DNA of 64,000 nt from Paenibacillus sp. FSL K6-0276 (GTDB lineage: Bacteria; Bacillota; Bacilli; Paenibacillales; Paenibacillaceae), in assembly GCF_037977235.1 (NCBI RefSeq), contig NZ_CP150276.1:1364001-1428000 (forward strand), given 5' to 3'. The notes below the pieces were generated by a model. That model was given only the letters and a program-made list of their open reading frames with translations, searched no databases and was not told the DNA's origin. The translations under genes and the position numbers were made by a program. Positions 1 to 64,000 of this stretch are shown here, piece by piece (positions within the stretch are counted from its first letter, which is position 1; each line of letters starts with the position of its first letter).

Positions 1-1
1 G

Positions 2-535
2 CGTGGCACGGTGGAGACCGTTGCAGAGAACATCGTCGATGCGATTATTTCTCCGCTATTTTACGCGCTGATCGGCGGTGCGCCGCTTGCTATGGCTTAT
101 CGGGCGGTCAATACGCTTGATTCCATGGTCGGATATAAGAACGATAAATATCGTGATCTCGGCTGGGCATCCGCTCGGCTCGATGATGTCGCCAACTTCA
201 TTCCAGCGCGGATAACGGCACTGCTTTTGGCTCTATGTGCATGGCTGCTTCATCTGGATTGGCGTAGATGCCTGCAAATGGTGAAGCGGGATGCGCGACT
301 TCATCCAAGCCCTAATAGCGGCTATCCTGAATCAGCCGTTGCAGGCGCACTTGGCATCCGGCTCGGGGGGGAGAACGTATATCTTGGCGTCGCATCTTTC
401 CGAGCTTATATGGGCGACCCAGTACGAACGATGAAGCCGGACGATATCATTCAGACCTCGCGGATGATGATGCTGTGCTCTTCAATATTTGTAGGTCTTT
501 GCGCAGTTGTTGCATGGATTTGGATTGGGGGCTGA
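2..535 (+). CDS. cbiB: Adenosylcobinamide-phosphate synthase CbiB/CobD, 3' part only
   Basis: The frame enters from the left edge, so only about the last 177 residues are present. The family is an integral membrane enzyme that joins aminopropanol (or its phosphate) to adenosylcobyric acid late in cobalamin synthesis. Visible family blocks are TVAENIVDAIISPLF at the start of the fragment and NTLDSMVGYKNDKY after it, followed by hydrophobic helices near residues 60-80 and at the extreme C-terminus. The next gene is a CobC-like phosphatase that begins 8 bases after this stop, which supports a cobalamin operon. The N-terminal half lies outside the window, so overall integrity cannot be judged. 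Confidence 0.9.
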   Translation, partial: RGTVETVAENIVDAIISPLFYALIGGAPLAMAYRAVNTLDSMVGYKNDKYRDLGWASARLDDVANFIPARITALLLALCAWLLHLDWRRCLQMVKRDARLHPSPNSGYPESAVAGALGIRLGGENVYLGVASFRAYMGDPVRTMKPDDIIQTSRMMMLCSSIFVGLCAVVAWIWIGG

Positions 536-543
536 GGCTAGAT

Positions 544-1287
544 ATGGCGATTTTCCCTGTAGAAATCGAATTAGTGCTTGTCCGCCATGGGCAGACAAAG
601 TGGAATGTTGAGCATCGCTACTTAGGACATACGGATCTTCCACTGCTTCCTAGTGTAGAAGAGCAGCTTTCTAAGCTTCAGCAGCTTGGACGGATGTTTG
701 AAAAATCGGAAAATGATAAGCAAGAGGTTGGTAAACAAGGTTGTGAAAACTACGAAACTCGTCGGGCTGAGGTATCGGATGGTTTCTGGCGTGTGTTTTG
801 CAGCGATTTGCTTAGATGTCGGGAGACCTTGGCTTATATGGCACCTTCGCTAGAGAAGGTAACTGTCTACGATCAGCGCCTCCGCGAAATGAATTTCGGA
901 GCTTGGGATGGATGCACGTATGAGCAGTTGAAGGATAACTCGTTGTATAGAAGCTGGATTGATGATCCTTCCAAGATTACACCACCAGAAGGAGAATCTT
1001 GGACGCAATTCGATGAACGCCTGCGTAGCTTCCTGTTAGATCTGGGACAAGCGGCTGAGACTGCAATTGGACATTGTGCGGTCATGAAGAATAAAGGTGA
1101 GGTTATAACAAACAGGGCATTGGTGGTGACACATGGCGGTGTAATCAGGAATTTACTTGCGCAGGTGGTTCCAGATGTCACATTCTACAATGCAGTTGCA
1201 CCTTCTCCAGGAACAGCAATGGTACTTAAACTACGCTGGCAAAATAGGCAATGGTCGGCTACTACGTCTGATGTTCTAGGAATATAA
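544..1287 (+). CDS. Histidine phosphatase family protein, probable alpha-ribazole phosphatase (CobC-like)
   Basis: This 247-residue protein has the phosphoglycerate-mutase fold signature: the catalytic LVRHGQTKWN near residue 12, REMNFGAWDG in the middle, and the second histidine motif VVTHGGVIRNLL near residue 195. In cobalamin pathways such enzymes remove the phosphate from alpha-ribazole phosphate or adenosylcobalamin phosphate. The position directly after cbiB and upstream of cobT-cobU-cobS favours that role over a general phosphatase. It carries an insertion around residues 55-75 that is rich in charged residues. The ATG at 544 was chosen because the protein then begins just before the catalytic strand; an in-frame ATG at 475 lies inside cbiB. 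Confidence 0.78.
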   Translation: MAIFPVEIELVLVRHGQTKWNVEHRYLGHTDLPLLPSVEEQLSKLQQLGRMFEKSENDKQEVGKQGCENYETRRAEVSDGFWRVFCSDLLRCRETLAYMAPSLEKVTVYDQRLREMNFGAWDGCTYEQLKDNSLYRSWIDDPSKITPPEGESWTQFDERLRSFLLDLGQAAETAIGHCAVMKNKGEVITNRALVVTHGGVIRNLLAQVVPDVTFYNAVAPSPGTAMVLKLRWQNRQWSATTSDVLGI

Positions 1288-1329
1288 AGTAGTAGGCTAA
1301 GAAAGTAGGATTGAGCATTTGACAAGTGG

Positions 1330-1440
1330 AAGGGAGATGCACAGTTTTGAGACCCTTGCTGGAGAAGGGGAAACTATGACCGACGCATAGATCATTCTTG
1401 CCTAACCGTTTCCCATTCATAGAATGAAAATAATCAAATT
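1330..1440 (+). ncRNA. Candidate structured RNA or leader upstream of the MocR gene
   Basis: Nested complementary segments are visible: ATGC (1337-1340) with GCAT (1385-1388), AGTTT (1343-1347) with AAACT (1371-1375), and CCCTT (1353-1357) with AAGGG (1365-1369). A second small hairpin CATTC/GAATG lies at 1414-1426. A strong terminator follows at 1460-1505. This arrangement resembles a leader or attenuator, but no known riboswitch core (cobalamin, TPP, FMN, SAM, lysine, T-box) could be matched by eye. It may simply be the 3' region of the cobalamin transcript. Confidence 0.35.
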
Positions 1441-1459
1441 TGTTAGTCTGTCCTCTCAT

Positions 1460-1505
1460 AGAACCACAGCCGGAGTAAAATCCCTTGGCTGTGGTTCTTT
1501 TTTTT
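1460..1505 (+). terminator. Rho-independent terminator between the CobC-like gene and the MocR gene
   Basis: A perfect 12-base-pair stem pairs AGAACCACAGCC (1460-1471) with GGCTGTGGTTCT (1487-1498), followed by a run of T to 1505. It ends transcripts from the cobalamin genes or from a short leader. Confidence 0.92.
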
Positions 1506-1547
1506 AGCGCCTGATTATGCCATGATAGCTATGGGGGCGATTGAGAG

Positions 1548-2999
1548 ATGTTTAAGGATTTTAAGCTCATAGCCGGACGGCCGGTGTATATACAAATTAA
1601 AGACTATATGAAGCACTTGATTATAAAAGGCGGTCTGCAAGGCAACCAAAAGCTGCCCTCCACAAGAGAGCTCAGCACACTACTTAAGGTTAGCCGCAAC
1701 TCAGTGATCTCTGCTTATGCAGGTCTTGAGGATGATGGGTTTGCTTATGCCGTGCAGGGGCAAGGCAGTTATGTTGCGCCTACACCTCCCGGCAGTGAAA
1801 CAATCTCTTCCTGGACGATGGACTGGAAGACGCGTATCAACGATCATGCGCGGCTGGCGGAGGATCTGGATATCATGAAGCGCGGCATACGAGCGGAGAA
1901 GGGAACGATCTCCTTCACGAGCATCGCACCCGATGAAAGTCTTTTTGATTTAGATAATGTGAAACGCTCCTTTATGGATCGTATGTCGGTGGAAGGCAAC
2001 GTCTTACTAAATTATGGATATGCCAAAGGGTATAAGCCTTTAATAGACTATTTGAAGCAGTATATGGAGCACAAGGGCGTTGAAATGAAAGGCAAAGATA
2101 TATTAATCACCAATGGCTTTACAGAGGGATTCGATATTGTATTGTCTGCACTTAGCAAAAAGAATGGTTCGGTAATTTGTGAGAATCCGACGCATCATAC
2201 GGCGATCAAAAATCTGAAGCTGAACGGCTTTGAGATCACCGGAATTCCTATGGAGCGTGATGGGATTGATCTAGGTGAGCTGGAAAAAGCATTGCAGCAG
2301 CAAGCTTTTGACTGTGCATACTTGGTCCCTTCTTATCATAATCCGACCGGCATTGTAATGTCCCCCGAAAAAAGACAGGGGTTAATGAAGCTAATGAATC
2401 GGTACCAAATACCGGTGATCGAGGATGGTTTTAACGAGGAATTACGATATTCGGGCTCACATGTGGCTCCACTAATCGCAGCGGCGGGTAGCGGCAACAG
2501 TGTGATCTATCTCGGTAGTTTCTCAAAGGTATTATTTCCGGGACTACGCGTAGGTTGGGTGCTGGCGGATCAGGAGTTGATCTATTCCCTCGAAAGCGTC
2601 AAGCGCGCCCGTACTATTCATACCTCGACGCTGGATCAATCCATTTTGTATCAGTATTTATTGGGTGGCCATTTAGAGAAGTATTTGAAAAAAGCTAGAG
2701 CAGAATATAAACGCAAATATGAATTAACCCTGCAATGCTGTAAGGAGTTTATTCCCTATACGGCGCTGTCAGGGGATGGTGGATTGCATCTTTTTGTAAC
2801 TTTCGCGGAGGGCTTTAATACAAGGACGCTGTTGGCGGCCTGTCATGAGCAAGGGGTTATTTTTACAGCAGGAGATATATTCTTCACAGACGGTAAGGGT
2901 CAAAATACGATACGGATCGGTTTCTCCAGAGTGACGGATGAGGATATCCGCAAGGGGATCGAGATTATTGGTAGAACAGCACGACAACTAATGGGATAA
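1548..2999 (+). CDS. MocR/GabR-family PLP-dependent transcriptional regulator (DdlR-like)
   Basis: The 483-residue protein has two parts. Residues about 10-80 form a GntR-type winged helix (VYIQIKDYMKHLI, then LPSTRELSTLLKVSRNSV). Residues about 115-480 form a fold-type I aminotransferase domain with the PLP-lysine region GSFSKVLFPGLRVGW and a YHNPTG motif. MocR regulators use the aminotransferase-like domain to sense PLP with an amine ligand. The D-alanine:D-alanine ligase gene begins just downstream. In Brevibacillus a MocR protein called DdlR is known to control ddl, so a D-alanine or D-Ala-D-Ala responsive role is likely by context. It is same-strand with, and probably co-transcribed with, ddl rather than divergent from it. 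Confidence 0.88.
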   Translation: MFKDFKLIAGRPVYIQIKDYMKHLIIKGGLQGNQKLPSTRELSTLLKVSRNSVISAYAGLEDDGFAYAVQGQGSYVAPTPPGSETISSWTMDWKTRINDHARLAEDLDIMKRGIRAEKGTISFTSIAPDESLFDLDNVKRSFMDRMSVEGNVLLNYGYAKGYKPLIDYLKQYMEHKGVEMKGKDILITNGFTEGFDIVLSALSKKNGSVICENPTHHTAIKNLKLNGFEITGIPMERDGIDLGELEKALQQQAFDCAYLVPSYHNPTGIVMSPEKRQGLMKLMNRYQIPVIEDGFNEELRYSGSHVAPLIAAAGSGNSVIYLGSFSKVLFPGLRVGWVLADQELIYSLESVKRARTIHTSTLDQSILYQYLLGGHLEKYLKKARAEYKRKYELTLQCCKEFIPYTALSGDGGLHLFVTFAEGFNTRTLLAACHEQGVIFTAGDIFFTDGKGQNTIRIGFSRVTDEDIRKGIEIIGRTARQLMG

Positions 3000-3012
3000 A
3001 GAGGTGCTTGAG

Positions 3013-3948
3013 ATGAAGGTAGGCGTAATTATGGGCGGGGTGTCCTCAGAGTATGAGGTTTCCATGAATAGTGGTAGAGAAATTTTGAAGAATCTAGATC
3101 CAAATAAATATGAAGTTACTCCAATAGTGATCACGAAGCGTGAAGAGCTTATTGAGCAGGCAAAAGGTATTGATATCGCGCTGCTTGCGCTTCATGGAGC
3201 TTACGGCGAGGACGGCACGGTTCAGGGAACGCTGGAGACGATGGGAATTCCGTATACGGGTAGTGGGGTTTTGTCTAGCAGCATTTGCATGGATAAAGAT
3301 CTCTCCAAAAAGCTTATGCGCTGCTCAGGCGTCAATACGGCAGATTGGCTGTGCTGGGATAGTATGAAGGATTATTCGGCAGAAGCGGTAGAACGGATCG
3401 GATATCCTGTTATGGTGAAGCCGTGTTCAGGCGGTTCAAGTATCGGAATGGAGAAGGTGAGCAGTAGCGAGGAATTGCTGAGCGCAGTACAGAAAGCTTT
3501 TGCCTGTGATCAGTCGATTTTGATCGAGAGCTACATTCAAGGCCAGGAAATCACATGCTCCATTCTAAATGGAGAGATGCTACCTATTCTGGGGATTACC
3601 TCGGCACATGCGGAGTGGTTCGATTACAGCGCTAAGTACGAAGATGGCGGGGCAGACGAACGGGTCATTGAACTGCCAGCTGAGGAATATGAGCGCGTGC
3701 GTGATGCAGCCTTAACTTGCTACAAAGCACTAAAATGCAGTGTGTATGCACGGGTGGATATGCTCATCAGGGATGGCATTCCATATGTGCTGGAGGTGAA
3801 CACGCTACCGGGCATGACGAAGGCGAGTCTTTTACCAAAAAGCGCGCAAGCAGCAGGTTACACCTTCAGCGGACTGTTGGACGAGATCATTTCCCTTTCC
3901 TTAACGGAAAAGAATCCGAAGGAAGAGGTGTTCAGCCATGTTAAATGA
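3013..3948 (+). CDS. ddl: D-alanine--D-alanine ligase
   Basis: This 311-residue ATP-grasp ligase makes D-Ala-D-Ala for peptidoglycan precursors in the cytoplasm. The N-terminal GGVSSEYEVSMNSG block, the ATP-binding MVKPCSGGSSIGMEKV block near residue 135, the substrate loop segment WFDYSAKYEDGG near 203 and the C-terminal EVNTLPGMTKASL metal/phosphate site are all present. The length fits the short DdlB-type class. The ATG at 3013 is preferred over the GTG at 3004 because AAAGAGGTG (2998-3006) then sits at the correct ribosome-binding distance. It follows the MocR regulator closely, and its 3' end overlaps the aminotransferase gene by 11 bases, so the three form an operon. Confidence 0.93.
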   Translation: MKVGVIMGGVSSEYEVSMNSGREILKNLDPNKYEVTPIVITKREELIEQAKGIDIALLALHGAYGEDGTVQGTLETMGIPYTGSGVLSSSICMDKDLSKKLMRCSGVNTADWLCWDSMKDYSAEAVERIGYPVMVKPCSGGSSIGMEKVSSSEELLSAVQKAFACDQSILIESYIQGQEITCSILNGEMLPILGITSAHAEWFDYSAKYEDGGADERVIELPAEEYERVRDAALTCYKALKCSVYARVDMLIRDGIPYVLEVNTLPGMTKASLLPKSAQAAGYTFSGLLDEIISLSLTEKNPKEEVFSHVK

Positions 3949-5101
3949 GTGGATTACTCCGCGTGTACGTGAGATTGCTCCCTCGGGGATTCGGGCTTTT
4001 TTTGACCTAAGTACGGGGAATCAGGATATTATATCGCTTGGTGTAGGGGAGCCTGATTTTGTTACACCGGAGCATGTAAGAGCTGCCTGTATTCGTGCCT
4101 TGAATAATGGGGAAACGATGTATACACCAAATTCCGGTTTATTGGAGCTTAGAGAAGAGATCGCTTCTTATCTGCACACAAGCTTCAATCTCCACTATGA
4201 GCCAACTAACGAGATTATGGTTACGGTGGGAAGCAGTGAAGCCGTGGATTTGGCTTTGAGGGCCTTCATTACACCTGGGGATGAGATTATCGTCCCTTCT
4301 CCGAGTTATATCGCGTATTCGCCGATTACCCATTTGAACGGGGGGGTTCCGGTAGAGGTTGAATCTTCAGCCGAGCAGGGTTTTAAGCTTACTGCTGAAG
4401 CGTTGCGGAAGGTGATCACCCCTCGTTCCAAGATTCTTATGGTTAATTTTCCGACTAATCCTACAGGAGCAGTTATGTCTTACGAAGATTGGTTGCCAAT
4501 TGCACAGATTGTAAAAGAGAATAACCTACTTGTCATTTCAGATGAAATTTATGCTGAGCTAACCTATGATAGTCAGCATGTCAGCATTGCCTCCCTTCCT
4601 GGGATGATGGAACGAACCATTGTCATTAGCGGCTTCTCCAAAGCATTCGCTATGACTGGCTGGAGAGTAGGTTATGCTTGCGGTAATCAGGAATTAATTG
4701 CTGCGATGCTGAAAATCCATCAGTACACTGCAATGTGTGCCCCGGTACTAGGTCAAATCGCTGCCATTGAATCACTGCGGAACGGTATGGAGCATAAGGA
4801 ACACATGAAACAATGCTTCGATGAGCGAAGAAAGCTGCTGGTTAGTGGATTTCGATCTATCGGATTGCCTTGCCATGAACCGGATGGAGCGTTCTATGCT
4901 TTTCCTTCGATCGCTCATACCGGACTGAAATCAGAAGATTTCGCTTTGCAGCTGCTTCGGGAGGTCGGAGTCGCCGCGGTTCCGGGTCATGTGTTTGGAG
5001 CAGGTGGAGAAGGGTATATTCGCTGCTCTTATGCAGCATCCTTACAAAAATTAACGGAAGCGCTGGAGAGAATCGAAGACTTTATGAAAGTGAAGTTGTA
5101 A
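3938..5101 (+). CDS. Class I/II PLP-dependent aminotransferase (alanine/aspartate type, YugH/AlaT-like)
   Basis: The 387-residue fold-type I aminotransferase contains SGIRAFFDLS at the N-terminus, the NFPTNPTGAV asparagine block, SDEIYAELTY, the PLP-lysine segment ISGFSKAFAMTGWRVGY and a C-terminal arginine in EGYIRCSYAAS. The sequence style resembles the Bacillus YugH/AlaT and PatA group. Because it overlaps ddl and follows a MocR regulator, supply of alanine for D-Ala-D-Ala synthesis is a reasonable inference. It is not the fold-type IV D-amino acid transaminase. Nor is it convincingly the cobalamin-pathway threonine-phosphate decarboxylase, despite its position between cobalamin genes. Substrate cannot be read from the sequence. 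Confidence 0.85.
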   Translation: MLNEWITPRVREIAPSGIRAFFDLSTGNQDIISLGVGEPDFVTPEHVRAACIRALNNGETMYTPNSGLLELREEIASYLHTSFNLHYEPTNEIMVTVGSSEAVDLALRAFITPGDEIIVPSPSYIAYSPITHLNGGVPVEVESSAEQGFKLTAEALRKVITPRSKILMVNFPTNPTGAVMSYEDWLPIAQIVKENNLLVISDEIYAELTYDSQHVSIASLPGMMERTIVISGFSKAFAMTGWRVGYACGNQELIAAMLKIHQYTAMCAPVLGQIAAIESLRNGMEHKEHMKQCFDERRKLLVSGFRSIGLPCHEPDGAFYAFPSIAHTGLKSEDFALQLLREVGVAAVPGHVFGAGGEGYIRCSYAASLQKLTEALERIEDFMKVKL

Positions 5102-5111
5102 TTCTAGTGGT

Positions 5112-5140
5112 CCCCATCTATCATAGATGGGGGCTTTTCT
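5112..5140 (+). terminator. Rho-independent terminator after the ddl cassette
   Basis: CCCCATCTA (5112-5120) pairs with TAGATGGGG (5124-5132) around a three-base loop, followed by GCTTTTCT. It separates the ddl cassette from cobT. Confidence 0.88.
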
Positions 5141-5193
5141 GTGTAGATAAGATAGAATAGGTTATACGGATTAATTTAATTGGAGGTTAAAAT

Positions 5194-6255
5194 ATGATTT
5201 CAACTATTCAAGAAGTAATTAAACGAATCACACCGGCTGATGAACAGTCTTTCCTAAAGGCGGAACACCGCTTGAACATTCTAACCAAACCACCGGGCAG
5301 TTTGGGACAATTGGAGACTCTGGCCGTTAAGCTCGCTGGAATTTCGGGTATGGAGCAGCCTAGTTTCACCAAACGAACGGTAGTTGTGATGGCTGCCGAT
5401 CACGGTGTATGCTGTGAGGCAGTTAGCGCATTTCCACAGGAAGTCACAATACAGATGGCCTATAATTTTCTCAGCGGAGGAGCGGCTGTGAATGTACTGG
5501 CACGCCAAGCTGGGGCTGAGGTAAAGTTCGTAGATATCGGTATTAACGGCGATCTTAGTCATGAAGATCTGATTGATCGTAAAGTGCGCCGGGGAACGGA
5601 TAATATGGCTGTGGGACCTGCGATGAGTCATGAGGAAGCGATGAGTGCTGTGCTTGTAGGTATAAGAGTCGCACAAGAAGCGATTGAGAACGGGACGGAG
5701 ATTTTTATTACAGGTGAAATGGGCATAGGAAATACAACGGCTAGTGCTGCCATTCTGTGTGCTCTAAAAGGAATAGCACCTGAAGCAGCCGTCGGAAGAG
5801 GAACGGGCATTGATGATGAACGTTTACTACATAAAATTGCAGTTGTGGAACGCGCTTTAAAGGTGAATCAACCGAATCCGGCAGATCCGCTGGATGTATT
5901 ATCCAAAGTAGGTGGACTGGAAATCGCCGGTTTGACCGGTCTGATTCTTGGAGCAGCCGCTGCCAGGATACCTGTCATTTTGGATGGTTTTATTTCGGGT
6001 GCGGCAGCTCTTGTGGCGAAGACACTTGCGCCAGAATCCATGGCCTATATGATAGGCTCCCATTTATCAGGAGAACAGGGACATAAGCTGATGCTGGAGC
6101 AGCTTGGGCTTGAACCGTTGTTTAACCTTGGTCTTCGTTTGGGAGAGGGAACTGGGGGCGTATTGTCTCTTCATTTAATTGAGGCGATATGCCGCATTTT
6201 GAGCGAAATGGCCACCTTTGAAAGTGCTGGCCTTTCTGGAGCTGGGAAACAATGA
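5194..6255 (+). CDS. cobT: Nicotinate-nucleotide--dimethylbenzimidazole phosphoribosyltransferase
   Basis: CobT transfers the ribose phosphate of nicotinate mononucleotide to dimethylbenzimidazole, making alpha-ribazole phosphate for the lower ligand of cobalamin. The 353-residue protein has the family blocks LTKPPGSLGQLE, VVVMAADHGV, GEMGIGNTTASAAI and the C-terminal RLGEGTGGVL that carries the catalytic glutamate. Length is normal for the family. GGAGG lies 8 bases before the ATG. The gene overlaps cobU by 4 bases (ATGA), so cobT-cobU-cobS is a translationally coupled operon. Confidence 0.96.
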   Translation: MISTIQEVIKRITPADEQSFLKAEHRLNILTKPPGSLGQLETLAVKLAGISGMEQPSFTKRTVVVMAADHGVCCEAVSAFPQEVTIQMAYNFLSGGAAVNVLARQAGAEVKFVDIGINGDLSHEDLIDRKVRRGTDNMAVGPAMSHEEAMSAVLVGIRVAQEAIENGTEIFITGEMGIGNTTASAAILCALKGIAPEAAVGRGTGIDDERLLHKIAVVERALKVNQPNPADPLDVLSKVGGLEIAGLTGLILGAAAARIPVILDGFISGAAALVAKTLAPESMAYMIGSHLSGEQGHKLMLEQLGLEPLFNLGLRLGEGTGGVLSLHLIEAICRILSEMATFESAGLSGAGKQ

Positions 6256-6800
6256 GTATTCTTGTAACGGGAGGCGCACGTAGCGGGAAGAGTGGTTTTG
6301 CAGAAAAACTGATGCAATCACTGACAGATCAGGCCTTCTATGTAGCAACCGGACAGGCTTTTGACGATGAAATGAAGGAACGGATTGCTCTGCATCAGCA
6401 TCAGCGTTTGGAAAGCGGATATGCTTGGGAGACGCTTGAAGAGCCCTATGATTTGCCAGATTTACTGAAGCGTTTATCTGGTGAAAAGGCGGTCCTCGTA
6501 GATTGCTTAACATTGTGGTTATCTAATGTACTGCTAGCAATGGAAGGATTTACGGATAGGCAAGAGTTGATTGAGAGCGAGATTACAAGACTTGAAGACA
6601 GTGTGCGTTCATTTCAAGGGAACCTCATTCTGGTCACTAATGAGGTTGGAGACGGTATTGTTCCGGAGTATGCGCTTGGCCGATTGTACCGTGATCTGGC
6701 AGGACGTATGAACGCGCTGCTTGCTCGGCAATGTGAGCAGGTTTTTCTAGTGACTGCTGGCATTCCAATTGAACTCAAGAGCAGGGAGTATCGTCTATGA
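6252..6800 (+). CDS. cobU: Adenosylcobinamide kinase/adenosylcobinamide-phosphate guanylyltransferase
   Basis: The bifunctional CobU enzyme phosphorylates adenosylcobinamide and then attaches GMP to give adenosylcobinamide-GDP. The 182-residue protein opens with a P-loop GGARSGKSGFAEKL, has DCLTLWLSNVLL near residue 80 and the characteristic TNEVGDGIVPEYALGRLY block near residue 125. The histidine that accepts GMP is expected in the ALHQHQR region (residues about 45-52). It overlaps both neighbours by 4 bases, as expected for the cobT-cobU-cobS order. Confidence 0.95.
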   Translation: MSILVTGGARSGKSGFAEKLMQSLTDQAFYVATGQAFDDEMKERIALHQHQRLESGYAWETLEEPYDLPDLLKRLSGEKAVLVDCLTLWLSNVLLAMEGFTDRQELIESEITRLEDSVRSFQGNLILVTNEVGDGIVPEYALGRLYRDLAGRMNALLARQCEQVFLVTAGIPIELKSREYRL

Positions 6801-7612
6801 GGGAGCGCAGGAATGCTGCCGCGGCTGCCTTTCAGTTTTTGTCTCGGTTTCCTGTAAAGAGTGATCCCGGATTTTCTCCTGAGCTCCTGCGCCGAAGTGT
6901 GCAGTTCTATCCCGTGGTGGGCGCAGCTATCGGACTGTGTGTAGCTGCTGGAGCAGCCTTGACTGGTCTTATTCTTCCGGCATGGCCAGCAGCTGTTATT
7001 ACCCTCATTCTGTGGGTAGGCCTTACTGGCGGCCTGCATCTCGATGGCTGGATGGACAGCGCGGATGGTCTGCTAAGCTACCGACCGAGGGAGCGAATAC
7101 TAGAGATTATGAAGGACAGCCGTGTGGGTGCGATGGGTGTACTCGCCTGCGTGCTGCTCTTGCTGTTAAAGGCCTCTTTAGTGGCAGCGCTAATCGAAGG
7201 CTACGCCTACTACGAGCTGCCACTGCTCTTGCTACCAGCGATCTGGAGCCGCTGGTACATGGTGCGGGCAATGGTGCGTTATCCCATTGCTCGAGGGAAC
7301 GAGGGGCTGGCCGCGAGCTTCGCCGGCCTCGCTCCCTCGCATGAGCGGCGCGCGCTGGCGATAGCCGCACTGCTCTCGCTAGCCGCAGCCGCTGCGCCTC
7401 TGGCGCTCGGCGCGGGCTTAGCCGCGTGGCCGCTGCATCTGGCGGCAGCGTTATTGCTGCCGGCTGCGGCCTTGGCCAGCGGCACCGTGGCTGCGCGGCG
7501 GATTAGCAGCCGGCTCGGCGGGCTCACCGGCGATGTGTACGGCGCGCTGAACGAGCTGCTAGAGGCTGTGCTGCTACTCGTGTTAGTACTGCTCCAGCAC
7601 AATTTCATGTGA
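6797..7612 (+). CDS. cobS: Adenosylcobinamide-GDP ribazoletransferase (cobalamin synthase)
   Basis: CobS is the membrane enzyme that joins adenosylcobinamide-GDP to alpha-ribazole (phosphate). The 271-residue protein has several hydrophobic helices and the metal-binding motif GGLHLDGWMDSADGLL near residue 75, followed by RILEIMKDSRVGAMG. The second half, encoded by about 7300-7570, is unusually GC-rich and alanine/leucine-rich compared with the flanking DNA, although the frame stays open and hydrophobic. The ATG overlaps the cobU stop (ATGA). No clear terminator was seen directly after it. Confidence 0.93.
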   Translation: MRERRNAAAAAFQFLSRFPVKSDPGFSPELLRRSVQFYPVVGAAIGLCVAAGAALTGLILPAWPAAVITLILWVGLTGGLHLDGWMDSADGLLSYRPRERILEIMKDSRVGAMGVLACVLLLLLKASLVAALIEGYAYYELPLLLLPAIWSRWYMVRAMVRYPIARGNEGLAASFAGLAPSHERRALAIAALLSLAAAAAPLALGAGLAAWPLHLAAALLLPAAALASGTVAARRISSRLGGLTGDVYGALNELLEAVLLLVLVLLQHNFM

Positions 7613-7757
7613 GTGGCTCCTGTGGGTGACGTTTTAGTAGCTAGCTTACTTCAATCTGGCTCGATCATCTACTGAAGCTTGCGGACCTAGATGACGTTAT
7701 ACCATTTGCTGCGAATAACATTTGTTTTTTTCGAGATAGATAGAGAAGAGGGATGAC

Positions 7758-8084
7758 ATGGTTGCTGCCATTCTGCTATTTATAATTGCCGGCCTTGCTG
7801 AGATCGGAGGCGGATATTTAGTATGGTTATGGCTAAGAGAATCACGACCTCTCTGGTACGGTTTGGTAGGTTCTTTGATTCTGATTTGCTATGGCATTAT
7901 CCCTACGTTGCAGAAGTTTCCGTCCTTCGGAAGAGTGTATGCAGCCTACGGCGGAGTGTTTATCGTGCTCGCTGTGTTATGGGGCTGGCTTGTAGACAAG
8001 AAGACACCCGACGTATATGACTGGGTCGGTGCTGTTATTTGTGTGATCGGAGTTTCGGTCATTCTTTGGGCGCCGAGACACTAA
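7758..8084 (+). CDS. YnfA/UPF0060 family small membrane protein
   Basis: This 108-residue protein is almost entirely hydrophobic with four predicted membrane helices. It starts [20 protein letters not shown] and ends with [17 protein letters not shown], which are typical of the YnfA family, related in size and topology to small multidrug resistance transporters. The family function is not established. The ATG at 7758 follows GAAGAGGGATGAC. It stands alone between cobS and a repeat-rich spacer. Confidence 0.88.
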
Positions 8085-8187
8085 GATTATCGAGGTTTAC
8101 TTTGCTCTGAAGACTGAGTTCCAAAGGTCTTCGTGATTTATCTATTGATGTAGTCTGAGTTACCAAACTTTCTCAAGCGTGAACTAG

Positions 8188-8369
8188 ATTTCGGACTCAG
8201 GTGACCTTATTTGCGATATTAGGGGCATTTTGGATCGTTTTCGGACTCCAGAGTCGCTATTAGCACAAAACAGACTTAATTTGACCTGATTATCAGACAA
8301 TAGCTCTTAGGTCCGAAAAAGCTCCAAAATGGCAGTTTTTCCAGTAATAGCGGCATCTGAGTCCGAAAT
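8188..8369. repeat. Long imperfect inverted repeat in the spacer before the chemoreceptor gene
   Basis: The left arm (about 8188-8266) and right arm (about 8290-8369) are imperfect reverse complements. Both contain TCGGACTC at one end, a CATTTTGGA-type core in the middle and TCGGAC with GCTATT at the inner end. The arms are separated by a short AT-rich loop. The element could fold into a long hairpin. It has no coding frame and looks like an interspersed palindromic element rather than a terminator. Confidence 0.75.
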
Positions 8370-8371
8370 CG

Positions 8372-8470
8372 CACCGAAGCGCGGACTCTAAGCAAGAGAA
8401 CCGCGCAAGCCAACACCGAAGCGCGGACTCTGAGAGAGAACTGCGCATGCCATCAACATGGCGGACTTCA
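8372..8470. repeat. Tandem 42-base direct repeat, two copies plus a decayed third
   Basis: CACCGAAGCGCGGACTCT begins at 8372 and recurs at 8414 with period 42; the rest of each unit (GAGAACCGCGCAAGCC versus GAGAACTGCGCATGCC) also matches. A third, degraded start (CAACATGGCGGACTT) follows near 8454. The unit shares GCGGACTC with the adjacent inverted repeat, so the two repeats may be related. Confidence 0.8.
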
Positions 8471-8524
8471 TCAGTGTTATGCCAATGTAACGACCATACA
8501 TAGGCACTATGCAGTGCCTAATTC

Positions 8525-8568
8525 AAAAAGCCACCGCTCCTCACTTTCGTGTGAACGGTGGCTTTTTT
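8525..8568. terminator. Bidirectional terminator
   Basis: AAAAAGCCACCG (8525-8536) pairs with CGGTGGCTTTTTT (8556-8568). It lies just past the stop of the minus-strand chemoreceptor gene and can terminate it; a T-run also exists on the plus strand. Confidence 0.88.
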
Positions 8569-8580
8569 GATTACACATCT

Positions 8581-10269
8581 TTAGATCTTAAATTGTTGCA
8601 CAGCTTCCTGAAGCTTCTTAGCTTGCTCATATAGATGTTGCACGGTTTCTGAATGTCCTTCAAGTTCAGTACGCTGGCGATCTGAGTTCTCGGATAGTGT
8701 ATCCGAACTTTCTTGGGACCTTGAAGTGATTTGTGCGGTTTCCTCCACGGAAGCGCTGACCTCTTCTGTACTAGCTGAAATTTGCTGGGTAGCCGCAGAT
8801 ACAGATTGAATATTCTGATTGATGCTCTGGATAAGAATCAGCAGGTGATTAAAGGCATCGCCCGCTTCTGCCACCTTGCCAACACCGGAGGCTACCTCAG
8901 AATTCACGTGGTTCATCTCGGTAACGGAACGATTCATATCTTCCTGAAGACCGAGCAAGAAGTCGCGGATCTGCTCATTCGCATTACGAGATTGTTCGGA
9001 TAGTCTGCGTACTTCTCCTGCAACAACAGCAAAGCCGCGTCCATGTTCTCCTGCGCGAGCTGCTTCGATCGATGCATTCAGCGACAGCATTTGGATTTGT
9101 TTCGTAATTTCAGTAATACTATGAACGACTTCTCCGATCATTACTGAACGTTCGTTCATAATTTGTAATTGATCCAGTGACTGCAGGGAGGCACGTTCAA
9201 CCTGGCGCATTTGCAGAACGGCACTTTGAGCAATCTCATTACCACCGCTAGCCTCAGCGGAAGCTTCACTGATCTGCTCTGTGACTTCATTTGCTGCTGA
9301 GGCTATATGCTGAATGCCTAAATTGATTTCTTCCATAGCTTTCGAGTTATCAAGAGCGCTGCTGGCGATGGTCGTACTACCCTTGCCGATTTCTACAACA
9401 GATGAGCTAGAGTGGTCTGCCATTTCATTTAAGACCTCTACACGTTCCCTTAAGGAGTTGGAATCAGCGACCACAGTATTTGAGGTTACCAGTACATGTC
9501 CGATCATTTCTTTTAGGCGTAGGGTCATCGCTTGGAAGCTTTTCGACAGTTGGGCTACTTCATCACTGCCTTTAATCGTTAATTCCTCTGTGAAATCTCC
9601 CTCTGCGAGTCGGGCACTATAAGCTGCAAGTTTTGAGATTGGACGTGTAATACGCAAACTCATAAACCAAGCACTAGTTAGGCCTATGATCAGCGTTAGC
9701 AGTGTAATTCCAGCACTGGTCCACAGAATGCTGTTTTGTTTTTCTTGAATAAAGCTTACGTCACTGCTTATTCCGATAACCATCGTACTTCCGGGAATAC
9801 CGAGATAAGCTGTCTTATGTATGCCATGTGCGTCCCTGTATATATCGCTTAGGCTGCTTTTTCCTTTAGAAGCTTGTTGCATTGCAGACGATACCTTGAC
9901 AATTTCCGCCCGCTGCAATTTTGCATCATGATCTGCGGTTAGTACCTCAGCTTCTTTCCCTTTTAGATTGAGCAGAAAAATAGTCTCAACCCCATGCTGT
10001 TTCCTCTTATCCTGAAAATAGAATTCAAGATTAGTGGCTGCTTGTTCGCTCTTCTTTAGTGCTTGCTGAGCATGCATTACGTTAATATTCTTATATACGT
10101 CCTGAGAAGCAGCAGTTAGAATTTGGTTTATTTGTGGCATGACATAGCTGTTGAAGATATTGATGGAGATAAAGTAGAAGCTGATACTTAACAAAAGAGA
10201 CGTGAGTAATAGAACTAAAAACAATAAACGCGTGAATCTGCTACTGATCGAATGCTTGAAACGAAACAT
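8581..10269 (-). CDS. Methyl-accepting chemotaxis protein
   Basis: This 562-residue receptor has a first membrane helix at about residues 14-35, an extracytoplasmic sensor region of about 145 residues, a second helix at about 182-204, a HAMP domain (about 205-258) and a long cytoplasmic signalling domain. The conserved hairpin tip is seen as [20 protein letters not shown] followed by [17 protein letters not shown]. Methylation-type glutamine/glutamate-rich helices flank the tip. The ligand is unknown; the sensor region looks like a single periplasmic module. GGGGGAGAAAT precedes the ATG. It is monocistronic with a terminator right after the stop. Confidence 0.95.
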
Positions 10270-10627
10270 ATTTCTCCCCCTTTTTATGGACAGCGAGTCC
10301 CCATTTCATTTTTGGAATGCATCATAAATCCCCTATCAACTGCTGGAGTGTGGCAACTCGCAATATATTCCATAGTTATGTAATATATCAACTAAATGGA
10401 TCGGGAATATAGGTGTTGGATTCTATTCTATAGAATTAACCTCTGGATGAATAGTGAAAATTTTGTTTTATAGAGCATATTTTTCTGAAAAAGATGAATT
10501 ATTACTGACACTTTTATTTTTAATAAAAAAATTGGTATAAATACCCAATCCGTAAACTCTCTATTTTGATGGATTGTTCGGCGACAGTGTGATAGAGTAT
10601 TAATGTTTTGTTCCAAACTTAATATAA
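10270..10627. other. Intergenic region between the chemoreceptor and the queuosine riboswitch
   Basis: This AT-rich spacer between divergent genes must hold the chemoreceptor promoter (minus) and the transporter promoter (plus). No clear SigA or SigD promoter could be assigned. A short palindrome TTCTATAGAA lies near 10426-10435. No coding frame with a ribosome binding site was found. Confidence 0.5.
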
Positions 10628-10668
10628 TCCGCGGTTCGTAACCATCCCGCGTAAACAAAACTAGGAGG
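10628..10668 (+). promoter_or_regulatory. preQ1-I riboswitch (translational type)
   Basis: Stem P1 is CGCGG (10630-10634) with CCGCG (10647-10651). The loop contains GTAACC, and the A-rich tail AAACAAAACTAGGAGG carries the ribosome binding site. This layout closely matches the short class I preQ1 aptamer of Thermoanaerobacter tengcongensis type, in which loop cytosines pair with the GG of the Shine-Dalgarno when preQ1 is bound. It lies 12 bases before a queuosine precursor transporter start. Confidence 0.9.
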
Positions 10669-10680
10669 AGTTTAAGTAAT

Positions 10681-11394
10681 ATGTTTAATTTGTTGTGGGG
10701 AGTTTTATTTGTTATTGTCAATTTTTCCTTTTTTCTACTCTGTTACCGCCTGTTCGGCAAAAGTGGAATGTATGCCTGGGTGGGTATCGCTACTGTAATT
10801 GCTAACATTCAGGTAGCTAAGACGATTGCTATGCCATTTGATATTGTGATGACACTAGGAAATACGATGTATGTCACTTTGTATATGACCAGCGATTTGC
10901 TTAATGAGAAGTATGGAAGAGCAGAAGCACGTAAAGCGGTTTGGTTTGGTTTCTTCACCTTGCTTATGACGACAGTCATTATGCAGATGGTACTAGTATT
11001 TAAGCCGCAAGAGACCGATATCGCTCAGTCTTCTTTGGAGACGATCTTTGGGCTGATGCCTCGATTAGCGTTGGGTAGTCTTACTGCTTACTTCATTAGT
11101 CAGTTCCTTGATGTTCGGTTGTACTCCTGGATTCGCAAATATTACAGCACCTCAAGTCAGTTGTGGGTTCGTTCCAACGGCAGTACGATGATTAGCTCCT
11201 TTGTGGATACACTAATCTTCTGTACCATTGCATTTACTGGTATGTATAACTGGAGTGTGTGGCTTGAAATTTTGCTTACAACGTATCTAGCGAAATTCTT
11301 ACTAACCGCAGTAGGCACACCTATCTTATATATCGCCCGAACTTTTACTTTTGCTGAAGATGGAACACCATCATCCGCTCAAAAGAAGGAATAA
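10681..11394 (+). CDS. yhhQ: Queuosine precursor transporter (YhhQ/VUT family)
   Basis: The 237-residue protein has about six membrane helices and the family block TSDLLNEKYGRAEARKAVWF near residue 75. VUT/YhhQ proteins import queuosine precursors such as preQ0 and preQ1 used for tRNA wobble modification. The preQ1-I riboswitch overlapping its ribosome binding site supports the substrate directly: translation should fall when preQ1 is plentiful. The AGGAGG of the riboswitch tail serves the ATG at 10681. It is followed by its own terminator, so the unit is monocistronic. Confidence 0.93.
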   Translation: MFNLLWGVLFVIVNFSFFLLCYRLFGKSGMYAWVGIATVIANIQVAKTIAMPFDIVMTLGNTMYVTLYMTSDLLNEKYGRAEARKAVWFGFFTLLMTTVIMQMVLVFKPQETDIAQSSLETIFGLMPRLALGSLTAYFISQFLDVRLYSWIRKYYSTSSQLWVRSNGSTMISSFVDTLIFCTIAFTGMYNWSVWLEILLTTYLAKFLLTAVGTPILYIARTFTFAEDGTPSSAQKKE

Positions 11395-11408
11395 AACAAC
11401 AATACAGC

Positions 11409-11451
11409 CAGCGCGTACCGATCATTAATCGATGCGCGCTGTTTGATTTTT
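11409..11451 (+). terminator. Terminator after yhhQ
   Basis: CAGCGCG (11409-11415) pairs with CGCGCTG (11435-11441), with inner CGAT complementarity, followed by TTTGATTTTT. Confidence 0.82.
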
Positions 11452-11567
11452 CCAGTCGTAAGAGGGCTTGATCGTTCCATAAAAATGTGTACATAAAATT
11501 AATATAAAGCTAAAATAAGCTATCGTAGCAATTCTAATAGTATCCCTATGCAATTCGGAGGTTGAAG

Positions 11568-12122
11568 ATGAAGACAAAAGAGATGGTATTTGCCGCGTTA
11601 TTTGCTGCATTGATAGGGGCATTAGGCATGATACCACCTATTCCATTAGGCTTTATTCCAGTACCGATTACTGCACAGACCTTAGGTGTCATGTTAGCCG
11701 GCTGCTTTTTAGGAAAGAAGACGGGGGCACTTAGTTTGATTTTATTTATCGTATTAGTCGCTTTAGGTTTACCGTTATTGTCAGGTGGACGCGGAGGTCT
11801 ATCAGCATTGGTGGGTCCTTCTGCAGGATATGTTTTTAGCATGCCAGTTGCCGCATTTTGCATCGGTTATGCCACAGAAAAGGTATGGTCTTCGTTAAAA
11901 ATCTGGAAGATTATCGCTATTAACTTTGTTTTTGGGGTTGTTCTGGTTAGTTTAATAGGAGCGCCTGTGATGGCCCTTATCACGCACACCTCAGTCTGGG
12001 CCGGACTTGTGGGGGCGATTGTATTTTTACCGGGAGATTGTATAAAAGCTATCATTGCTGCCTTTATTGCTCTTCAACTAAAAGCTATCAGTCCGATCGA
12101 AGAGAGTGTACATAATCGGTAG
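11568..12122 (+). CDS. bioY: Biotin transporter substrate-binding subunit BioY
   Basis: BioY is the membrane S component that binds biotin and works with an energy-coupling-factor module. The 184-residue protein has six hydrophobic helices and the family blocks IPLGFIPVPITAQTLGVMLA and LSGGRGGLSALVGPSAGY. GGAGG at 11557-11561 fits the ATG at 11568; a TTG six bases earlier is less likely. Dedicated ECF ATPases and EcfT lie later in the same operon. No classical BirA operator (TTGTTAAC-type palindrome) was found in the 110 bases upstream, so biotin control is not shown by the sequence. Confidence 0.93.
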   Translation: MKTKEMVFAALFAALIGALGMIPPIPLGFIPVPITAQTLGVMLAGCFLGKKTGALSLILFIVLVALGLPLLSGGRGGLSALVGPSAGYVFSMPVAAFCIGYATEKVWSSLKIWKIIAINFVFGVVLVSLIGAPVMALITHTSVWAGLVGAIVFLPGDCIKAIIAAFIALQLKAISPIEESVHNR

Positions 12123-12153
12123 TCACAGAAATTAAGAACAGGTGTGATCAAGG

Positions 12154-13635
12154 ATGAATCTAGTAGTTCCTATACTGCGTCATGCAGCACAACAGCCCGA
12201 CAGCATTGCCTTAACCCATGACCAAGCAAGCCATACCTATGCCACATTAGTAGAAACGATGCGGAGAATCGCGAATGGTCTACAGCAAAAGGGTTTGAGG
12301 CATGACAAAATTGCTATTTTATCTACGAATCGCATTGAATTTGTTGAGGTTTTCTTGGGGGCTATTTATGCAGGCTGTGTTCCCATTCCTTTAGATCCCA
12401 AGTGGAGTGCAAATGAACTGCAGGTTATTATAGAGCAGTGCCAGCCGAGAATGATTTTTGCCGAGCTGGAAGCTGCAAGGAATTTGGTCTTCAAGGACCA
12501 AGCCATCCCAACACTGACTTTCTCAAAAGATCGAACAGGTTCCTATGATCAGTGGCTGGACGCGCTGAAGCCAGAGGCTGAATTGGATGATACGAACGAG
12601 TTATTATTTATCGGCTTTACTTCAGGCACAACTGGGTTGCCCAAAGGATATATGCGTACCCATTTATCATGGTTAAAAAGCTTTGAGGTATCGAATGCTG
12701 CCTTTGAATTGGACCCTATGAAGGATGTTTTAGCACCGGGTCCGTTTGTGCATTCCCTGTCCTTATTCGCTGTAATGCAGAGTCTGTATTGTGGAGCAAA
12801 CTTTCATATCACGCAAAAATTTAGCGCCACGCAGGTGTTAGAACTGTGCAAGCAGATTCCGGGTGTGGTGCTGTTCGTTGTACCGACAATGCTCGAATCC
12901 ATGATGCAGCAGGCTGTTCCTGGGCAGACACAAATTGATGCGATTATTAGCTCAGGTGCAAAGTGGTCGGAGTTGTCCAAAAAAAGGGGCATGGAAGTGT
13001 TCGCTGGCGCGCGTCTCTATGAATCCTACGGTTCCTCTGAAGCGAGCTATATTAGTTATTTGGATGTTCTGGCGGAACACAATCCGAACTCTGTAGGCAA
13101 GCCCTATCCTGGGGTGCAGATTTCCATTTGTGATGAACAGTTCCGTGAAGTCCCTGCGGGGGAGATTGGGCAGTTATATGTGCGAAGTGATATGATATTT
13201 CTAGGCTACCATCAATTGCCGAATGAGACTGCAGCAGCTTTTCGAGACGGATGGCTGATCCTTGAAGATTATGTTTATCAGGATGAAGCTGGCTATTTAT
13301 ATCTGGCGGGTCGCTTGAATAATAGAATCATATCCGGTGGGCTGAACGTTTATCCAGAGGAAATAGAACGAGTGCTGGAGCATCTTCCGGAAATACAAGA
13401 AGTAATGGTGCTTGGCATCCCTGACGATTACTGGGGAGAACAGTTGACAGTCCTTGTGAAATGGAACGGAGAAAAGCGCTTATCTATAGACGAAATAAAG
13501 AATTATTGTCGCCAGTATTTAGCAAGCTACAAAGCGCCGAAGCAGCTGCTGACGGTAGATGAGTTTATCTATACAAGCAGCGGCAAAATTGCCCGGCAAG
13601 CGATGAAAGACTATGTGAAAAGAGCGATGGTATGA
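12154..13635 (+). CDS. AMP-dependent acyl-CoA synthetase (YhfT-like)
   Basis: This 493-residue ANL-superfamily ligase activates a carboxylic acid through an acyl-adenylate and forms the CoA thioester. Seen in order are the P-loop FTSGTTGLPKGYMRTH near residue 153, YESYGSSEAS near 289, the ribose-binding aspartate region GWLILEDY, the hinge GRLNNRIISGGLNVYPEEIE and the C-terminal catalytic lysine in YTSSGKIARQAM. The TGD motif is modified to LED. Bacillus subtilis has a similar yhfS-yhfT-yhfU set (thiolase, acyl-CoA ligase, BioY type). The acyl substrate is unknown; a short dicarboxylate is an inference from the biotin context. Its stop overlaps the thiolase start. Confidence 0.87.
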   Translation: MNLVVPILRHAAQQPDSIALTHDQASHTYATLVETMRRIANGLQQKGLRHDKIAILSTNRIEFVEVFLGAIYAGCVPIPLDPKWSANELQVIIEQCQPRMIFAELEAARNLVFKDQAIPTLTFSKDRTGSYDQWLDALKPEAELDDTNELLFIGFTSGTTGLPKGYMRTHLSWLKSFEVSNAAFELDPMKDVLAPGPFVHSLSLFAVMQSLYCGANFHITQKFSATQVLELCKQIPGVVLFVVPTMLESMMQQAVPGQTQIDAIISSGAKWSELSKKRGMEVFAGARLYESYGSSEASYISYLDVLAEHNPNSVGKPYPGVQISICDEQFREVPAGEIGQLYVRSDMIFLGYHQLPNETAAAFRDGWLILEDYVYQDEAGYLYLAGRLNNRIISGGLNVYPEEIERVLEHLPEIQEVMVLGIPDDYWGEQLTVLVKWNGEKRLSIDEIKNYCRQYLASYKAPKQLLTVDEFIYTSSGKIARQAMKDYVKRAMV

Positions 13636-14783
13636 TAGAAGCAGTAATTGTCATGGCAAAACGTACACCCATTGGCAGGATGGGCGGCTTATTAAGTACA
13701 TTTGAGCCGGAAGCATTACTGGCGCCGCTTATTCAGCATATTGTGGCAGAAACGAACCTGCCTATAGATATGATCGATGATGTCGTTATTGGAAATGTTG
13801 TCGGTCCGGGTGGAAATATTGCACGGGTAGCTGCGCTTGAAGCGGGGCTGCCTGTCTCGGTTCCGGGTGTTACAGTGGATCGTCAGTGCGGCTCTGGGCT
13901 GGAGGCGATCAATATAGCTGCACGACTTATTCAAAGCGGCGCAGGGGAGATTTATTTCGCGGGCGGCGTGGAAAGCACGAGCCGTGCCCCCTGGAAAATG
14001 GCTAAGCCCCAAACCTTGATGGGTGTTCCACAGCTATATACCCGTGCTCATTTTACGCCTAGCTCTTACGGTGATCCAGATATGGGGATTGCTGCGGAAA
14101 ATGTAGCGCGGAAGTACGGAATTTCGCGAGAAGAGCAGGATCAATATGCCTTGAAAAGCCATCAGAAAGCCGTTCATGCTCAGCAAAGTGGCCGGTTTCA
14201 GCAGGAGATTGTACCTCTACAGATTGAGGGGGAGTGGGTGCATACCGACGAATGTCCAAGAGCCAATACGAGCCTGGACAAGCTGCGAAAGCTGCCTACA
14301 ATCTTTGAAGAAAAGGGTACCGTCACCGCTGGAAATGCCTGTCCTATTAATGATGGTGCGGCGCTTCTATTAATGATGTCCCGTGAGAAATGTCGGCAAC
14401 TCAAGCTCAAGCCTATTCTGCGTGTCGTGGATGCGCAAGCGGCAGGTGTAGATCCGAACTATTTAGGCATGGGACCAGTTCCAGCTGTACAAAAGGTGTT
14501 ACATCGTCAACAGCTGACAATAGCCGATTTAGATATAGTAGAGTTTAATGAAGCCTTTGCTTCGCAAGTCCTAGCCTCACTGAATGAGCTTCAGATCCCA
14601 CAGGAAAAGGTTAATCTTGGAGGGGGCGCATTAGCTATCGGTCATCCATATGGGGCATCCGGAGCTATTTTAATGACGCGCTTATGTGCTGAAATGCAGC
14701 ATGCCCCTTATAAAAGAGGGCTTGCTACGCTGGGTATCGGCGGTGGTATCGGCCTCGCGACCCTCTTGGAGGCGGTAAAATGA
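13632..14783 (+). CDS. Thiolase-family acetyl-CoA C-acyltransferase (YhfS-like), C-terminal cysteine replaced
   Basis: The 383-residue thiolase condenses or cleaves acyl-CoA with acetyl-CoA. The nucleophilic cysteine is present in DRQCGSGLEA (near residue 87), as are NEAFASQ (near 305) and the catalytic histidine in GHPYGASGA. The usual C-terminal catalytic cysteine, normally in a TLCIGGG-type motif, is replaced by glycine in LATLGIGGGIGLA. This may change the chemistry or substrate. Length is normal and the frame is intact. ATGA overlaps at both ends couple it to the ligase and to the next hydratase subunit. Confidence 0.88.
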   Translation: MIEAVIVMAKRTPIGRMGGLLSTFEPEALLAPLIQHIVAETNLPIDMIDDVVIGNVVGPGGNIARVAALEAGLPVSVPGVTVDRQCGSGLEAINIAARLIQSGAGEIYFAGGVESTSRAPWKMAKPQTLMGVPQLYTRAHFTPSSYGDPDMGIAAENVARKYGISREEQDQYALKSHQKAVHAQQSGRFQQEIVPLQIEGEWVHTDECPRANTSLDKLRKLPTIFEEKGTVTAGNACPINDGAALLLMMSREKCRQLKLKPILRVVDAQAAGVDPNYLGMGPVPAVQKVLHRQQLTIADLDIVEFNEAFASQVLASLNELQIPQEKVNLGGGALAIGHPYGASGAILMTRLCAEMQHAPYKRGLATLGIGGGIGLATLLEAVK

Positions 14784-15181
14784 ATAGTGTCCGACATCAG
14801 ATTCTTATGACTACTGAGTGGTTATCGGACTATGCTCAGAGTATTGAGGCACCCGTGCAGACGATTAATGGTAATCTGATTGCTCCTTCTACGATGCCTA
14901 TTATTTTTTGGCAGGCCTTCGATATTCCTTGGCTTAGTAAGGGAGAATCTTTGCTTCACGGCACTCAGAAATTCTCATATCAAGCTCCGATTACGGCAGG
15001 GATGACGTTAGATTGTGAATTAGCGTTAACGAGCAAGGTGCAAAAAGAAGGCCGGCAGGGCAAGCTGACCTTTTACACACATACGCTGATTTGTAAATGT
15101 GAGGGCGAGCTTATAGTCACCGCAGAAACGGTGTTAATTCGGGTAGGTGATGATCACGATGAAAAAATGCATAACTGTTGA
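14780..15181 (+). CDS. MaoC-like N-terminal hot-dog protein, probable non-catalytic hydratase subunit (HadA-like)
   Basis: This 133-residue single hot-dog protein resembles the FAS1-type/MaoC N-terminal dehydratase domain. The segment LHGTQKFSYQAPITAGMTL is typical of substrate-binding halves. It lacks the D..IH hydratase motif found in the next gene. In mycobacterial HadAB and eukaryotic two-domain hydratases, such a half pairs with a catalytic half, so the two adjacent genes probably encode a heterodimeric (3R)-hydroxyacyl dehydratase. It overlaps the thiolase by 4 bases and the next gene by about 23. Confidence 0.75.
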   Translation: MNSVRHQILMTTEWLSDYAQSIEAPVQTINGNLIAPSTMPIIFWQAFDIPWLSKGESLLHGTQKFSYQAPITAGMTLDCELALTSKVQKEGRQGKLTFYTHTLICKCEGELIVTAETVLIRVGDDHDEKMHNC

Positions 15182-15497
15182 AGCCATCCGGCAATATGCA
15201 GTAGCTTCCCAAGATCTGGCCGCTATTCATCTAGATGAGGATGCTGCAGCCAAGGCTGGATTTAAGCGGCCCATCGCGCATGGGATGTATCTTATGGGAT
15301 TAGCCCAATCCTTATATATTGCGGAGCATAGGGCACAGTGGATCACTGAGTATGAGATGAAATTTCATCAGCCTGTAGAGGTCGATAATGTCGTGATTTT
15401 TGATTTTGCGGAGGATGACTGCCCTGTGAAAGTGACCCTTACAACAGAAGCTGGCGATCTTATTGCAACGGGAGCTTTTTCAGTGAAAGAGGTGTAG
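15159..15497 (+). CDS. MaoC-family (3R)-hydroxyacyl dehydratase/enoyl hydratase, catalytic subunit
   Basis: This 112-residue hot-dog protein carries the R-hydratase signature: YAVASQDLAAIHLDEDAA with the catalytic Asp and His, then KAGFKRPIAHGMYLMGLA. It would interconvert (3R)-3-hydroxyacyl and trans-2-enoyl thioesters. The ATG at 15159 is preferred because AGGTGATG lies six bases upstream; in-frame GTG and ATG codons at 15147 and 15150 lie within that site. It probably pairs with the preceding HadA-like subunit. The ketoreductase gene starts two bases after its stop. Confidence 0.85.
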   Translation: MKKCITVEAIRQYAVASQDLAAIHLDEDAAAKAGFKRPIAHGMYLMGLAQSLYIAEHRAQWITEYEMKFHQPVEVDNVVIFDFAEDDCPVKVTLTTEAGDLIATGAFSVKEV

Positions 15498-15499
15498 TA

Positions 15500-16321
15500 A
15501 TGAACAAAGTAGCCTTAATTACTGGAGCGACAAGAGGGATCGGGCGCAGTATCGCCGTGCAGCTTGGGAAGTCCGGTTATATAGTGATTGTTAATGGCAC
15601 GAAGCAAGCGTTAATCGATGAGGTTGTGTGCAAGATTCGCCATGCAGGCGGTGAGGCGTTAGGGTACTCTGCTAATGTAGCAGATCCAGTTGCGGTCACT
15701 GCAATGGTGGATGAGGTTATTGCTCGATATGGCCGTATTGAGGTATTGATAGCTAACGCTGGGAATTTGCAAGATCAGAAATGTCTACGGATGACGGATG
15801 AAGAGTGGAAGGCTGTTCTGGATGTGCATCTAAATGGTACCTACTACAGCATTCAACGAGTACTTCCGTATATGCGCCAGACAGGTGGCGATATCCTGTT
15901 GATGACCTCTATGGCTGGACTAACAGGTTCCGTGGGTCAGGTGAATTACAGTGCAGCCAAGGCTGGAATACTCGGAATGATGTGGACGCTCGCAGCCGAG
16001 CTGAAGCGTGATCAAATTAGGGTCAATGCGATTTCACCAGCCGCTTTAACGGATATGACCAGACCTGTCATTGATCATTTGAAAGAGAAACATGCCAGTC
16101 GTAATGAACCGTTCCCGGAGTTCTGGCGAATAGGTGCTCCAGAGGATATTGCTTCCTTCGTAAGTGCATTATTGAGGGAGAGCGATGCGGATTTAACCGG
16201 TGAAATCTTTGCTGTGAATGGATCAAGGGTGACGAAATGGGAGAAGCCTGCACCTGTATTTTCTGAGAACAGCATTGAGGCATTTTTCGCTACTTGGCAC
16301 CGTCAAAAGGGGAGTGAATAA
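15500..16321 (+). CDS. SDR-family 3-oxoacyl reductase (FabG-like)
   Basis: This 273-residue short-chain dehydrogenase has the NAD(P)-binding TGATRGIGRSIA, the NAG motif in LIANAGN, the catalytic serine in LLMTSMAGLTG and YxxxK in VNYSAAKAGILG. FabG-type enzymes reduce 3-oxoacyl thioesters to (3R)-hydroxyacyl thioesters, matching the stereochemistry of the adjacent MaoC pair. The C-terminus extends about 25 residues past a usual FabG (EKPAPVFSENSIEAFF), which is unexplained. AAGAGGTG lies 6 bases before the ATG. The EcfA1 gene begins immediately after the stop. Confidence 0.86.
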   Translation: MNKVALITGATRGIGRSIAVQLGKSGYIVIVNGTKQALIDEVVCKIRHAGGEALGYSANVADPVAVTAMVDEVIARYGRIEVLIANAGNLQDQKCLRMTDEEWKAVLDVHLNGTYYSIQRVLPYMRQTGGDILLMTSMAGLTGSVGQVNYSAAKAGILGMMWTLAAELKRDQIRVNAISPAALTDMTRPVIDHLKEKHASRNEPFPEFWRIGAPEDIASFVSALLRESDADLTGEIFAVNGSRVTKWEKPAPVFSENSIEAFFATWHRQKGSE

Positions 16322-17122
16322 ATGCTTACCTTCGATAAAGTTCATTTTTATTATAAAAAGGGTCAGCCTGTCTTAGAGGATATCAGCTTTACGATAGAAG
16401 CAGGGGAGTTTGTGGCGATTGTTGGCGCTAATGGCTCTGGCAAATCCACCATTGCAAAGCTAATGGACGGATTGCTACTGCCGCGAAAAGGGTCGATACA
16501 GTTTAAGGGCTTAGACACCGAAAATCCAGCTGATCTTGCAGGTATTCATCAGCAAATCGGCTTTGTCTTTCAAAATCCAGAGGATCAATTTATCACCACA
16601 ACCGTTATGGATGAGGTGCTTTTTGGTTTGGAGAACATTCGTGTGCCGAGGGAGGAGATGCGCAGCCGATTAGATCATGCCTTGCAGGCCGTTCATATGG
16701 AGGATTATCTGGAGGCCATGCCTCATCAGCTATCTGGGGGGCAAAAACAACGGGTCGCTATTGCGGCTATTTTGGCGATGCGCCCGCAAGTCATTATTTT
16801 TGACGAGGCCACCTCTATGCTTGATCCTCAGGGAAGACAGCAGGTTCTTGCCATTATGCAAGAGCTGCATCGTCAAGGTCTGACCATTATTCAGATCACT
16901 CACCATATGGAGGAAGTGCTTTCAGCAGAACGAATATTACTCCTGCATCAAGGGCGACTTGAGTTTGATGGTGATCCAATGGCTTTTTTTGAAACGATGC
17001 CTGTTGCGGACTATCAATTACAACTGCCTTTTGCAGTGCGTGTACATGCATTGCTCCATTCAGCAGCGCCGCCAACAGCCGATTGGAAGGGGATAATTCG
17101 ATCACAATGGTCTACCAATTAG
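16322..17122 (+). CDS. ecfA1: Energy-coupling factor transporter ATPase EcfA1
   Basis: This 266-residue ATPase drives vitamin uptake with EcfT and an S component such as BioY. Walker A is GANGSGKSTIAK, the Q-loop is FVFQNPEDQF, the signature is LSGGQKQRVAIAA and Walker B is VIIFDEATSMLDP, with an H-loop in ITHHMEEV. It begins directly after the ketoreductase stop. These copies differ from the usual ribosomal-protein-linked ecfAA'T set, and their place in the bioY operon suggests a dedicated biotin module (BioM-like). Confidence 0.92.
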   Translation: MLTFDKVHFYYKKGQPVLEDISFTIEAGEFVAIVGANGSGKSTIAKLMDGLLLPRKGSIQFKGLDTENPADLAGIHQQIGFVFQNPEDQFITTTVMDEVLFGLENIRVPREEMRSRLDHALQAVHMEDYLEAMPHQLSGGQKQRVAIAAILAMRPQVIIFDEATSMLDPQGRQQVLAIMQELHRQGLTIIQITHHMEEVLSAERILLLHQGRLEFDGDPMAFFETMPVADYQLQLPFAVRVHALLHSAAPPTADWKGIIRSQWSTN

Positions 17123-17964
17123 ATAATTTAAGTGTGAACTATGCGGATCATATGGCTTTGCACAATATAAACTGCACCATTACTACGGGCAAATGGATTT
17201 CGATTATCGGTCCAACGGGAGCAGGAAAGTCTACCTTTGTCAAAGTGCTGAAGGGCTTGATTCCCACCGTAAAAGGAGACTATTGGATTGATCAGCAGCC
17301 TGCTCGCAGAGATGCGAAAGGGCAATTAAAGGTCGTCCCTGAGCTGGGCTTCGTGTTTCAATATCCGGAGCATCAGCTATTCGAAACCACGGTGTATAAG
17401 GAGCTTGCTTTTGCTATGAATCAGCAGGGCGCTTCACGGCAGCAAATTACGGAGGCGATTGACAGGATTTTGCCGCAAGTGGGTCTGCCAGAAAAGATTC
17501 TCCCGTTAAATCCATTCCAATTAAGTGGTGGGGAAAAGCGCCGTGTAGCTATTGCCTCCGTGCTGATGACGAATCCGAAGGTGCTAATTTTAGATGAACC
17601 CACAGCGGGACTTGATCCAGCTAGCCAAGTATTTCTACTGAAGCTGCTGAAGTCATGGCAACAACAAAACCAGCGCACCCTTCTCTTCGTCTCACACCAG
17701 ATGTATGATGTTGCCGAATACTCGGATGAGGTTTTGGTTTTTCACAAAGGTCAGCTAAAGGGGCATTATGACACCAGAACATTATTTCTGGAAAAAGAAG
17801 AATTATTAGTGGAACTCGGCTTGTCTATGCCTGAACCCGTACAGTTTTTGAAGTTAGTAGAGGAACTATCCGGCCAAAAAATTGAGATTGCTAGCTGCAA
17901 AGAGCAGGATATCTTCGATGCTGTTCTGCCGATTTGGCATTCGAGGGGGCAAGGACATGGCTGA
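17107..17964 (+). CDS. ecfA2: Energy-coupling factor transporter ATPase EcfA2
   Basis: The second ATPase of the ECF module has 285 residues with Walker A GPTGAGKSTFVK, Q-loop FVFQYPEHQLFE, signature LSGGEKRRVAIAS, Walker B VLILDEPTAGLDP and H-loop FVSHQMYDV. The ATG at 17107 gives a normal N-terminus; GGAAGGGG lies rather far upstream (13 bases). A TTG at 17083 is possible but lacks a site. The gene overlaps the end of ecfA1 by 16 bases and the start of ecfT by 8. Confidence 0.91.
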   Translation: MVYQLDNLSVNYADHMALHNINCTITTGKWISIIGPTGAGKSTFVKVLKGLIPTVKGDYWIDQQPARRDAKGQLKVVPELGFVFQYPEHQLFETTVYKELAFAMNQQGASRQQITEAIDRILPQVGLPEKILPLNPFQLSGGEKRRVAIASVLMTNPKVLILDEPTAGLDPASQVFLLKLLKSWQQQNQRTLLFVSHQMYDVAEYSDEVLVFHKGQLKGHYDTRTLFLEKEELLVELGLSMPEPVQFLKLVEELSGQKIEIASCKEQDIFDAVLPIWHSRGQGHG

Positions 17965-18760
17965 TTCCGTAATAGTGGGTCAATATGTGGAGACGCATTC
18001 GATTTTCCATCGTTTAGATCCTCGTATAAAGCTTGTTAGTATCGTGCTTCTCATGCTTAGCTTTCTGATGCTTGGAACGGGACTTAGCTATGCAGTTGCG
18101 ACCTTTTTTGTGTTCGGAATTTTGCTGCTGACGAAAGTTCCTATTCATTTCTTCTGGCGAGGGCTGCGGCCGCTATTATTTATTTTGTTGTTTACCTTTC
18201 TGTACAATGCCGTGTTTACCAAAGGAACGGTCCTCTGGTCATGGTCGTTTATTGAAGTGACTGAAGAAGGATTGCGAACAGGATTACGTTTTGTTTGGCG
18301 TATAATATTGCTCATCTTATTAGCCTCAATATTAACGTTAACTACTAAACCGCTAGACTTAGCATATGGTCTTGAAAAGTTGCTGTCCCCTCTATCCAAA
18401 TTGGGGGTACCCGTAGAACAATTCTCCTTAATGATAGTGATTGCGATCCGTTTTATTCCTACCATCAAGGAGGAGCTTGATCGTATACTTCTCGCACAAA
18501 AGGCTAGAGGGTATGATCTTACAGCATTATCACTGCCTAAACGGATATTTGCTTATATCCCGATCATTATTCCTTTGCTTTTCACGACGATTCAACGTGC
18601 TGAACAGCTGAGCTATGCGATTGATGCGCGTGCTTATGGAAATGGTAAAGGGAGAACTTCTTATAAGCGATTGCAATTTCAGCAAATAGATTATCTGGTA
18701 GGGGGAGTTGCCCTTATATTTGCTGTGATTCTGCTGTTGTTAAAGATAGGAAAGGTGTAG
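17957..18760 (+). CDS. ecfT: Energy-coupling factor transporter transmembrane protein EcfT
   Basis: EcfT is the membrane scaffold linking the two ATPases to the S component. The 267-residue protein starts with the typical GQYVETHSIFHRLDPRIKL, has about five hydrophobic helices and two coupling-helix motifs, AQKARGYDL and AIDARAYGNG. The ATG at 17957 is chosen because it follows GAGGGGGCAAGGAC and removes an unrelated polar extension from an ATG at 17882. It completes a full BioMNY-like transporter with bioY. Confidence 0.92.
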   Translation: MADSVIVGQYVETHSIFHRLDPRIKLVSIVLLMLSFLMLGTGLSYAVATFFVFGILLLTKVPIHFFWRGLRPLLFILLFTFLYNAVFTKGTVLWSWSFIEVTEEGLRTGLRFVWRIILLILLASILTLTTKPLDLAYGLEKLLSPLSKLGVPVEQFSLMIVIAIRFIPTIKEELDRILLAQKARGYDLTALSLPKRIFAYIPIIIPLLFTTIQRAEQLSYAIDARAYGNGKGRTSYKRLQFQQIDYLVGGVALIFAVILLLLKIGKV

Positions 18761-18766
18761 ATGAAG

Positions 18767-19732
18767 ATGAAATGGAACACCCGTATTAGGGAGTTATTAC
18801 ACATAGAATATCCTATTATTCAAGGTGGGCTTGCTTATTTAGGTTATGCAGACCTCGCAGCTGCAGTTTCGAATGCCGGTGGATTGGGTCAGGTCACAGC
18901 GATGAGTCTTCCGAGTGCAGAGGCTTTACGTTCAGAAATAGAACGGGTACGAACTTTGACGGACAAGCCATTTGGTGTTAATTTTGCCATTGGTGTGCAT
19001 GGTATTGGTTATGAAGATCGGGTGCAGGTCGCAATCGACGAGCAGGTTCCCGTGGTTAGCCTCACCGGAGGGAATCCTGCCCCTATACTGGAAATGCTTC
19101 AGCTCACCGATATTAAAACGCTCGTGCTCGTCTCTTCACGCAGACAAGCCCAAAAAGCTGAACAACTAGGCGCGTCTGCGGTTATTGTTGTTGGGCAGGA
19201 GGGAGGAGGCCACTTGGGACGTGATGATGTTGGGACTATGGTGCTCGTTCCTCAAGTAGTTGATGCGGTTGATATTCCTGTGATTGCTTCAGGCGGGATC
19301 GGGGATGGCCGCGGATGGATGGCTGCCCATGCTTTGGGGGCGGAGGGAGTTGAAATGGGCACACGATTCGTTGCTACGGTTGAATGTGTTCATGCAGCTG
19401 CTTCTTATAAAAAAGCCCTAGTAGAAAGCTCAGAGTCAGATACAGTCGTAATCAAACGTTCCATCGGAGCACCTGCGAGAGTATTACGTAGTGACTACAT
19501 TGATAAAATTCTTGAAATTGAGCGCGTGACACCGACCTATGAAGCATTAAAAGAATATATCAGTGGTGCAGCCAACAAGCGTTGGATTTATGATGATATC
19601 AAAGAAGAGGGCATTGGTTGGGCAGGCCAAGTGACAGGAATGATCCATGATATTCCTACGGTCTCGGAGCTGATCGGCAGGATGGTCAAAGAAGCAGAGT
19701 CGATTCGTAACCAGTGGGGAACACAGGCATAA
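18767..19732 (+). CDS. FabK-like FMN-dependent enoyl reductase / nitronate monooxygenase family protein
   Basis: This 321-residue TIM-barrel flavoprotein belongs to the FabK/2-nitropropane dioxygenase family. It starts PIIQGGLAYLGYADLAAAVS and has VVGQEGGGHLGRDDVGT, LVPQVVDAVDIPVIASGG and GTRFVATVEC. FabK members reduce enoyl-ACP with FMN; others oxidise nitronates, and motifs alone do not fully separate them. The glycine-rich GGHLGR segment and the acyl-metabolism operon favour an enoyl reductase. AAAGGTG (18751-18757) fits ATG 18767; ATG 18761 is the alternative. It is the last gene before the operon terminator. Confidence 0.8.
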   Translation: MKWNTRIRELLHIEYPIIQGGLAYLGYADLAAAVSNAGGLGQVTAMSLPSAEALRSEIERVRTLTDKPFGVNFAIGVHGIGYEDRVQVAIDEQVPVVSLTGGNPAPILEMLQLTDIKTLVLVSSRRQAQKAEQLGASAVIVVGQEGGGHLGRDDVGTMVLVPQVVDAVDIPVIASGGIGDGRGWMAAHALGAEGVEMGTRFVATVECVHAAASYKKALVESSESDTVVIKRSIGAPARVLRSDYIDKILEIERVTPTYEALKEYISGAANKRWIYDDIKEEGIGWAGQVTGMIHDIPTVSELIGRMVKEAESIRNQWGTQA

Positions 19733-19740
19733 ATAAAAAC

Positions 19741-19793
19741 AAACAGAGCGGCGATTCTCTCATTATTGGAGGAATCGCTGCTCTCTGTTTTTG
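19741..19793 (+). terminator. Terminator at the end of the bioY operon
   Basis: AAACAGAGCGGCGATTC (19741-19757) pairs imperfectly with GAATCGCTGCTCTCTGTTT around a loop, followed by TTTTTGG. Confidence 0.85.
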
Positions 19794-19826
19794 GTCGATT
19801 GTAGAAGCCTTGCCTAAAATTCTTTT

Positions 19827-20921
19827 CTACAAATGAAGTATAGTCAGTTCCTTAGGGAAGCTTGTTAAGGTCTCTGCACCTTCAGCTGTAATAATTAGAT
19901 CATCTTCGATACGCACACCAGCTAGTCCAGGCACATAAATCCCTGGCTCAACGGTGAACACATTGCCGATCTCGATAATGTCATCGTTCTGTCCATGGAG
20001 TGATGGATATTCATGAACATCCATACCCAGTCCGTGTCCGACACGGTGCAAGAAATATTCCCCGAATCCGGCTTCCTCAATCACATCTCGTGCAGCTTTG
20101 TCGACAGAACCGAAGGGAGCTCCAGGATTGGAAGCAGCGATCCCAGCTTCGTTGGCAGCCAGTACTGTGTTGTAGATAGTGACTAGCTTGTCATCCACGG
20201 ATTCAATAGCAAAGGTACGTGTAATATCAGAAGCATAACCGTCAGCATACACCCCGATATCAAACATCAGGAAGTCGCCTGGTTGAATGACCCGGTTGCC
20301 TGGGACGCCGTGAGGCAGGGCAGTTTTCGGACCAGAAAGCACCATAGTGTCGAAGGAAGGGCCGGAAGCGCCAACCTTTTTCATTAGATATTCCAGTTCC
20401 GCTACTAGATCGTTTTCTGTAACGCCTGTTTTTACGTGGGTAAGAACGCGGCGCAAGGCTTCCTCAACTAGCTCAGCGGCATGTTTCATACGCTTAACTT
20501 CATCTGGGGTCTTTTTGGAGCGCATGCTGCGCAGCAATGGACCAATATCACTAAATTGTTCAGCTGGAACGGCAGCGGTTAGATGCTCGAAACGTGCGAC
20601 TGAGAAATGTTCCTTCTCTATGCCAAGAGTACCTAGCTTGCTGCTGCCGAAACATTCTTTAAGCAGGTTATAAGGATTATCAGTGTCGCTGTGGGTCAGG
20701 ATTTTTGTGACCGAAGATGCCGCTTGGGCCGCTTCTGCATCAAGTGCAGGTACGATTAGCATAGGCTCTTCACCACGTTTCAATAGCAACCCTAGGAAGC
20801 GTTCATGCGGATCGCTGGCAAATCCGGTTAAATAGTAGACATGTTTAGGATCGGTTACGAGGAGGGCATCAAGGCCTTCACCCGCCATTTGATGCTCTAG
20901 GCTTGTCAGAGCTTTATTCAT
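19827..20921 (-). CDS. M24 family Xaa-Pro aminopeptidase
   Basis: This 364-residue metallopeptidase removes N-terminal residues preceding proline from peptides. An N-terminal creatinase-like domain (residues about 1-130, with DPKHVYYLTGFASDPHER) precedes the pita-bread catalytic domain. Metal ligands are visible as the two aspartates in FDIGVYADGYASDITRTF, the histidine in HRVGHGLGMDVHEYP and the glutamates in FTVEPGIYVPG and VRIEDDLIIT. The size is normal for the YqhT/PepQ group. AAAGGGG precedes the ATG. It is monocistronic. Confidence 0.93.
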   Translation of the reverse strand: MNKALTSLEHQMAGEGLDALLVTDPKHVYYLTGFASDPHERFLGLLLKRGEEPMLIVPALDAEAAQAASSVTKILTHSDTDNPYNLLKECFGSSKLGTLGIEKEHFSVARFEHLTAAVPAEQFSDIGPLLRSMRSKKTPDEVKRMKHAAELVEEALRRVLTHVKTGVTENDLVAELEYLMKKVGASGPSFDTMVLSGPKTALPHGVPGNRVIQPGDFLMFDIGVYADGYASDITRTFAIESVDDKLVTIYNTVLAANEAGIAASNPGAPFGSVDKAARDVIEEAGFGEYFLHRVGHGLGMDVHEYPSLHGQNDDIIEIGNVFTVEPGIYVPGLAGVRIEDDLIITAEGAETLTSFPKELTILHL

Positions 20922-21112
20922 AGTGGTTATTCCCCTTTCAACTTCACGATTAGAACCGCAATATTCTTATTATAGATCAAAAATAGTCTAGACGCATCTG
21001 CCGAACTACACCTATCGTTGGCTAATCATGACATGCCTATTCGAGAACTTAACCTTAAGTAATGACGTTTATTTGTTCACCTATACAATTAAAACGTGAC
21101 ATGAAGCTTTTC

Positions 21113-21140
21113 TTGACCCTACTAGTTGGTGTAACATAAT
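21113..21140 (+). promoter_or_regulatory. Candidate SigA promoter for the SDR gene
   Basis: TTGACC (21113-21118), a 16-base spacer and CATAAT (21135-21140) lie about 80 bases before the SDR start. Confidence 0.55.
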
Positions 21141-21221
21141 CTTAATCTTTAAATATACTTCTCATAAGGTTAGGCGGAAGCTTATTCGGGTACGGTTGTT
21201 GAGAGAGGAGTGATTCTTGGG

Positions 21222-22064
21222 ATGAGAGGTAAAATTGCACTTGTAACTGGAGCGAATTCCGGTATGGGGCTGGCTACGACAGTTGAACTGGCTCGCAAGG
21301 GAGCCAAAGTAATTATGGTTTGCCGTAATCGCCAGCGAGGGGAAGAAGCGCTTGCTACCGCCAAACAAGAGAGTCACTCAGAGGATATTGAGCTCATGTT
21401 GTGTGACCTAGCTTCACTTGAGAGCATTCGCAGCTTTGCTGAGGAATTCATTATGAAATATCCGATTCTAGAAGTACTCATCAATAACGCTGGAGTAGTC
21501 ACGATTAAGCGTCAGCTTACGAAGGATGGCTTTGAAATGGATCTTGGCGTAAATCATTTGGGGCATTTTCTGCTTACGAATCTGTTACTTGAGCCTTTAA
21601 AGGCAGCAGAGCAAGGTCGTATCGTTGTGGTTGCTTCCGGTGCTTACAAAATAGGTGCACTTCATTATGAAGATCCAACTCTCGCACGCCGTTTCAATCC
21701 TGCAAAAGCCTACGCTCGGTCCAAGTTAGCCAATATTTTGTTTACGAGGGAGCTGGCTTCGCGTCTTCACGGTACAAAGGTGACGGTGAATTGCGTGCAT
21801 CCAGGAGCAGTGGGCACAAATATAGGTGTAAACCGGGAGACAGGCTTCGGCAAGTCGGTACTTAAGCTGCTGTCATACTTCTTCTTAACACCTGAACAAG
21901 GAGCCGATACAGCGATTTATTTGGCTACGGCACCGGAGCTCCGAGAAGTAACAGGACAGTATTATTATCGACGAAAGAATAAAGAGCTGTCTCCAAGAGC
22001 GCAGAGCAAAGTAGAGGCCGAACGGCTGTGGCAATGGAGCCAGAAGCAGGTCGGCCTGAGCTAA
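21222..22064 (+). CDS. SDR-family oxidoreductase (retinol dehydrogenase-like)
   Basis: This 280-residue short-chain dehydrogenase has [16 protein letters not shown] at the N-terminus, the NAG motif in [17 protein letters not shown] with the catalytic serine and [15 protein letters not shown] with the catalytic tyrosine and lysine. The pattern resembles the retinol dehydrogenase-like group common in Gram-positive bacteria, whose substrates are mostly unknown. ATG 21222 is preferred because GAGAGGAG (21203-21210) precedes it; GTG 21210 overlaps that site. An acetyltransferase gene follows after 25 bases and may be co-transcribed. Confidence 0.88.
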
Positions 22065-22089
22065 TAAAGATATTTGGAGGAACCAAGGA

Positions 22090-22593
22090 ATGAATTGGGA
22101 GAATAGCAGGATTGAGGATGCAACAGCCGCAGATTTAGCGGCTATTGTGGATATTTATAACTCTACGATTGCTGGACGGATGGTAACAGCGGATCTGGAA
22201 CCTATCACTGTAAAAGACAGAGAGAAGTGGTTCCTAGAGCATAACAGCCATCATCGTCCCTTATGGGTACTGAAGCAGGACGATGAGATCGCGGCATGGT
22301 TCAGCTTTCAGTCCTTCTATGGTCGTCCAGCGTATAATGCAACAGTAGAAATCAGCGTATACGTGAGTGAGAAGTTCCGTGGTGGAGGAGCTGGCAGAAT
22401 TCTTCTGACAGAGGCTATTGAGAAAGCTCCTAGTCTTGGTATTAAGAATTTAGTTGGCTTTGTGTTCGGACATAATGATCCAAGCCTCAGTTTGCTAGAA
22501 AAATTCGGTTTTAAGCAGTGGGGATTACTACCCGGTGTAGCTGAATTGGATGGCATAGAGCGGGACTTAGTCATTGTAGGACGTAAAATATAA
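22090..22593 (+). CDS. GNAT acetyltransferase, phosphinothricin acetyltransferase (PAT)-like
   Basis: This 167-residue protein opens with the PAT-family block [16 protein letters not shown], has [20 protein letters not shown] and the acetyl-CoA loop [15 protein letters not shown], then [16 protein letters not shown]. Members acetylate amino groups of amino acid analogues such as methionine sulfoximine; the real substrate is unknown. TTGGAGGAACCAAGGA precedes the ATG. It follows the SDR gene on the same strand. Confidence 0.88.
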
Positions 22594-22617
22594 CGAGATC
22601 TCAAACAGATAAAACGC

Positions 22618-22962
22618 TTACATTTGAAGTGATGGATTTACGTTATCGGGGTTACAATCAATCCATATTTTTGACCAACGCTGCAAATCTTGGATGACCG
22701 TCTCTAGCGCAAGTCCTTTATCCGTCAAGGAATATTGGATTCGTACAGGTGTCTCAGGGAATACTTCTCTAAGAACAATCCCTTCCAGTTCCAGCTCTTT
22801 AAGTCGTTCGGAGAGCAATCTCCCGCTAATGGGTAGTGCAGCTTCGATGACATTGAAACGCTGTGGTCCTTGAAGAAGCTGATAGATAATTAAACCTGTC
22901 CAACGCCTTCCAATAATATCCATGCTTTTTTGTAACTGTGGACATAAATCAGTGGACTTCAT
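22618..22962 (-). CDS. HxlR-family winged-helix transcriptional regulator
   Basis: This 114-residue protein is a complete HxlR-type DNA-binding protein: a cysteine near the start (DLCPQLQKSMDIIGRRWTGL), the recognition region FNVIEAALPISGRLLSERL and the wing VQIQYSLTDKGLALE-like segment (here RIQYSLTDKGLALE). Family members often respond to redox or electrophile stress through the N-terminal cysteine. AAGAGGTGAGCC favours the start at 22962; an upstream GTG at 22971 lies inside that site. The target is unknown, and yqkE is divergent from it. Confidence 0.88.
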   Translation of the reverse strand: MKSTDLCPQLQKSMDIIGRRWTGLIIYQLLQGPQRFNVIEAALPISGRLLSERLKELELEGIVLREVFPETPVRIQYSLTDKGLALETVIQDLQRWSKIWIDCNPDNVNPSLQM

Positions 22963-23052
22963 ATGGCTCACCTCTTAGTGAACATTATAAACGAAAAGAC
23001 CAGTAATTTAAACAAATTCCAATTTAATTCATTATTAGAAGGGATGATTGAA

Positions 23053-23313
23053 ATGGCTAAAAAAAAGAAGATGCCTACCGCTCCGCGTCCTGCAGCGACC
23101 GATGGACCAGCTACGCTAAAAGACCTGCTGAGCAGTGATGTCCTAGGAAAGCTGAAGGCACAATCTGATGCGTTGAAAGCGGAAGAGAATGACCGCAAGG
23201 AAGCTGCTCGTAAAGCGGTTGAGGATCAGAGAAAGGCTGAGCAGAAGCGGCTTGATAATGACTTTGCACATCTGCTGGAGAACAGTAATCAGGATTGGCA
23301 TAAATATAAATAA
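23053..23313 (+). CDS. yqkE: YqkE-like DUF3886 protein
   Basis: This 86-residue, highly charged protein begins MAKKKKMPTAPRPAAT, has TLKDLLSSDVLGKLKAQSD and a long lysine/glutamate-rich helix likely to form a coiled coil. It matches the small DUF3886/YqkE family of Bacilli, whose function is not known. The ATG at 23053 fits AAGGG upstream; in-frame starts at 22963 and 23044 would add non-conserved sequence. A terminator follows. Confidence 0.8.
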   Translation: MAKKKKMPTAPRPAATDGPATLKDLLSSDVLGKLKAQSDALKAEENDRKEAARKAVEDQRKAEQKRLDNDFAHLLENSNQDWHKYK

Positions 23314-23346
23314 ATGTTATGGCTTAGTGATAACAAATTGCTGAGA

Positions 23347-23379
23347 TAAAGAGATCCACTAGGGTGTCTCTTTTTTTTG
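23347..23379 (+). terminator. Terminator after yqkE
   Basis: AAAGAGA pairs with TCTCTTT, with inner CAC/GTG pairing, followed by eight T residues ending near 23378. Confidence 0.82.
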
Positions 23380-23436
23380 GAAAATACAATGCTATTCATA
23401 AAATTCAATTGTTTTAAATTTTACTATACGAAAGGG

Positions 23437-23465
23437 TTGACCCTCCAAGTGGGCTTAGGTATAAT
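23437..23465 (+). promoter_or_regulatory. SigA promoter of the siderophore importer
   Basis: TTGACC (23437-23442), a 17-base spacer and a perfect TATAAT (23460-23465) lie about 95 bases before yclN. Confidence 0.82.
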
Positions 23466-23480
23466 CGAACATAGTGCGAA

Positions 23481-23495
23481 TGAAAATCATTATCA
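23481..23495 (+). promoter_or_regulatory. Fur box
   Basis: TGAAAATCATTATCA matches the 7-1-7 Fur consensus TGATAATNATTATCA with one mismatch. It lies just past the expected transcription start, so iron-bound Fur should block the promoter. Confidence 0.88.
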
Positions 23496-23558
23496 TATAG
23501 ATTATGATCACCTAATTCTCAAACTATCTTAAAGTATTAAACAGATAAGGAACAACTC

Positions 23559-24506
23559 ATGAAACTAAAATATTTGTCCCTACTTCTAATCGTATTCTCA
23601 TTTATATCTTTGTTTATAGGCGTTAAGGACATTTCACCTTTGGATCTTTTTTCTCTTACGGAATCACAATTACAGACCCTGTTGATTAGCCGAATCCCAC
23701 GCTTAGCTGCACTGATTATAGCCGGTGTAAGCATGAGCATTGCCGGATTAATTATGCAGCAGTTATCGCGAAATAAATTCGTCTCTCCCACTACGGCGGG
23801 TACAATGGATTCCGCAAAATTCGGTATTCTCGTATCACTGATGCTGTTCACAGGGGCGACGCCGATGCAGAAGCTGCTCGTTGCTTTTGTTTTTGCTCTA
23901 CTGGGAACCTTTATATTCATGAGAATCTTGGATCGGATCAAGTTCAAGGATAGTATTTTTATCCCGCTGGTCGGACTCATGTTCGGGAACATTGTAGGTT
24001 CGATTACGACTTTTTTTGCTTACAAAAATGATTTGATTCAGAATATTTCGTCTTGGATGCTTGGAGATTTCTCTACGATTATTAAGGGTCAATACGAATT
24101 AATCTATATCAGTATTCCACTTGTCATTCTCGCGTATGTTTTCGCTAATAAGTTCACTGTAGCCGGTATGGGGGAGGATTTCTCCATTAATCTCGGTATG
24201 AACTACAAAGCGGTTGTTAACATAGGACTGGTGATTGTAGCGTTAATTTCTTCTGTAGTTATTTTAACCGTGGGTACGATCCCATTCTTGGGTCTTGTTG
24301 TGCCTAACATAGTAACGCTATACATAGGCGATAACCTCAAAAAAAATCTGGCGCATACTGCCATTCTCGGTGCGGTGTTCCTCCTGTTCTGTGATATTTT
24401 GGGCAGGCTCATTATATATCCATACGAAATATCAATCAGTCTCACGGTAGGCGTCATCGGAAGTGGTCTGTTTATCTACTTGCTGATGAGAAGAAAGGCG
24501 AATTAG
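23559..24506 (+). CDS. yclN: Iron-siderophore ABC transporter permease (YclN-like)
   Basis: This 315-residue FecCD-family permease has about nine hydrophobic helices. IPRLAALIIAGVSMSIAGLI and MQQLSRNKFVSPTTAGTMDS are the usual conserved first-third block, and GTIPFLGLVVPNIV lies in the last third. The sequence resembles the YclN subunit of the Bacillus petrobactin importer. It is the first gene after a Fur-controlled promoter, and the second permease starts two bases after its stop. The petrobactin-type substrate is inferred only from similarity. Confidence 0.9.
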   Translation: MKLKYLSLLLIVFSFISLFIGVKDISPLDLFSLTESQLQTLLISRIPRLAALIIAGVSMSIAGLIMQQLSRNKFVSPTTAGTMDSAKFGILVSLMLFTGATPMQKLLVAFVFALLGTFIFMRILDRIKFKDSIFIPLVGLMFGNIVGSITTFFAYKNDLIQNISSWMLGDFSTIIKGQYELIYISIPLVILAYVFANKFTVAGMGEDFSINLGMNYKAVVNIGLVIVALISSVVILTVGTIPFLGLVVPNIVTLYIGDNLKKNLAHTAILGAVFLLFCDILGRLIIYPYEISISLTVGVIGSGLFIYLLMRRKAN

Positions 24507-24508
24507 AG

Positions 24509-25453
24509 ATGAAGACGAAACTAACTATATTATCCTTAAGCGCTGTTGCTCTCATCGTCTTGTTTATGACCTATCATGTTATGGGAAATTGGGACTACGT
24601 TCTACCCAGTAGAGGAAGAAAGTTGGCTGCGATTCTGATTACCGGAGCAGTGATAGCTGTCTCTACCGTAGTTTTCCAGAGCATTACGAACAATCGTATT
24701 TTGACACCTAGTATTCTGGGGCTAGACTCCCTTTACATGTTGATCCAGACGTTCGGTGTATATGCCCTAGGCTCATCGAATATGACCTTTATGAATAAAA
24801 ATGTTAATTTCCTGTTCTCTGCTTGTATCATGGTTCTGTTCTCAGGTGTGCTGTATAAGCTAATGTTCCGCAGAGAGGGTCAAAACATATACTTTCTGCT
24901 GCTCGTAGGACTTATTATGGGAACGATGTTCCAGAGCGCATCTTCTTTTATGGAAGTGCTTATTGATCCGAACGAATTCCTGATTCTACAGGGGAAAATG
25001 TTCGCCAGCTTTAACAATGTCAGCAGTGATCTATTGATTATTTCGACCATTGTCCTAACGCTAACTACGCTGTATTTCATGCGATTTGTTAAGTATTTAG
25101 ATGTTATTTCTTTAGGAAAAGATGAAGCGATCAACTTAGGGATCAATTATGACTACGTGGTGAAAAGACTCCTAGTGGTTATATCCATCTACGTTTCGAT
25201 ATCAACGGCTCTAGTGGGGCCGATCACCTTCTTTGGTCTACTTGTAGCTAATGTGGGGCACCAGTTGTTCCGTACGCATAAGCATTCCTATCTGATTCCC
25301 GGCACGATTTTGCTAAGCATTATTGCACTTGTCGGGGGACAGTTTCTGGTAGAACGTGTTTTTGGATTCACTACTACGGTTAGTGTAATCATTAATTTTG
25401 CAGGCGGCGTCTACTTTGTCTATCTGCTGTTAAAGGAGAATAAGTCGTGGTAG
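24509..25453 (+). CDS. yclO: Iron-siderophore ABC transporter permease (YclO-like)
   Basis: The 314-residue partner permease also has the FecCD fold, with GAVIAVSTVVFQSITNNRIL and TPSILGLDSLYMLIQT, then GPITFFGLLVANVGHQLF. It would form the heterodimeric channel with YclN. It overlaps the ATPase gene by 7 bases. Its start lies two bases past the yclN stop. Confidence 0.9.
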   Translation: MKTKLTILSLSAVALIVLFMTYHVMGNWDYVLPSRGRKLAAILITGAVIAVSTVVFQSITNNRILTPSILGLDSLYMLIQTFGVYALGSSNMTFMNKNVNFLFSACIMVLFSGVLYKLMFRREGQNIYFLLLVGLIMGTMFQSASSFMEVLIDPNEFLILQGKMFASFNNVSSDLLIISTIVLTLTTLYFMRFVKYLDVISLGKDEAINLGINYDYVVKRLLVVISIYVSISTALVGPITFFGLLVANVGHQLFRTHKHSYLIPGTILLSIIALVGGQFLVERVFGFTTTVSVIINFAGGVYFVYLLLKENKSW

Positions 25454-26202
25454 AAGTTAAACATGTAACCAAACGTTATGGCGGAGTAACCGTCGTTGAT
25501 GATGTGTCTCTTTCCATTAAAAAAGGAGCGATCACTTCCTTCATTGGCCCGAATGGAGCCGGTAAAAGTACGCTTCTCTCTATGATCAGTAGACTTATCT
25601 CCAAAGACGCGGGAGAAGTACTGATCGAAGGGAAGGAAATTGGCACCTGTAAGAGTAATGAACTTGCTCGTAAAATATCGGTACTAAAGCAGTCCAATCA
25701 TATCAGCGTACGTCTCACCGTGAAGGAACTCGTTTCTTTTGGAAGGTTCCCATATTCACAAGGGAAGCTCACATCTGAGGATCGAGCGTTCGTTGATGAA
25801 GCGATTGCTTACATGGATCTCAAGGAGATGCAGGATAAATATATTGATCAGCTTAGTGGTGGACAACGTCAGAGAGCATATATTGCGATGGTTATGGCTC
25901 AGGATACAGAGTATATTTTGCTCGACGAGCCACTTAATAACCTGGACATGAAGCACTCGGTACAAATTATGAAGGTGCTACGCCGACTAGTAGAAGAAAA
26001 GGGCAAGACGATTGTGCTCGTCATTCATGATATTAATTTCGCTTCTTGTTATTCTGACTACATCGTAGCGCTCAAGAATGGGCGGGTAGCTTCATCGGGT
26101 ACGGTTGATGAAATTATTGATACGGCAGTACTTAGGGATGTATATGACATGGATATCCCTATAGAAACAATTGGTGGTCGTAAAATTGGTGTCTATTTCT
26201 AA
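25447..26202 (+). CDS. yclP: Iron-siderophore ABC transporter ATP-binding protein (YclP-like)
   Basis: This 251-residue ATPase has Walker A GPNGAGKSTLLSM, Q-loop VLKQSNHISVRLTV, signature LSGGQRQRAYIAM, Walker B YILLDEPLNNLD and H-loop VIHDINFAS. It powers the YclN/YclO permease. The start is GTG, overlapping the end of yclO. A 123-base gap then separates it from the binding protein, which keeps the same orientation. Confidence 0.92.
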   Translation: MVEVKHVTKRYGGVTVVDDVSLSIKKGAITSFIGPNGAGKSTLLSMISRLISKDAGEVLIEGKEIGTCKSNELARKISVLKQSNHISVRLTVKELVSFGRFPYSQGKLTSEDRAFVDEAIAYMDLKEMQDKYIDQLSGGQRQRAYIAMVMAQDTEYILLDEPLNNLDMKHSVQIMKVLRRLVEEKGKTIVLVIHDINFASCYSDYIVALKNGRVASSGTVDEIIDTAVLRDVYDMDIPIETIGGRKIGVYF

Positions 26203-26325
26203 ACAAGACGCCGCTTATATTCGGAAATTATTATGACGTAACGCACGAAGTGAAAGGCGCCAGCTTCCTGACGTATACGCGTATAATTCAAATAGCTAGA
26301 CTATAAAATTTAGGGGTGAACATTT

Positions 26326-27327
26326 TTGAAGAAGAACTTATCTTTACTAATCATGACAGTGTTTCTTGCGGTAATCTTGGCAGCCTGTGGCTCCAATAAT
26401 GCAGCAACTTCAAATAACAATACAGCAGCGGCAGGCAATACAGAGGCTACTACTGCACCGACAACTGAACCTAAAGAACTTACTTTCAAACATGCACTTG
26501 GCGAAACTACGATTAAGACCAATCCGCAAAAAGTGGTTGTGTTTGACTACGGTACACTCGACACATTGGATAAACTGGGCGTAGATGTGGCTGCATTGCC
26601 TAAAGGCAGCGTGCCATCTTACCTCTCTAAATATAGGGATGACAAATACGAAAATGTTGGCGATTTGAAAGAGCCAGACTTTGAGAAGATTAATAGTCTT
26701 TCTCCAGACCTGATCATTATCTCAGGCAGACAGAAAGATATGTATGAAGAATTTAGCAAAATTGCTCCTACGCTATACGTTGCTGTAGACAATGCGAACT
26801 ACATGGAATCTTTTACAAATAACGTGAAGATGATGGGTCAAATTTTTGGCAAAGAAGCTGAAGTAGAGACCGAACTTGCTACTATTAATGACTCCATTAA
26901 AGCTCTAAATGAGAAAGTTACAGCAGAAAGTAAAAAAGCACTTATCATTCTTGCAAATGAAGGGAAAATCAGTGCTTACGGTTCTGGTTCCCGTTTCGGT
27001 ATTATCCATGATGTATTCGGATTTGCACAGGCGGATGATAAGATTGAAGTATCCACTCACGGTCAAAGTGTATCTTACGAATATGTAGCCGACAAGAATC
27101 CAGATTATCTGTTCGTAGTAGATAGAGATGCGGTTGTGAAGAGTGATAGTGGAGAATCCGGCTCAGCGAAGAAAGCGGTTGAGAACGATCTCGTGAAGAA
27201 CACAAATGCTTTTAAAAACGGTAAAATCATTTACCTAGATCCTAACTACTGGTACTTGTCTGGTGGCGGTTTGGTATCCGTTAGTGAAATGGTCAAGGAA
27301 GCTGGAACCGCTCTGGCAGCACAATAG
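26326..27327 (+). CDS. yclQ: Siderophore-binding lipoprotein (YclQ-like)
   Basis: The 333-residue protein has a lipoprotein signal (AVILAACGSNN, cysteine near residue 21), a threonine/asparagine/alanine-rich linker and a FatB/YclQ-type periplasmic-binding fold, with NPQKVVVFDYGTLDTLDKLG and a C-terminal PNYWYLSGGGL segment. It captures the ferric siderophore outside the membrane. TTG is the start, supported by AGGGGTGA six bases upstream. It is separated from yclP by 123 bases with no obvious terminator. Confidence 0.92.
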   Translation: MKKNLSLLIMTVFLAVILAACGSNNAATSNNNTAAAGNTEATTAPTTEPKELTFKHALGETTIKTNPQKVVVFDYGTLDTLDKLGVDVAALPKGSVPSYLSKYRDDKYENVGDLKEPDFEKINSLSPDLIIISGRQKDMYEEFSKIAPTLYVAVDNANYMESFTNNVKMMGQIFGKEAEVETELATINDSIKALNEKVTAESKKALIILANEGKISAYGSGSRFGIIHDVFGFAQADDKIEVSTHGQSVSYEYVADKNPDYLFVVDRDAVVKSDSGESGSAKKAVENDLVKNTNAFKNGKIIYLDPNYWYLSGGGLVSVSEMVKEAGTALAAQ

Positions 27328-27367
27328 TTCTAGAACATATGATTACCGGTGAATATCCGGTTAGAGA

Positions 27368-27415
27368 AAGCCTGTTGGCAGGAGTATTACTCCTTGTCGG
27401 CAGGCTTTTTTCGTT
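27368..27415 (+). terminator. Terminator after yclQ
   Basis: AAGCCTG and GGCAGGAGTA pair with the downstream TACTCC and CAGGCTT, followed by TTTTTCG. The stem is long and nearly continuous. Confidence 0.9.
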
Positions 27416-27463
27416 TTCTTCCATAGAATTACTGGTATATTCATACTAGTTGCTAAATTTAGC

Positions 27464-27490
27464 TGTAACTTTTTATGTTGGTATACGTGG
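27464..27490 (+). promoter_or_regulatory. ECF-type (autoregulatory) promoter of sigM
   Basis: TGTAAC (27464-27469), an exact 16-base spacer with a T-rich start, and CGTGG (27486-27490) match the AAC-N16-CGT pattern of promoters read by extracytoplasmic-function sigma factors. It sits 21 bases before the sigM start, as in many autoregulated ECF operons. Confidence 0.78.
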
Positions 27491-27510
27491 TTAGGTTAAG
27501 GGGGGAGTGC

Positions 27511-28014
27511 ATGAAGCGAAATTCACTGGATGAAATATATCAGATGTATGTGATGGATATTTACCGCTATTTGCGCTCCCTTTGTGGTGATCATCACGCG
27601 GCGGAAGACTTGATGCAGGAGACCTTTTATCGTGCTTATCTATATATAGAGGATTGCAAAGAAGAGAAGATTAAGCCTTGGCTGTTCCGTGTAGCCTACA
27701 ACGCCTTCGTAGATTATAGGCGAAAGGAAGGACGCAGCTTGGTACAGAGTGAGGAATTCTTTAAACAGCTTGCTCATCCAGATACCACGGAAAGCACGCT
27801 GCTTCGGCAGGAACGTTGGGAAGAGATATGGGTATCGGTAGCCGAACTTCCTGACAATCAGAGGCATGCGCTGTTACTACATGATTTTCATGGTCTTAGT
27901 TATCGTGAAGCATCGGACATTATGAACGTGGGCCTGTCCCAATATAAGATATTGATCTTTCGAGCTAGACAGAAGCTGCGTGAGGCAGAGCGGAGGAGGA
28001 ATGAAGATGAGTGA
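27511..28014 (+). CDS. sigM: ECF RNA polymerase sigma factor, SigM-like
   Basis: This 167-residue sigma factor has region 2 (DEIYQMYVMDIYRYLRSL, DLMQETFYRAYLYI, KPWLFRVAYNAFVDYRR) and region 4 (LPDNQRHALLLHDFHGLSYR, EASDIMNVGLSQYKILIFRA). The wording is closest to SigM of Bacillus, which controls cell envelope stress genes. ATG 27511 follows AAGGGGGGAG; an ATG at 27475 would lie inside the promoter. The anti-sigma gene overlaps its stop by 8 bases. Assignment as SigM rather than another ECF sigma is by similarity to remembered sequence and by the partner gene. Confidence 0.82.
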   Translation: MKRNSLDEIYQMYVMDIYRYLRSLCGDHHAAEDLMQETFYRAYLYIEDCKEEKIKPWLFRVAYNAFVDYRRKEGRSLVQSEEFFKQLAHPDTTESTLLRQERWEEIWVSVAELPDNQRHALLLHDFHGLSYREASDIMNVGLSQYKILIFRARQKLREAERRRNEDE

Positions 28015-29200
28015 GGAATTCAAGGAGAAATTAAGAAGGTATGGCGAAGGCACTCTTGCAGACGAGGATAGGGATGAAGTGGAGCGCGAACTGGAGAAGA
28101 TGGAAGTTTATCAGACTTATCTAGATGAACTCATGGGGGCAGAGGAGCCTGCTTCAGGTGATGGAAAGAGGATGAATTTCGGAAAAGGTGAAGGAAGCAG
28201 ACCCAATAGGGAAAAAAAGATCATCCGCCGGGGCAAATGGAGAGCACGCGTGTCGAGCACACTTACGGTAATCTCTGCGTTGTTGATGTTCATGATCATT
28301 TGCAGCTTTATCACTGCAATATTTTATGGTACTGGGGAGAGAGTTGAGAAATACCGTGATGTTGTTTCTTCAGCTATTGCTGTTTCACAACCGAATACGA
28401 TTGTACATTTAAGTAATGATTCCACTCCATTTTTTTCAATGAATCTAACTGGGGATATAAGGAAACAAGTGGGAGATGAACAAATTACTGTTGGAGATTA
28501 TTCAATGAAGCTTTTATTTGGATGGGCTAGGCTCTACAACTATTCCTGGACGGATGAAAGTAGAGGTGTTGGTTATTATTTTGTGTATCCACAGGGGAAG
28601 CAGTCTGCGGCAAACAGTATGGATGATAGCAGTGAGTGGGAGAGATTAGAGAAGCTCCCGGAAGGAACAGTAGCTGAAGCGTACTTGTCTTTTGACCAAT
28701 TATTTACGACAGATGAGCTACTGAAGAAGTTTGAACCTAAGAATCTTCAGCCTTTGTGGTTCGCGGCAGATACAGGTCCAAGGACACGAGAGCCAGTAAT
28801 AAATGACCCATTAGGATTTCCAAGTACACCAATCTGGCATGCAGATGATATGAAAGTGACACAAGAATCAAAGAAAAAGTGGGGGTGGTTCGGAGGGGTG
28901 ACTAGCCGCACGAGTGTTTCTCCATCTGTTGATTCATATGGGGATGCTGAACTACGTAATGCGAACTTCCTCAAGACATTGCACTTGATGCAGGAGTATA
29001 AATCGATCGCCAACAAGGTGATTCCGTTCATAGATCTGGATGATTCTATCAGTTATCTAGAGAAGAACGGAGTTAAGTTGTATGGAGCTGTCGTAACGGG
29101 TCCGGTTAAAGAACTGCTCAAGCTAAAAGAAGAAGAATGGGTCAGCAACATGCATGTGGGGGAAGTAAGACTGTGGAATTGGCGGGATCGAGAGAACTGA
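28007..29200 (+). CDS. Membrane anti-sigma factor (YhdL-like)
   Basis: This 397-residue protein has a short cytoplasmic N-terminal domain (EEFKEKLRRYGEGTLADEDR) that matches the sigma-factor-regulator N-terminal family, one membrane helix at about residues 84-107, and a large extracytoplasmic domain of about 290 residues of the sigma-regulator C-terminal type. YhdL is the known anti-SigM factor in Bacillus. GGAGGAGGA precedes ATG 28007. The pair sigma/anti-sigma is translationally coupled. The extracytoplasmic domain has no recognisable enzymatic motif and presumably senses envelope state. Confidence 0.82.
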   Translation: MSEEFKEKLRRYGEGTLADEDRDEVERELEKMEVYQTYLDELMGAEEPASGDGKRMNFGKGEGSRPNREKKIIRRGKWRARVSSTLTVISALLMFMIICSFITAIFYGTGERVEKYRDVVSSAIAVSQPNTIVHLSNDSTPFFSMNLTGDIRKQVGDEQITVGDYSMKLLFGWARLYNYSWTDESRGVGYYFVYPQGKQSAANSMDDSSEWERLEKLPEGTVAEAYLSFDQLFTTDELLKKFEPKNLQPLWFAADTGPRTREPVINDPLGFPSTPIWHADDMKVTQESKKKWGWFGGVTSRTSVSPSVDSYGDAELRNANFLKTLHLMQEYKSIANKVIPFIDLDDSISYLEKNGVKLYGAVVTGPVKELLKLKEEEWVSNMHVGEVRLWNWRDREN

Positions 29201-29273
29201 GTCACTGCAATAGCAGCCGGATATGCTCAATGTTGGTGGGGTATACCCGGCTTTGTTGTGTACAGAGAGCAGG

Positions 29274-29399
29274 CTATTTCTTTTCTAGTGCTTCTTCAAC
29301 TTTAACAAATTGCCCCTTGATTTCACAGCTTGGACATTTTTGTGGTTTGCAGCGCCCTTCCTTAGTTTCCCCGCAGGCTGTACATTTCCACTGTGCCAT
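29274..29399 (-). CDS. Small rubredoxin-like zinc-ribbon protein (RCKP type), 41 residues
   Basis: A 41-residue protein is encoded, beginning MAQWKCTACGETKEGRCKPQ and continuing with KCPSCE. It contains paired CxxC motifs (CTAC and CPSC) and the RCKP motif found in small rubrerythrin/rubredoxin-like proteins. It should bind zinc or iron. AAGGAGG lies eight bases before the ATG, which strongly supports translation. The gene is on the strand opposite its neighbours, between the anti-sigma gene and yfcE. The function of these small proteins is not established. Confidence 0.82.
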   Translation of the reverse strand: MAQWKCTACGETKEGRCKPQKCPSCEIKGQFVKVEEALEKK

Positions 29400-29578
29400 C
29401 TATAAGACCTCCTTCATAAATTATTTTCCTTATCTTAACAATATTGAACATGCAAGGGAGTGGAAGAAGTCACAGAACTTGCTTCTCGCTTAAGCAAATC
29501 GTACAATTATTTGAATATTAGATTTACGGATATGTGAGATAACCAAAGTTGAGTATGATAGATTAGGAGCTGAGATTT

Positions 29579-30085
29579 ATGAAAGTAGGAGTCGTATCTG
29601 ATACACATATGTCAAGAATGGCTAAGTCTCTGCCAAAGGCGCTTATTGCAGAATTCCGAAATGTGGACATAATCTTGCATCTTGGGGATTGGGTGAGTAT
29701 GGGAATCTATGATTTGCTGTCAGAATTAGGACCGGTAGAGGGTATTGCCGGAAATAATGATGGCGATGAGATCATTGAGCGTTTCGGAGAGCGCAAGATT
29801 ATTACGCTTGAGGGAATCAGGATTGGTATGGTACATGGACATACGCCACATTCCCGTAAAGGAACGGACGGGAATGCCCTGCTTGCTTTTGCGAATGATG
29901 AGGTGGATTGTATTCTCTTCGGTCATTCACATCAACCCTTGCTAAGAGAGGAGAATGGGATCCTGCTATTTAATCCTGGTTCTCCTACAGATAAGCGGCG
30001 TGAGAAATTGTATTCTTTCGGAATATTGGATATCGAAGCGGGTAAGGTTAGTGCCCGGCATGTGTTCTACGATTCAAAGGAATAA
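29579..30085 (+). CDS. yfcE: YfcE/MJ0936-type metallophosphoesterase
   Basis: This 168-residue protein belongs to the small calcineurin-like phosphodiesterase family. Metal ligands appear in VVSDTHMS, LHLGDW, GNNDGDE, VHGHTPH and FGHSHQP, in normal order. Such enzymes hydrolyse phosphodiesters in vitro; the physiological substrate is usually unknown. TAGGAGCTGAGATTT precedes the ATG. The next gene is an acetyltransferase 100 bases away. Confidence 0.92.
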   Translation: MKVGVVSDTHMSRMAKSLPKALIAEFRNVDIILHLGDWVSMGIYDLLSELGPVEGIAGNNDGDEIIERFGERKIITLEGIRIGMVHGHTPHSRKGTDGNALLAFANDEVDCILFGHSHQPLLREENGILLFNPGSPTDKRREKLYSFGILDIEAGKVSARHVFYDSKE

Positions 30086-30185
30086 GGGTCAATTGTCCAA
30101 ATCATTCGGCGTTCTCTCCATGGTGAACGCCTCGGTTACCATTTACAATGTTGTTAAAACGGGCGAGGCCGGAAAGTGAGCGCTG

Positions 30186-30650
30186 ATGATGAACAATTAT
30201 CGTATAGAACGAGTGGTTTTAGATGATTTAGAACGGCTCATACCATTATTTGATGAATATCGAGTATTCTATGGAGCAGCCTCTGATCGGGAAGGGGCAC
30301 GCGCCTTCTTAACCGACAGACTAAGGCTGAATGAATCTGTAATTCTTATGGTGGTAGAGGGGGAAGGTGACGGAAAACGTTCGTGGGGCTTCACACAGCT
30401 CTATCCTTCATTTTCATCGGTGACGATGGAGCGCCTCTGGATACTGAATGATTTGTTCGTTACTGCAGAGATCCGAGGGCATGGGCTAGGCGCTATGCTG
30501 CTGGAAAGTGCTAGAGATTATGCGATTTCTACGAATACGAAGGGCTTGTCCCTGACAACGATGACGGAGAATGTAGGCGCGCAGCGGTTATATGAAGCGC
30601 ATGGCTACATTCGAGATGATGAATTTTATACCTATAACCTTTTTTTCTAA
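30186..30650 (+). CDS. GNAT-family N-acetyltransferase
   Basis: This 154-residue acetyltransferase has the N-terminal strand IERVVLDDLERLIPLFDEYR, the central WILNDLFVTAEIRGHGLGAM acetyl-CoA loop and a C-terminal SLTTMTENVGAQRLYEAHGY block. Substrate is unknown. Two adjacent ATG codons (30186 and 30189) are possible. The HAD hydrolase gene follows after 37 bases. Confidence 0.88.
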   Translation: MMNNYRIERVVLDDLERLIPLFDEYRVFYGAASDREGARAFLTDRLRLNESVILMVVEGEGDGKRSWGFTQLYPSFSSVTMERLWILNDLFVTAEIRGHGLGAMLLESARDYAISTNTKGLSLTTMTENVGAQRLYEAHGYIRDDEFYTYNLFF

Positions 30651-30687
30651 GGCTAGCTAGAGAGAAAGACGAGTAAGGGGCGTTAAA

Positions 30688-31398
30688 GTGGAAACAAGTA
30701 ATAAGTTGGCAATCTTTTTTGACCTGGATGACACGTTATATGATCATTTGGTTCCTTTTGAAGAAGCAGTACGAGAAGTGCTCAGCCCAGATGAGAGTAG
30801 TCTGGATTTTGCGGAATTATTTTATAAAGTGAGACATCATAGTGATGTGTTATGGCCGATGTATTTGCGGGGAGAAATTCCGCTGGAGGAGACACGGGTG
30901 CGCCGTCTGGAGCTTGCTTTTGCTGAGTATGGTTTGCAGATTGATCGTGATCAAGCCTCAGCGGTACAAGCGGCATATATCGGCCGTCAATACACTATTC
31001 AGATGATTGATGGAGTGCGTGAGCACCTTGAACGATTTATTGCGGACGGTCATAAGGTAGGCATTATTACGAATGGCCCAAAGGATCATCAGATGAGTAA
31101 AATTCGTGGGCTAGGCTTAGATCAGATTATTCCCGAGGACATGATCTTTATTTCTGATGCTGTCGGTCTTGCTAAACCGGACCCAGAAATATTCGTACAC
31201 GTAAACCAAAAGACAGGTACTTCGGCGGACCACTCGCTTTATATAGGGGATACTTGGGCTAACGATGTAGTTGGAGCGCTCGCGGCTGGATGGAAGGTCT
31301 GTTGGTATAATCCGAGAGGCAGACAACCGGCTACGAATCATAAGCCTAGTTATATTTTCACTAATTATAAGGAATTTGGCGAGCTTCCTTTGGTGTGA
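30688..31398 (+). CDS. HAD-superfamily hydrolase
   Basis: This 236-residue haloacid-dehalogenase-like phosphatase has motif I FFDLDDTLYDH, motif II IITNGPKDHQ, and motifs III/IV in GLAKPDPEIF and YIGDTWANDV. The helical cap between residues 20 and 95 marks subfamily I. Substrates of such proteins are small phosphorylated metabolites and cannot be assigned here. The start is GTG, preceded by AAGGGGCGTTAAA. Confidence 0.9.
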   Translation: METSNKLAIFFDLDDTLYDHLVPFEEAVREVLSPDESSLDFAELFYKVRHHSDVLWPMYLRGEIPLEETRVRRLELAFAEYGLQIDRDQASAVQAAYIGRQYTIQMIDGVREHLERFIADGHKVGIITNGPKDHQMSKIRGLGLDQIIPEDMIFISDAVGLAKPDPEIFVHVNQKTGTSADHSLYIGDTWANDVVGALAAGWKVCWYNPRGRQPATNHKPSYIFTNYKEFGELPLV

Positions 31399-31442
31399 GA
31401 GGTGGAATTTAATTAAACGCTCATAGGATAAAAGTGGATCAA

Positions 31443-31667
31443 CGTAGTGTGCATGTTAGCTTATACGGAAAAATTCCCTATAATAAGCGACTATTTAGGT
31501 TATATTGCGAATTATGCGGAAATCCTCCCTATAAATACAGTGAAAAAAATAAATTAAGAACGATTCAGGTAAATTATAGGGACAATTTCCCTATATTCTG
31601 TTAATTCGGCTATTAAATCTAGAATTATAGGGAGAAAATTCCTATAGTAGCGCATCGTAGTGTGTAT
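31443..31667. repeat. Repeat cluster with CCCTATAA/TTATAGGG motifs
   Basis: Four related motifs lie in about 180 bases: GGAAAAATTCCCTATAA (31467-31483), GGAAATCCTCCCTATAAA (31518-31535), AATTATAGGGACAATTTCCC (from 31572) and AATTATAGGGAGAAAATTCC (from 31623). The third is itself palindromic (TATAGGGA with TCCCTATA). The cluster is framed by the near-direct repeat CGTAGTGTGCAT (31443) and CGTAGTGTGTAT (31656). No coding frame is present. The rest of the 31399-31734 spacer holds only the terminator that follows. Confidence 0.75.
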
Positions 31668-31676
31668 ATGCTCCAT

Positions 31677-31732
31677 ATAAAAAAAGCTTGCTCCCTAAAA
31701 GCCAATTTCGGCATAAAGGGGCAAGCTTTTTC
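31677..31732. terminator. Bidirectional terminator, mainly for apbE
   Basis: AAAAAGCTTGC (31681-31691) pairs with GCAAGCTTTTT (31721-31731), with further inner CCCT/AGGG pairing; T-runs exist in both directions. Confidence 0.85.
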
Positions 31733-31734
31733 AT

Positions 31735-32841
31735 TTACTCTGCGAAGCTGTACGTTGGGTCCGTCAGTTTCATTCTTTCTTTAATGCCTGCTGTGGCATA
31801 AATTTTGTTGTCATCGGTAATAAAAAAAGCTTCAACATCTTCAGGTAACGATTCAAGATATTTCATGCCTTCTTCTTTTCCCATTAGAAATACCCCAGTA
31901 GACAAGGCATCCGCAATTGTTGCATTCGGGCTCATAATGGTAAGACTTTTGAGACCGTTCTGAGAAGGATATCCTGTGCGCGGATCAATGATATGATGGT
32001 AACGAACATTGTCCTGCATAAAATACCGTTCGTAAACACCAGAAGCATCGATGACCTCATCTGCAATTTTGATCGTTCCTAGCTGTGTGCCACGGCTCTG
32101 ATCTGGATCCTGCAATCCGATATTCCATTCGCTTCCGTTTGGCTTCTTACCGAGTGCAATGATACTGCTGCCTCCGAGGTTAATCATAGCGCTATTTAGA
32201 CCTTGCTCTTTCAAATAATCAGCGATACGGTCTGCAGCATAACCTTTTCCAATGCCGCCTAGATCCAGCACCATATTTTCCTTCATCAGCTTTACAGTTT
32301 TCGCAGCTTCATCAATTTCAACGTCCTTGTAGTTGGTTAGGCTCTTGGCTTTATCAATATCAGCTTGGGGAGGGACTTTATCGCCGCCACTACCGATATT
32401 CCAGAGATCGATTAGCGGACCGATTGTGGGATCAAATAGCCCGTCCATTTCTTTTGCATATTGAAGGGATTGTTTAATCACATCCAGGGTCTCGTCAGAA
32501 ACGACAACGGCTTCTTTCCCTGCTGCTTGGTTGACAGCGTAAAGCTCGCCGCCTTCTTTGGTGCGGCTAAGCTCCATATCCATTCGTTCCAGCATGTGCT
32601 GGATATCATCCATATTTTTCTGTGCTACGTTATCTCCGAACACTTTTATATTCACGACAGTGTCATAAATATAAAATGTTTGAGAGAGAGACTTTTCCTC
32701 TCCTTTTCCGGATGTTACTGCGCTACCCGTAGTTTCCGCCGCCTTATCGTCCTTCTCCTTAGTAATTAGCCAAGCACCGACAGCTATGATGACGATGACG
32801 ATTACAACGAGGATCAGCGTCATTTTTTTGTTCTTGAACAT
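31735..32841 (-). CDS. apbE: Membrane-anchored FAD:protein FMN transferase
   Basis: ApbE attaches FMN covalently to a threonine of target proteins outside the cytoplasm. The 368-residue protein has an N-terminal membrane anchor (residues about 8-28) without a lipobox cysteine, then a charged linker. Catalytic blocks are DPTIGPLIDLWNIG, LDLGGIGKGYAADRIADYL, MINLGGSSI, DASGVYERYF and the histidine/aspartate segment HHIIDPRTGYPS. No flavoprotein target such as an Rnf or Nqr subunit is adjacent. It is monocistronic with a terminator immediately after the stop. Confidence 0.94.
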   Translation of the reverse strand: MFKNKKMTLILVVIVIVIIAVGAWLITKEKDDKAAETTGSAVTSGKGEEKSLSQTFYIYDTVVNIKVFGDNVAQKNMDDIQHMLERMDMELSRTKEGGELYAVNQAAGKEAVVVSDETLDVIKQSLQYAKEMDGLFDPTIGPLIDLWNIGSGGDKVPPQADIDKAKSLTNYKDVEIDEAAKTVKLMKENMVLDLGGIGKGYAADRIADYLKEQGLNSAMINLGGSSIIALGKKPNGSEWNIGLQDPDQSRGTQLGTIKIADEVIDASGVYERYFMQDNVRYHHIIDPRTGYPSQNGLKSLTIMSPNATIADALSTGVFLMGKEEGMKYLESLPEDVEAFFITDDNKIYATAGIKERMKLTDPTYSFAE

Positions 32842-32956
32842 ATTCCACCATCCATAAAGTTAGTTTCTAAACCACATCATTACTTATAATACCCCAGATA
32901 AGAAGTTGATGGAAATTAATTTCATGACACATTTAAGGATAAGCCGGTCAGCATAG

Positions 32957-32985
32957 CAAAAAAGCCCCGTATCCTGATTCGGGGC
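32957..32985 (-). terminator. Terminator after the minus-strand glycosyltransferase
   Basis: On the minus strand GCCCCG pairs with CGGGGC (32980-32985 with 32964-32969), followed by six or more T. Confidence 0.82.
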
Positions 32986-33016
32986 GGCGCTATAGATTTT
33001 AAAAAAACGATCCTAC

Positions 33017-33949
33017 TTAATCGAGCATATATTCACTGTATTTATTCTTACGAGGATTTAGTACGAAGAGGATCCCTTTGGCATATCCGCTAACGGCTTT
33101 GAAATTCCGCTTTAGGGTTGCTTTAGCCGTCAGACAAGACAGTGTCCAGATCAGGGCAGCATAATTCATAAATGGAGCTTTACGCAAGTTCAGCAAATAG
33201 TAATGATTGATTGCAGTAGCTCGTGCAACAACCCCTGCCTTATCACGAGAACCTGGCGACTCATGATGGATGATTTTCATGGCGGGGTTAATCACAAGCT
33301 TGCCATACTGGCTGGCCAAGTGGGATAAATAAATATCCTCGGCTATGGAGTAGCTTGTCATCCATGGATAGGGCTTAATATCACGCAGTGCCGAGCGCCG
33401 GAAGGACATATTACACCCGTGAAAAAAATCCGTTTCAAATACCTGCTTCTTCTCTCCCCAAAGGAATTGCGAGCCTGCAAACATACTTGCCGACAATCTG
33501 CCTGGTGATCCGGACATTTGTCCGGTTATCATACCGAACAGCCTGCTTGGAATGCTACTATGTATGCCTTTTGCTACACCACCTACACCAACAATGGAAT
33601 CATCGGCTGCATAAGTATCTAGCAGTCGTCGAATATATAAGGAGTCATCTAATTCTGCATCATCATCTAAGTTGAGCACAATTTCTGCATGGATCAGTCC
33701 TAGCGCTTCGTAACGGGAAAGCCAGAGGCCAGGCTTAGTTTTGCGATGATAATGAAGTTCAGCCTGCGGTAATCCAGTTAGTATTTCACGATAATAAACT
33801 AATCTGTCCTCAGGGATCTCACCGTCGTCCACAATCCATAGCTCGATGGAGATGTCCTCAAGCTGTGTCTGCTTGCCAATGGACTCTATGCACACCGTAA
33901 GGTCGTCGATTCGGTTACGGGTAGGAATCACTATAGATATATCATACAT
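33017..33949 (-). CDS. Family 2 glycosyltransferase
   Basis: This 310-residue protein is a GT-A fold glycosyltransferase. The N-terminal nucleotide-binding region is DISIVIPTRNRIDDLTVCIE, the metal-binding acidic motif is LNLDDDAELDDSL, and the acceptor region contains HGCNMSFRRSAL and SIAEDIYLSHLA. A C-terminal hydrophobic segment (about residues 255-275) may bind the membrane. It stands alone rather than in a polysaccharide cluster, so donor and acceptor cannot be assigned. Confidence 0.88.
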   Translation of the reverse strand: MYDISIVIPTRNRIDDLTVCIESIGKQTQLEDISIELWIVDDGEIPEDRLVYYREILTGLPQAELHYHRKTKPGLWLSRYEALGLIHAEIVLNLDDDAELDDSLYIRRLLDTYAADDSIVGVGGVAKGIHSSIPSRLFGMITGQMSGSPGRLSASMFAGSQFLWGEKKQVFETDFFHGCNMSFRRSALRDIKPYPWMTSYSIAEDIYLSHLASQYGKLVINPAMKIIHHESPGSRDKAGVVARATAINHYYLLNLRKAPFMNYAALIWTLSCLTAKATLKRNFKAVSGYAKGILFVLNPRKNKYSEYMLD

Positions 33950-34117
33950 ATCTGATCTCCCTTCAGGACTTCTTTTGTCCGCTAATCTGAATGCAGTCTT
34001 CCGGCAAAATGGTTACCTTTATTCTATCTGTCCTGAAGAAGAGCGTATATACCACTTTCGTATACTTTTAGTTGGGGCTCAGGTCTAATGAGATTTTTTT
34101 TAAAATAAAAGTTAAGT

Positions 34118-34146
34118 TTGTATTTTTCGGTTTTTAACTATATAAT
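34118..34146 (+). promoter_or_regulatory. SigA promoter of the DsbA-family gene
   Basis: TTGTAT (34118-34123), a 17-base spacer and TATAAT (34141-34146) lie about 75 bases before the start. Confidence 0.72.
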
Positions 34147-34220
34147 AGTAAGTGACGAATATTTAGTTATCAATCTTATTCAGCAGTTACTAATGAACCA
34201 TAATATTAGGAGGTTTTTTC

Positions 34221-34943
34221 ATGAGAATAGATATTTGGTCCGATTATGCTTGTCCATTTTGTTACATTGGTAAAAGACGTTTGGAGAATGCGCTGAGTCA
34301 ATTCCCGAATCGAGATCAAGTAGAAGTGGTATTCCGTAGCTTTCAACTGGATCCACATGCAAAAGTGAATGAGACTAAGAGTATTCACGAGATGCTGGCT
34401 TCCAAATACGGTATGACTATTGAAAAAGCAAAAGCAATGAACGCACAGCTAGCTGAGCAAGCGCAAGATGTGGGGTTGGATTTCCAATTCGATGCGATGA
34501 AGCATACGAATACTTTCGATAGTCACCGCTTGAGTCACTTTGCAAGCTCAAAAGGAAAAGGTGCAGAAATGTCCGAACGTCTGCTACGTGCCTACTTTAC
34601 GGATTCATTGAATCTTGGAGATCGCAGTGTACTTGCTACACTTGCTGCTGAGGTAGGGCTTGATCAGGTAGAAGTAGCGGCAATGCTGGAGACAGATGCT
34701 TACACAGCTGAAGTGAATGGAGATATCGAAGAAGGAAGCCGTCTGAATATTACCGGTGTGCCTTTCTTCGTGTTCAACAATAAATATGCTTTATCCGGTG
34801 CACAGCCAGGACCTGTATTTACAGAGGTGTTGGATACCGTGTGGGCGGAAGAACAAGCTGGACCAACACTGCAAGTGGTTGGCAAAGGACAATCTGACGT
34901 ATCCACGGATGATGGCTGCGCGGACGGATCTTGCAATATATAA
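34221..34943 (+). CDS. DsbA-family (FrnE-like) thiol oxidoreductase
   Basis: This 240-residue protein has the thioredoxin-fold active site CPFC in WSDYACPFCYIGKRRLE and the conserved helical insertion of the FrnE group. GVPFFVFNNKYALSGAQP contains the cis-proline. It has no signal peptide and so is cytoplasmic. The C-terminal tail DDGCADGSCNI adds a second cysteine pair, as in other FrnE-like proteins. Members act as disulfide oxidoreductases or isomerases, sometimes in oxidative stress. AGGAGG precedes the ATG. Confidence 0.92.
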   Translation: MRIDIWSDYACPFCYIGKRRLENALSQFPNRDQVEVVFRSFQLDPHAKVNETKSIHEMLASKYGMTIEKAKAMNAQLAEQAQDVGLDFQFDAMKHTNTFDSHRLSHFASSKGKGAEMSERLLRAYFTDSLNLGDRSVLATLAAEVGLDQVEVAAMLETDAYTAEVNGDIEEGSRLNITGVPFFVFNNKYALSGAQPGPVFTEVLDTVWAEEQAGPTLQVVGKGQSDVSTDDGCADGSCNI

Positions 34944-34960
34944 AGTTCGTATAGTGTGGA

Positions 34961-34999
34961 GAAGAAGAGATGGAGAAGTTTCCATTTCTTCTTTTTTTA
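34961..34999 (+). terminator. Terminator after the DsbA-family gene
   Basis: GAAGAAGAGATGG pairs imperfectly with CCATTTCTTC, followed by seven T. It overlaps the end of the convergent acetyltransferase gene. Confidence 0.7.
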
Positions 35000-35515
35000 G
35001 TTCCGAAACTCTGCTCTTGTTAATTCATAATCAATAGAAGATTGCCATTCTCCAAGTTGGTTTTTCCACGAATTCAAATGAAGGGCAACTTTACGAAAGC
35101 CAATGTTCTCATATACATGCTGAGCTCTTGAATTCTTGGCGTTGGTATCGAGAACGATTGTGCGATAGCCCATATTCACAAATAAGAAGTTAATCAACAT
35201 GGTTAAAAATACAGTTCCAAAGCCTTTATCCTGTTCATTAGAATCACAGATTTTGATGCCAATTTCTGCAGTGCCGCCGGCAATGGTTCTGTAATTCATT
35301 TCTCCTGATGGGACACCATCGATGTCCAGTATCAAGCGGCGATTAAGATCGGTGTCAGTTAGAAGGTTTTGCAATATATCCTGCTCTGTGCAGCCGATGC
35401 CATTAGGAAAACCGGCATGTGCCATAAGCTTTCCATCGTTCCACCAACTGCATAAGAGGGGGACATCATTTGCTGTTGCATTGCGTATGACTAAATTTCC
35501 ATTCTCTATATACAT
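34997..35515 (-). CDS. GNAT-family N-acetyltransferase (RimJ/RimL type)
   Basis: This 172-residue acetyltransferase shows LVIRNATANDVPLLCSWWND at the N-terminus, a central YRTIAGGTAEIGIKICDS strand, DKGFGTVFLTMLI for acetyl-CoA binding and AQHVYENIGFRKV. The start at 35515 is preferred because GAGGA lies at the right distance; in-frame ATG codons at 35530 and 35563 are alternatives. Substrate is unknown. It is convergent with the DsbA-family gene. Confidence 0.85.
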   Translation of the reverse strand: MYIENGNLVIRNATANDVPLLCSWWNDGKLMAHAGFPNGIGCTEQDILQNLLTDTDLNRRLILDIDGVPSGEMNYRTIAGGTAEIGIKICDSNEQDKGFGTVFLTMLINFLFVNMGYRTIVLDTNAKNSRAQHVYENIGFRKVALHLNSWKNQLGEWQSSIDYELTRAEFRN

Positions 35516-35613
35516 AAATTCCTCATCCATTCCTTTGAATTTCATGAAGAGCTTAACATACACACGATTTCACCTGGAATGGAGAGTTCATATTAAATCA
35601 AGTTTTACACACT

Positions 35614-35661
35614 AAAAAGACAAGCGCCCCCGAATCCATCCGGGAATGCTCGTCTTTTTAA
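35614..35661. terminator. Bidirectional terminator between ohyA and the acetyltransferase
   Basis: AAAAAGAC with AGCG and CCCCG on the left pair with CGGG, GCT and GTCTTTTT on the right. It lies just past the ohyA stop. Confidence 0.85.
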
Positions 35662-35668
35662 GATATGT

Positions 35669-37249
35669 TTATCTAAAAGAAGTGATAAAGCTTGTGAACA
35701 AGGTGCGGACATCGTACTGATGCTGATTAATTGGCTCGATAGGCCGGTTAATGCCAAGCAGTGTGTATACTGCAGTTCTGGCTGCTCTGATAGAGTATTC
35801 TTCCGTGAATACAACATCATCTGGAATTTCACAATATTGTCCAACGAAAGCAAGGTTAGTAGAGCCTTCAGGAACTACTTTAGGTCGGTCACTGTTTAAT
35901 CTAGGCATGAATTGTGAAGTGATATAAGGCATCATACATGGAATACAGTTAGCAGTTGCCATGATCTCGTCCTTATGTTCTTCAAAATGAAGATGACCGA
36001 TTAATTCTTCCATAATTTCTTCTCCGGTACATTCGCTCATTTTCTTCTTCACGAAGTCTCCTACGTTGTCAGGGTACAAACCGTAGCCCCAGAATACTTT
36101 CACATGCTCCGGTTGATTGCGGAAATGCGGTTGGAAAGCTAAGACAACGGACATCAACCAGCTCGAATCTTTAAAGGTAACCAATGCGCCAGTACCTGCA
36201 CGATTGCGAGTGAATTTCTCCATCAGATCGAAGAATTTGGAATCTTGGAAGGTCACGGTAAAGGACTCCCATTTCGAACCATCTACATGATCATCGAAGG
36301 AGGATGGATTGCCGAGACCTGGTTTTTTGGCGGCGATGTTCTCCCATAATTTCCATGAGCTACCCTTTCCGTTGAGACGTGGGGCAGAGGTCATAGATCC
36401 AAGGCTGGAGCCTTCGGTCATAGAGCCGTTCGTGACGATTACAATATCGTCTTCGCTTATGTTAGTAACGTCTGGGGCACCTTGGCGTAGGACGTTCATT
36501 TGGGTTACGGTAATGCCATCTCCGTCTTTGAACTGCAGGTCAGTTACTGTACATTTCAGTGTAAAGTCTACACCGAAGCCTTCGAGATATTTGTGCATTG
36601 GTAAGATGATGGAATCATACTGGTTATAAGGAGTGCGTGTTACGCCTTCCAGGGTTTGAATTCTTGGGAACTCATGAACGAAGCGAATCATATATCGTTT
36701 AAGCTCTACTGCGCTATGCCAAGGTTGGAAGGCGAAAGTAGTAGCCCACATGTACCAGAAGTTCGTGGTGAAAAAGTGTGGACCAAACCAGTCATTAATC
36801 CGGGCTTTTCCCATTTTTTCTTCCGGTGTAATGATCAATTTACCCATCGCAAGCCGGTCAGCCATATCGAAGCCCATGGATAATACATCTTCCACCTCGC
36901 CGTTACGGTTAACGAGTCTAGCGTTGGCGTGTGTTGGATTGGCGGTATCGAATTCTATAATCTCTTCTCTAACGGATTTCTCAGGATGGTCGAGGGAGGG
37001 AATCGAAATGAGTAAATCCCATGTATTCTCATAGGTCTCATCGTTGAGCATCCGGCCACCGCGAATGACATAACCGTGCTCAGCGTCACCTGCGCCGTCG
37101 TTGCTGCCACCGAGAATCTTCATCTCTTCAATAATGTGAATGTTTTGTCCCGGAAAGTCACAGTCTCTGACCAGGTAAGCCGCGCCCGCTAAGGATGCAA
37201 TTCCGCTACCGACAAAATAAACCTGTTTATTACCGTACTCTTTTTTCAC
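35669..37249 (-). CDS. ohyA: Oleate hydratase (MCRA family)
   Basis: This 526-residue FAD-dependent enzyme adds water to the cis-9 double bond of oleic acid, giving 10-hydroxystearate, and is linked to handling of host or environmental unsaturated fatty acids. Seen are the dinucleotide fold YFVGSGIASLAGAAYLVRD, the conserved GGRMLNDETYENTWDLL, NFWYMWATTFAFQPWHSAVE and near the end FVGQYCEIPDDVVFTEEYS. GTG at 37249 is chosen since GGAGG lies eight bases before it; TTG 37264 would overlap that site. A TetR regulator and a membrane protein lie upstream on the same strand. Confidence 0.93.
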   Translation of the reverse strand: MKKEYGNKQVYFVGSGIASLAGAAYLVRDCDFPGQNIHIIEEMKILGGSNDGAGDAEHGYVIRGGRMLNDETYENTWDLLISIPSLDHPEKSVREEIIEFDTANPTHANARLVNRNGEVEDVLSMGFDMADRLAMGKLIITPEEKMGKARINDWFGPHFFTTNFWYMWATTFAFQPWHSAVELKRYMIRFVHEFPRIQTLEGVTRTPYNQYDSIILPMHKYLEGFGVDFTLKCTVTDLQFKDGDGITVTQMNVLRQGAPDVTNISEDDIVIVTNGSMTEGSSLGSMTSAPRLNGKGSSWKLWENIAAKKPGLGNPSSFDDHVDGSKWESFTVTFQDSKFFDLMEKFTRNRAGTGALVTFKDSSWLMSVVLAFQPHFRNQPEHVKVFWGYGLYPDNVGDFVKKKMSECTGEEIMEELIGHLHFEEHKDEIMATANCIPCMMPYITSQFMPRLNSDRPKVVPEGSTNLAFVGQYCEIPDDVVFTEEYSIRAARTAVYTLLGINRPIEPINQHQYDVRTLFTSFITSFR

Positions 37250-37382
37250 AATGGTCGCCTCCAAGTTGTTGTTGAAATAATCACACTCTTAATGTAAACC
37301 AACTCCAATTTTGAAGGTATAATCAAACCTTTTAGAGTGTATGGATTTTAGTCATTACGGTCCATATGTCTAGTTTTTAGAC

Positions 37383-37418
37383 AAAAAAAACCGCTGAACC
37401 CAAAGGTTACAACGGTTT
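37383..37418 (-). terminator. Terminator after the tetR-like gene, upstream of ohyA
   Basis: On the minus strand AACCG and GTAACC pair with GGGTT and CGGTT, followed by eight T. It overlaps the tetR stop, so ohyA is expected to have its own promoter in 37265-37382. Confidence 0.82.
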
Positions 37419-37976
37419 GTTCTCATATTTATGCAATGCTTTCAAAAAGTTACCCTCAATCAGCACGTTGAGCTTCTCAATGATATGATTCGGCGGTTCT
37501 TTCATCCTATCTCTCATCCACTGAATGACGAGGCCTGTGAAGGCCAGTGTATAGAAGTTGGCAATGAAATGTTTATCTTCGTGGCTAACCTCCATCCCAG
37601 CGGACAGTTCGTTTATGACACCCATAATGAGGTCATTCGTCACTTCGTATAGATACGCATCCAGGTGATTTCTACCCAGTGAATTCAATGTGTTGCAGCA
37701 AAAGGTTTTATTTCGTTCGATGTAGCAGAAGATTCTATAAAAACCATCCGTCCACGTGCTATAGCTACGATACTGTGCGATGCTTTCTACAGCCTCGGTC
37801 TTATAGATCCAACCCAGTAAATCAAATATATCCTGAAAATGATAATAGAAGGTTTGTCTATTTAGTCCGCAATGGTCCACGAGCTGTTTGACTGTAATCT
37901 TATTTAGTGACGTATGTTCCATTAGTTCTTTCAAGGAATGGGACAGTGCATTTTTGGTGAGAAAAGAATTGGACAA
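37407..37976 (-). CDS. TetR/AcrR-family transcriptional regulator
   Basis: This 189-residue protein has a TetR helix-turn-helix (LNKITVKQLVDHCGLNRQTF then YYHFQDIFDLLGWIYKTE) and a C-terminal domain of the DhaS-like type with FYRIFCYIERNKTFCCNTL. It is the nearest regulator to oleate hydratase and may respond to fatty acids, but this is context only. A 7-base inverted pair (ACACTCT at 37283 and AGAGTGT at 37334) lies upstream of ohyA, too widely spaced for a typical TetR operator. It starts 19 bases after the membrane protein gene. Confidence 0.88.
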   Translation of the reverse strand: MSNSFLTKNALSHSLKELMEHTSLNKITVKQLVDHCGLNRQTFYYHFQDIFDLLGWIYKTEAVESIAQYRSYSTWTDGFYRIFCYIERNKTFCCNTLNSLGRNHLDAYLYEVTNDLIMGVINELSAGMEVSHEDKHFIANFYTLAFTGLVIQWMRDRMKEPPNHIIEKLNVLIEGNFLKALHKYENKPL

Positions 37977-37995
37977 CGATCTATCACCTCTCCAT

Positions 37996-38391
37996 TCAAG
38001 CTTTCGGCCACTGCTTAACCAGCAGACGAATACCTTCCGCTAATAAACCAAGTGCAAATCCGCCACATGAAAAAAAGAAAAATGCTAGGAATCCCGCGAG
38101 ATCCTCCCAACCGGACATCTCTCTGTAGGTGTAGCTTAGCATAATTACCGAACCGATAATTATTCCTGTTGTAGTGATTAACCAGAGTAGACGAGCTCCG
38201 AGCCAGCCTAAGGCGTTCACGATACCAGATACGACAATGGAAAAAAGTGCGAAGCGCAGCAAGAGTGTGACATCCAATGTATGAGCCATCATAACGAATC
38301 TGTGCAGAATGAAGAGCAGCCATAGAAACACACCATAAACAGCCATCCAGATAAACCAATGCTTACTTTTGGCAGCAGGCAGGAATTTCAT
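37996..38391 (-). CDS. Unrecognised four-helix membrane protein
   Basis: This 131-residue protein is strongly hydrophobic with about four membrane helices (roughly residues 12-32, 42-62, 67-87 and 98-122) and a basic C-terminal tail ending KQWPKA. No family motif was recognised. It lies 19 bases upstream of the tetR-like gene on the same strand and may be co-transcribed with it. AGGTGAGCAAGAA precedes the ATG. Confidence 0.75.
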   Translation of the reverse strand: MKFLPAAKSKHWFIWMAVYGVFLWLLFILHRFVMMAHTLDVTLLLRFALFSIVVSGIVNALGWLGARLLWLITTTGIIIGSVIMLSYTYREMSGWEDLAGFLAFFFFSCGGFALGLLAEGIRLLVKQWPKA

Positions 38392-38438
38392 TTCTTGCTC
38401 ACCTCTTTTTCCAAAGTACGAACGGTATGCAGTAGGGA

Positions 38439-38960
38439 TTACACCGAGAAAGACTCCAGTTCTTCTGCACTTTGCAGAAGATGATTCAGTAGATTCGGAA
38501 TGTCTTCCATCTGTTCCTCAGTGATTTGTCTTTTGAATCGCAGCTCGATGCAGTTATTGTAGGTTTCGCCTTCTTGACCATAAATGAAGCTTAAAGACTG
38601 TATGGGCTGGAATTCAGGTCCCCAGATCGCTTTGAGAATACTCTCGATCGCCTGACATTCAGCAGAGATATCTTCGATTTCCATGTAAAAACGTAACGAA
38701 AGATTACAGCCGGGATCCGTGTTCGGCACTTCCAATATTTCATCGCTAAGATCTTTCACAGATGAAGTGAGGAAGACTTCGGCGGTTACGTTCCTACCAG
38801 CAGTCAATTGGAAGGAAAGACTGAATTCTCTGGACATCAATGCCATATTCAGAAGGTCGGAACGATCTGTAACTACCAGAATTCCGTCCAGATTATCGTA
38901 GTCGTAGATTTGGTTCTCAAAAGCAATCTTTATATTATCGAAGACAGTAGGATGGAACAA
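38439..38960 (-). CDS. Hypothetical protein, function unknown
   Basis: A soluble, acidic protein of about 173 residues begins FHPTVFDNIKIAFENQIYDY after the start and ends in a helix (ILKAIWGPEFQPIQSL, then EEQMEDIPNLLNHLLQSAEE). No signal peptide, membrane segment or catalytic motif was recognised. TTG at 38960 fits AAGGTG six bases upstream; GTG at 38969 and a longer start at 39047 are alternatives, the last of which would overlap a terminator. The gene is well formed and stands alone. Confidence 0.7.
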   Translation of the reverse strand: MFHPTVFDNIKIAFENQIYDYDNLDGILVVTDRSDLLNMALMSREFSLSFQLTAGRNVTAEVFLTSSVKDLSDEILEVPNTDPGCNLSLRFYMEIEDISAECQAIESILKAIWGPEFQPIQSLSFIYGQEGETYNNCIELRFKRQITEEQMEDIPNLLNHLLQSAEELESFSV

Positions 38961-39013
38961 TAATGGCACCTTCTTTTGTTTATTTGTATTGTAACATGAT
39001 CTAAATAGAAGTG

Positions 39014-39051
39014 AAAAAGATGCCCAAGGACCATATGGACCGGGCATCTTT
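39014..39051. terminator. Bidirectional terminator after the minus-strand acetyltransferase
   Basis: AAAAAGATGCCC (39014-39025) pairs with GGGCATCTTT (39042-39051), with inner GGACC/GGTCC-like pairing. The T-run is strongest on the minus strand. Confidence 0.82.
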
Positions 39052-39057
39052 CGAGTG

Positions 39058-39477
39058 TTACTCCATGACCTTGAACATGCCCGTCATGCCGGGGGCGTGA
39101 TTCTGAAAGCCGTATCGTTCGTAAAAGGTATCCTTGCCATGTGATGCGAAAAGTCCGACGAAAGCGCTGGAACAACAATGAGATCGAATATAGTGTAGTA
39201 GCTGCTCAATAATGACATTACCAATGCCTTGGCCCTGAAATTCGGGAAGCACGGCTACGTCCTGAATATAAAAATACATATGTCCATCGCCGACGATCCG
39301 CCCCATACCTATAACCTTGTCTTCCTGTACAACGACCATACCATAAACCGAATGAGCCAGAGAGGCTGCGGTCATTTCCGTATTCACGTTCCCCCAACCG
39401 ACGGCTTCCCATAAGGAGGAATGCTCCTCGGTCGTAGGTAAACGTTCAATACATTCATAGTGGTGAGCTGTTGTCAT
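39058..39477 (-). CDS. GNAT-family N-acetyltransferase
   Basis: This small 139-residue acetyltransferase has VVVQEDKVIGMGRIVGDG, FYIQDVAVLPEFQGQGIGNV for acetyl-CoA binding and FYERYGFQNHAPGMTGMFKV at the C-terminus. The layout matches a widespread single-domain group with unknown substrates. It is monocistronic with its own terminator. Confidence 0.9.
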   Translation of the reverse strand: MTTAHHYECIERLPTTEEHSSLWEAVGWGNVNTEMTAASLAHSVYGMVVVQEDKVIGMGRIVGDGHMYFYIQDVAVLPEFQGQGIGNVIIEQLLHYIRSHCCSSAFVGLFASHGKDTFYERYGFQNHAPGMTGMFKVME

Positions 39478-39579
39478 AGTTAATCACCCATTCTTAGTTA
39501 AGTTATTGTAGCGATTGTAGTGTAGTAAGCTCCACTGTAATCAGCCCCTATCCGTTGAATGGGTATTATCCGTTACATA

Positions 39580-40560
39580 TCAGTTTGTCGGTGCTGGTGC
39601 GGTATATTTCAGGAATGTCTTCGGAATTGGGCTTTCGAAGGTCATTAACTCTCCCGTAGTAGGATGAATAAAAGTAAGTACACGAGCATGCAGGCCGAGG
39701 CGGCCTACCGTTTTGGTCTCTGCACCATATTTTTTGTCTCCTGCGATCGGATGGCCGATATCCGCCATATGAACACGAATCTGATTCTTGCGTCCAGTTT
39801 CAAGCTTTACCTCAAGCAAGGAGAAGTGGCGGTTCGCCTGAATGAGCTTATAATGTGTAATCGCATGTAGACCATCGCCTTCATGAGGACTGGAGTACAT
39901 TTTTAGGGTAGAGGTTTCCTTTAACCAAGAACTAACTGTACCTTCTGGTCTTTTAACGGCGCCTTCGACAAGTGCTACGTAAGAACGTTCTTTCACCGTA
40001 TCCTTCCAGGTAGTTTGCAGTGCCTGCTGGATCCGTTCGCTTTTGGCAAACATCATCACGCCAGACGTATCGCGGTCCAAGCGGTGTACGACAAAAATTC
40101 GGTTCTTCGGATTGCTGATGCGGACATGCTCCATTAGCTGGCGGTAAGCCGTTAATTCATTTTCTTCCGCAGTGGCAATTGATAGGAGTCCAGCATCCTT
40201 CTGAATAATGATTAGATCATCATCCTCATGAACGATGGTGAGTCCGATCATTTCATCTACTTGTACGGGCTTCTCTTGATCAATCGCCACGGTTTGACCT
40301 GGGTGCAATTGGAGATTATGCTGGGTGGCTACCTTACCATTCACTGCTACTTGTCCACGAGATAGGATGGATTTGATCGCATTTCGCCCTCGTCCTGTGA
40401 TGTGGCTGAGTAAGAATGGTAACAGCTCAGAAGGTTCATTTACTGTAAAAGACTTAGGCGCTGCGGGTGCTTTAACTTTATGATTAAGCTTGCCATTCGG
40501 CTTGCTGTGGGAACGAGTACCTCTTTTGGCTGTTTCTTTAGGATTTCTTCTTGAGTTCAT
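39580..40560 (-). CDS. RluA-family 23S rRNA/tRNA pseudouridine synthase
   Basis: This 326-residue enzyme isomerises uridine in RNA. A basic N-terminal tail (residues 1-40) precedes an S4-like RNA-binding domain (LPFLLSHITGRGRNAIKSIL, VAVNGKVATQHNLQL). The catalytic domain has the aspartate motif HRLDRDTSGVMMFAKS near residue 160 and the ETGRKNQIRVHMADIGHPI block. RluD, YlyB and YhcT-like paralogs cannot be separated by eye, so the target base is not assigned. It is divergent from recQ. Confidence 0.93.
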   Translation of the reverse strand: MNSRRNPKETAKRGTRSHSKPNGKLNHKVKAPAAPKSFTVNEPSELLPFLLSHITGRGRNAIKSILSRGQVAVNGKVATQHNLQLHPGQTVAIDQEKPVQVDEMIGLTIVHEDDDLIIIQKDAGLLSIATAEENELTAYRQLMEHVRISNPKNRIFVVHRLDRDTSGVMMFAKSERIQQALQTTWKDTVKERSYVALVEGAVKRPEGTVSSWLKETSTLKMYSSPHEGDGLHAITHYKLIQANRHFSLLEVKLETGRKNQIRVHMADIGHPIAGDKKYGAETKTVGRLGLHARVLTFIHPTTGELMTFESPIPKTFLKYTAPAPTN

Positions 40561-40727
40561 GACTGCATTCTCCGTCCTTTAATATTGTACTCCTCAATAT
40601 ACCATGGGCTGTTAAGAAATACTATGTGAAGGGCAGCAAGAAACGGAAAGAAGACTTCAAGAGTGTTGCTCAATACACCATTGACCGCTAAACTAAAGAT
40701 AGAAACGCCTAAGGAGTCATGAGAGAT

Positions 40728-42563
40728 ATGAAGATGCAAGCACCTACTATTGAACAGGCGCAGGCTGAGCTGCAAAAATATTACGGTTATCCAGACTTTC
40801 GGGATGGCCAGAAGAAGATTGTTCAGAACTTGCTGGAAGGTCGCGACACGCTGGGGATTTTACCTACGGGGGGCGGAAAATCGATCTGCTACCAGGTTCC
40901 TGCACTGCTGCTACCGGGGCTGACACTGGTGATATCGCCACTGATCTCACTGATGAAAGATCAGGTGGATGCTTTAACCACTGCAGGTATTCCGGCAGCT
41001 TTTATTAATAGTACATTGAGCGGAAAAGAAGTGAATGAGCGGATTCGGGCGGCCCGGCGGGGCGATCTGAAGCTGCTTTATGTCGCGCCCGAACGGCTTG
41101 AACTGGACTGGTTCCGCTTAGAGATGGCCGAATTGTCCATTTCTTGCGTGGCTGTGGATGAGGCACACTGTGTATCCCAGTGGGGTCATGATTTCCGCAC
41201 AAGCTATTTGTCGGTATCGCCATTTGTAGACGAGCTGCCAGAACGGCCTATTTTGGCTGCATTTACAGCGACGGCAACGCCAGAGGTTATGGAGGACATG
41301 GTTCGGCTGCTGCGTCTGCGCGAGCCGGGTATTTTCATGACTGGACTCGGAAGAGATAATCTAGCAATGTCCGTGCTACGTGGAGAGAACAAGCGGGAGT
41401 TCGTCATGGATTACACAGCGACGCATTCCCATCAGCCGGGCATTGTATATGCGGCTACACGCAAAGAAGTGGATGATTTATATCAAAGGTTGCAGGCTTC
41501 TGGAATAGCAGCGGGCCGCTATCACGCGGGTATGAATGATCAGGAACGGGCAGATAGCCAGGAAGGCTTTCTATATGATGATATCCGTGTCATTGTGGCT
41601 ACGAATGCTTTTGGGATGGGGATTGATAAATCTAATGTTCGGTATGTGATTCATTACAATATGCCGAAGAATATGGAAGCATATGTTCAGGAGGCTGGTC
41701 GTGCTGGTCGTGACGGTGAACCCAGTGAGTGTATCCTACTCTTTAGTGCGCAGGATATTATGACTCAGAAGTTCCTGATTGAGCAGAATCCGCAGGATAC
41801 GGACCGCAAAGCCAACGAATATCGTAAGCTTCAGCAAATGATCGATTATTGCTATACTACCCGTTGTTTACGGAGTGCTCAGCTGGATTATTTTGGTGAG
41901 GCACATGGGGACAAGTCATGCGGCATTTGCAGCTCGTGTACGGATGAACGAGAGCTCGTAGATATGACCGTAGATGCGCAGAAGATTTTCTCATGCATTC
42001 ACCGTATGCGGGAACGTTATGGTGTAGCATTGGTGGCTTCTGTGCTTAAAGGCTCTCGCAATCAAAAGGTGATGCAGTATGGTTTTGATAAGCTGCCGAC
42101 CCATGGTGCTATGTCGAGCCGGACGGAGAAGGAGATCTCGGAGAGTATCAATGTGCTCATTTCTGAAGGATATCTTGCTTTGTCGGAAGGACAATACCCC
42201 GTAGTGCGGCTCCAGCCTTTGGCTGCTGAGGTGCTGCGCGGACAGCGTGAGGTCATGCAGCGTGTGGCGCGTCCTTCACGAGCGGGCAATGCATCCGGCA
42301 CGCGAGTTCGTAGTCGCGGGCATGACTTGTCACCTTCGGCTGTCAATGAGACAGTCTTCGAGCAGCTTCGTCTTATCCGGCGGGAGCTGGCAGGCCGGGA
42401 GCATGTGCCGTCTTATATTATCTTTAATGATGCAACGCTTCGTGAGATGAGTGTGGTTTGTCCGCAGACCGAAGCGGAAATGCTGAGAGTGAAGGGTGTT
42501 GGGGAAGTGAAATACCGGAAGTACGGTAAGGCATTCCTGGAGTTTTTTCAAAATGAAATGTAG
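40728..42563 (+). CDS. recQ: ATP-dependent DNA helicase RecQ
   Basis: RecQ unwinds DNA 3' to 5' in recombination and repair. Of about 611 residues, the first 330 carry helicase motifs: GILPTGGGKSICYQVP (motif I), SPLISLMKDQVD, VDEAHCVSQWGHDF (motif II and aromatic loop), FTATATPEV and AGRAGRDGEP (motif VI). The zinc site follows (CYTTRC, then SCGICSSC), then winged helix and a single C-terminal HRDC domain (residues about 535-605). Three in-frame ATG codons compete; 40728 best fits AAGGAG at 40711-40716, but 40719 and 40734 are possible. The radical SAM gene follows after 15 bases. Confidence 0.95.
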   Translation: MKMQAPTIEQAQAELQKYYGYPDFRDGQKKIVQNLLEGRDTLGILPTGGGKSICYQVPALLLPGLTLVISPLISLMKDQVDALTTAGIPAAFINSTLSGKEVNERIRAARRGDLKLLYVAPERLELDWFRLEMAELSISCVAVDEAHCVSQWGHDFRTSYLSVSPFVDELPERPILAAFTATATPEVMEDMVRLLRLREPGIFMTGLGRDNLAMSVLRGENKREFVMDYTATHSHQPGIVYAATRKEVDDLYQRLQASGIAAGRYHAGMNDQERADSQEGFLYDDIRVIVATNAFGMGIDKSNVRYVIHYNMPKNMEAYVQEAGRAGRDGEPSECILLFSAQDIMTQKFLIEQNPQDTDRKANEYRKLQQMIDYCYTTRCLRSAQLDYFGEAHGDKSCGICSSCTDERELVDMTVDAQKIFSCIHRMRERYGVALVASVLKGSRNQKVMQYGFDKLPTHGAMSSRTEKEISESINVLISEGYLALSEGQYPVVRLQPLAAEVLRGQREVMQRVARPSRAGNASGTRVRSRGHDLSPSAVNETVFEQLRLIRRELAGREHVPSYIIFNDATLREMSVVCPQTEAEMLRVKGVGEVKYRKYGKAFLEFFQNEM

Positions 42564-42578
42564 AAAAGGTCGTGTAGC

Positions 42579-44486
42579 ATGAAAATCATCCTAACCACAT
42601 TAAACGCCAAATACATCCATACCTCACTGGCGATCCGATTGCTAAAAGCATACAGTGAGCATGAATTTAATGATATTCATTTGGCAGAGTACACCATCAA
42701 AGATCCGGTGATGAATATCGTGTCCGACTTGTTTCAGAAACAGCCAGATGTGATTGGCTTCTCTTGTTATATCTGGAACATCGAAGAGACTCTTAAGCTG
42801 GTTGGTATCCTTAAGCAAGTTATGCCTGAAATTACGATTGTTCTCGGAGGACCGGAAGTGTCCTATGAACCGCTCCATTGGATGAAGAGAGAAGCTGGTA
42901 TTGATTTTATAGTCAATGGAGATGGAGAAGAGACCTTCCACCATCTGCTTCAGGAGCTAAGGGATGATCGCAAGTTTCACTTTGTATATGGAGCCGCTTA
43001 TCGTAAGGGAGAGGAGATTATTGTAAATCCACCACGTCCCAAAAGTGATCTAAATACGCTTCCTACACCACATCGTTTTCCTGATGATATTCCAGATTTG
43101 GGTAAACGTATTGTTTATTTTGAGACGAGCCGTGGGTGCCCTTTTAACTGTCAGTTCTGTTTGTCCAGTATTGAGGTAGGCGTACGTTATTATGATATTG
43201 AACGCGTGAAGTCTGATCTTCTCTACTTAATTGAAAATGGTGCCAAAATCATTAAATTCCTGGACCGCACCTTCAATATTAACCGTAACTATGCGATGGA
43301 AATGTTTCAATTTCTGATCGATAATCATCAAGGCTGTGTGTTTCAGTTTGAAATCACAGCAGACATTATGCGGCCGGAAGTTCTTGATTTCCTGTCTAAA
43401 AATGCGCCTCCGGGCATCTTTAGATTTGAGATTGGTGTACAGTCTACGAATGATGAGACGAACGAGCTCGTTAAACGTCGCCAGAATTTCAAGAAGCTGT
43501 CCCGTACTGTAATGAAGATCAAGGAAAGTCGCAATATCGATCAGCATCTAGATTTGATCGCGGGGCTTCCGATGGAGGATTACAACACCTTCCGCAAAAC
43601 GTTTAATGATGTATTCGTCATGGAGCCAGAAGAGCTGCAGCTCGGATTCCTCAAAATGCTTCGCGGGACCGGTCTGCGCGCACAGGCGGCAAAATATGAG
43701 TACACGTATATGGAACATGCACCTTACGAAATTCTTAGCAGTCATATGATGACTTTCTCTGATATTATCCGTTTGAAGCGGCTTGAGGATGTGCTGGAGA
43801 AATACTGGAACAGCCACCGGATGGACCATACGGCCAAATACTTGATCCGTCACGTGTTTGATTCACCATTCGATTTCTTTCAGGAGTTCGGAGACTACTG
43901 GGAGGAGAGAGGCTGGCAAAAGATTGGCCATCAGCTGGAAGATCTCTTCACCCGCTTGCAGTCCTTCCTGATAGATCGTGGGACACAGTCTATGGATATT
44001 ATTACTGGGCTGATGAAGCTTGATTATTTCCTAGGACACAAGTACAAGCCTCGTAAAATCTGGTGGGATTTCGTGCTGGATAAATCGGATTGGTCGAGCT
44101 ATTTGAAGGATATAGCTGCTAATCCAAGCCAAATCTCTGCCCAACTAGCAGAAGCCGGACTCAGTGAAAGAGAGCTGCAAAAGTATACTGTGCTTGAAGT
44201 GCTGCCGTTCTCGCTAGAAGCGGTGCTGGATTCAATCAGCGGTCTTCGGGCGGATGGGGGTTCAGAGGAAGATGAAGCTGATAATGCTAATCACGAGGCT
44301 GTACTTTCTTCAGAGTCGCTATTACAGGGAGTCACAGATAGCAGTTTAGAAGAGTCTGTTCAAACCTCAAGCTCTGCTATAGCCGTAGCTGAACATGCTT
44401 CCGTTCGAGAAGGTCGCACGCTGCTAATCGTAATGTATCAACAGAACGAGAGCCAACGCGCTCAATACTATACCCTGCCTTTGTAA
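42579..44486 (+). CDS. B12-binding domain radical SAM protein with DUF4080
   Basis: This 635-residue protein has an N-terminal cobalamin-binding fold (residues about 1-140, ending IVLGGPEVSYEP and IVNGDGEETF). The radical SAM core has the iron-sulfur motif CPFNCQFC in SRGCPFNCQFCLSSIEVG near residue 187, and the C-terminal part is DUF4080-like. Such proteins catalyse radical methylation or related reactions; the substrate is unknown. Near the C-terminus (about residues 553-608) an acidic, serine-rich stretch interrupts the domain before a final conserved-looking LLIVMYQQN segment. It follows recQ closely and may be co-transcribed. Confidence 0.9.
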   Translation: MKIILTTLNAKYIHTSLAIRLLKAYSEHEFNDIHLAEYTIKDPVMNIVSDLFQKQPDVIGFSCYIWNIEETLKLVGILKQVMPEITIVLGGPEVSYEPLHWMKREAGIDFIVNGDGEETFHHLLQELRDDRKFHFVYGAAYRKGEEIIVNPPRPKSDLNTLPTPHRFPDDIPDLGKRIVYFETSRGCPFNCQFCLSSIEVGVRYYDIERVKSDLLYLIENGAKIIKFLDRTFNINRNYAMEMFQFLIDNHQGCVFQFEITADIMRPEVLDFLSKNAPPGIFRFEIGVQSTNDETNELVKRRQNFKKLSRTVMKIKESRNIDQHLDLIAGLPMEDYNTFRKTFNDVFVMEPEELQLGFLKMLRGTGLRAQAAKYEYTYMEHAPYEILSSHMMTFSDIIRLKRLEDVLEKYWNSHRMDHTAKYLIRHVFDSPFDFFQEFGDYWEERGWQKIGHQLEDLFTRLQSFLIDRGTQSMDIITGLMKLDYFLGHKYKPRKIWWDFVLDKSDWSSYLKDIAANPSQISAQLAEAGLSERELQKYTVLEVLPFSLEAVLDSISGLRADGGSEEDEADNANHEAVLSSESLLQGVTDSSLEESVQTSSSAIAVAEHASVREGRTLLIVMYQQNESQRAQYYTLPL

Positions 44487-44535
44487 TACGGTGAGCGTCC
44501 ACACCAAGCGTCTATGTTTATCCTACTCAAAAATA

Positions 44536-44588
44536 AGGGGTGTTCGTGGTAGACTTTTCATGTCTACCACGAACACCCCTATGTTTTT
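44536..44588. terminator. Strong terminator with a perfect 19-base-pair stem
   Basis: AGGGGTGTTCGTGGTAGAC (44536-44554) is the exact reverse complement of 44562-44580, around a seven-base loop. ATGTTTTTT follows on the plus strand. It separates convergent genes. Confidence 0.93.
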
Positions 44589-44592
44589 TCTC

Positions 44593-45543
44593 CTAAGTCG
44601 TCGTCGTAACCTCTGAAGGGAGATGCTGGTCTAACCAGTTAAGCGCATCGGCTGTAACTTGATCCCGGTTCACCTCATTAAGCATTTCATGCCTGCCTCC
44701 TGGATAGAGCCGATATTCTACGTCCGATATCCCTCGTTTCTTGTACAACTCCGCAAGTCGGAGAATACCCTGACCGTTCATTCCTACAGGATCCTTATCG
44801 CCAGCGAAAAGATAAATAGGCTTGTCTTTACATAATGTACGCAAAGAGTCCTCAGAATGGATTTCCCTAAGTAGGTGGAAGAAATCACGGAAAAAGCGTG
44901 TCGTACAAATGGCTCCGCAGAATGGATCAGAAATATACTTATCTACTTCCGCGTCGTCACTGCTCAGCCAGTCATAGGCTGTTCTTACCGGAGAAAAGGC
45001 ACGGTTATAACTGCCGAATACTAAGCTGTTCAGCAGTACACTACGGTGATGTTCACCCTTTAACTTAAGCTGCACACTAGCCAGAGATTCTCCTATGCGC
45101 AGCATACTGCGTGGACCATTTGTCCCGCTTAGGATAAACCCTGCATAGATTTCACTGCCTTCTTCACACATAAGCTTTTGGGCCAGAAAGGAGCCCATAC
45201 TATGAGCGAATAAAACAATCGGTATCCCTTCATGTTTGGATAGTGCTGTGGCAGCGACTTGAAGGAGATTGCGCCTCATCCAATAAAACCCGTTCTCACC
45301 AGTATCTCCGAGCAGATTGACTTGACCAGCAGTTTTACCATGTCCCCGATGGTCATTGGCATATACTGCATAACCCGCTCCTGTCAATGCTTCCGCAAAA
45401 CGAGCGTAACGGGCAGCCGTTTCACACATTCCGTGGGAAATTTGCACAATTCCCTTAATTGGTTTATCCGACTCTGGCAACCATTCATAAACATGAATGA
45501 CTACGCCAATAGGATCCGTTAGGGTAAAGCTGTTTTCCGTCAT
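44593..45543 (-). CDS. Alpha/beta hydrolase, monoacylglycerol-lipase-like
   Basis: This 316-residue serine hydrolase has the strand/oxyanion segment IVQISHGMCETAARY, the nucleophile elbow in VLFAHSMGSFLAQ, a cap region between residues about 130 and 220, the acid region LFAGDKDPVGMNG and the histidine in YPGGRHEMLNE. This matches the Hydrolase_4/lysophospholipase family. The natural ester is unknown. It lies 25 bases downstream of manA on the same strand and may share its transcript. Confidence 0.9.
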   Translation of the reverse strand: MTENSFTLTDPIGVVIHVYEWLPESDKPIKGIVQISHGMCETAARYARFAEALTGAGYAVYANDHRGHGKTAGQVNLLGDTGENGFYWMRRNLLQVAATALSKHEGIPIVLFAHSMGSFLAQKLMCEEGSEIYAGFILSGTNGPRSMLRIGESLASVQLKLKGEHHRSVLLNSLVFGSYNRAFSPVRTAYDWLSSDDAEVDKYISDPFCGAICTTRFFRDFFHLLREIHSEDSLRTLCKDKPIYLFAGDKDPVGMNGQGILRLAELYKKRGISDVEYRLYPGGRHEMLNEVNRDQVTADALNWLDQHLPSEVTTTT

Positions 45544-45568
45544 GTCCTTTCCTCCTTAAGTTCGTGAC

Positions 45569-46537
45569 TTATGGCAAATAAGAACGAAGCACAGTGGAAT
45601 GTCCTTCGATGGTGTAGAGACCTAGACTGGAAGGAATTAAATAACATTCTCCTGCAGCATAAGGCTGAGATCCGCCATCCCAAGTCAGATGTCCGCTGCC
45701 TTCACAGATAACCAGAATAGTGAAGCTGTCTTCTGTAGTGGTGAGGCCCCATGAACCATTTACGATTCCTTTTTCTACGATAAAATATGGCGAGGCGGCA
45801 AGTTGCAGCCACTCTCCAGGAACTGCATTATCTGTCTTCATCGAAGTAGCCCCGGCGCCTTCATATGCCGTAACATTAAGTGAATCTTCGATATGAAGCT
45901 CGCGTGGTTTTCCATCCAGACCTGGACGGTCGTAGTCATAAATGCGGTAAGTAGTGTCGGAATTCTGCTGAATCTCTGCAACAACGACACCAGCGCATAG
46001 AGCATGAACGGTTCCAGCTGGGATATAGAAGGAGTCTCCTGCGGAGACAGATACTTCTTGAAGGCTATCCATAACGGTGCCTTTTTCCAGTGCTTCGCGC
46101 AACGTTTCACGGTCCACGCCATCCTTAAGGCCATAGATGATCTTGGCACCTGGCTTAGCGTCTAACACGTACCACATCTCTGTTTTGCCCAGTTCACCTT
46201 TTGGTAATCCCACATAATCATCTGTAGGGTGGACTTGAACGGAAAGATTGTCGTTGCAATCCAGCAATTTGATTAGTAGAGGAAATCTTCCTCCCGCCTC
46301 TGAAATCCCTTTGCTTCCGAACCATTCATGGCCGAACTGTTCACGAATTTGATCCAAGCCTTGACCGGCTAACTCTCCGTTTACCACCGAAGACGTACCA
46401 TTTGCGTGATCGGCGATCATCCAGCCTTCACCAATATGTCCCTCTGGCAGATCTAGGCCGAATTTCTCCAGTGCGCGGCCTCCCCAAACACGTTCTTTAA
46501 ACTCTGGTTGAAATTTCAAAGGATATGGTTGTGTCAT
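45569..46537 (-). CDS. manA: Mannose-6-phosphate isomerase, class I
   Basis: ManA interconverts mannose-6-phosphate and fructose-6-phosphate. The 322-residue cupin enzyme opens with PLKFQPEFKERVWGGRALEK. Zinc ligands are in VQVHPTDDYV, ELGKTEMWYVLD and the IPAGTVHALCAGVVVAEI block, followed by QQNSDTTYRIYDYDRPG. Length fits the short Gram-positive form. It lies between ytqB and the hydrolase gene on the minus strand. Confidence 0.94.
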   Translation of the reverse strand: MTQPYPLKFQPEFKERVWGGRALEKFGLDLPEGHIGEGWMIADHANGTSSVVNGELAGQGLDQIREQFGHEWFGSKGISEAGGRFPLLIKLLDCNDNLSVQVHPTDDYVGLPKGELGKTEMWYVLDAKPGAKIIYGLKDGVDRETLREALEKGTVMDSLQEVSVSAGDSFYIPAGTVHALCAGVVVAEIQQNSDTTYRIYDYDRPGLDGKPRELHIEDSLNVTAYEGAGATSMKTDNAVPGEWLQLAASPYFIVEKGIVNGSWGLTTTEDSFTILVICEGSGHLTWDGGSQPYAAGECYLIPSSLGLYTIEGHSTVLRSYLP

Positions 46538-46584
46538 TAGTACATCTTCCTTCCCAAATATAAAATGATTTGATTACTTACAGT

Positions 46585-47187
46585 CTAAGAGGGGATTCCT
46601 TTTTTCTTCTCGAGCGCAATCACATAAGGTGCATCATTGCGCTGCAGCTGGCGATAAACAATGCTCTGCGCTAGCTGAGGGGATACTGCCGCTGCCCACG
46701 ATTGAACAGCGGCGGCTTCGAGATCTCCGCCTTCATGGCCGGGATAAAGTACAGCCGTAATGATTCCCCCTGGACGAAGCAACTGGAGTGAAGCCTCCAA
46801 GGCTGCAATTGTGCTATCGGGCTGAGTGATAATGTTCTTGTCGGCATCGCCGGAAGGCAGGTACCCCAGATTAAACATTATAGCACCCACGGTGCCATGC
46901 CAGATCGCTGGAACGGCTTCAGCCATTTCGGCGTGACTGCGTTCCAGCAAGGTGACGGCAGAGAGCGAAGGAGTTTCCTCTCTTGCATTCCGTAGACGCT
47001 CTCCAGCCAGCTTCAGCGCTGCGGATTGGATATCGAAGCCGTAGACTTCCCCGCGAGTTCCGGTTGTTTTGGCTAGAAAAAGCGTATCTGCCCCTGTACC
47101 TACAGTAGCATCGATCGCTCGATCACCTAAGGTCAGCCGCTCAGAGATTAATTTATGGGCAAAGCTTAGAACGGACATAAAGCCCAT
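46585..47187 (-). CDS. ytqB: Class I SAM-dependent methyltransferase YtqB
   Basis: This 200-residue protein has the SAM motif I region RAIDATVGTGADTLFLAK, the acidic loop VYGFDIQSAAL and the MFNLGYLPSGD segment typical of the YtqB rRNA-methylase-like family; the precise target is unsettled. The start at 47187 uses GGAGGAAAAGCTA and shares one base with the ytqA stop (TAATG), so ytqA-ytqB are coupled. The tail is alanine-rich. Confidence 0.9.
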   Translation of the reverse strand: MGFMSVLSFAHKLISERLTLGDRAIDATVGTGADTLFLAKTTGTRGEVYGFDIQSAALKLAGERLRNAREETPSLSAVTLLERSHAEMAEAVPAIWHGTVGAIMFNLGYLPSGDADKNIITQPDSTIAALEASLQLLRPGGIITAVLYPGHEGGDLEAAAVQSWAAAVSPQLAQSIVYRQLQRNDAPYVIALEKKKGIPS

Positions 47188-48143
47188 TAGCTTTTCCTCC
47201 AATACTTACCCTGCCAAGTATCACGAGCGACAAGCTCATCGTCAATGGCATTTAGCACTTCCCACTTCTTGAGGCTCCACATCGGTCCGATTAAGAGATC
47301 CCGAGGTGCATCGCCGGTCAGACGGTGTACAATCATCTCAGGTGGCAGAATTTCAAGTGAATCAGCAATCAGCTTAACATACTCTTCCTGTTCCATGAAA
47401 CGAAGCAAGCCTGCTTCATATTGTTTTACCATTGGTGTTTTACGCATGAGATGTAGAAGGTGAATTTTGATGCCCTGCACATCCATGCGGGCTACAGCAG
47501 ATACGGTTTCCAGCATCATTTCGTGCGTCTCCTGTGGGAGGCCGTGAATGATATGCGTACAGACACGAATACCGTGACGCCGAAGCTTCTCAACAGCCTC
47601 TACATAACACTGGGTATCGTGCGCCCGATTAATAAGCTCAGAAGTGGAGTCATGTATAGTCTGAAGACCCATCTCTACCCACAGATATGTGCGCTTGTTC
47701 AGCTCCGCTAAATATTCGACAACATCATCGGGCAAACAGTCAGGACGTGTAGCAATAGATAATCCAACAACACCTGGCTGCTGCAAAATAACTTCGTAAT
47801 ATTCTCTGAGCTCTTCGACCGGAGCGTACGTATTGGTATAGGCCTGAAAGTATCCGATGTATTTGGCATTTGGCCATTTTAGATGCTGTTTGTCACGGAT
47901 ATTATTGAATTGAGTGACGAGATCATCCCGGCGACTTCCCGCAAAATCACCAGAACCTCTGGCACTGCAAAAGGTGCAGCCACCTTTAGCGATGGAGCCG
48001 TCACGGTTGGGACAGGTAAATCCTGCATCGAGCATAACTTTGAATACCTTAGTATTCATGTGCTCACGCATTTCATAATTCCAAGTATGGAATCGTTTAT
48101 CCCCCCACAGTAGCGGAGAGGAAGTGTATTGAAGATTAGACAC
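47187..48143 (-). CDS. ytqA: TIGR01212-family radical SAM protein YtqA
   Basis: This 318-residue radical SAM protein has cysteines in FTCPNRDGSIAKGGCTFCSA, fitting the extended cluster motif of this family, which resembles part of Elp3. YFQAYTNTYAPVEELREYY and LWVEMGLQTIHDSTSELINR are further family blocks. It is translationally coupled to ytqB, an order conserved in Bacillus, suggesting a joint but still unclear role in RNA modification. Confidence 0.92.
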   Translation of the reverse strand: MSNLQYTSSPLLWGDKRFHTWNYEMREHMNTKVFKVMLDAGFTCPNRDGSIAKGGCTFCSARGSGDFAGSRRDDLVTQFNNIRDKQHLKWPNAKYIGYFQAYTNTYAPVEELREYYEVILQQPGVVGLSIATRPDCLPDDVVEYLAELNKRTYLWVEMGLQTIHDSTSELINRAHDTQCYVEAVEKLRRHGIRVCTHIIHGLPQETHEMMLETVSAVARMDVQGIKIHLLHLMRKTPMVKQYEAGLLRFMEQEEYVKLIADSLEILPPEMIVHRLTGDAPRDLLIGPMWSLKKWEVLNAIDDELVARDTWQGKYWRKS

Positions 48144-48469
48144 GAGTAGCTCCTTTCTGAAAATATAATCATGGATAAGTTTCCTTAATCCTTATATTTT
48201 TCTGAGACGGATAGCGTCCTTTATAAAAGCACACACAGCCGTTTCTTCATAATCCAATACATTGTATCAAAAAACCGAGCTCGGCGTAACATTGACTCCC
48301 AGTAATGGCATGAAAAATAGGCCGCAAGAAGGGTGGTTTCGGCTTGTAAATGCTTACATAGTATGTTATATTCAGAGTGTGAAAAGTTGCTGTGGCATTG
48401 AAGAAATTCATCTAAAAGTTCATAATTTCGTGTCGTCCGGTCCATAATAATAACCGTGAGGTGATAGCG
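48144..48469. promoter_or_regulatory. Intergenic region with a promoter for the small gene that follows
   Basis: TTGTAA (48344-48349), a 17-base spacer and TATATT (48367-48372) form a candidate SigA promoter about 100 bases before the small gene at 48470. The rest of the spacer holds the divergent ytqA promoter, which was not resolved, and no convincing coding frame. Confidence 0.6.
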
Positions 48470-48655
48470 ATGAATTCTCAAACGGTATATGCTGAGGGTA
48501 AAGATTCGATTGAAGTCCATTTAACACCAGATGAAGCCCTTGCTCTAACGGGCGTGGAATTTAACGGCAACCCTAAGATCAAGACAGATGCTCAACGTAA
48601 GATTCGTAGTGCGTTCGAAAAAAAGACATTTGCTTATAACTCAAACACAAGGTAG
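48470..48655 (+). CDS. Small conserved-looking protein of 61 residues, function unknown
   Basis: The protein begins MNSQTVYAEGKDSIEVHLTP and ends KKTFAYNSNTR. It is soluble and charged, with no signal or membrane segment and no recognised family. GAGGTGAT lies a few bases before the ATG, a promoter sits upstream and a strong terminator follows, so it looks like a real single-gene unit. A GTG nine bases earlier is within the ribosome binding site. Confidence 0.7.
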   Translation: MNSQTVYAEGKDSIEVHLTPDEALALTGVEFNGNPKIKTDAQRKIRSAFEKKTFAYNSNTR

Positions 48656-48705
48656 ATCACATCTGCCTGACAAAAACGGACCCTAATTCCAAATATACAA
48701 CAAGG

Positions 48706-48762
48706 AAGGAATTCCTCTGAAACAGCTCACTTAAGAGCTGAACCAGAGAATTCCTTTTTCTT
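48706..48762 (+). terminator. Terminator after the 61-residue gene
   Basis: AAGGAATTCCTCTG (48706-48719) pairs with CAGAGAATTCCTT (48744-48756), with an inner CAGCTC/GAGCTG hairpin, followed by a T-rich stretch. Confidence 0.9.
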
Positions 48763-48852
48763 TTTTGCCCCAATCCCTTTACTTTTCGGGACAATTTCGG
48801 CACAATATTGCAAGTGACAGTTATCGTATAAGAGATAATCGGAGGAAAACCT

Positions 48853-49569
48853 ATGCGTTTACGCGGAAGAAAAGGAATACGTGAAAGTTTGGAAGAACAG
48901 ACCGATCTAGTCATTCTTGACCCTCGGAGTTATAAAGGTGAGTGGTCCAAGCTGTTCGGGAACGATCATCCGATCCATGTGGAGTTCGGAATGGGCAAAG
49001 GACAGTTTATCAGCCAAATGAGCTTCAAATATCCCGATATTAATTTTATCGGAGTTGATATGTATGATGAGCTGATCCGTCGTGCCGGAGATAAAGCTAG
49101 AGCAGTATGGGAGCCGGCAGGACATGAAACACCGCCTAACCTGAAATTGGCACTCGCTAATATTGATTATGCAGAGGAAGTATTTGCTCCAGGAGAGCTA
49201 GAACGAATTTATCTTAACTTTAGTGATCCGTGGCCTAAGAGTAAGCATGCTCGGCGTCGTTTGACACACCCGCGTTTTCTTGACAAATATCGCGGGCTGC
49301 TAAGCGACTTAGGAGAAATTCATTTGAAAACAGATTCCCGAAGCTTATTTGAATTCTCATTAAATGCATTTGCGGACTTTGGTTTACAGATGAAAAATAT
49401 TTCTTTGGACCTACATGCGGACGGCGTTATAAATGAGGATCACATCATGACGGAATATGAGACGAAATTTGTCGGACGTGGCGTCAATATCCACCGTTGT
49501 GAGGCGATTGTCGGTGCAGATGCACTCAAACAATATCAGGCTACCCGACTGGATAAATATCGGCTGTAG
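48853..49569 (+). CDS. trmB: tRNA (guanine-N7-)-methyltransferase
   Basis: TrmB methylates G46 of tRNA. The 238-residue protein has SAM motif I in VEFGMGKGQFISQMS and the family hallmark LNFSDPWPKSKHARRRL with the following THPRFLDKYR, then LKTDSRSLFEFS. Length is normal. GGAGGAAAACCT precedes the ATG. It is monocistronic with a bidirectional terminator. Confidence 0.95.
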   Translation: MRLRGRKGIRESLEEQTDLVILDPRSYKGEWSKLFGNDHPIHVEFGMGKGQFISQMSFKYPDINFIGVDMYDELIRRAGDKARAVWEPAGHETPPNLKLALANIDYAEEVFAPGELERIYLNFSDPWPKSKHARRRLTHPRFLDKYRGLLSDLGEIHLKTDSRSLFEFSLNAFADFGLQMKNISLDLHADGVINEDHIMTEYETKFVGRGVNIHRCEAIVGADALKQYQATRLDKYRL

Positions 49570-49603
49570 TTACAAAGGGCTACTCAATTAGAAGTGGTCC
49601 AAC

Positions 49604-49649
49604 AATAAAGCGGCAAGTCTCCGATGATTTGGAGGCTTACCGCTTTATT
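49604..49649. terminator. Bidirectional terminator between trmB and the glycosyltransferase
   Basis: AATAAAGCGG (49604-49613) pairs with CCGCTTTATT (49640-49649), with additional inner CTCC/GGAG pairing. Confidence 0.88.
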
Positions 49650-49655
49650 CATTAG

Positions 49656-50771
49656 CTATTCCAGTAATTCGATAATGCTCTGAGCAGATTGCAATGGGTG
49701 GTAGCGGGCGATTTCCTCTAGATGAAGTTTTCGCTTGTTCTGCACATCCTCGTAGTTGTTTAAGAGGCGCTCCATCCACATTACAACCACGTTTAAAGAA
49801 TCGATCGGCTCTCCAAAACCTGCTGCTGTAAAATAGCGGCAATTCTCCTCTTCCTGCCCAGGCAGAGGGTGATAGAAAAGCATCGGAATTCCCTTTGCGA
49901 GCCCTTCACTGCAGGTCATTCCGCCCGGTTTCGTGACAAGCAGGTCGGATACTTCCATAAGCTTATCAATCTCACGCGTAAAGCCGATCAAGGAAATATG
50001 AGGATGATTATAACGCGGATCTTCTTTCATTTCACGTAGCAACTTATCATTATTTCCGAGACAAAATATAATCTGAATCTTTTCTCGCCAGTCTGCTAGA
50101 CAGGCATTTACGACCTGATCGTTCATGATCCCCCAGCCGCCGCCCATGACTAGTACTGTGGGCATATTCCGCAGATTGAATTGCTCTCGAATCTCCTGCT
50201 TTCTAGGATGCTGCCAAAAATTAGGATGTACTGGTATGCCTGTGACCTGAATTTTCGAAGCAGGAATGTTCCGCATGCGCAACTTGGATTTAACCTCAGG
50301 TGTTGATACCAGATAACGGTCTACTTCTGGGCTGATCCAGCTGGCATGTGCGTCATAATCCGTTATTACAGTTACGAGCGGTACTTTTAGGGTAGGATCC
50401 ACTCTCTTCAGACGAGAAACTACAGCACCCGGAATGAAGTGTGTACAGACTATAACATCTGGTTTCAGCTGCATGACAATATTCTTGGTATGTGTATAAA
50501 ATATACGATGCAGGGCAAGCGTGGTAAGACGATTAAATGATTTCTGGTGACGGTAGACGTAGCCCATCAGCTTTGGTTGTGTCGTTACCGTCTTTCGGTA
50601 AGCGGATAGAATAATGGGTGCCATTTTAGGGTTCAGGAAATTTCCAAGTTCCAGCACCTTCGTTTGTAAATTAGGTGACAATTGGCGCAGACTGCTCGAC
50701 AGCGCATAAGCTGCTTGGGTATGCCCTGCGCCAAAGCCTTCTGAGAGTATTAAGATTCTTTTTTTTTGCAA
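49656..50771 (-). CDS. MGDG-synthase-like glycosyltransferase (UgtP-type diacylglycerol glucosyltransferase family)
   Basis: This 371-residue GT-B enzyme has the N-terminal ILILSEGFGAGHTQAAYAL of the MGDG synthase domain, VLVMGGGWGIMND at the start of the C-terminal half and the nucleotide-sugar site LVTKPGGMTCSEGLAKGIPM. Relatives add sugars to diacylglycerol, making glycolipids or the lipoteichoic acid anchor. TTG at 50771 fits AGGTGA seven bases upstream; TTG 50792 is possible. It follows a PAP2 phosphatase gene by 49 bases, suggesting a lipid-related pair. The exact sugar and acceptor are not shown. Confidence 0.87.
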   Translation of the reverse strand: MQKKRILILSEGFGAGHTQAAYALSSSLRQLSPNLQTKVLELGNFLNPKMAPIILSAYRKTVTTQPKLMGYVYRHQKSFNRLTTLALHRIFYTHTKNIVMQLKPDVIVCTHFIPGAVVSRLKRVDPTLKVPLVTVITDYDAHASWISPEVDRYLVSTPEVKSKLRMRNIPASKIQVTGIPVHPNFWQHPRKQEIREQFNLRNMPTVLVMGGGWGIMNDQVVNACLADWREKIQIIFCLGNNDKLLREMKEDPRYNHPHISLIGFTREIDKLMEVSDLLVTKPGGMTCSEGLAKGIPMLFYHPLPGQEEENCRYFTAAGFGEPIDSLNVVVMWMERLLNNYEDVQNKRKLHLEEIARYHPLQSAQSIIELLE

Positions 50772-50820
50772 TTTTGATTCACCTATTCTCAAAGGTTTTC
50801 CCGGTTTGACAATATATGAT

Positions 50821-51348
50821 TCAGATCCATAAGGCTATGGTGCCCGCTGCAACACTGGATCCGATCACTAAGCCTGCAAAGACATCTGATGGATAATGCA
50901 ATCCCAGATAAATGCGAGAAAATCCGACAATACAGGCCAGCGGCAGCAGAATAACGGTCAAGGTAGGAAATGCTACCATATATGGGAGCGTTGAAGCAAA
51001 GATAGCTGTAGTATGACCAGAAGGAAAAGAATGATCCTTTAGTGGGTTACGAAATGTATTCGTACCCGGTAGCGCCAGATAAGGCCGCATGCGTGGATAC
51101 AGCTTTTTGGCGACAGCAACGGGCAAATGGCTAACAGCTAGAGCTGTCATTGCTTGCAGGCTAGGGGTTCTCCATGGCTGAGGAGCAAATGCCCATATCA
51201 GTATATTGATAACAATTGTGCTTATAGCTCCACCCAAATGGGTGAGATAGAAGAGCCAAAAGTTCAGAAAGCGATTATGCATTCGTCCGTTGATCCACTT
51301 AAAAAGGTGCCGATCCCCGAGATGTAGTTTCATGAATAAATGTCTCAT
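50821..51348 (-). CDS. PAP2-family membrane phosphatase
   Basis: This 175-residue protein has several membrane helices and all three PAP2 motifs: KKLYPRMRP, FPSGHTTA and SRIYLGLHYPSD. Members dephosphorylate lipid phosphates such as phosphatidate, phosphatidylglycerol phosphate or undecaprenyl pyrophosphate; the substrate is not decided by sequence. It lies directly upstream of the glycolipid-type glycosyltransferase, so supply of diacylglycerol is a plausible link. Confidence 0.9.
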   Translation of the reverse strand: MRHLFMKLHLGDRHLFKWINGRMHNRFLNFWLFYLTHLGGAISTIVINILIWAFAPQPWRTPSLQAMTALAVSHLPVAVAKKLYPRMRPYLALPGTNTFRNPLKDHSFPSGHTTAIFASTLPYMVAFPTLTVILLPLACIVGFSRIYLGLHYPSDVFAGLVIGSSVAAGTIALWI

Positions 51349-51488
51349 ATCTTGTCCCTCCGCCAGTCGGCTACCGATAACAGGTGCTTATGAGCAGTCC
51401 GTTCTTTAGCATAGATCTGTCTTAATCATACTTTTTAAAGGTAGTCCATTTCAAGGAAAAGCTCAGGTTTGCTAGAAAATTGCTAGTT

Positions 51489-51517
51489 TTGACTTAGAGC
51501 CTCATACCCCTTACAAT
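51489..51517 (+). promoter_or_regulatory. SigA promoter upstream of the GT2 gene
   Basis: TTGACT (51489-51494), a 17-base spacer and TACAAT (51512-51517). It gives a leader of about 225 bases before the start at 51751. The rest of the 51349-51488 spacer shows nothing recognisable. Confidence 0.68.
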
Positions 51518-51559
51518 GATTCAAGCGGGCTAAACATGTTTAAAAGGGTAAGAGATAAA

Positions 51560-51650
51560 TAAGGATCCATAGTAAATGGATTCCATACAATTCTTTTGAA
51601 CAGTATATATAAAAATTGTGAAGTCTGCCGAGAATAAGAGGATACTCTTG
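51560..51650 (+). other. Hairpins within the long GT2 leader
   Basis: GGATCCAT and ATGGATTCC (about 51562-51586) form a hairpin, and AAGAGGATACTCTT (near 51637-51650) is a second. No known riboswitch core was recognised. They may affect expression of the downstream gene. Confidence 0.4.
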
Positions 51651-51750
51651 GTTTATTGTTAAGGGATGCAACAAAAGGGTCAGAAGGAACGTCAAGCAAG
51701 CTAGAGAAAAAAAGAACACCGAGAGTGAAAAAAGGGGGCATCAAAAGGTC

Positions 51751-52989
51751 ATGACAGACGCACTGTTTGTTACGCTCCAAGTGATCTTGGCAGCAATCGC
51801 AGTTTATCAGTTTACCTTTTCGTTATTTGGGCTGCACAAGAAAAAGACAAAGACACAGTATAAGCCAGAAAAAACATTTGCAGTACTTGTTGCCGCACAT
51901 AATGAGGAAGAAGTCGTCGGCGCATTAATGGAGAACCTGAAGCAGCTTAACTATCCTTCAGAACTGTTTGACGTATTTGCAATTTGTGACAATTGCACAG
52001 ACGGTACAGCTCGTATCGTTAGAGAACACGGAATGAACGCCTGTGTCCGCACTAACCCGAATCTGAGAGGTAAAGGTTATGCTATTGAATGGATGCTCAA
52101 GGAACTTTGGGGCATGCAGCGTCAATATGACGCAGTCGTAATGTTTGATGCCGATAATCTGGCACATACCGAATTCCTAATGGAGATGAATAATGATCTT
52201 TGTTCAGGAGCACGTGTTATTCAAGGCTATATTGACACCAAGAATCCAGAAGATTCCTGGATTACTGCAGCATATGGTGTGTCGTACTGGTATATTAACC
52301 GTTTGTGGCAACTTTCACGCCATAATTTGAATATGGCGAACTTCCTTGGTGGAACAGGAATGTGTTTCGAGACTACTCTACTTAAAGAGATGGGCTGGGG
52401 AGCTACAAGCTTAGTTGAGGATCTGGAGTTTACGATGCGCAGTGCATCTCATGGTGTATATCCTAAGTTCAATTATGACGCAAAGGTATTTGATGAGAAG
52501 CCTCTAACATTTAAGGCCTCTTCAAGACAGCGTCTGCGCTGGATGCAGGGACACTTTACTGTAGCACGTCGTTATTTTTTCCCATTACTTTGGCAAAGTA
52601 TTAAAGAACGTAGCTTAACGAAGTTTGACCTCGCGCTTTATGGAGCGAATGTATATATTGTATTGCTCACCTTTTTAATGACGGCGGTAATGGGGATTGA
52701 TATAGCCCTCTTTAACGGACCGAATATCGCTAATATCTACGGCAGCTTACCAGTATGGATCGGCTTCCTTGCTATTGGCTTGAATCTGGTGACCTTTGGG
52801 ATTTCGCTGGCTTTGGAGAAGGTTAAATTTAAGAAGGTGTACGCTTATCTGGTGTTCTTCCCAATTTACCTGATCTCGTGGTATCCTATTACGTTCTATG
52901 CGTTCTTCACGCAGAACAACAAGCAATGGAGCCACACCAAGCATACGCGTGTCGTAAGGCTTGAAGAAGTACAAAGCAAGCAGGTATAA
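51751..52989 (+). CDS. Membrane family 2 glycosyltransferase, processive type
   Basis: This 412-residue protein has an N-terminal membrane helix (about residues 5-27), a cytoplasmic GT-A domain and three or four C-terminal helices (from about residue 300). The catalytic pattern is complete: FAVLVAAHNEEEV, the DXD in VVMFDADNLAHT, SLVEDLEFTMR and the processive-type RQRLRWMQGHF. This D,D,D,Q(Q/R)xRW pattern is shared with cellulose, hyaluronan and poly-N-acetylglucosamine synthases. No partner polysaccharide genes are adjacent, so the product is unknown. AAGGTC precedes the ATG. Confidence 0.9.
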   Translation: MTDALFVTLQVILAAIAVYQFTFSLFGLHKKKTKTQYKPEKTFAVLVAAHNEEEVVGALMENLKQLNYPSELFDVFAICDNCTDGTARIVREHGMNACVRTNPNLRGKGYAIEWMLKELWGMQRQYDAVVMFDADNLAHTEFLMEMNNDLCSGARVIQGYIDTKNPEDSWITAAYGVSYWYINRLWQLSRHNLNMANFLGGTGMCFETTLLKEMGWGATSLVEDLEFTMRSASHGVYPKFNYDAKVFDEKPLTFKASSRQRLRWMQGHFTVARRYFFPLLWQSIKERSLTKFDLALYGANVYIVLLTFLMTAVMGIDIALFNGPNIANIYGSLPVWIGFLAIGLNLVTFGISLALEKVKFKKVYAYLVFFPIYLISWYPITFYAFFTQNNKQWSHTKHTRVVRLEEVQSKQV

Positions 52990-53017
52990 AACATTTAAGA
53001 ATGTTGAATAAAAAGAA

Positions 53018-53046
53018 TTGACACTCCGATTAGAGTGGTGTATAGT
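53018..53046 (+). promoter_or_regulatory. SigA promoter of the infC operon
   Basis: TTGACA (53018-53023), a 17-base spacer and TATAGT (53041-53046) sit about 210 bases before infC. Confidence 0.85.
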
Positions 53047-53054
53047 ATTCAAGT

Positions 53055-53206
53055 ACGCAAATCATAGGGATTGCAAGAAGAAGCACCTGCTTCTCACCTG
53101 ACTGGCATATTCGCCGGCTGGTTTTGATCTCAATGCTTTATGAATGTTAATGTTCATGAACGTTGATCAAACACGGGGTGTCGGGTGTTACCGGCACCCC
53201 TTTTTT
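53055..53206 (+). promoter_or_regulatory. L20-type autoregulatory leader with attenuator terminator
   Basis: The leader starts just after the promoter, contains AGAAGCACCTGCTTCTCACC near 53082-53101, and ends in a terminator: GGGGTGTCGG (53175-53184) with CCGGCACCCC (53191-53200) and six T. In Bacillus the infC-rpmI-rplT operon is controlled by ribosomal protein L20 binding its leader and promoting termination. Position and terminator match that arrangement; the L20-binding mimic itself was not drawn out base by base. Confidence 0.78.
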
Positions 53207-53254
53207 ATGGAGTAGGGTAGAATAGTTGTTAAAAAGATCCGGAGGTGGAGAGTT

Positions 53255-53767
53255 ATCAGTAAGGAACATATGATCAATGATGAAATTCGGGCCAAAGAGG
53301 TACGGTTGGTTGGTGCGGAAGGTGAACAAATCGGAATTAAACCGATCCGCGAAGCGTTGCAAATGGCGATCGATCTTAATCTAGATTTAGTCAATGTAGC
53401 ACCACAGGCTAAGCCGCCGGTATGCCGCATCATGGATTACGGCAAGTTCCGTTATGAAACGCAGAAGAAAGAGAAGGAAGCCCGTAAGAACCAGAAGATT
53501 GTTGATATCAAGGAAGTCTGGTTCCGTGCTAACATTGAGGAACATGATTATCAAACTAAGTTCCGCAATGTAATCAAGTTCTTGGGTGAAGGCGATAAAG
53601 TAAAGTGCTCCGTACGTTTCCGCGGACGTGAGATTACACATGCGAATATCGGCCAAAAAATCCTCGAGCGTGTTAAGAACGAAGTGGCTGATATATCTGT
53701 TGTTGAGCGCCAGCCAAAGCTGGAAGGCCGCAGCATGATTATGATTTTGGCTCCTAAAGCCCAATAA
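53255..53767 (+). CDS. infC: Translation initiation factor IF-3
   Basis: IF-3 binds the 30S subunit and checks start codon pairing. The protein of about 170 residues has INDEIRAKEVRLVGAEGEQI, VNVAPQAKPPVCRIMDYGKF, the lysine-rich interdomain helix KKEKEARKNQKIVDIKEVWF and VRFRGREITHANIGQ. Start choice is unusual: GGAGGTGG (53241-53248) fits an in-frame ATC at 53255 (giving ISKEHMINDE), in keeping with the rare AUU-type starts that IF-3 uses for autoregulation. An ATG at 53270 with AAGGA upstream is the alternative. It heads infC-rpmI-rplT. Confidence 0.93.
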   Translation: MSKEHMINDEIRAKEVRLVGAEGEQIGIKPIREALQMAIDLNLDLVNVAPQAKPPVCRIMDYGKFRYETQKKEKEARKNQKIVDIKEVWFRANIEEHDYQTKFRNVIKFLGEGDKVKCSVRFRGREITHANIGQKILERVKNEVADISVVERQPKLEGRSMIMILAPKAQ

Positions 53768-53827
53768 ATCTGGAGTCACTTGCTTACCTGCAATTTGGCG
53801 CCGCATAATATTCAAGGAGGAAACACC

Positions 53828-54028
53828 ATGCCTAAGATGAAAACACACAGCAGCCTGAAAGGCCGCTTCAAAATTACCGGAACTGGTAAAGTAACACGTT
53901 ACAAAGCTCACAAAAACCACTTGCTGTCCCACAAATCTAAACGCGCTAAGCGCGTTCTGAACGGTAATCCAGTAATGGCCCCTGGGGATGTAAGACGTTT
54001 GAAACAAGGATTGGCTAACTTGAAATAG
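53828..54028 (+). CDS. rpmI: 50S ribosomal protein L35
   Basis: This 66-residue basic protein begins [20 protein letters not shown] and contains [14 protein letters not shown], matching L35 over its full length. AGGAGG precedes the ATG at 53828. It lies between infC and rplT as in most Bacillota. Confidence 0.97.
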
Positions 54029-54059
54029 TTTATCACACATTTTTGGGAGGTTTATTAAT

Positions 54060-54419
54060 ATGGCAAGAGTTAAGGGCGGATTTGTAGTTCGTCGTAGACA
54101 TAAAAAAGTGTTGAAATTGGCAAAAGGTTATTTCGGTTCTAAACACCGCATTTTTAAAACAGCTAAAGAACAAGTAATGAAATCGATGGTTTACGCTTAT
54201 CGCGACCGTCGTCAAACTAAACGTAACTTCCGCAGACTGTGGATCGTTCGTATTAATGCAGCAGCTCGTTTGAATGGTCTTTCTTACAGCAAACTTGTGT
54301 ACGGCCTGAAATTGGCTGGTGTAGAAGTTAACCGTAAGATGCTAGCTGATCTGGCTGTAAATGATCTTAACGCATTCAACTCATTGGCTGGTATTGCCAA
54401 AGAGAAAATCAACGCGTAA
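54060..54419 (+). CDS. rplT: 50S ribosomal protein L20
   Basis: This 119-residue protein begins [20 protein letters not shown] and contains the conserved [19 protein letters not shown] block and the C-terminal [21 protein letters not shown]20 is needed early in 50S assembly and also represses its own operon through the leader. GGGAGG precedes the ATG. A terminator follows. Confidence 0.97.
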
Positions 54420-54436
54420 GTGTTGTAATATAATCG

Positions 54437-54478
54437 AAAAGCACCGCCTGCGGGTTGCCCATGCAGCGGTGCTTTTTT
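54437..54478 (+). terminator. Terminator of infC-rpmI-rplT
   Basis: AAAAGCACCGC pairs with GCGGTGCTTTT (inner CTGC/GCAG pairing also present), ending in a run of T. Confidence 0.92.
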
Positions 54479-54533
54479 GTGTGGTATGAAGTGTATATAG
54501 TGGCGCGAAGATCCTCTGCAATAACGAAATAAG

Positions 54534-54560
54534 AAAAAAAACTCTGCATCAAGCAGAGTT
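54534..54560 (-). terminator. Terminator after the acyl-CoA thioesterase
   Basis: On the minus strand AACTCTGC pairs with GCAGAGTT around TTGAT, followed by eight T. It overlaps the last codons and stop. Confidence 0.85.
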
Positions 54561-55101
54561 ATTCCCAGTATTTAACGGTATTGAGCTCGGCAGCGAGCTT
54601 TTTACTGATGGTTCTCCTCACTTTGCGCAACTCAGATCGTTCATTAGCTGATTCGTTGATCAGCTTTTCTTCATCGGTTTCCGGGATAATGGCAGGAACT
54701 GGGGTTGGGATGCCATCCTCCCCGACTGCAACAAAGGTAAGAAATGAAGTGGCAGCGACGGCGCGCTCACCAGTATACAGATTTTCTGAAATAATCTTTA
54801 CGAATACCTCTATGCTTGTACGTCCGGTCCAAGATACGAAGGATTCGAAGCATACAGAGTCTGTAGGTCGGATGGGCCTCAAGAAGTCGACAGAGTCTGT
54901 AGAGGCTGTGACGACGTTAGCACGGCAATGGCGCATAGCTGAAATGGAGGCTACTTCATCAATGCCACTCATGAGCTTGCCGCCAAACAATGTTTTGTGA
55001 TTGTTGACATCATTAGGGAAAACGCGCCCGGTTTTGAAGACGCGGGATTCACGGCAATATTTGAAAGCCGGCATCGTTTGTGGATTTTTTTCATCGGTCA
55101 T
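54559..55101 (-). CDS. Acyl-CoA thioesterase (YkhA/BFIT hot-dog family)
   Basis: This 180-residue hot-dog thioesterase hydrolyses acyl-CoA to free acid and CoA. The signature VNNHKTLFGGKLMSGIDEVA carries the active-site region and is followed by ASISAMRHC and ASTDSVDFLRPIRPTDSVCF; FVAVGEDGIPTPVP lies near the C-terminus. Acyl-chain preference is unknown. The ATG at 55101 follows AAAGGAAG; an ATG at 55137 would add a non-conserved extension. It is monocistronic. Confidence 0.92.
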   Translation of the reverse strand: MTDEKNPQTMPAFKYCRESRVFKTGRVFPNDVNNHKTLFGGKLMSGIDEVASISAMRHCRANVVTASTDSVDFLRPIRPTDSVCFESFVSWTGRTSIEVFVKIISENLYTGERAVAATSFLTFVAVGEDGIPTPVPAIIPETDEEKLINESANERSELRKVRRTISKKLAAELNTVKYWE

Positions 55102-55229
55102 TTCTGATAACTTCCTTTCAGTGCAAATACTAAGCAATTATAATAATAGAAAACACATAAGTGTGCAATAATATTTGTAATGTGTTGGAATACTATACAG
55201 AGGAAAATAAGGTTTTCTAACATCACCCA

Positions 55230-55262
55230 AACATGATGATAACATGTTGATAACATGTTGTG
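55230..55262. repeat. Three 11-base tandem repeats upstream of the nucleoside importer
   Basis: AACATGATGAT (55230), AACATGTTGAT (55241) and AACATGTTGTG (55252) repeat with an exact period of 11. The core AACATGTT is a perfect palindrome, so each unit presents a similar face of the helix. It looks like a protein-binding site array. Confidence 0.8.
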
Positions 55263-55303
55263 TCATGGAAAACGGTTACTTACGAAAAAATACAAATTAT
55301 TAT

Positions 55304-55316
55304 TGACCTGAGGTCA
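55304..55316. promoter_or_regulatory. 13-base perfect palindrome, possible operator
   Basis: TGACCTGAGGTCA is a perfect inverted repeat around a central G. It lies between the 11-base repeats and a TATAAT (55349-55354) that may be the -10 element for the binding-protein gene. Confidence 0.6.
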
Positions 55317-55419
55317 TTTATGGACTGGATTTTAGATTTTATTGCAGTTATAATTTGATCTATGGAATGTCCAAGCAGAACACAGACGACATCCAATATT
55401 TTAAGGGGGATCACATTCA

Positions 55420-56475
55420 ATGAAAAAAGTTTTCAAACTATCTCTTGTAATGTTGCTGGCGTTCACAGTAGTATTGGCCGGTTGCGGAAACAACAACACA
55501 AAGAATGCTGCAAATGGCAAGACTAATGCTGGAACAAATGGCGGAACAAATGCCGCGAAATCTGATTTCAAATTTGGGATGGTTACTGACATCGGAGGCG
55601 TAAACGATAAATCGTTTAACCAATCCGCATGGGAAGCACTACAAGCTCTTGAAAAAGAAACAGGTTCTTCCGTTAAATATTTGCAAAGTAAATCCAACTC
55701 TGACTATGAGCCAAACCTTAACCAATTCGTTAAAGATGGCTACAACTTGACTTGGGGTATTGGTTTTGATCTTGGTGACGCAATTAAAAAAGTTGCTAGT
55801 GAGAACCCAAATGCTAACTTGGCAATTATCGATAGCGTAGTTGATGCTCCTAACGTAGCATCCGTTACTTTCTCTGAGAACGAAGGTTCCTTCTTGGTTG
55901 GTGTGGTTGCTGGTTTGACTACAAAATCTAACAAGGTCGCTTTTATTGGCGGTATGGAAAGCCCAGTAATCAAACGTTTTGAAGTAGGATTCAAAGCTGG
56001 TGTAGCAGCAGTTAACCCTGAAGCTAAAGTTACAATTACTTATGCAGGTGCATATGACAAACCAGATACTGGTAAGTCCCTTGCAGCTACATTGTATAAC
56101 GATGGTAATGACATCATCTTCCCTGCTGCTGGTGCAACAGGAAATGGCGTATTCAACGAAGCTAAATCCCGTAACAAAGCTGGCGGTGCTAAAGTATGGG
56201 TTATCGGTGTAGACAAAGACCAATCCATTGAGTTTGGTACTGACGTAACTTTGACTTCCATGATCAAACGCGTTGACGAAGCTGTGAAGAAGGTTTCCAA
56301 AGAAGTAATTGATGGTACTTTCAAAGGTGGTACTACAACTGTTCTTGGTTTGAAGGACAATGGTGTAGGTATCTCTGATACATCTAAAGTTAACGTTTCT
56401 GAAGAAATCTTGGCTAAAGTTGAAGAATTCAAAAAACAAATCATTGATGGAACAATTACAGTTCCTACCGAGTAA
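55420..56475 (+). CDS. nupN: BMP-family nucleoside-binding lipoprotein
   Basis: This 351-residue lipoprotein has the signal ending VVLAGCGNN, a short asparagine-rich linker and a BMP/Med-type binding fold: FGMVTDIGGVNDKSFNQSAW, LAIIDSVVDAPNVASV, NEGSFLVGVVAGLTTKSNKV and VIGVDKDQSIEFG. Relatives bind guanosine and other nucleosides. AAGGGGGATCACATTCA precedes the ATG. It is followed by a stem-loop and then the ATPase and permease genes of the same importer. The nucleoside substrate is by family and operon similarity. Confidence 0.92.
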   Translation: MKKVFKLSLVMLLAFTVVLAGCGNNNTKNAANGKTNAGTNGGTNAAKSDFKFGMVTDIGGVNDKSFNQSAWEALQALEKETGSSVKYLQSKSNSDYEPNLNQFVKDGYNLTWGIGFDLGDAIKKVASENPNANLAIIDSVVDAPNVASVTFSENEGSFLVGVVAGLTTKSNKVAFIGGMESPVIKRFEVGFKAGVAAVNPEAKVTITYAGAYDKPDTGKSLAATLYNDGNDIIFPAAGATGNGVFNEAKSRNKAGGAKVWVIGVDKDQSIEFGTDVTLTSMIKRVDEAVKKVSKEVIDGTFKGGTTTVLGLKDNGVGISDTSKVNVSEEILAKVEEFKKQIIDGTITVPTE

Positions 56476-56513
56476 TATCTCCCTTTTATTTATCGGATTA
56501 CACAATAAGCAAT

Positions 56514-56550
56514 AAGGAATAAGGCCGGTTATGTGCTGGCCTTATTCCTT
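56514..56550 (+). terminator. Intra-operon stem-loop between the binding protein and ATPase genes
   Basis: AAGGAATAAGGCC (56514-56526) is complementary to GGCCTTATTCCTT (56538-56550). The following sequence GTTAAAG lacks a real T-run, so it may act as a partial terminator or RNA-stabilising hairpin that raises binding-protein output relative to the membrane components. Confidence 0.7.
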
Positions 56551-56655
56551 GTTAAAGCAATGGTTATGATAAGTGGATACAGTTATACCGCCTTAAAAAG
56601 GGCGGTACATCCGTGTCTACATGGTAGTTATATATTCTGTGATGAGGGTGATTCC

Positions 56656-58194
56656 ATGAGTGCTGCGGCTCCTGTCGTAGAGTTGAAGCAAATCACAAAA
56701 CGATTTCCCGGTATAGTTGCTAATGATTCCATTAGCTTGACGTTAAAGAAGGGAGAGATTCTTGCATTGCTTGGTGAGAATGGTGCAGGAAAATCAACCC
56801 TAATGAATATCGTATTTGGATTGTATCAACCGGACGAAGGTAGTATTGAAATCGACGGGAAACCGGTTATTATTGATAATCCCAATAAAGCGATTGAGCT
56901 TGGTATTGGTATGGTTCATCAGCATTTCAAGCTTGTGGAACCTTTTACGGTTACCGAGAATATTGTTCTTGGGATGGAGCCGAAGAAAGGTCTTAAAATT
57001 GACTATAAATCCGCTGCGGAACAGGTTCGGAAGCTATCGGAGCAATATGGCCTGCAAGTGAATCCAAATGCCGTCATTCATGACATTTCTGTGGGTATGC
57101 AGCAAAGGGTAGAAATTATGAAGACCCTGTATCGCGGAGCGGATATTCTCATATTTGATGAGCCGACTGCAGTACTTACGCCTCAAGAAATTACGGAATT
57201 GATGGCGATTATGAAGCGGCTTGTTGCAGAGGGAAAATCTATTATTCTGATTACACATAAGCTTAAAGAAATTATGCAAATATCTGATCGAGTTACCATT
57301 ATTAGACGCGGAAAAGTAATCGATACCGTAAATACCGCAGAGACTAATCCGAATGAGCTAGCTGAGAAGATGGTAGGACGCGGCGTAACCTTCAAGGTGG
57401 ATAAGAAAGCTCCTGAGGTTGGCGAAACTGTACTCGAGCTGAAGGATGTTAACAGCAAGAGTAAAGATGGTGTCTTGGTGCTGGATGGCCTTAGCTTTGA
57501 AGTGAAAGCAGGGGAAATTCTCGGAATAGCTGGTGTAGACGGCAATGGACAAAGTGAACTAATTCAAGCCATTACAGGTCTGCGCAAAATTGATTCCGGT
57601 TCTATTAAAGTGTCCGGAAACGAGAGTGCCAATTTATCCCCACGCAAAATTTCGGAGATGAATGTATCTCATATTCCAGAGGACCGTCATAAGCATGGTT
57701 TGGTGCTTGATTTCTCGGTGAGTGAGAATATGGTTCTTGAAACTTACTATAAGAGTCCATATAACAAAAACGGCTTTATGCAAAATGACGTGATTGATAA
57801 GTATGCGGAGGGTCTTGTACAGCAATTTGATGTGCGGACACCTTCAATTCAGACCAAGGCACGTTCTCTATCCGGCGGAAATCAACAGAAAGCGATTATT
57901 GCTCGGGAAATAGATAAAGATCCGACATTACTTATTGCAGCACAACCAACACGCGGCCTAGATGTTGGTGCTATCGAGTTCGTTCAAAAGCAATTGATTG
58001 CTCAACGTGATCAGGGTAAAGCAGTACTGCTCATTTCATTTGAATTGGACGAGATTATGAATGTATCTGATAGAATTGCTGTTATCTATGAAGGCAAAAT
58101 TGTCGGTGAAGTGTTCCCGCAGGATACTAATGATCAGGAACTGGGTCTTATGATGGCAGGCAGCTTGAAGCGGGGAGGTAAGGCAGTTGAATAA
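56656..58194 (+). CDS. nupO: Nucleoside ABC transporter ATP-binding protein, two-domain
   Basis: This 512-residue protein has two fused ATPase domains. The first has Walker A LGENGAGKSTLMNI, signature SVGMQQRVEIMKT and Walker B ILIFDEPTAVLTP. The second has GVDGNGQSELIQA, LSGGNQQKAIIAR and AAQPTRGLDVGA, in which the usual Walker B acidic pair is changed, as is normal for this family. ATG 56656 follows GAGGGTGAT; an ATG at 56533 lies within the upstream stem-loop. It overlaps the first permease gene by 8 bases. Confidence 0.94.
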   Translation: MSAAAPVVELKQITKRFPGIVANDSISLTLKKGEILALLGENGAGKSTLMNIVFGLYQPDEGSIEIDGKPVIIDNPNKAIELGIGMVHQHFKLVEPFTVTENIVLGMEPKKGLKIDYKSAAEQVRKLSEQYGLQVNPNAVIHDISVGMQQRVEIMKTLYRGADILIFDEPTAVLTPQEITELMAIMKRLVAEGKSIILITHKLKEIMQISDRVTIIRRGKVIDTVNTAETNPNELAEKMVGRGVTFKVDKKAPEVGETVLELKDVNSKSKDGVLVLDGLSFEVKAGEILGIAGVDGNGQSELIQAITGLRKIDSGSIKVSGNESANLSPRKISEMNVSHIPEDRHKHGLVLDFSVSENMVLETYYKSPYNKNGFMQNDVIDKYAEGLVQQFDVRTPSIQTKARSLSGGNQQKAIIAREIDKDPTLLIAAQPTRGLDVGAIEFVQKQLIAQRDQGKAVLLISFELDEIMNVSDRIAVIYEGKIVGEVFPQDTNDQELGLMMAGSLKRGGKAVE

Positions 58195-59260
58195 GTTCAA
58201 AAAAATCTTCACAACTGACAGCTATATCGTTCCTCTTGTTGCCATCGTGCTTGGTTTTCTTGTGGGAGCAATAGTTATGCTTATGGGTGGTTATGATCCG
58301 ATAGCTGCTTACTCCGCACTGTTCAAACGTGTATTTGGTAACTTGTATAACTTTGGTGAAGCCGTGCGCGAAATGACGCCTTTGATGCTTACTGGTCTAG
58401 CCGTAGCCTTTGCATTCCGCTCAGGGATGTTTAATATCGGGGCAGACGGACAAGTGATGATTGGTATGACAGCTGCGACCGTGGTGGGTATTAAATTTGC
58501 TGCCTTGCCAGCATTCTTGCTAGTTCCGCTTGCTGTTATTATGGCGGGGGTCTGTGGAGGTCTGTGGGCTGCTATCGCCGGATACTTGAAGGCAAAACGT
58601 GGGATTAATGAAGTTATTACCACGATCATGTTAAACTGGATTGCTCTGTACTTGTCGAATTATATTGTAAGAGCATTTCTGTTACTTCCGGGGCAGAATC
58701 GTTCCGAGGATATTCCAGCTTCTCTTTCCATGACGTTCTTGAATTCGTTGTTTGACAATGCGCGTTTGCACTGGGGAACAGCTATTGCCCTTGCCGCAGC
58801 AGTATTCTTCTATGTCTACTTATGGAAGACTAAGCAAGGATATGAAATGCGTGCTGTTGGTTACAATCCTCATGCTGCCGAGTACGCAGGGATGAATGTT
58901 GGCCGTAACGTTGTAAAAGCAATGTTCATAAGCGGAGTGTTTGCAGGGTTGGCCGGAGCAGGAGAGGTACTGGGTGTATTCCATTATCAATCTGTGTTCG
59001 CGGCATCGCCAGGATATGGATTTGATGGTATCGCAGTTGCTCTACTTGGTTTAACACATCCACTTGGTGTTGTTCTAGCTGCGATTCTCTATGGTACGTT
59101 GACTTATGGTTCTGCGGGAATGAGTTTTGCTGCAGATGTTCCTCCAGAGCTTATTCGTATCGTTATAGGTTCAATCATATTCTTTATTGCGGCACAAGGG
59201 ATTGTGCGCTGGGTGCTTAAGCCCTTTTACTTCAAGCGCAAGAAAGAGAAGGTGTTATAG
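58187..59260 (+). CDS. nupP: Nucleoside ABC transporter permease (NupP-like)
   Basis: This 357-residue permease of the BPD/Bmp importer family has about eight to ten hydrophobic helices, with VREMTPLMLTGLAVAFAFRS and GMFNIGADGQVMIG as the conserved block and GINEVITTIMLNWIALYLSN further on. The start is TTG, supported by GGGAGGTAAGG upstream, and overlaps the end of nupO. The second permease begins immediately after the stop. Confidence 0.92.
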   Translation: MNKFKKIFTTDSYIVPLVAIVLGFLVGAIVMLMGGYDPIAAYSALFKRVFGNLYNFGEAVREMTPLMLTGLAVAFAFRSGMFNIGADGQVMIGMTAATVVGIKFAALPAFLLVPLAVIMAGVCGGLWAAIAGYLKAKRGINEVITTIMLNWIALYLSNYIVRAFLLLPGQNRSEDIPASLSMTFLNSLFDNARLHWGTAIALAAAVFFYVYLWKTKQGYEMRAVGYNPHAAEYAGMNVGRNVVKAMFISGVFAGLAGAGEVLGVFHYQSVFAASPGYGFDGIAVALLGLTHPLGVVLAAILYGTLTYGSAGMSFAADVPPELIRIVIGSIIFFIAAQGIVRWVLKPFYFKRKKEKVL

Positions 59261-60217
59261 ATGGATCTGCAGACGTTAGGTCAACTGCTTAATACAACGC
59301 TTGTTTTTTCCACAGCGCTCATTTTTGCCTCACTTGGCGGCATCTTCTCTGAACGCTCCGGTGTCGTAAATATTGGACTTGAAGGTTTGATGATGTTTGG
59401 TGCCTTTGCAGCAGCAGTAGGCGGTTATTATGCTCAAGATGCTGGGATGGGTGGCTGGGCTCCTTGGATTGGAGTACTCTGTGCTATGGCCGTAGGGGTA
59501 CTTGGTTCACTAATTCATGCAGTTGCATCTATAACCTTTAAATCGGATCAGACGATCAGTGGTACGGTTATTAACTTTTTAGCCGCAGGTAGTACGCTCT
59601 ATATGGTAAAGCTGCTGTTTGATGGATCTGCTGAAACTCCGCTAATCGATGGATTTGATAAGGTTGCAATTCCTGGACTCTCTAAAATCCCGGTGATCGG
59701 TGAAGGGATATTTAATTCCTATCCGACCACTTATCTAGCCATCGTGCTGGTTATCGTTATTTATTTCGTTTTGTTTAAGACGCCATTTGGACTGCGTTTA
59801 CGCGCAGTAGGTGAGCATCCTAGTGCTGCTGACACCTTGGGCGTCAAGGTAAATCGGATGAGATATATCGGCGTAATGCTGAGTGGATTGATGGCTGGTA
59901 TCGGTGGTGCTACAATCACTTTAACTACAACCGGAACCTTTGGTCATAATACGATCTCTGGTCAAGGTTTTATCGCGATTGCAGCGATGATCTTTGGTAA
60001 ATGGAATCCGCTCGGTGCCTTTGGAGCTGCTGTATTCTTCGGGTTCTCCCAAGCAATCCGCAACTATGTTCAATTGTTCGAGTGGTCTAAAGGAATTCCA
60101 CAAGAGTTTATCTTTATGATTCCTTATGTATTGACGATCATTGTGCTTGTAGGTGCTGTAGGTCGTTCCGCTGCTCCTAAGGCATTAGGTCAGCCATACG
60201 ATCCTGGTAAGCGCTAG
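59261..60217 (+). CDS. nupQ: Nucleoside ABC transporter permease (NupQ-like)
   Basis: The 318-residue partner permease has FASLGGIFSERSGVVNIGLE and SDQTISGTVINFLAAGSTLY, then RAVGEHPSAADTLGV and GQGFIAIAAMIFGKWNP, all typical of the second subunit. Its ATG abuts the nupP stop. It completes the nupNOPQ importer and is followed by a terminator. Confidence 0.93.
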   Translation: MDLQTLGQLLNTTLVFSTALIFASLGGIFSERSGVVNIGLEGLMMFGAFAAAVGGYYAQDAGMGGWAPWIGVLCAMAVGVLGSLIHAVASITFKSDQTISGTVINFLAAGSTLYMVKLLFDGSAETPLIDGFDKVAIPGLSKIPVIGEGIFNSYPTTYLAIVLVIVIYFVLFKTPFGLRLRAVGEHPSAADTLGVKVNRMRYIGVMLSGLMAGIGGATITLTTTGTFGHNTISGQGFIAIAAMIFGKWNPLGAFGAAVFFGFSQAIRNYVQLFEWSKGIPQEFIFMIPYVLTIIVLVGAVGRSAAPKALGQPYDPGKR

Positions 60218-60244
60218 ACCTTTTCTTTTTTTGCTTATACGAAG

Positions 60245-60283
60245 CCGCATCTCCGGACTTTTTCCGGAAATGCGGTTTTTTTG
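60245..60283 (+). terminator. Terminator of the nucleoside importer operon
   Basis: CCGCAT and TCCGG (60245-60256) pair with CCGGA and ATGCGG (to 60275), followed by seven T. Confidence 0.9.
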
Positions 60284-60410
60284 TTAGAAGAGGCAAGGAT
60301 AAACATTGAGAGATGCGGGCAAGTGTACAGGCGAAGGGTCTTTCCAGCGAATAAACTGGTTTGAAGATGATGGGAATCAGAGGCTTGCAAAACATTTAGG
60401 AGGGGATAAT

Positions 60411-60740
60411 ATGACTAAGCCAGTTACGAAGAAGCAGGTTATGAGGCTCGTAGGTAAGCAGATCATCGCAGTAAAAAAGGATGGCACACAGGTTACAGGA
60501 AGGCTGCTTCGTGTATCAGGAAATCGTCTTATATTGCAACGTGTAAGTGGTAAAAAAGTACAAACGAAAGCAATCATTCCATTAGTGTTGTTTGATTTGC
60601 TTGCCATTGGTACTGCTCCTTATGCTCATGGTGGCGGCTATGGCGGAGGTGCACCTTATGGTGGCGGCTACGGTTATGGAACTCCTTATGGAGGGTATGG
60701 CTACGGAGGCACACCATATCCACCTTTTGGATTCTTTTGA
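60411..60740 (+). CDS. Small protein with Sm-like N-terminus and Gly/Tyr-rich tail, unknown
   Basis: This 109-residue protein has a basic N-terminal part of about 65 residues (KQIIAVKKDGTQVTGRLLRV, then NRLILQRVSGKKV) whose strand pattern resembles small Sm-like or SH3-like barrels. The tail is about 35 residues rich in glycine, tyrosine and proline, with repeats such as GGGYGGGAPYGGGYGYG. Such tails occur in spore coat and surface-associated proteins. AGGAGGGGATAAT precedes the ATG. No known family was recognised with confidence. Confidence 0.75.
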   Translation: MTKPVTKKQVMRLVGKQIIAVKKDGTQVTGRLLRVSGNRLILQRVSGKKVQTKAIIPLVLFDLLAIGTAPYAHGGGYGGGAPYGGGYGYGTPYGGYGYGGTPYPPFGFF

Positions 60741-60762
60741 GTTTAGATTAGATCTGCTTTAG

Positions 60763-61209
60763 TCAGGTAAATCGTTTCTCAAGTTCGTAGCAAAAACTTA
60801 GAGATTGATAACGGGCTACGCTGTAGCCCAATTTGTGATAAAAGGCTAGTGCTGCTGCATTTCCTAAATCGACGGATACCTTAGAACGATGACATCCGCG
60901 AGATAGTGCAAATCTTTCTGCTCGATCCATGAGCATATTCCCCAAGTGTTTTCGCCGAGCTTCGGGTGCAATGGCTAGCATATCGATGTAGAGTAAATCA
61001 CCATGTAGCAAGAAATGGACAAACCCATTTGGATCGTTTTCATAGTCGGGATAGGTGACAAGGGTGATTCCGTGTCCCAGACGACGAGGTAAATCCTTTT
61101 TGATTTTAATAATTTCAGCTTGCGGCAGATGAGATAATGGTACGAGCTGTCGCTCGATTAAATCAAGAATAATGACGTCATCCTGCTTGGGTCGACGATA
61201 ACGAATCAT
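60763..61209 (-). CDS. GNAT-family N-acetyltransferase
   Basis: This 148-residue acetyltransferase begins IRYRRPKQDDVIILDLIERQ and has LLYIDMLAIAPEARRKHLGN for acetyl-CoA binding and SVDLGNAAALAFYHKLGYSV at the C-terminus. The layout recalls RimI-like enzymes but the substrate is unknown. The ATG at 61209 follows AAAGGGGACACTCT; a GTG at 61227 is an alternative. It is divergent from the ilvB leader. Confidence 0.87.
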   Translation of the reverse strand: MIRYRRPKQDDVIILDLIERQLVPLSHLPQAEIIKIKKDLPRRLGHGITLVTYPDYENDPNGFVHFLLHGDLLYIDMLAIAPEARRKHLGNMLMDRAERFALSRGCHRSKVSVDLGNAAALAFYHKLGYSVARYQSLSFCYELEKRFT

Positions 61210-61314
61210 AGAGTGTCCCCTTTCCACGCATTGTCGTACATCATATGTTGGGAGAGGGGCGAGCGTTCCGAGATTGTAGAAGTAGGAGTTGTGACGATTT
61301 TAAAAATATGGGTA

Positions 61315-61343
61315 TTGACTATCCGTGTTAGGAATCATATAAT
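61315..61343 (+). promoter_or_regulatory. SigA promoter of ilvB
   Basis: TTGACT (61315-61320), a 17-base spacer and TATAAT (61338-61343) start the T-box leader transcript. Confidence 0.85.
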
Positions 61344-61377
61344 GTGTCTAAACATTTTATCGAACATACATGTATCG

Positions 61378-61717
61378 GCAATGATGAGGACGAAGTTTTA
61401 AGGGCTCTTTTGCTCAGAGAGTGTGAGGATTTGCTGCAACCTCCACCGAAATCCCTTATATACGAGCTCACCTCGGAGCTGTTTCCCTGAAAGGTCCACT
61501 AGCTAGAGTGGTGGAATTATTAGGGGGAATCGTTTAGTCCGCGTTACGGACTTCAGGTTACAGAGATTAGGGCCCTTGCCTACATCGATGGATTTTTGTA
61601 TACCTGATAAGGCGTTGCATCGCGAGATGTAATGCAAACATGGGTGGTACCACGGAAGATCAACCTTTCGTCCCTCACGCGCTAATATTGTGCGTGGGAG
61701 GCGAAAGGTTTTTTTGT
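61378..61717 (+). promoter_or_regulatory. T-box riboswitch with leucine-type specifier
   Basis: The leader has the start of stem I (GATGAGGACGAAG), an AG-bulge segment CAGAGAGTGTGAGG near 61415-61428, a candidate specifier CTC (61467-61469) in GAGCTCACC, the end of stem I CCCTGAAAGG, and the T-box TGGGTGGTACCACGG (61641-61655). The terminator follows: AACCTTTCG (61662-61670) with CGAAAGGTT (61702-61710) and T-run. Uncharged tRNA, probably leucine tRNA by the CTC, would favour antitermination and raise ilvB expression. The specifier assignment is less certain than the T-box itself. Confidence 0.9.
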
Positions 61718-61799
61718 ATTTAAAATAACCATTTGCTGAAGTATAAAGGACGGTCCGTCATTTGCATAATGAATGTTAAATATCGGAGGAGGACTACTG

Positions 61800-63542
61800 A
61801 TGAGCGCACAAATACCGGATTTACGGTCTACTGAGCAGTTAAAAGAAAAATGGATGGAGCCGGAGGTCATTTCCGGTTCCGAGATATTACTCCGCAGCCT
61901 TGTATTGGAGGGTGTAGACACAGTATTCGGATATCCGGGTGGAGCTGTATTGTACATTTATGATGCATTGTACGGTTTTACGGATTTCAATCACGTGTTA
62001 ACACGTCATGAGCAAGGCGCTATTCATGCAGCTGACGGTTACGCTAGAGCAAGTGGTAAACCAGGGGTATGTATAGCTACATCAGGTCCCGGAGCAACAA
62101 ATCTTGTAACAGGTATTGCTACAGCATATATGGACTCAACTCCATTGGTTGTAATCACAGGCAACGTTTTCTCCAGCCTGATTGGTACAGATGCATTCCA
62201 GGAAGCAGACATTACTGGGATAACGATGCCAATCACTAAGCATAGCTACTTTGTAAGAGATGTAGAGGATCTCCCACGTGTTATTCATGAAGCTTTTCAT
62301 GTAGCTAATACCGGACGCAAAGGACCAGTATTGATTGATATTCCGAAAGATGTGTCGGCAGCGAAAACATTGTTCACACCAGTGAAAACAGTCAATCTTC
62401 GTGGCTATAACCCTTGTACAGTACCAAACAAGCTGCAGCTTGATAAGTTGGTTCGCGCTATAGAGGTTGCTGAACGTCCGATCATCATTGCAGGTGGTGG
62501 AGTTATTTACTCCGGAGCACATGAAGCTATGTTCGAATTCGTGAAACGAACAGAAATTCCAATCACTACGACCTTGCTGGGTCTTGGAGCTTTCCCAAGT
62601 GCTGAAGATCTTTGGATGGGAATGCCAGGTATGCATGGCACATACACCGCAAACAACGCTATTCAGCAGTGTGATTTGCTCATTAATATCGGAGCTCGAT
62701 TTGATGACCGTGTTACGGGTAGGCTGGATGGCTTCGCACCTAAGGCTAAGATCGTTCATATCGACATAGACCCTGCAGAAATCGGAAAGAATGTATCTCC
62801 TGATATTCCGATCGTAGGAGATGTGAAGATTGTACTGGAAATGTTGAATCCTGAGGTTGGCCGTGCATCTAATGCTGATGCTTGGAGAACACAGATTGCT
62901 CAGTGGAAACTTGATCAGCCACTTCGGTATAAAGATTCAGAGACAGAGCTTAAACCACAATGGGTTATTGAGATGATCAATGACACGACTAAAGGTGAAG
63001 CTATTGTCACTACGGATGTTGGCCAGCATCAGATGTGGGCAGCACAGTACTATAAGTTCAATCATCCACGTTCATGGATCACCTCAGGCGGTCTTGGAAC
63101 GATGGGCTTCGGATTCCCATCAGCTATCGGTGCACAAATGGCACATCCTGAACGGTTGGTAGTATCGATAAACGGTGATGGCGGGATGCAAATGTGTTCT
63201 CAAGAACTTGCTATTTGTGCCATTAATAATATACCGGTTAAAATTGTAGTCATTAATAATCAGGTGCTTGGTATGGTTCGACAATGGCAAAATCTGATTT
63301 ATGATAAACGTTATAGCTATACAGACCTCGCAGGCAGTCCGGATTTTGTAAAACTGGCTGAGGCTTATGGTGTAAAAGGTCTACGGGCTACGAACAAGGA
63401 AGAAGCGCATGCTGCTTGGCAGGAAGCACTGGAAACACCGGGTCCAGTATTGGTAGAATTCGTTGTTCCAAAAGACGAGAATGTCTACCCGATGGTAACT
63501 CAAGGTTCAACCATCGATCATATGCTGATGGGGGATGAATAA
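61800..63542 (+). CDS. ilvB: Acetolactate synthase, large subunit
   Basis: IlvB makes acetolactate or acetohydroxybutyrate for valine, leucine and isoleucine, using thiamine diphosphate. The 580-residue protein has the catalytic-glutamate block in [53 protein letters not shown], and the thiamine-binding [15 protein letters not shown] with the following [28 protein letters not shown] lies seven bases before ATG 61800, which is chosen over an upstream in-frame start at 61773. It is controlled by the T-box leader and followed after two bases by ilvN. Confidence 0.96.
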
Positions 63543-63544
63543 CA

Positions 63545-64000
63545 GTGACAAGACATACGATTTCTGTACTCGTAAATGACCAGCCGGGTGTGCTTCAGCG
63601 GGTGTCAGGTTTGTTCGGTCGCCGGGGATTTAATATTGAGAGTATTACCGTTGGTCAGTCCGAAGAGGTTGGGTTGTCTCGGATGGTCATCGTTACTCTT
63701 GGAGACCAGCACACGCTTGAACAAATTGAGAAGCAGCTCTATAAGCTAATTGATGTAATTAAGGTTGTTGATCTTGGTTCCAAGCCAATGGTTGCACGTG
63801 AGCTGGCTCTGATTAAAGTAAATGCTGATCCAAGTGAGCGTCCGGAAATTATGGGTGTAGTAGAGACTTTCCGTGCTTCAGTTGTCGACATCGGCAGCAC
63901 CTCATTGCTAGTTCAGGTAGTTGGAGATACACAAAAGATTGACGCGATGATCGAGCTTTTGAAACCTTATGGAATTAGAGAGCTGTCTCGCACAGGTATT
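63545..64000 (+). CDS. ilvN: Acetolactate synthase, small (regulatory) subunit, 3' truncated by the window
   Basis: Reading from GTG 63545 gives VTRHTISVLVNDQPGVLQRV, then SGLFGRRGFNIESITVGQSE, the ACT domain of IlvN that binds valine for feedback control; SERPEIMGVVETFRASVVDI lies in the second half. About 152 residues are present, so nearly the whole protein is included and the end lies just beyond the window. It sits two bases after the ilvB stop with GGGGATGA upstream, so the two subunits are co-translated. Confidence 0.95.
   Translation, partial: MTRHTISVLVNDQPGVLQRVSGLFGRRGFNIESITVGQSEEVGLSRMVIVTLGDQHTLEQIEKQLYKLIDVIKVVDLGSKPMVARELALIKVNADPSERPEIMGVVETFRASVVDIGSTSLLVQVVGDTQKIDAMIELLKPYGIRELSRTGI

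Follow-up and report, generated by a model that had tools for sequence, protein, structure and literature searches.

A BioY–ECF transporter operon of Paenibacillus with a possible role in the salvage of shortened biotin

Layout of the operon

The DNA analysed here (the window) is a stretch of 64,000 nts from Paenibacillus sp. FSL K6-0276 (NZ_CP150276.1), and all coordinates are positions within it. Between positions 11568 and 19732, the window carries a genuine operon of ten genes, closed by a strong hairpin (Table 1). The initial annotation had counted nine genes lying head to tail; the genes that it named are present at their places on the + strand, but the count is ten. A gap of 31 bp separates bioY from the ligase gene, two junctions are ATGA overlaps (-4) and the remaining gaps range from -23 to +2, as computed with a MaoC start at 15162; the printed sequence has the MaoC ATG at 15159.

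Table 1. Operon genes and flanking features, in window coordinates
Feature	Position	Strand	Support
bioY, biotin ECF transporter S-component	11568..12122	+	PF02632 121.8 bits
Acyl-CoA ligase, ANL family, YhfT-like	12154..13635	+	PRK07638 444 bits; PF00501/PF13193
Thiolase, YhfS-like, displaced Cys	13632..14783	+	TIGR01930 453 bits, over cut-off
HadA-like non-catalytic hot-dog subunit	14780..15181	+	HadA family 32.7 bits, below cut-off
MaoC/HadB-like dehydratase subunit	15159..15497	+	PF01575 61.3 bits; catalytic-type Asp and His
FabG-like short-chain dehydrogenase (SDR)	15500..16321	+	TIGR01830 202 bits, below cut-off 298
ecfA1 ATPase	16322..17122	+	TIGR04520 323 bits, over cut-off 315
ecfA2 ATPase	17107..17964	+	TIGR04521 268 bits, below cut-off 330
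ecfT transmembrane coupling protein	17957..18760	+	PF02361 132.8 bits
FabK/nitronate-monooxygenase-like FMN protein, probable enoyl-thioester reductase	18761..19732	+	TIGR03151 279 bits, below cut-off 453
Promoter-like hexamers TGTACA-17-TAAAAT	11488..11516	+	9/12 matches; such sites occur at chance-level frequency
Intrinsic terminator hairpin	19733..19795	+	-30.8 kcal/mol, z -7.8

Profile matches place bioY beside ecfA1, ecfA2 and ecfT, the arrangement of BioY next to EcfA, EcfA′ and EcfT that marks a dedicated energising module, and the sole PDB sequence match of bioY at E 0.001 is the biotin transporter BioY (4dve). The annotated BioY/ECF transporter operon is thus upheld, as is the complete enzyme set for a two-carbon (C2) round, with ligase, thiolase, reductase, dehydratase and enoyl reductase all encoded. 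The single terminator was also recovered by its folding; the hairpin is absent from the list returned by a simple terminator scan. The codon bias of the operon genes (0.57-0.61) lies below the median of the other window ORFs (0.623, p 0.001), suggesting a low-flux, vitamin-scale role.

The vitamin-uptake gene located upstream (10681-11394) has its own PreQ1 riboswitch in front. Riboswitch control of the operon was considered and rejected, the PreQ1 aptamer preceding that gene being the sole Rfam match in 10600-20000.

Enzymes of the operon

The thiolase is the most unusual member of the set. All residue counts given here are restricted to rows with a nearly full-length match. Measured against the classical motifs (CxS, NEAF, GHP and CxG), the enzyme keeps Cys86, Asn306 and His338, while Gly368 stands where the CxG motif should have its acid/base Cys and an invariant Cys237 sits in another loop, a pattern found in 60 of 60 rows (52/52 without duplicates). 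Loss of the Cys in CxG and gain of a Cys elsewhere are also coupled in 30 thiolases from across the class, Staphylococcus-like ones included, taken among the matches listed with at most one per genome (89 genomes had a match). Judged from its residues, this is not a standard thiolase, and the displaced Cys is, at that level, a new observation. The coupled Ser-to-Cys and Cys-to-Gly change makes thiolases of this class, with their presumably unusual mechanism, recognisable from sequence. Because the normal acid/base Cys is missing, the condensation step is only putative. The best-scoring equivalog, PRK06690, gives 435 bits, below its cut-off of 498.

The best NCBIfam model of the ligase, PRK07638, likewise scores below its cut-off of 518, and the catalytic Lys478 is conserved in 57/57 non-duplicate aligned rows. 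Its best PDB profile match is gramicidin synthetase, followed by FadD5 and FadD13, which says nothing on the ligase substrate, and the predicted model (mean pLDDT 67.6) is too poor for judging the pocket.

The model of the HadA-like protein is better (pLDDT 89.3) and has HadBC/HadAB as top fold matches, with ChsH1-ChsH2 also among the matches. ChsH1-ChsH2 hydrates a short side chain carried by a large ring system. The Asp and His of the MaoC subunit are kept in all 46 non-duplicate aligned rows, and the two proteins combine a catalytic Asp/His subunit with a non-catalytic hot-dog partner as in HadAB, both scoring below the NCBIfam equivalog cut-offs. The Ser137-Tyr150-Lys154 triad of the SDR is present in 49/49 non-duplicate aligned rows. 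The FabK-like protein, whose best PDB match is FabK 7l00, falls short of the TIGR03151 cut-off but keeps the catalytic-type His151 in 37 of 38 non-duplicate aligned rows, the remaining one being masked. With the MaoC/HadA pair, the FabG-like and FabK-like enzymes and no acyl-CoA dehydrogenase in the operon, the set is of the reductive type.

Distribution, biotin synthesis genes and BirA-type operators

Related loci were collected by their ligase, leaving out of the totals one locus (L135) that proved to be a 30% paralogue. The genome counts rest on 57 distinct genomes that encode an orthologue of the ligase, in which ten genomes reached twice are counted once and those of L093 and L106 are left out; one genome (G023) is only 72% complete. 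The gene order recurs, with all ten genes in 22 of the 50 named loci, and the operon is therefore not a chance assembly. The ligase, thiolase, HadA-like, MaoC and SDR genes are kept together in 40/50, and 20/50 lack one or more of the six enzymes. In four named loci (L115, L117, L119 and L123) the ligase occurs and the thiolase does not, and a search of five ligase-without-thiolase genomes (G042, G058, G089, G091 and G093) found a close thiolase elsewhere in none (best 42%, or none at E 1e-80). bioY is missing from the operon in each of the five nearest relatives that were found (L066, L067, L068, L083 and L085; ligase identity 92-93%). The operon contains no thioesterase gene; an extra ORF between ecfT and fabK in some relatives was considered as one and rejected, since the single example tested encodes a CHY zinc finger.

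The genome of the window was searched for bioB, bioD and bioW, and none was found over cut-off; this soil bacterium is probably unable to make biotin. Among the 57 operon genomes, bioB is over cut-off in 8, bioD in 3 and bioW in 1, with BioY in all 57. One carrier (L133/G107) has bioB, bioD and bioW together and may be self-sufficient for biotin. In 61 same-genus genomes, 19 have the operon, 12 have bioB and none has both (Fisher p 0.012, phylogeny ignored); both occur in two named Paenibacillus outside this sample (L100 and L104). bioD is missing in 11 of the 12 same-genus bioB genomes, which excerpts of PMC6593275 would interpret as dethiobiotin salvage. Five operon carriers outside the sample have bioB and no bioD. 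At these same-genus bioB loci, a palindrome matching that of the operon was found with at most 2 mismatches in 7/12 and at most 4 in 11/12. On that reading, the genus possesses a second rescue route for a compound close to biotin, under an operator of the same type.

A BirA-operator-like palindrome with at most 2 mismatches lies upstream in 37 of the 50 named loci, compared with never under 4 mismatches in 40 shuffles per region. Seven loci have the ligase, thiolase, HadA-like, MaoC and SDR genes and no bioY/ecf, and these carry the palindrome too, with at most 2 mismatches in five and 4 in two; hence the enzymes themselves, and not the importer alone, look to be under biotin regulation. In addition, birA adjoins bioY in 7/50 named loci (birA identity checked). 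The predicted operators and the birA neighbour in some relatives make the link to biotin stronger than first proposed. However, the biotin-responsive promoter that had been expected is predicted in relatives and not in the window itself, where the best candidate has 8 mismatches, no better than shuffles; the operator has been lost in the sub-clade of the window.

Possible role and comparison with known systems

The reading that we prefer, tentatively and at somewhat less than even confidence, is that the operon serves biotin acquisition in a biotin auxotroph and salvages bisnorbiotin, possibly tetranorbiotin, through one reductive C2-extension round; substrate, direction, product and last hydrolysis are inferred. 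BioY-EcfA1A2T would import biotin and presumably its side-chain-shortened forms, which retain the bicyclic ring. The ligase would convert the shortened biotin into its CoA thioester, to which the thiolase would add an acetyl unit; the FabG-like SDR would then turn the 3-keto group into an (R)-hydroxyl, water would be removed by the HadA/MaoC pair and the FabK-like flavoenzyme would reduce the double bond to yield biotinyl-CoA, from which an unlinked hydrolase may free biotin. The gene content, the conserved catalytic-type residues, the missing biotin synthesis genes and the predicted BirA control in relatives support this role, as do the reductive type of the enzyme set, the ChsH1-ChsH2 fold match, the low codon bias and the second rescue route of the genus. 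Bisnorbiotin is a human biotin catabolite (excerpts of PMC9106636). The same excerpts state that biotin metabolites are not determined by microbial assays, so the assay organisms, at least, are unresponsive to them, which counts against salvage. Further points against it are the incomplete loci, the thiolase without its normal acid/base Cys, the absence of an operon thioesterase and of the window operator, the missing bioY in the nearest relatives and the 8/57 carriers with bioB.

The initial annotation had proposed that glutaryl-CoA is extended to pimeloyl-CoA as biotin precursor, a chemistry that would suit one C2 round, and a glutaryl-CoA to pimeloyl-ACP route via BioZ is known in alpha-proteobacteria (excerpts of PMC7645780). 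However, besides the three genes missing from the window genome, 49/57 carriers lack bioB and 54/57 lack bioD, hence pimeloyl-CoA could not become biotin by the known route, the downstream bioF-bioA-bioD-bioB branch being without bioB and bioD over cut-off. The complete operon occurs for the most part in genomes that lack biotin synthesis, which argues against the making of a precursor. This route is scarcely credible, and is refuted here as a biotin route unless non-homologous late enzymes exist. Breakdown of biotin by side-chain beta-oxidation is very improbable as well: the same enzyme classes could work in reverse, but most carriers require biotin, and it was rejected on the wrong sign of the predicted biotin repression and the lack of an acyl-CoA dehydrogenase in the operon.

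It is unlikely that the enzymes perform a biotin-sparing elongation, in which acetyl-CoA would lengthen ordinary acyl-CoAs by reverse beta-oxidation when biotin, and through acetyl-CoA carboxylase malonyl-CoA, is short. Such a function accounts for the BirA-type operators, the co-transcription with an importer and a thiolase in place of a malonyl-using synthase, but the codon bias is low for a bulk pathway, and phospholipid synthesis in Firmicutes uses acyl-phosphate and acyl-ACP and is not fed by acyl-CoA. Moreover, according to excerpts of PMC12642757, an S. aureus bioA mutant under strict biotin limitation still shows higher membrane fluidity, and earlier work cited there found that acc inactivation leads to fatty-acid auxotrophy. 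S. aureus nevertheless has the BirA-controlled yhfS-yhfT genes. That the ligase is the key enzyme, trapping an imported biotin compound as CoA thioester or adenylate while the other enzymes act on some biotin-related acid, is rather unlikely; the ligase is common to the loci, partly by construction as they were found with it, and the ligase-only operons retain its motifs, but five enzymes stay together in most named loci. The same chemistry may also rebuild another biotin-related vitamer or make another short acid, since no sequence feature identifies the substrate. We consider this quite unlikely, with no specific point against it; the choice of norbiotins merely reflects that these shortened forms are known.

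Should biotin salvage by C2 extension be correct, biotin catabolites usually counted as waste would supply soil bacteria, and perhaps host bacteria, with the vitamin. No proposal of norbiotin or catabolite salvage of this kind was found among the matches listed in openly licensed literature, as far as the available portions of these sources go. It is possible, if still doubtful, that the operon represents a new BirA-controlled, importer-linked salvage in which biotin is rebuilt from beta-oxidised catabolites, in which the thiolase carries its relocated acid/base Cys in the pantetheine loop instead of the CxG loop, and of which the yhfTS genes of Bacillus and Staphylococcus are minimal forms.

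Similar to the operon, the lone bioB of dethiobiotin salvage is an incomplete pathway of auxotrophs in the same genus with a BirA-type operator, but it consists of a single radical-SAM enzyme, which acts on the ring, with no co-occurrence in the 61-genome sample. The HadA/MaoC pair resembles the mycobacterial HadAB/HadBC and ChsH1-ChsH2, heteromeric hot-dog dehydratases or hydratases that the HadA-like model matches at 10-19% identity. These act in different pathways, namely those of mycolate synthesis and of steroid side chains. Reverse beta-oxidation cycles also use a thiolase, reductase, dehydratase and enoyl reductase on CoA esters, whereas the operon has a MaoC-type dehydratase, a FabK-like reductase and a non-standard thiolase. 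The BioZ route likewise lengthens an acyl-CoA by two carbons on the way to biotin, but BioZ is a KAS III-like enzyme of biotin makers with malonyl-ACP as donor (excerpts of PMC7645780).

A further close counterpart is yhfT-yhfS (with bioY/yhfU) of B. subtilis and S. aureus, where a ligase and a thiolase are BirA-controlled, as predicted from the operators in relatives here, and BioY belongs to the regulon. The kinship noted at the outset is borne out by the best equivalogs, PRK07638 and PRK06690, which we take to be the YhfT and YhfS models and which both score below cut-off, and by the displaced-Cys thiolase beside the ligase, a comparison made with Staphylococcus-like operons. These operons share this thiolase and have a MaoC-like neighbour: in a profile comparison with their small ORFs, the MaoC-like match reached 92% probability, while the HadA-like protein did not match the first small ORF (probability 0.2). 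What sets the Paenibacillus form apart from yhfTS is its dedicated EcfA1A2T, together with a recognisable HadA/MaoC pair, an SDR and a FabK-like reductase, and its occurrence for the most part in genomes that lack biotin synthesis genes. BirA control of yhfS-yhfT was demonstrated in S. aureus by reporter and gel shift (excerpts of PMC6391492), and a review states the same control for B. subtilis (excerpts of PMC11089781). In these excerpts, yhfT and yhfS are called putative or given without function, although they have long been placed in the BirA regulon; the complete form found in Paenibacillus makes a single-compound growth test possible.

Enzymes of the operon and a putatively displaced thiolase cysteine

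The genome studied here (6.1 Mb, one contig, 99.98% complete) carries an operon in which the initial annotation named ten genes, although its stated count was nine. The genes overlap or are separated by gaps of about zero, save for 31 bp after bioY, and a single hairpin marks the end of the operon. Two hot-dog subunits, HadA-like and MaoC, are included, and the last gene encodes a FabK-like flavoprotein. No acyl-CoA dehydrogenase is encoded in the operon; judged from the sequence, the enzyme steps are of the reductive kind, with an (R)-stereochemistry suggested by the enzyme families.

Coordinates of features in the window and in compared loci (L-numbers)
Feature	Location	Strand
PreQ1 riboswitch and, directly 3′, Vut_1 (YhhQ-type) uptake gene	window 10625-11394	
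bioY, ANL acyl-CoA ligase, thiolase, HadA-like, MaoC, FabG-like SDR, ecfA1, ecfA2, ecfT, FabK-like flavoprotein	window 11568-19732	+
MCRA-family protein, presumably oleate hydratase	window 35669-37261	
Second bioY of the window genome, adjoining birA and a ligase remnant	L084 6352-8778 (genome position 3.39 Mb)	
Extra ORF (about 102-116 aa across the loci that have it)	L088 16604-16930	
FabK-like (61%), displaced-Cys thiolase (54%) and distant ligase (27%), clustered	L220 3770-7649	

Elsewhere in the window, the riboswitch directly 5′ of the Vut_1 gene suggests that the latter probably encodes a queuosine-precursor transporter.

Among non-duplicate aligned rows, no variation is seen at ligase Lys478, at the Ser-Tyr-Lys of the SDR or at the Asp and His of MaoC, and every row bar one, which is masked, shows the FabK-type His. 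The HadA-like subunit is without the catalytic pair, and the best fold matches of its predicted model (pLDDT 89.3) are HadBC and HadAB chains. Four Psychrobacillus ligases (L090, L094, L096 and L097) have Gln where the GPFVHSLSLF motif otherwise has its conserved His200.

In the thiolase, the nucleophile Cys86, Asn306 and His338 are invariant across the rows. The Cys of the CxG loop, described as the acid/base residue of thiolases in excerpts of PMC3406046 and PMC6790690, is replaced by Gly in 60/60 rows (52/52 without genomes fetched twice). All rows have Cys at position 237, within a GNAS/GNAC loop that was motif-aligned here to the human T2 pantetheine loop at Ser284 (PMC6790690, in part), while the five solved thiolases among the matches listed have Ser at 237 and, at the CxG position, Cys or, in one entry, Ser. 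Among the 30 thiolase loci listed from 101 class genomes searched, 8 combine Cys237 with Gly368 and 22 combine Ser237 with Cys368, with no exceptions (Fisher 1.7e-7, kinship ignored). The eight comprise two operon copies, L192, four Staphylococcus-like genomes in which the ligase adjoins the thiolase, and L206, where the thiolase sits in a bioY-ligase-thiolase-HadA-MaoC cluster (L225) whose HadA-like match is just below the Pfam cut-off. We infer that the acid/base Cys has shifted between loops; alternatively, classical Claisen chemistry with acetyl-CoA may have been lost.

Two further small ORFs come after the ligase and thiolase genes in the Staphylococcus-like operons L221-L224; the second ORF is MaoC-like by profile (probability 92%). 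The L220 cluster has neither a bioY within the stretch read nor a good BirA-type palindrome, and its enzyme trio possibly serves a different role.

Distribution and history of the operon

A search with an alignment of 15 same-genus ligases found 51 named loci, of which 50 were kept after removal of one 30% paralogue. Among them, the ligase closest to that of the window is from Paenibacillus sp. VTT E-133291 (93%). The full ten-gene set is present in 22/50 loci, fabK alone is missing in 8, and the transporter is absent in 6 with exactly six enzymes and in 1 with five; the other 13 hold other gene subsets. All six enzymes are present in 30/50. In the ligase tree, four Psychrobacillus sequences are nested among those of the Paenibacillaceae, suggesting that the operon probably moved as a unit.

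The operon lacks bioY in all five nearest relatives found (L066, L067, L068, L083 and L085), and the genomes of these (G001, G007, G023, G059 and G061) hold exactly one BioY each, outside the operon. Because the terminal bioY codons persist as a scar in L085, a loss in these relatives is more probable than an acquisition by the window. The second bioY of the window genome is preceded by a BirA-type palindrome, and the bioY-birA-ligase remnant looks like a relic of another operon copy. An extra ORF between ecfT and fabK or after ecfT, absent from the window, occurs in L088, the single case examined, where it encodes a CHY zinc finger, and at the same place in L090, L091, L093-L096, L099 and L114.

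Biotin synthesis genes and BirA-type sites

With curated models for bioB, bioD and bioW, no match over cut-off was found in the window genome, where bioB gave only weak matches of up to 33.8 bits. Among the 57 distinct genomes with an orthologous ligase, bioB is over cut-off in 8 (0/19 of the same-genus sample, 8/38 of the others), bioD in 3 and bioW in 1. These results contradict the pimeloyl-CoA route to biotin that the initial annotation had proposed. In a same-genus sample of 61 genomes, 19 have the operon (ligase at >=54% identity), 12 have bioB over cut-off (L036-L047) and none has both (Fisher p 0.012, kinship uncorrected). However, P. gallinarum (L100) and P. contaminans (L104), both outside this sample, hold the two together, hence the exclusion is a tendency and no rule. 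In 11 of the 12 same-genus bioB genomes, bioD is missing; passages of PMC6593275 interpret lone bioB as dethiobiotin salvage and suspect BioY-type transporters of biotin vitamer uptake.

The BirA-type pattern TTGTAAACC-N13..17-GGTTTACAA occurs 5′ of the first gene at <=2 mismatches in 37/50 named loci, against a minimum of 4 in shuffled controls (40 per upstream region). The remaining 13 have 3 to 8 mismatches, some (e.g., L132) being near-perfect palindromes spelled differently. Where five or more enzymes are encoded with no transporter gene (seven operons), the pattern shows <=2 mismatches (5/7) or 4 (2/7); it is absent (7 mismatches) from an eighth transporter-less locus, L130, a MAG contig with ligase and thiolase only. 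At the same-genus bioB loci, counted over entire loci on both strands with no shuffle control, 7/12 have <=2 mismatches, 11/12 <=4 and the twelfth 6. A BirA-type protein gene is divergent to bioY in 7/50 loci, its biotin-protein ligase domain being over cut-off and its helix-turn-helix match below. For the S. aureus homologues, BirA control is reported from experiment in sections of PMC6391492 and PMC7235819. The pattern is absent upstream in L085, L128 and the window, which carries TGTACA-17-TAAAAT in its place, at odds with the biotin-responsive promoter expected there; for want of the pattern, operon expression in this strain may have stopped following biotin.

Proposed salvage of shortened biotin

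The enzymes are predicted to be made under biotin shortage, mostly in cells unable to synthesise biotin, and would couple a biotin importer to the two-carbon lengthening of an acid. This combination points to bisnorbiotin and tetranorbiotin, known compounds two or four side-chain carbons short of biotin, as candidate substrates. A single C2 round would turn bisnorbiotin into biotin, and the reading favoured here is that the operon rebuilds biotin from such norbiotins. Bisnorbiotin is formed by microbes. It is also a human urinary biotin metabolite, according to an excerpt of PMC9106636.

Norbiotin salvage is weakened by the 20/50 loci with one or more of the six enzymes missing, by ligase-only operons among relatives, with no close thiolase elsewhere in the five such genomes searched, and by the absence of a thioesterase from the operon. 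It is also weakened by one carrier (L133/G107) that has bioB, bioD and bioW along with ligase, thiolase, HadA-like, MaoC and SDR, and by the five further of the 8 bioB-holding carriers that lack bioD. The main rival, in which the enzymes would elongate fatty acids while sparing biotin, is made less likely by the operon's low codon bias and by comparison with S. aureus, in which, as described in part of PMC12642757, a biotin-limited mutant keeps its membrane defects despite the presence of yhfTS in the species.
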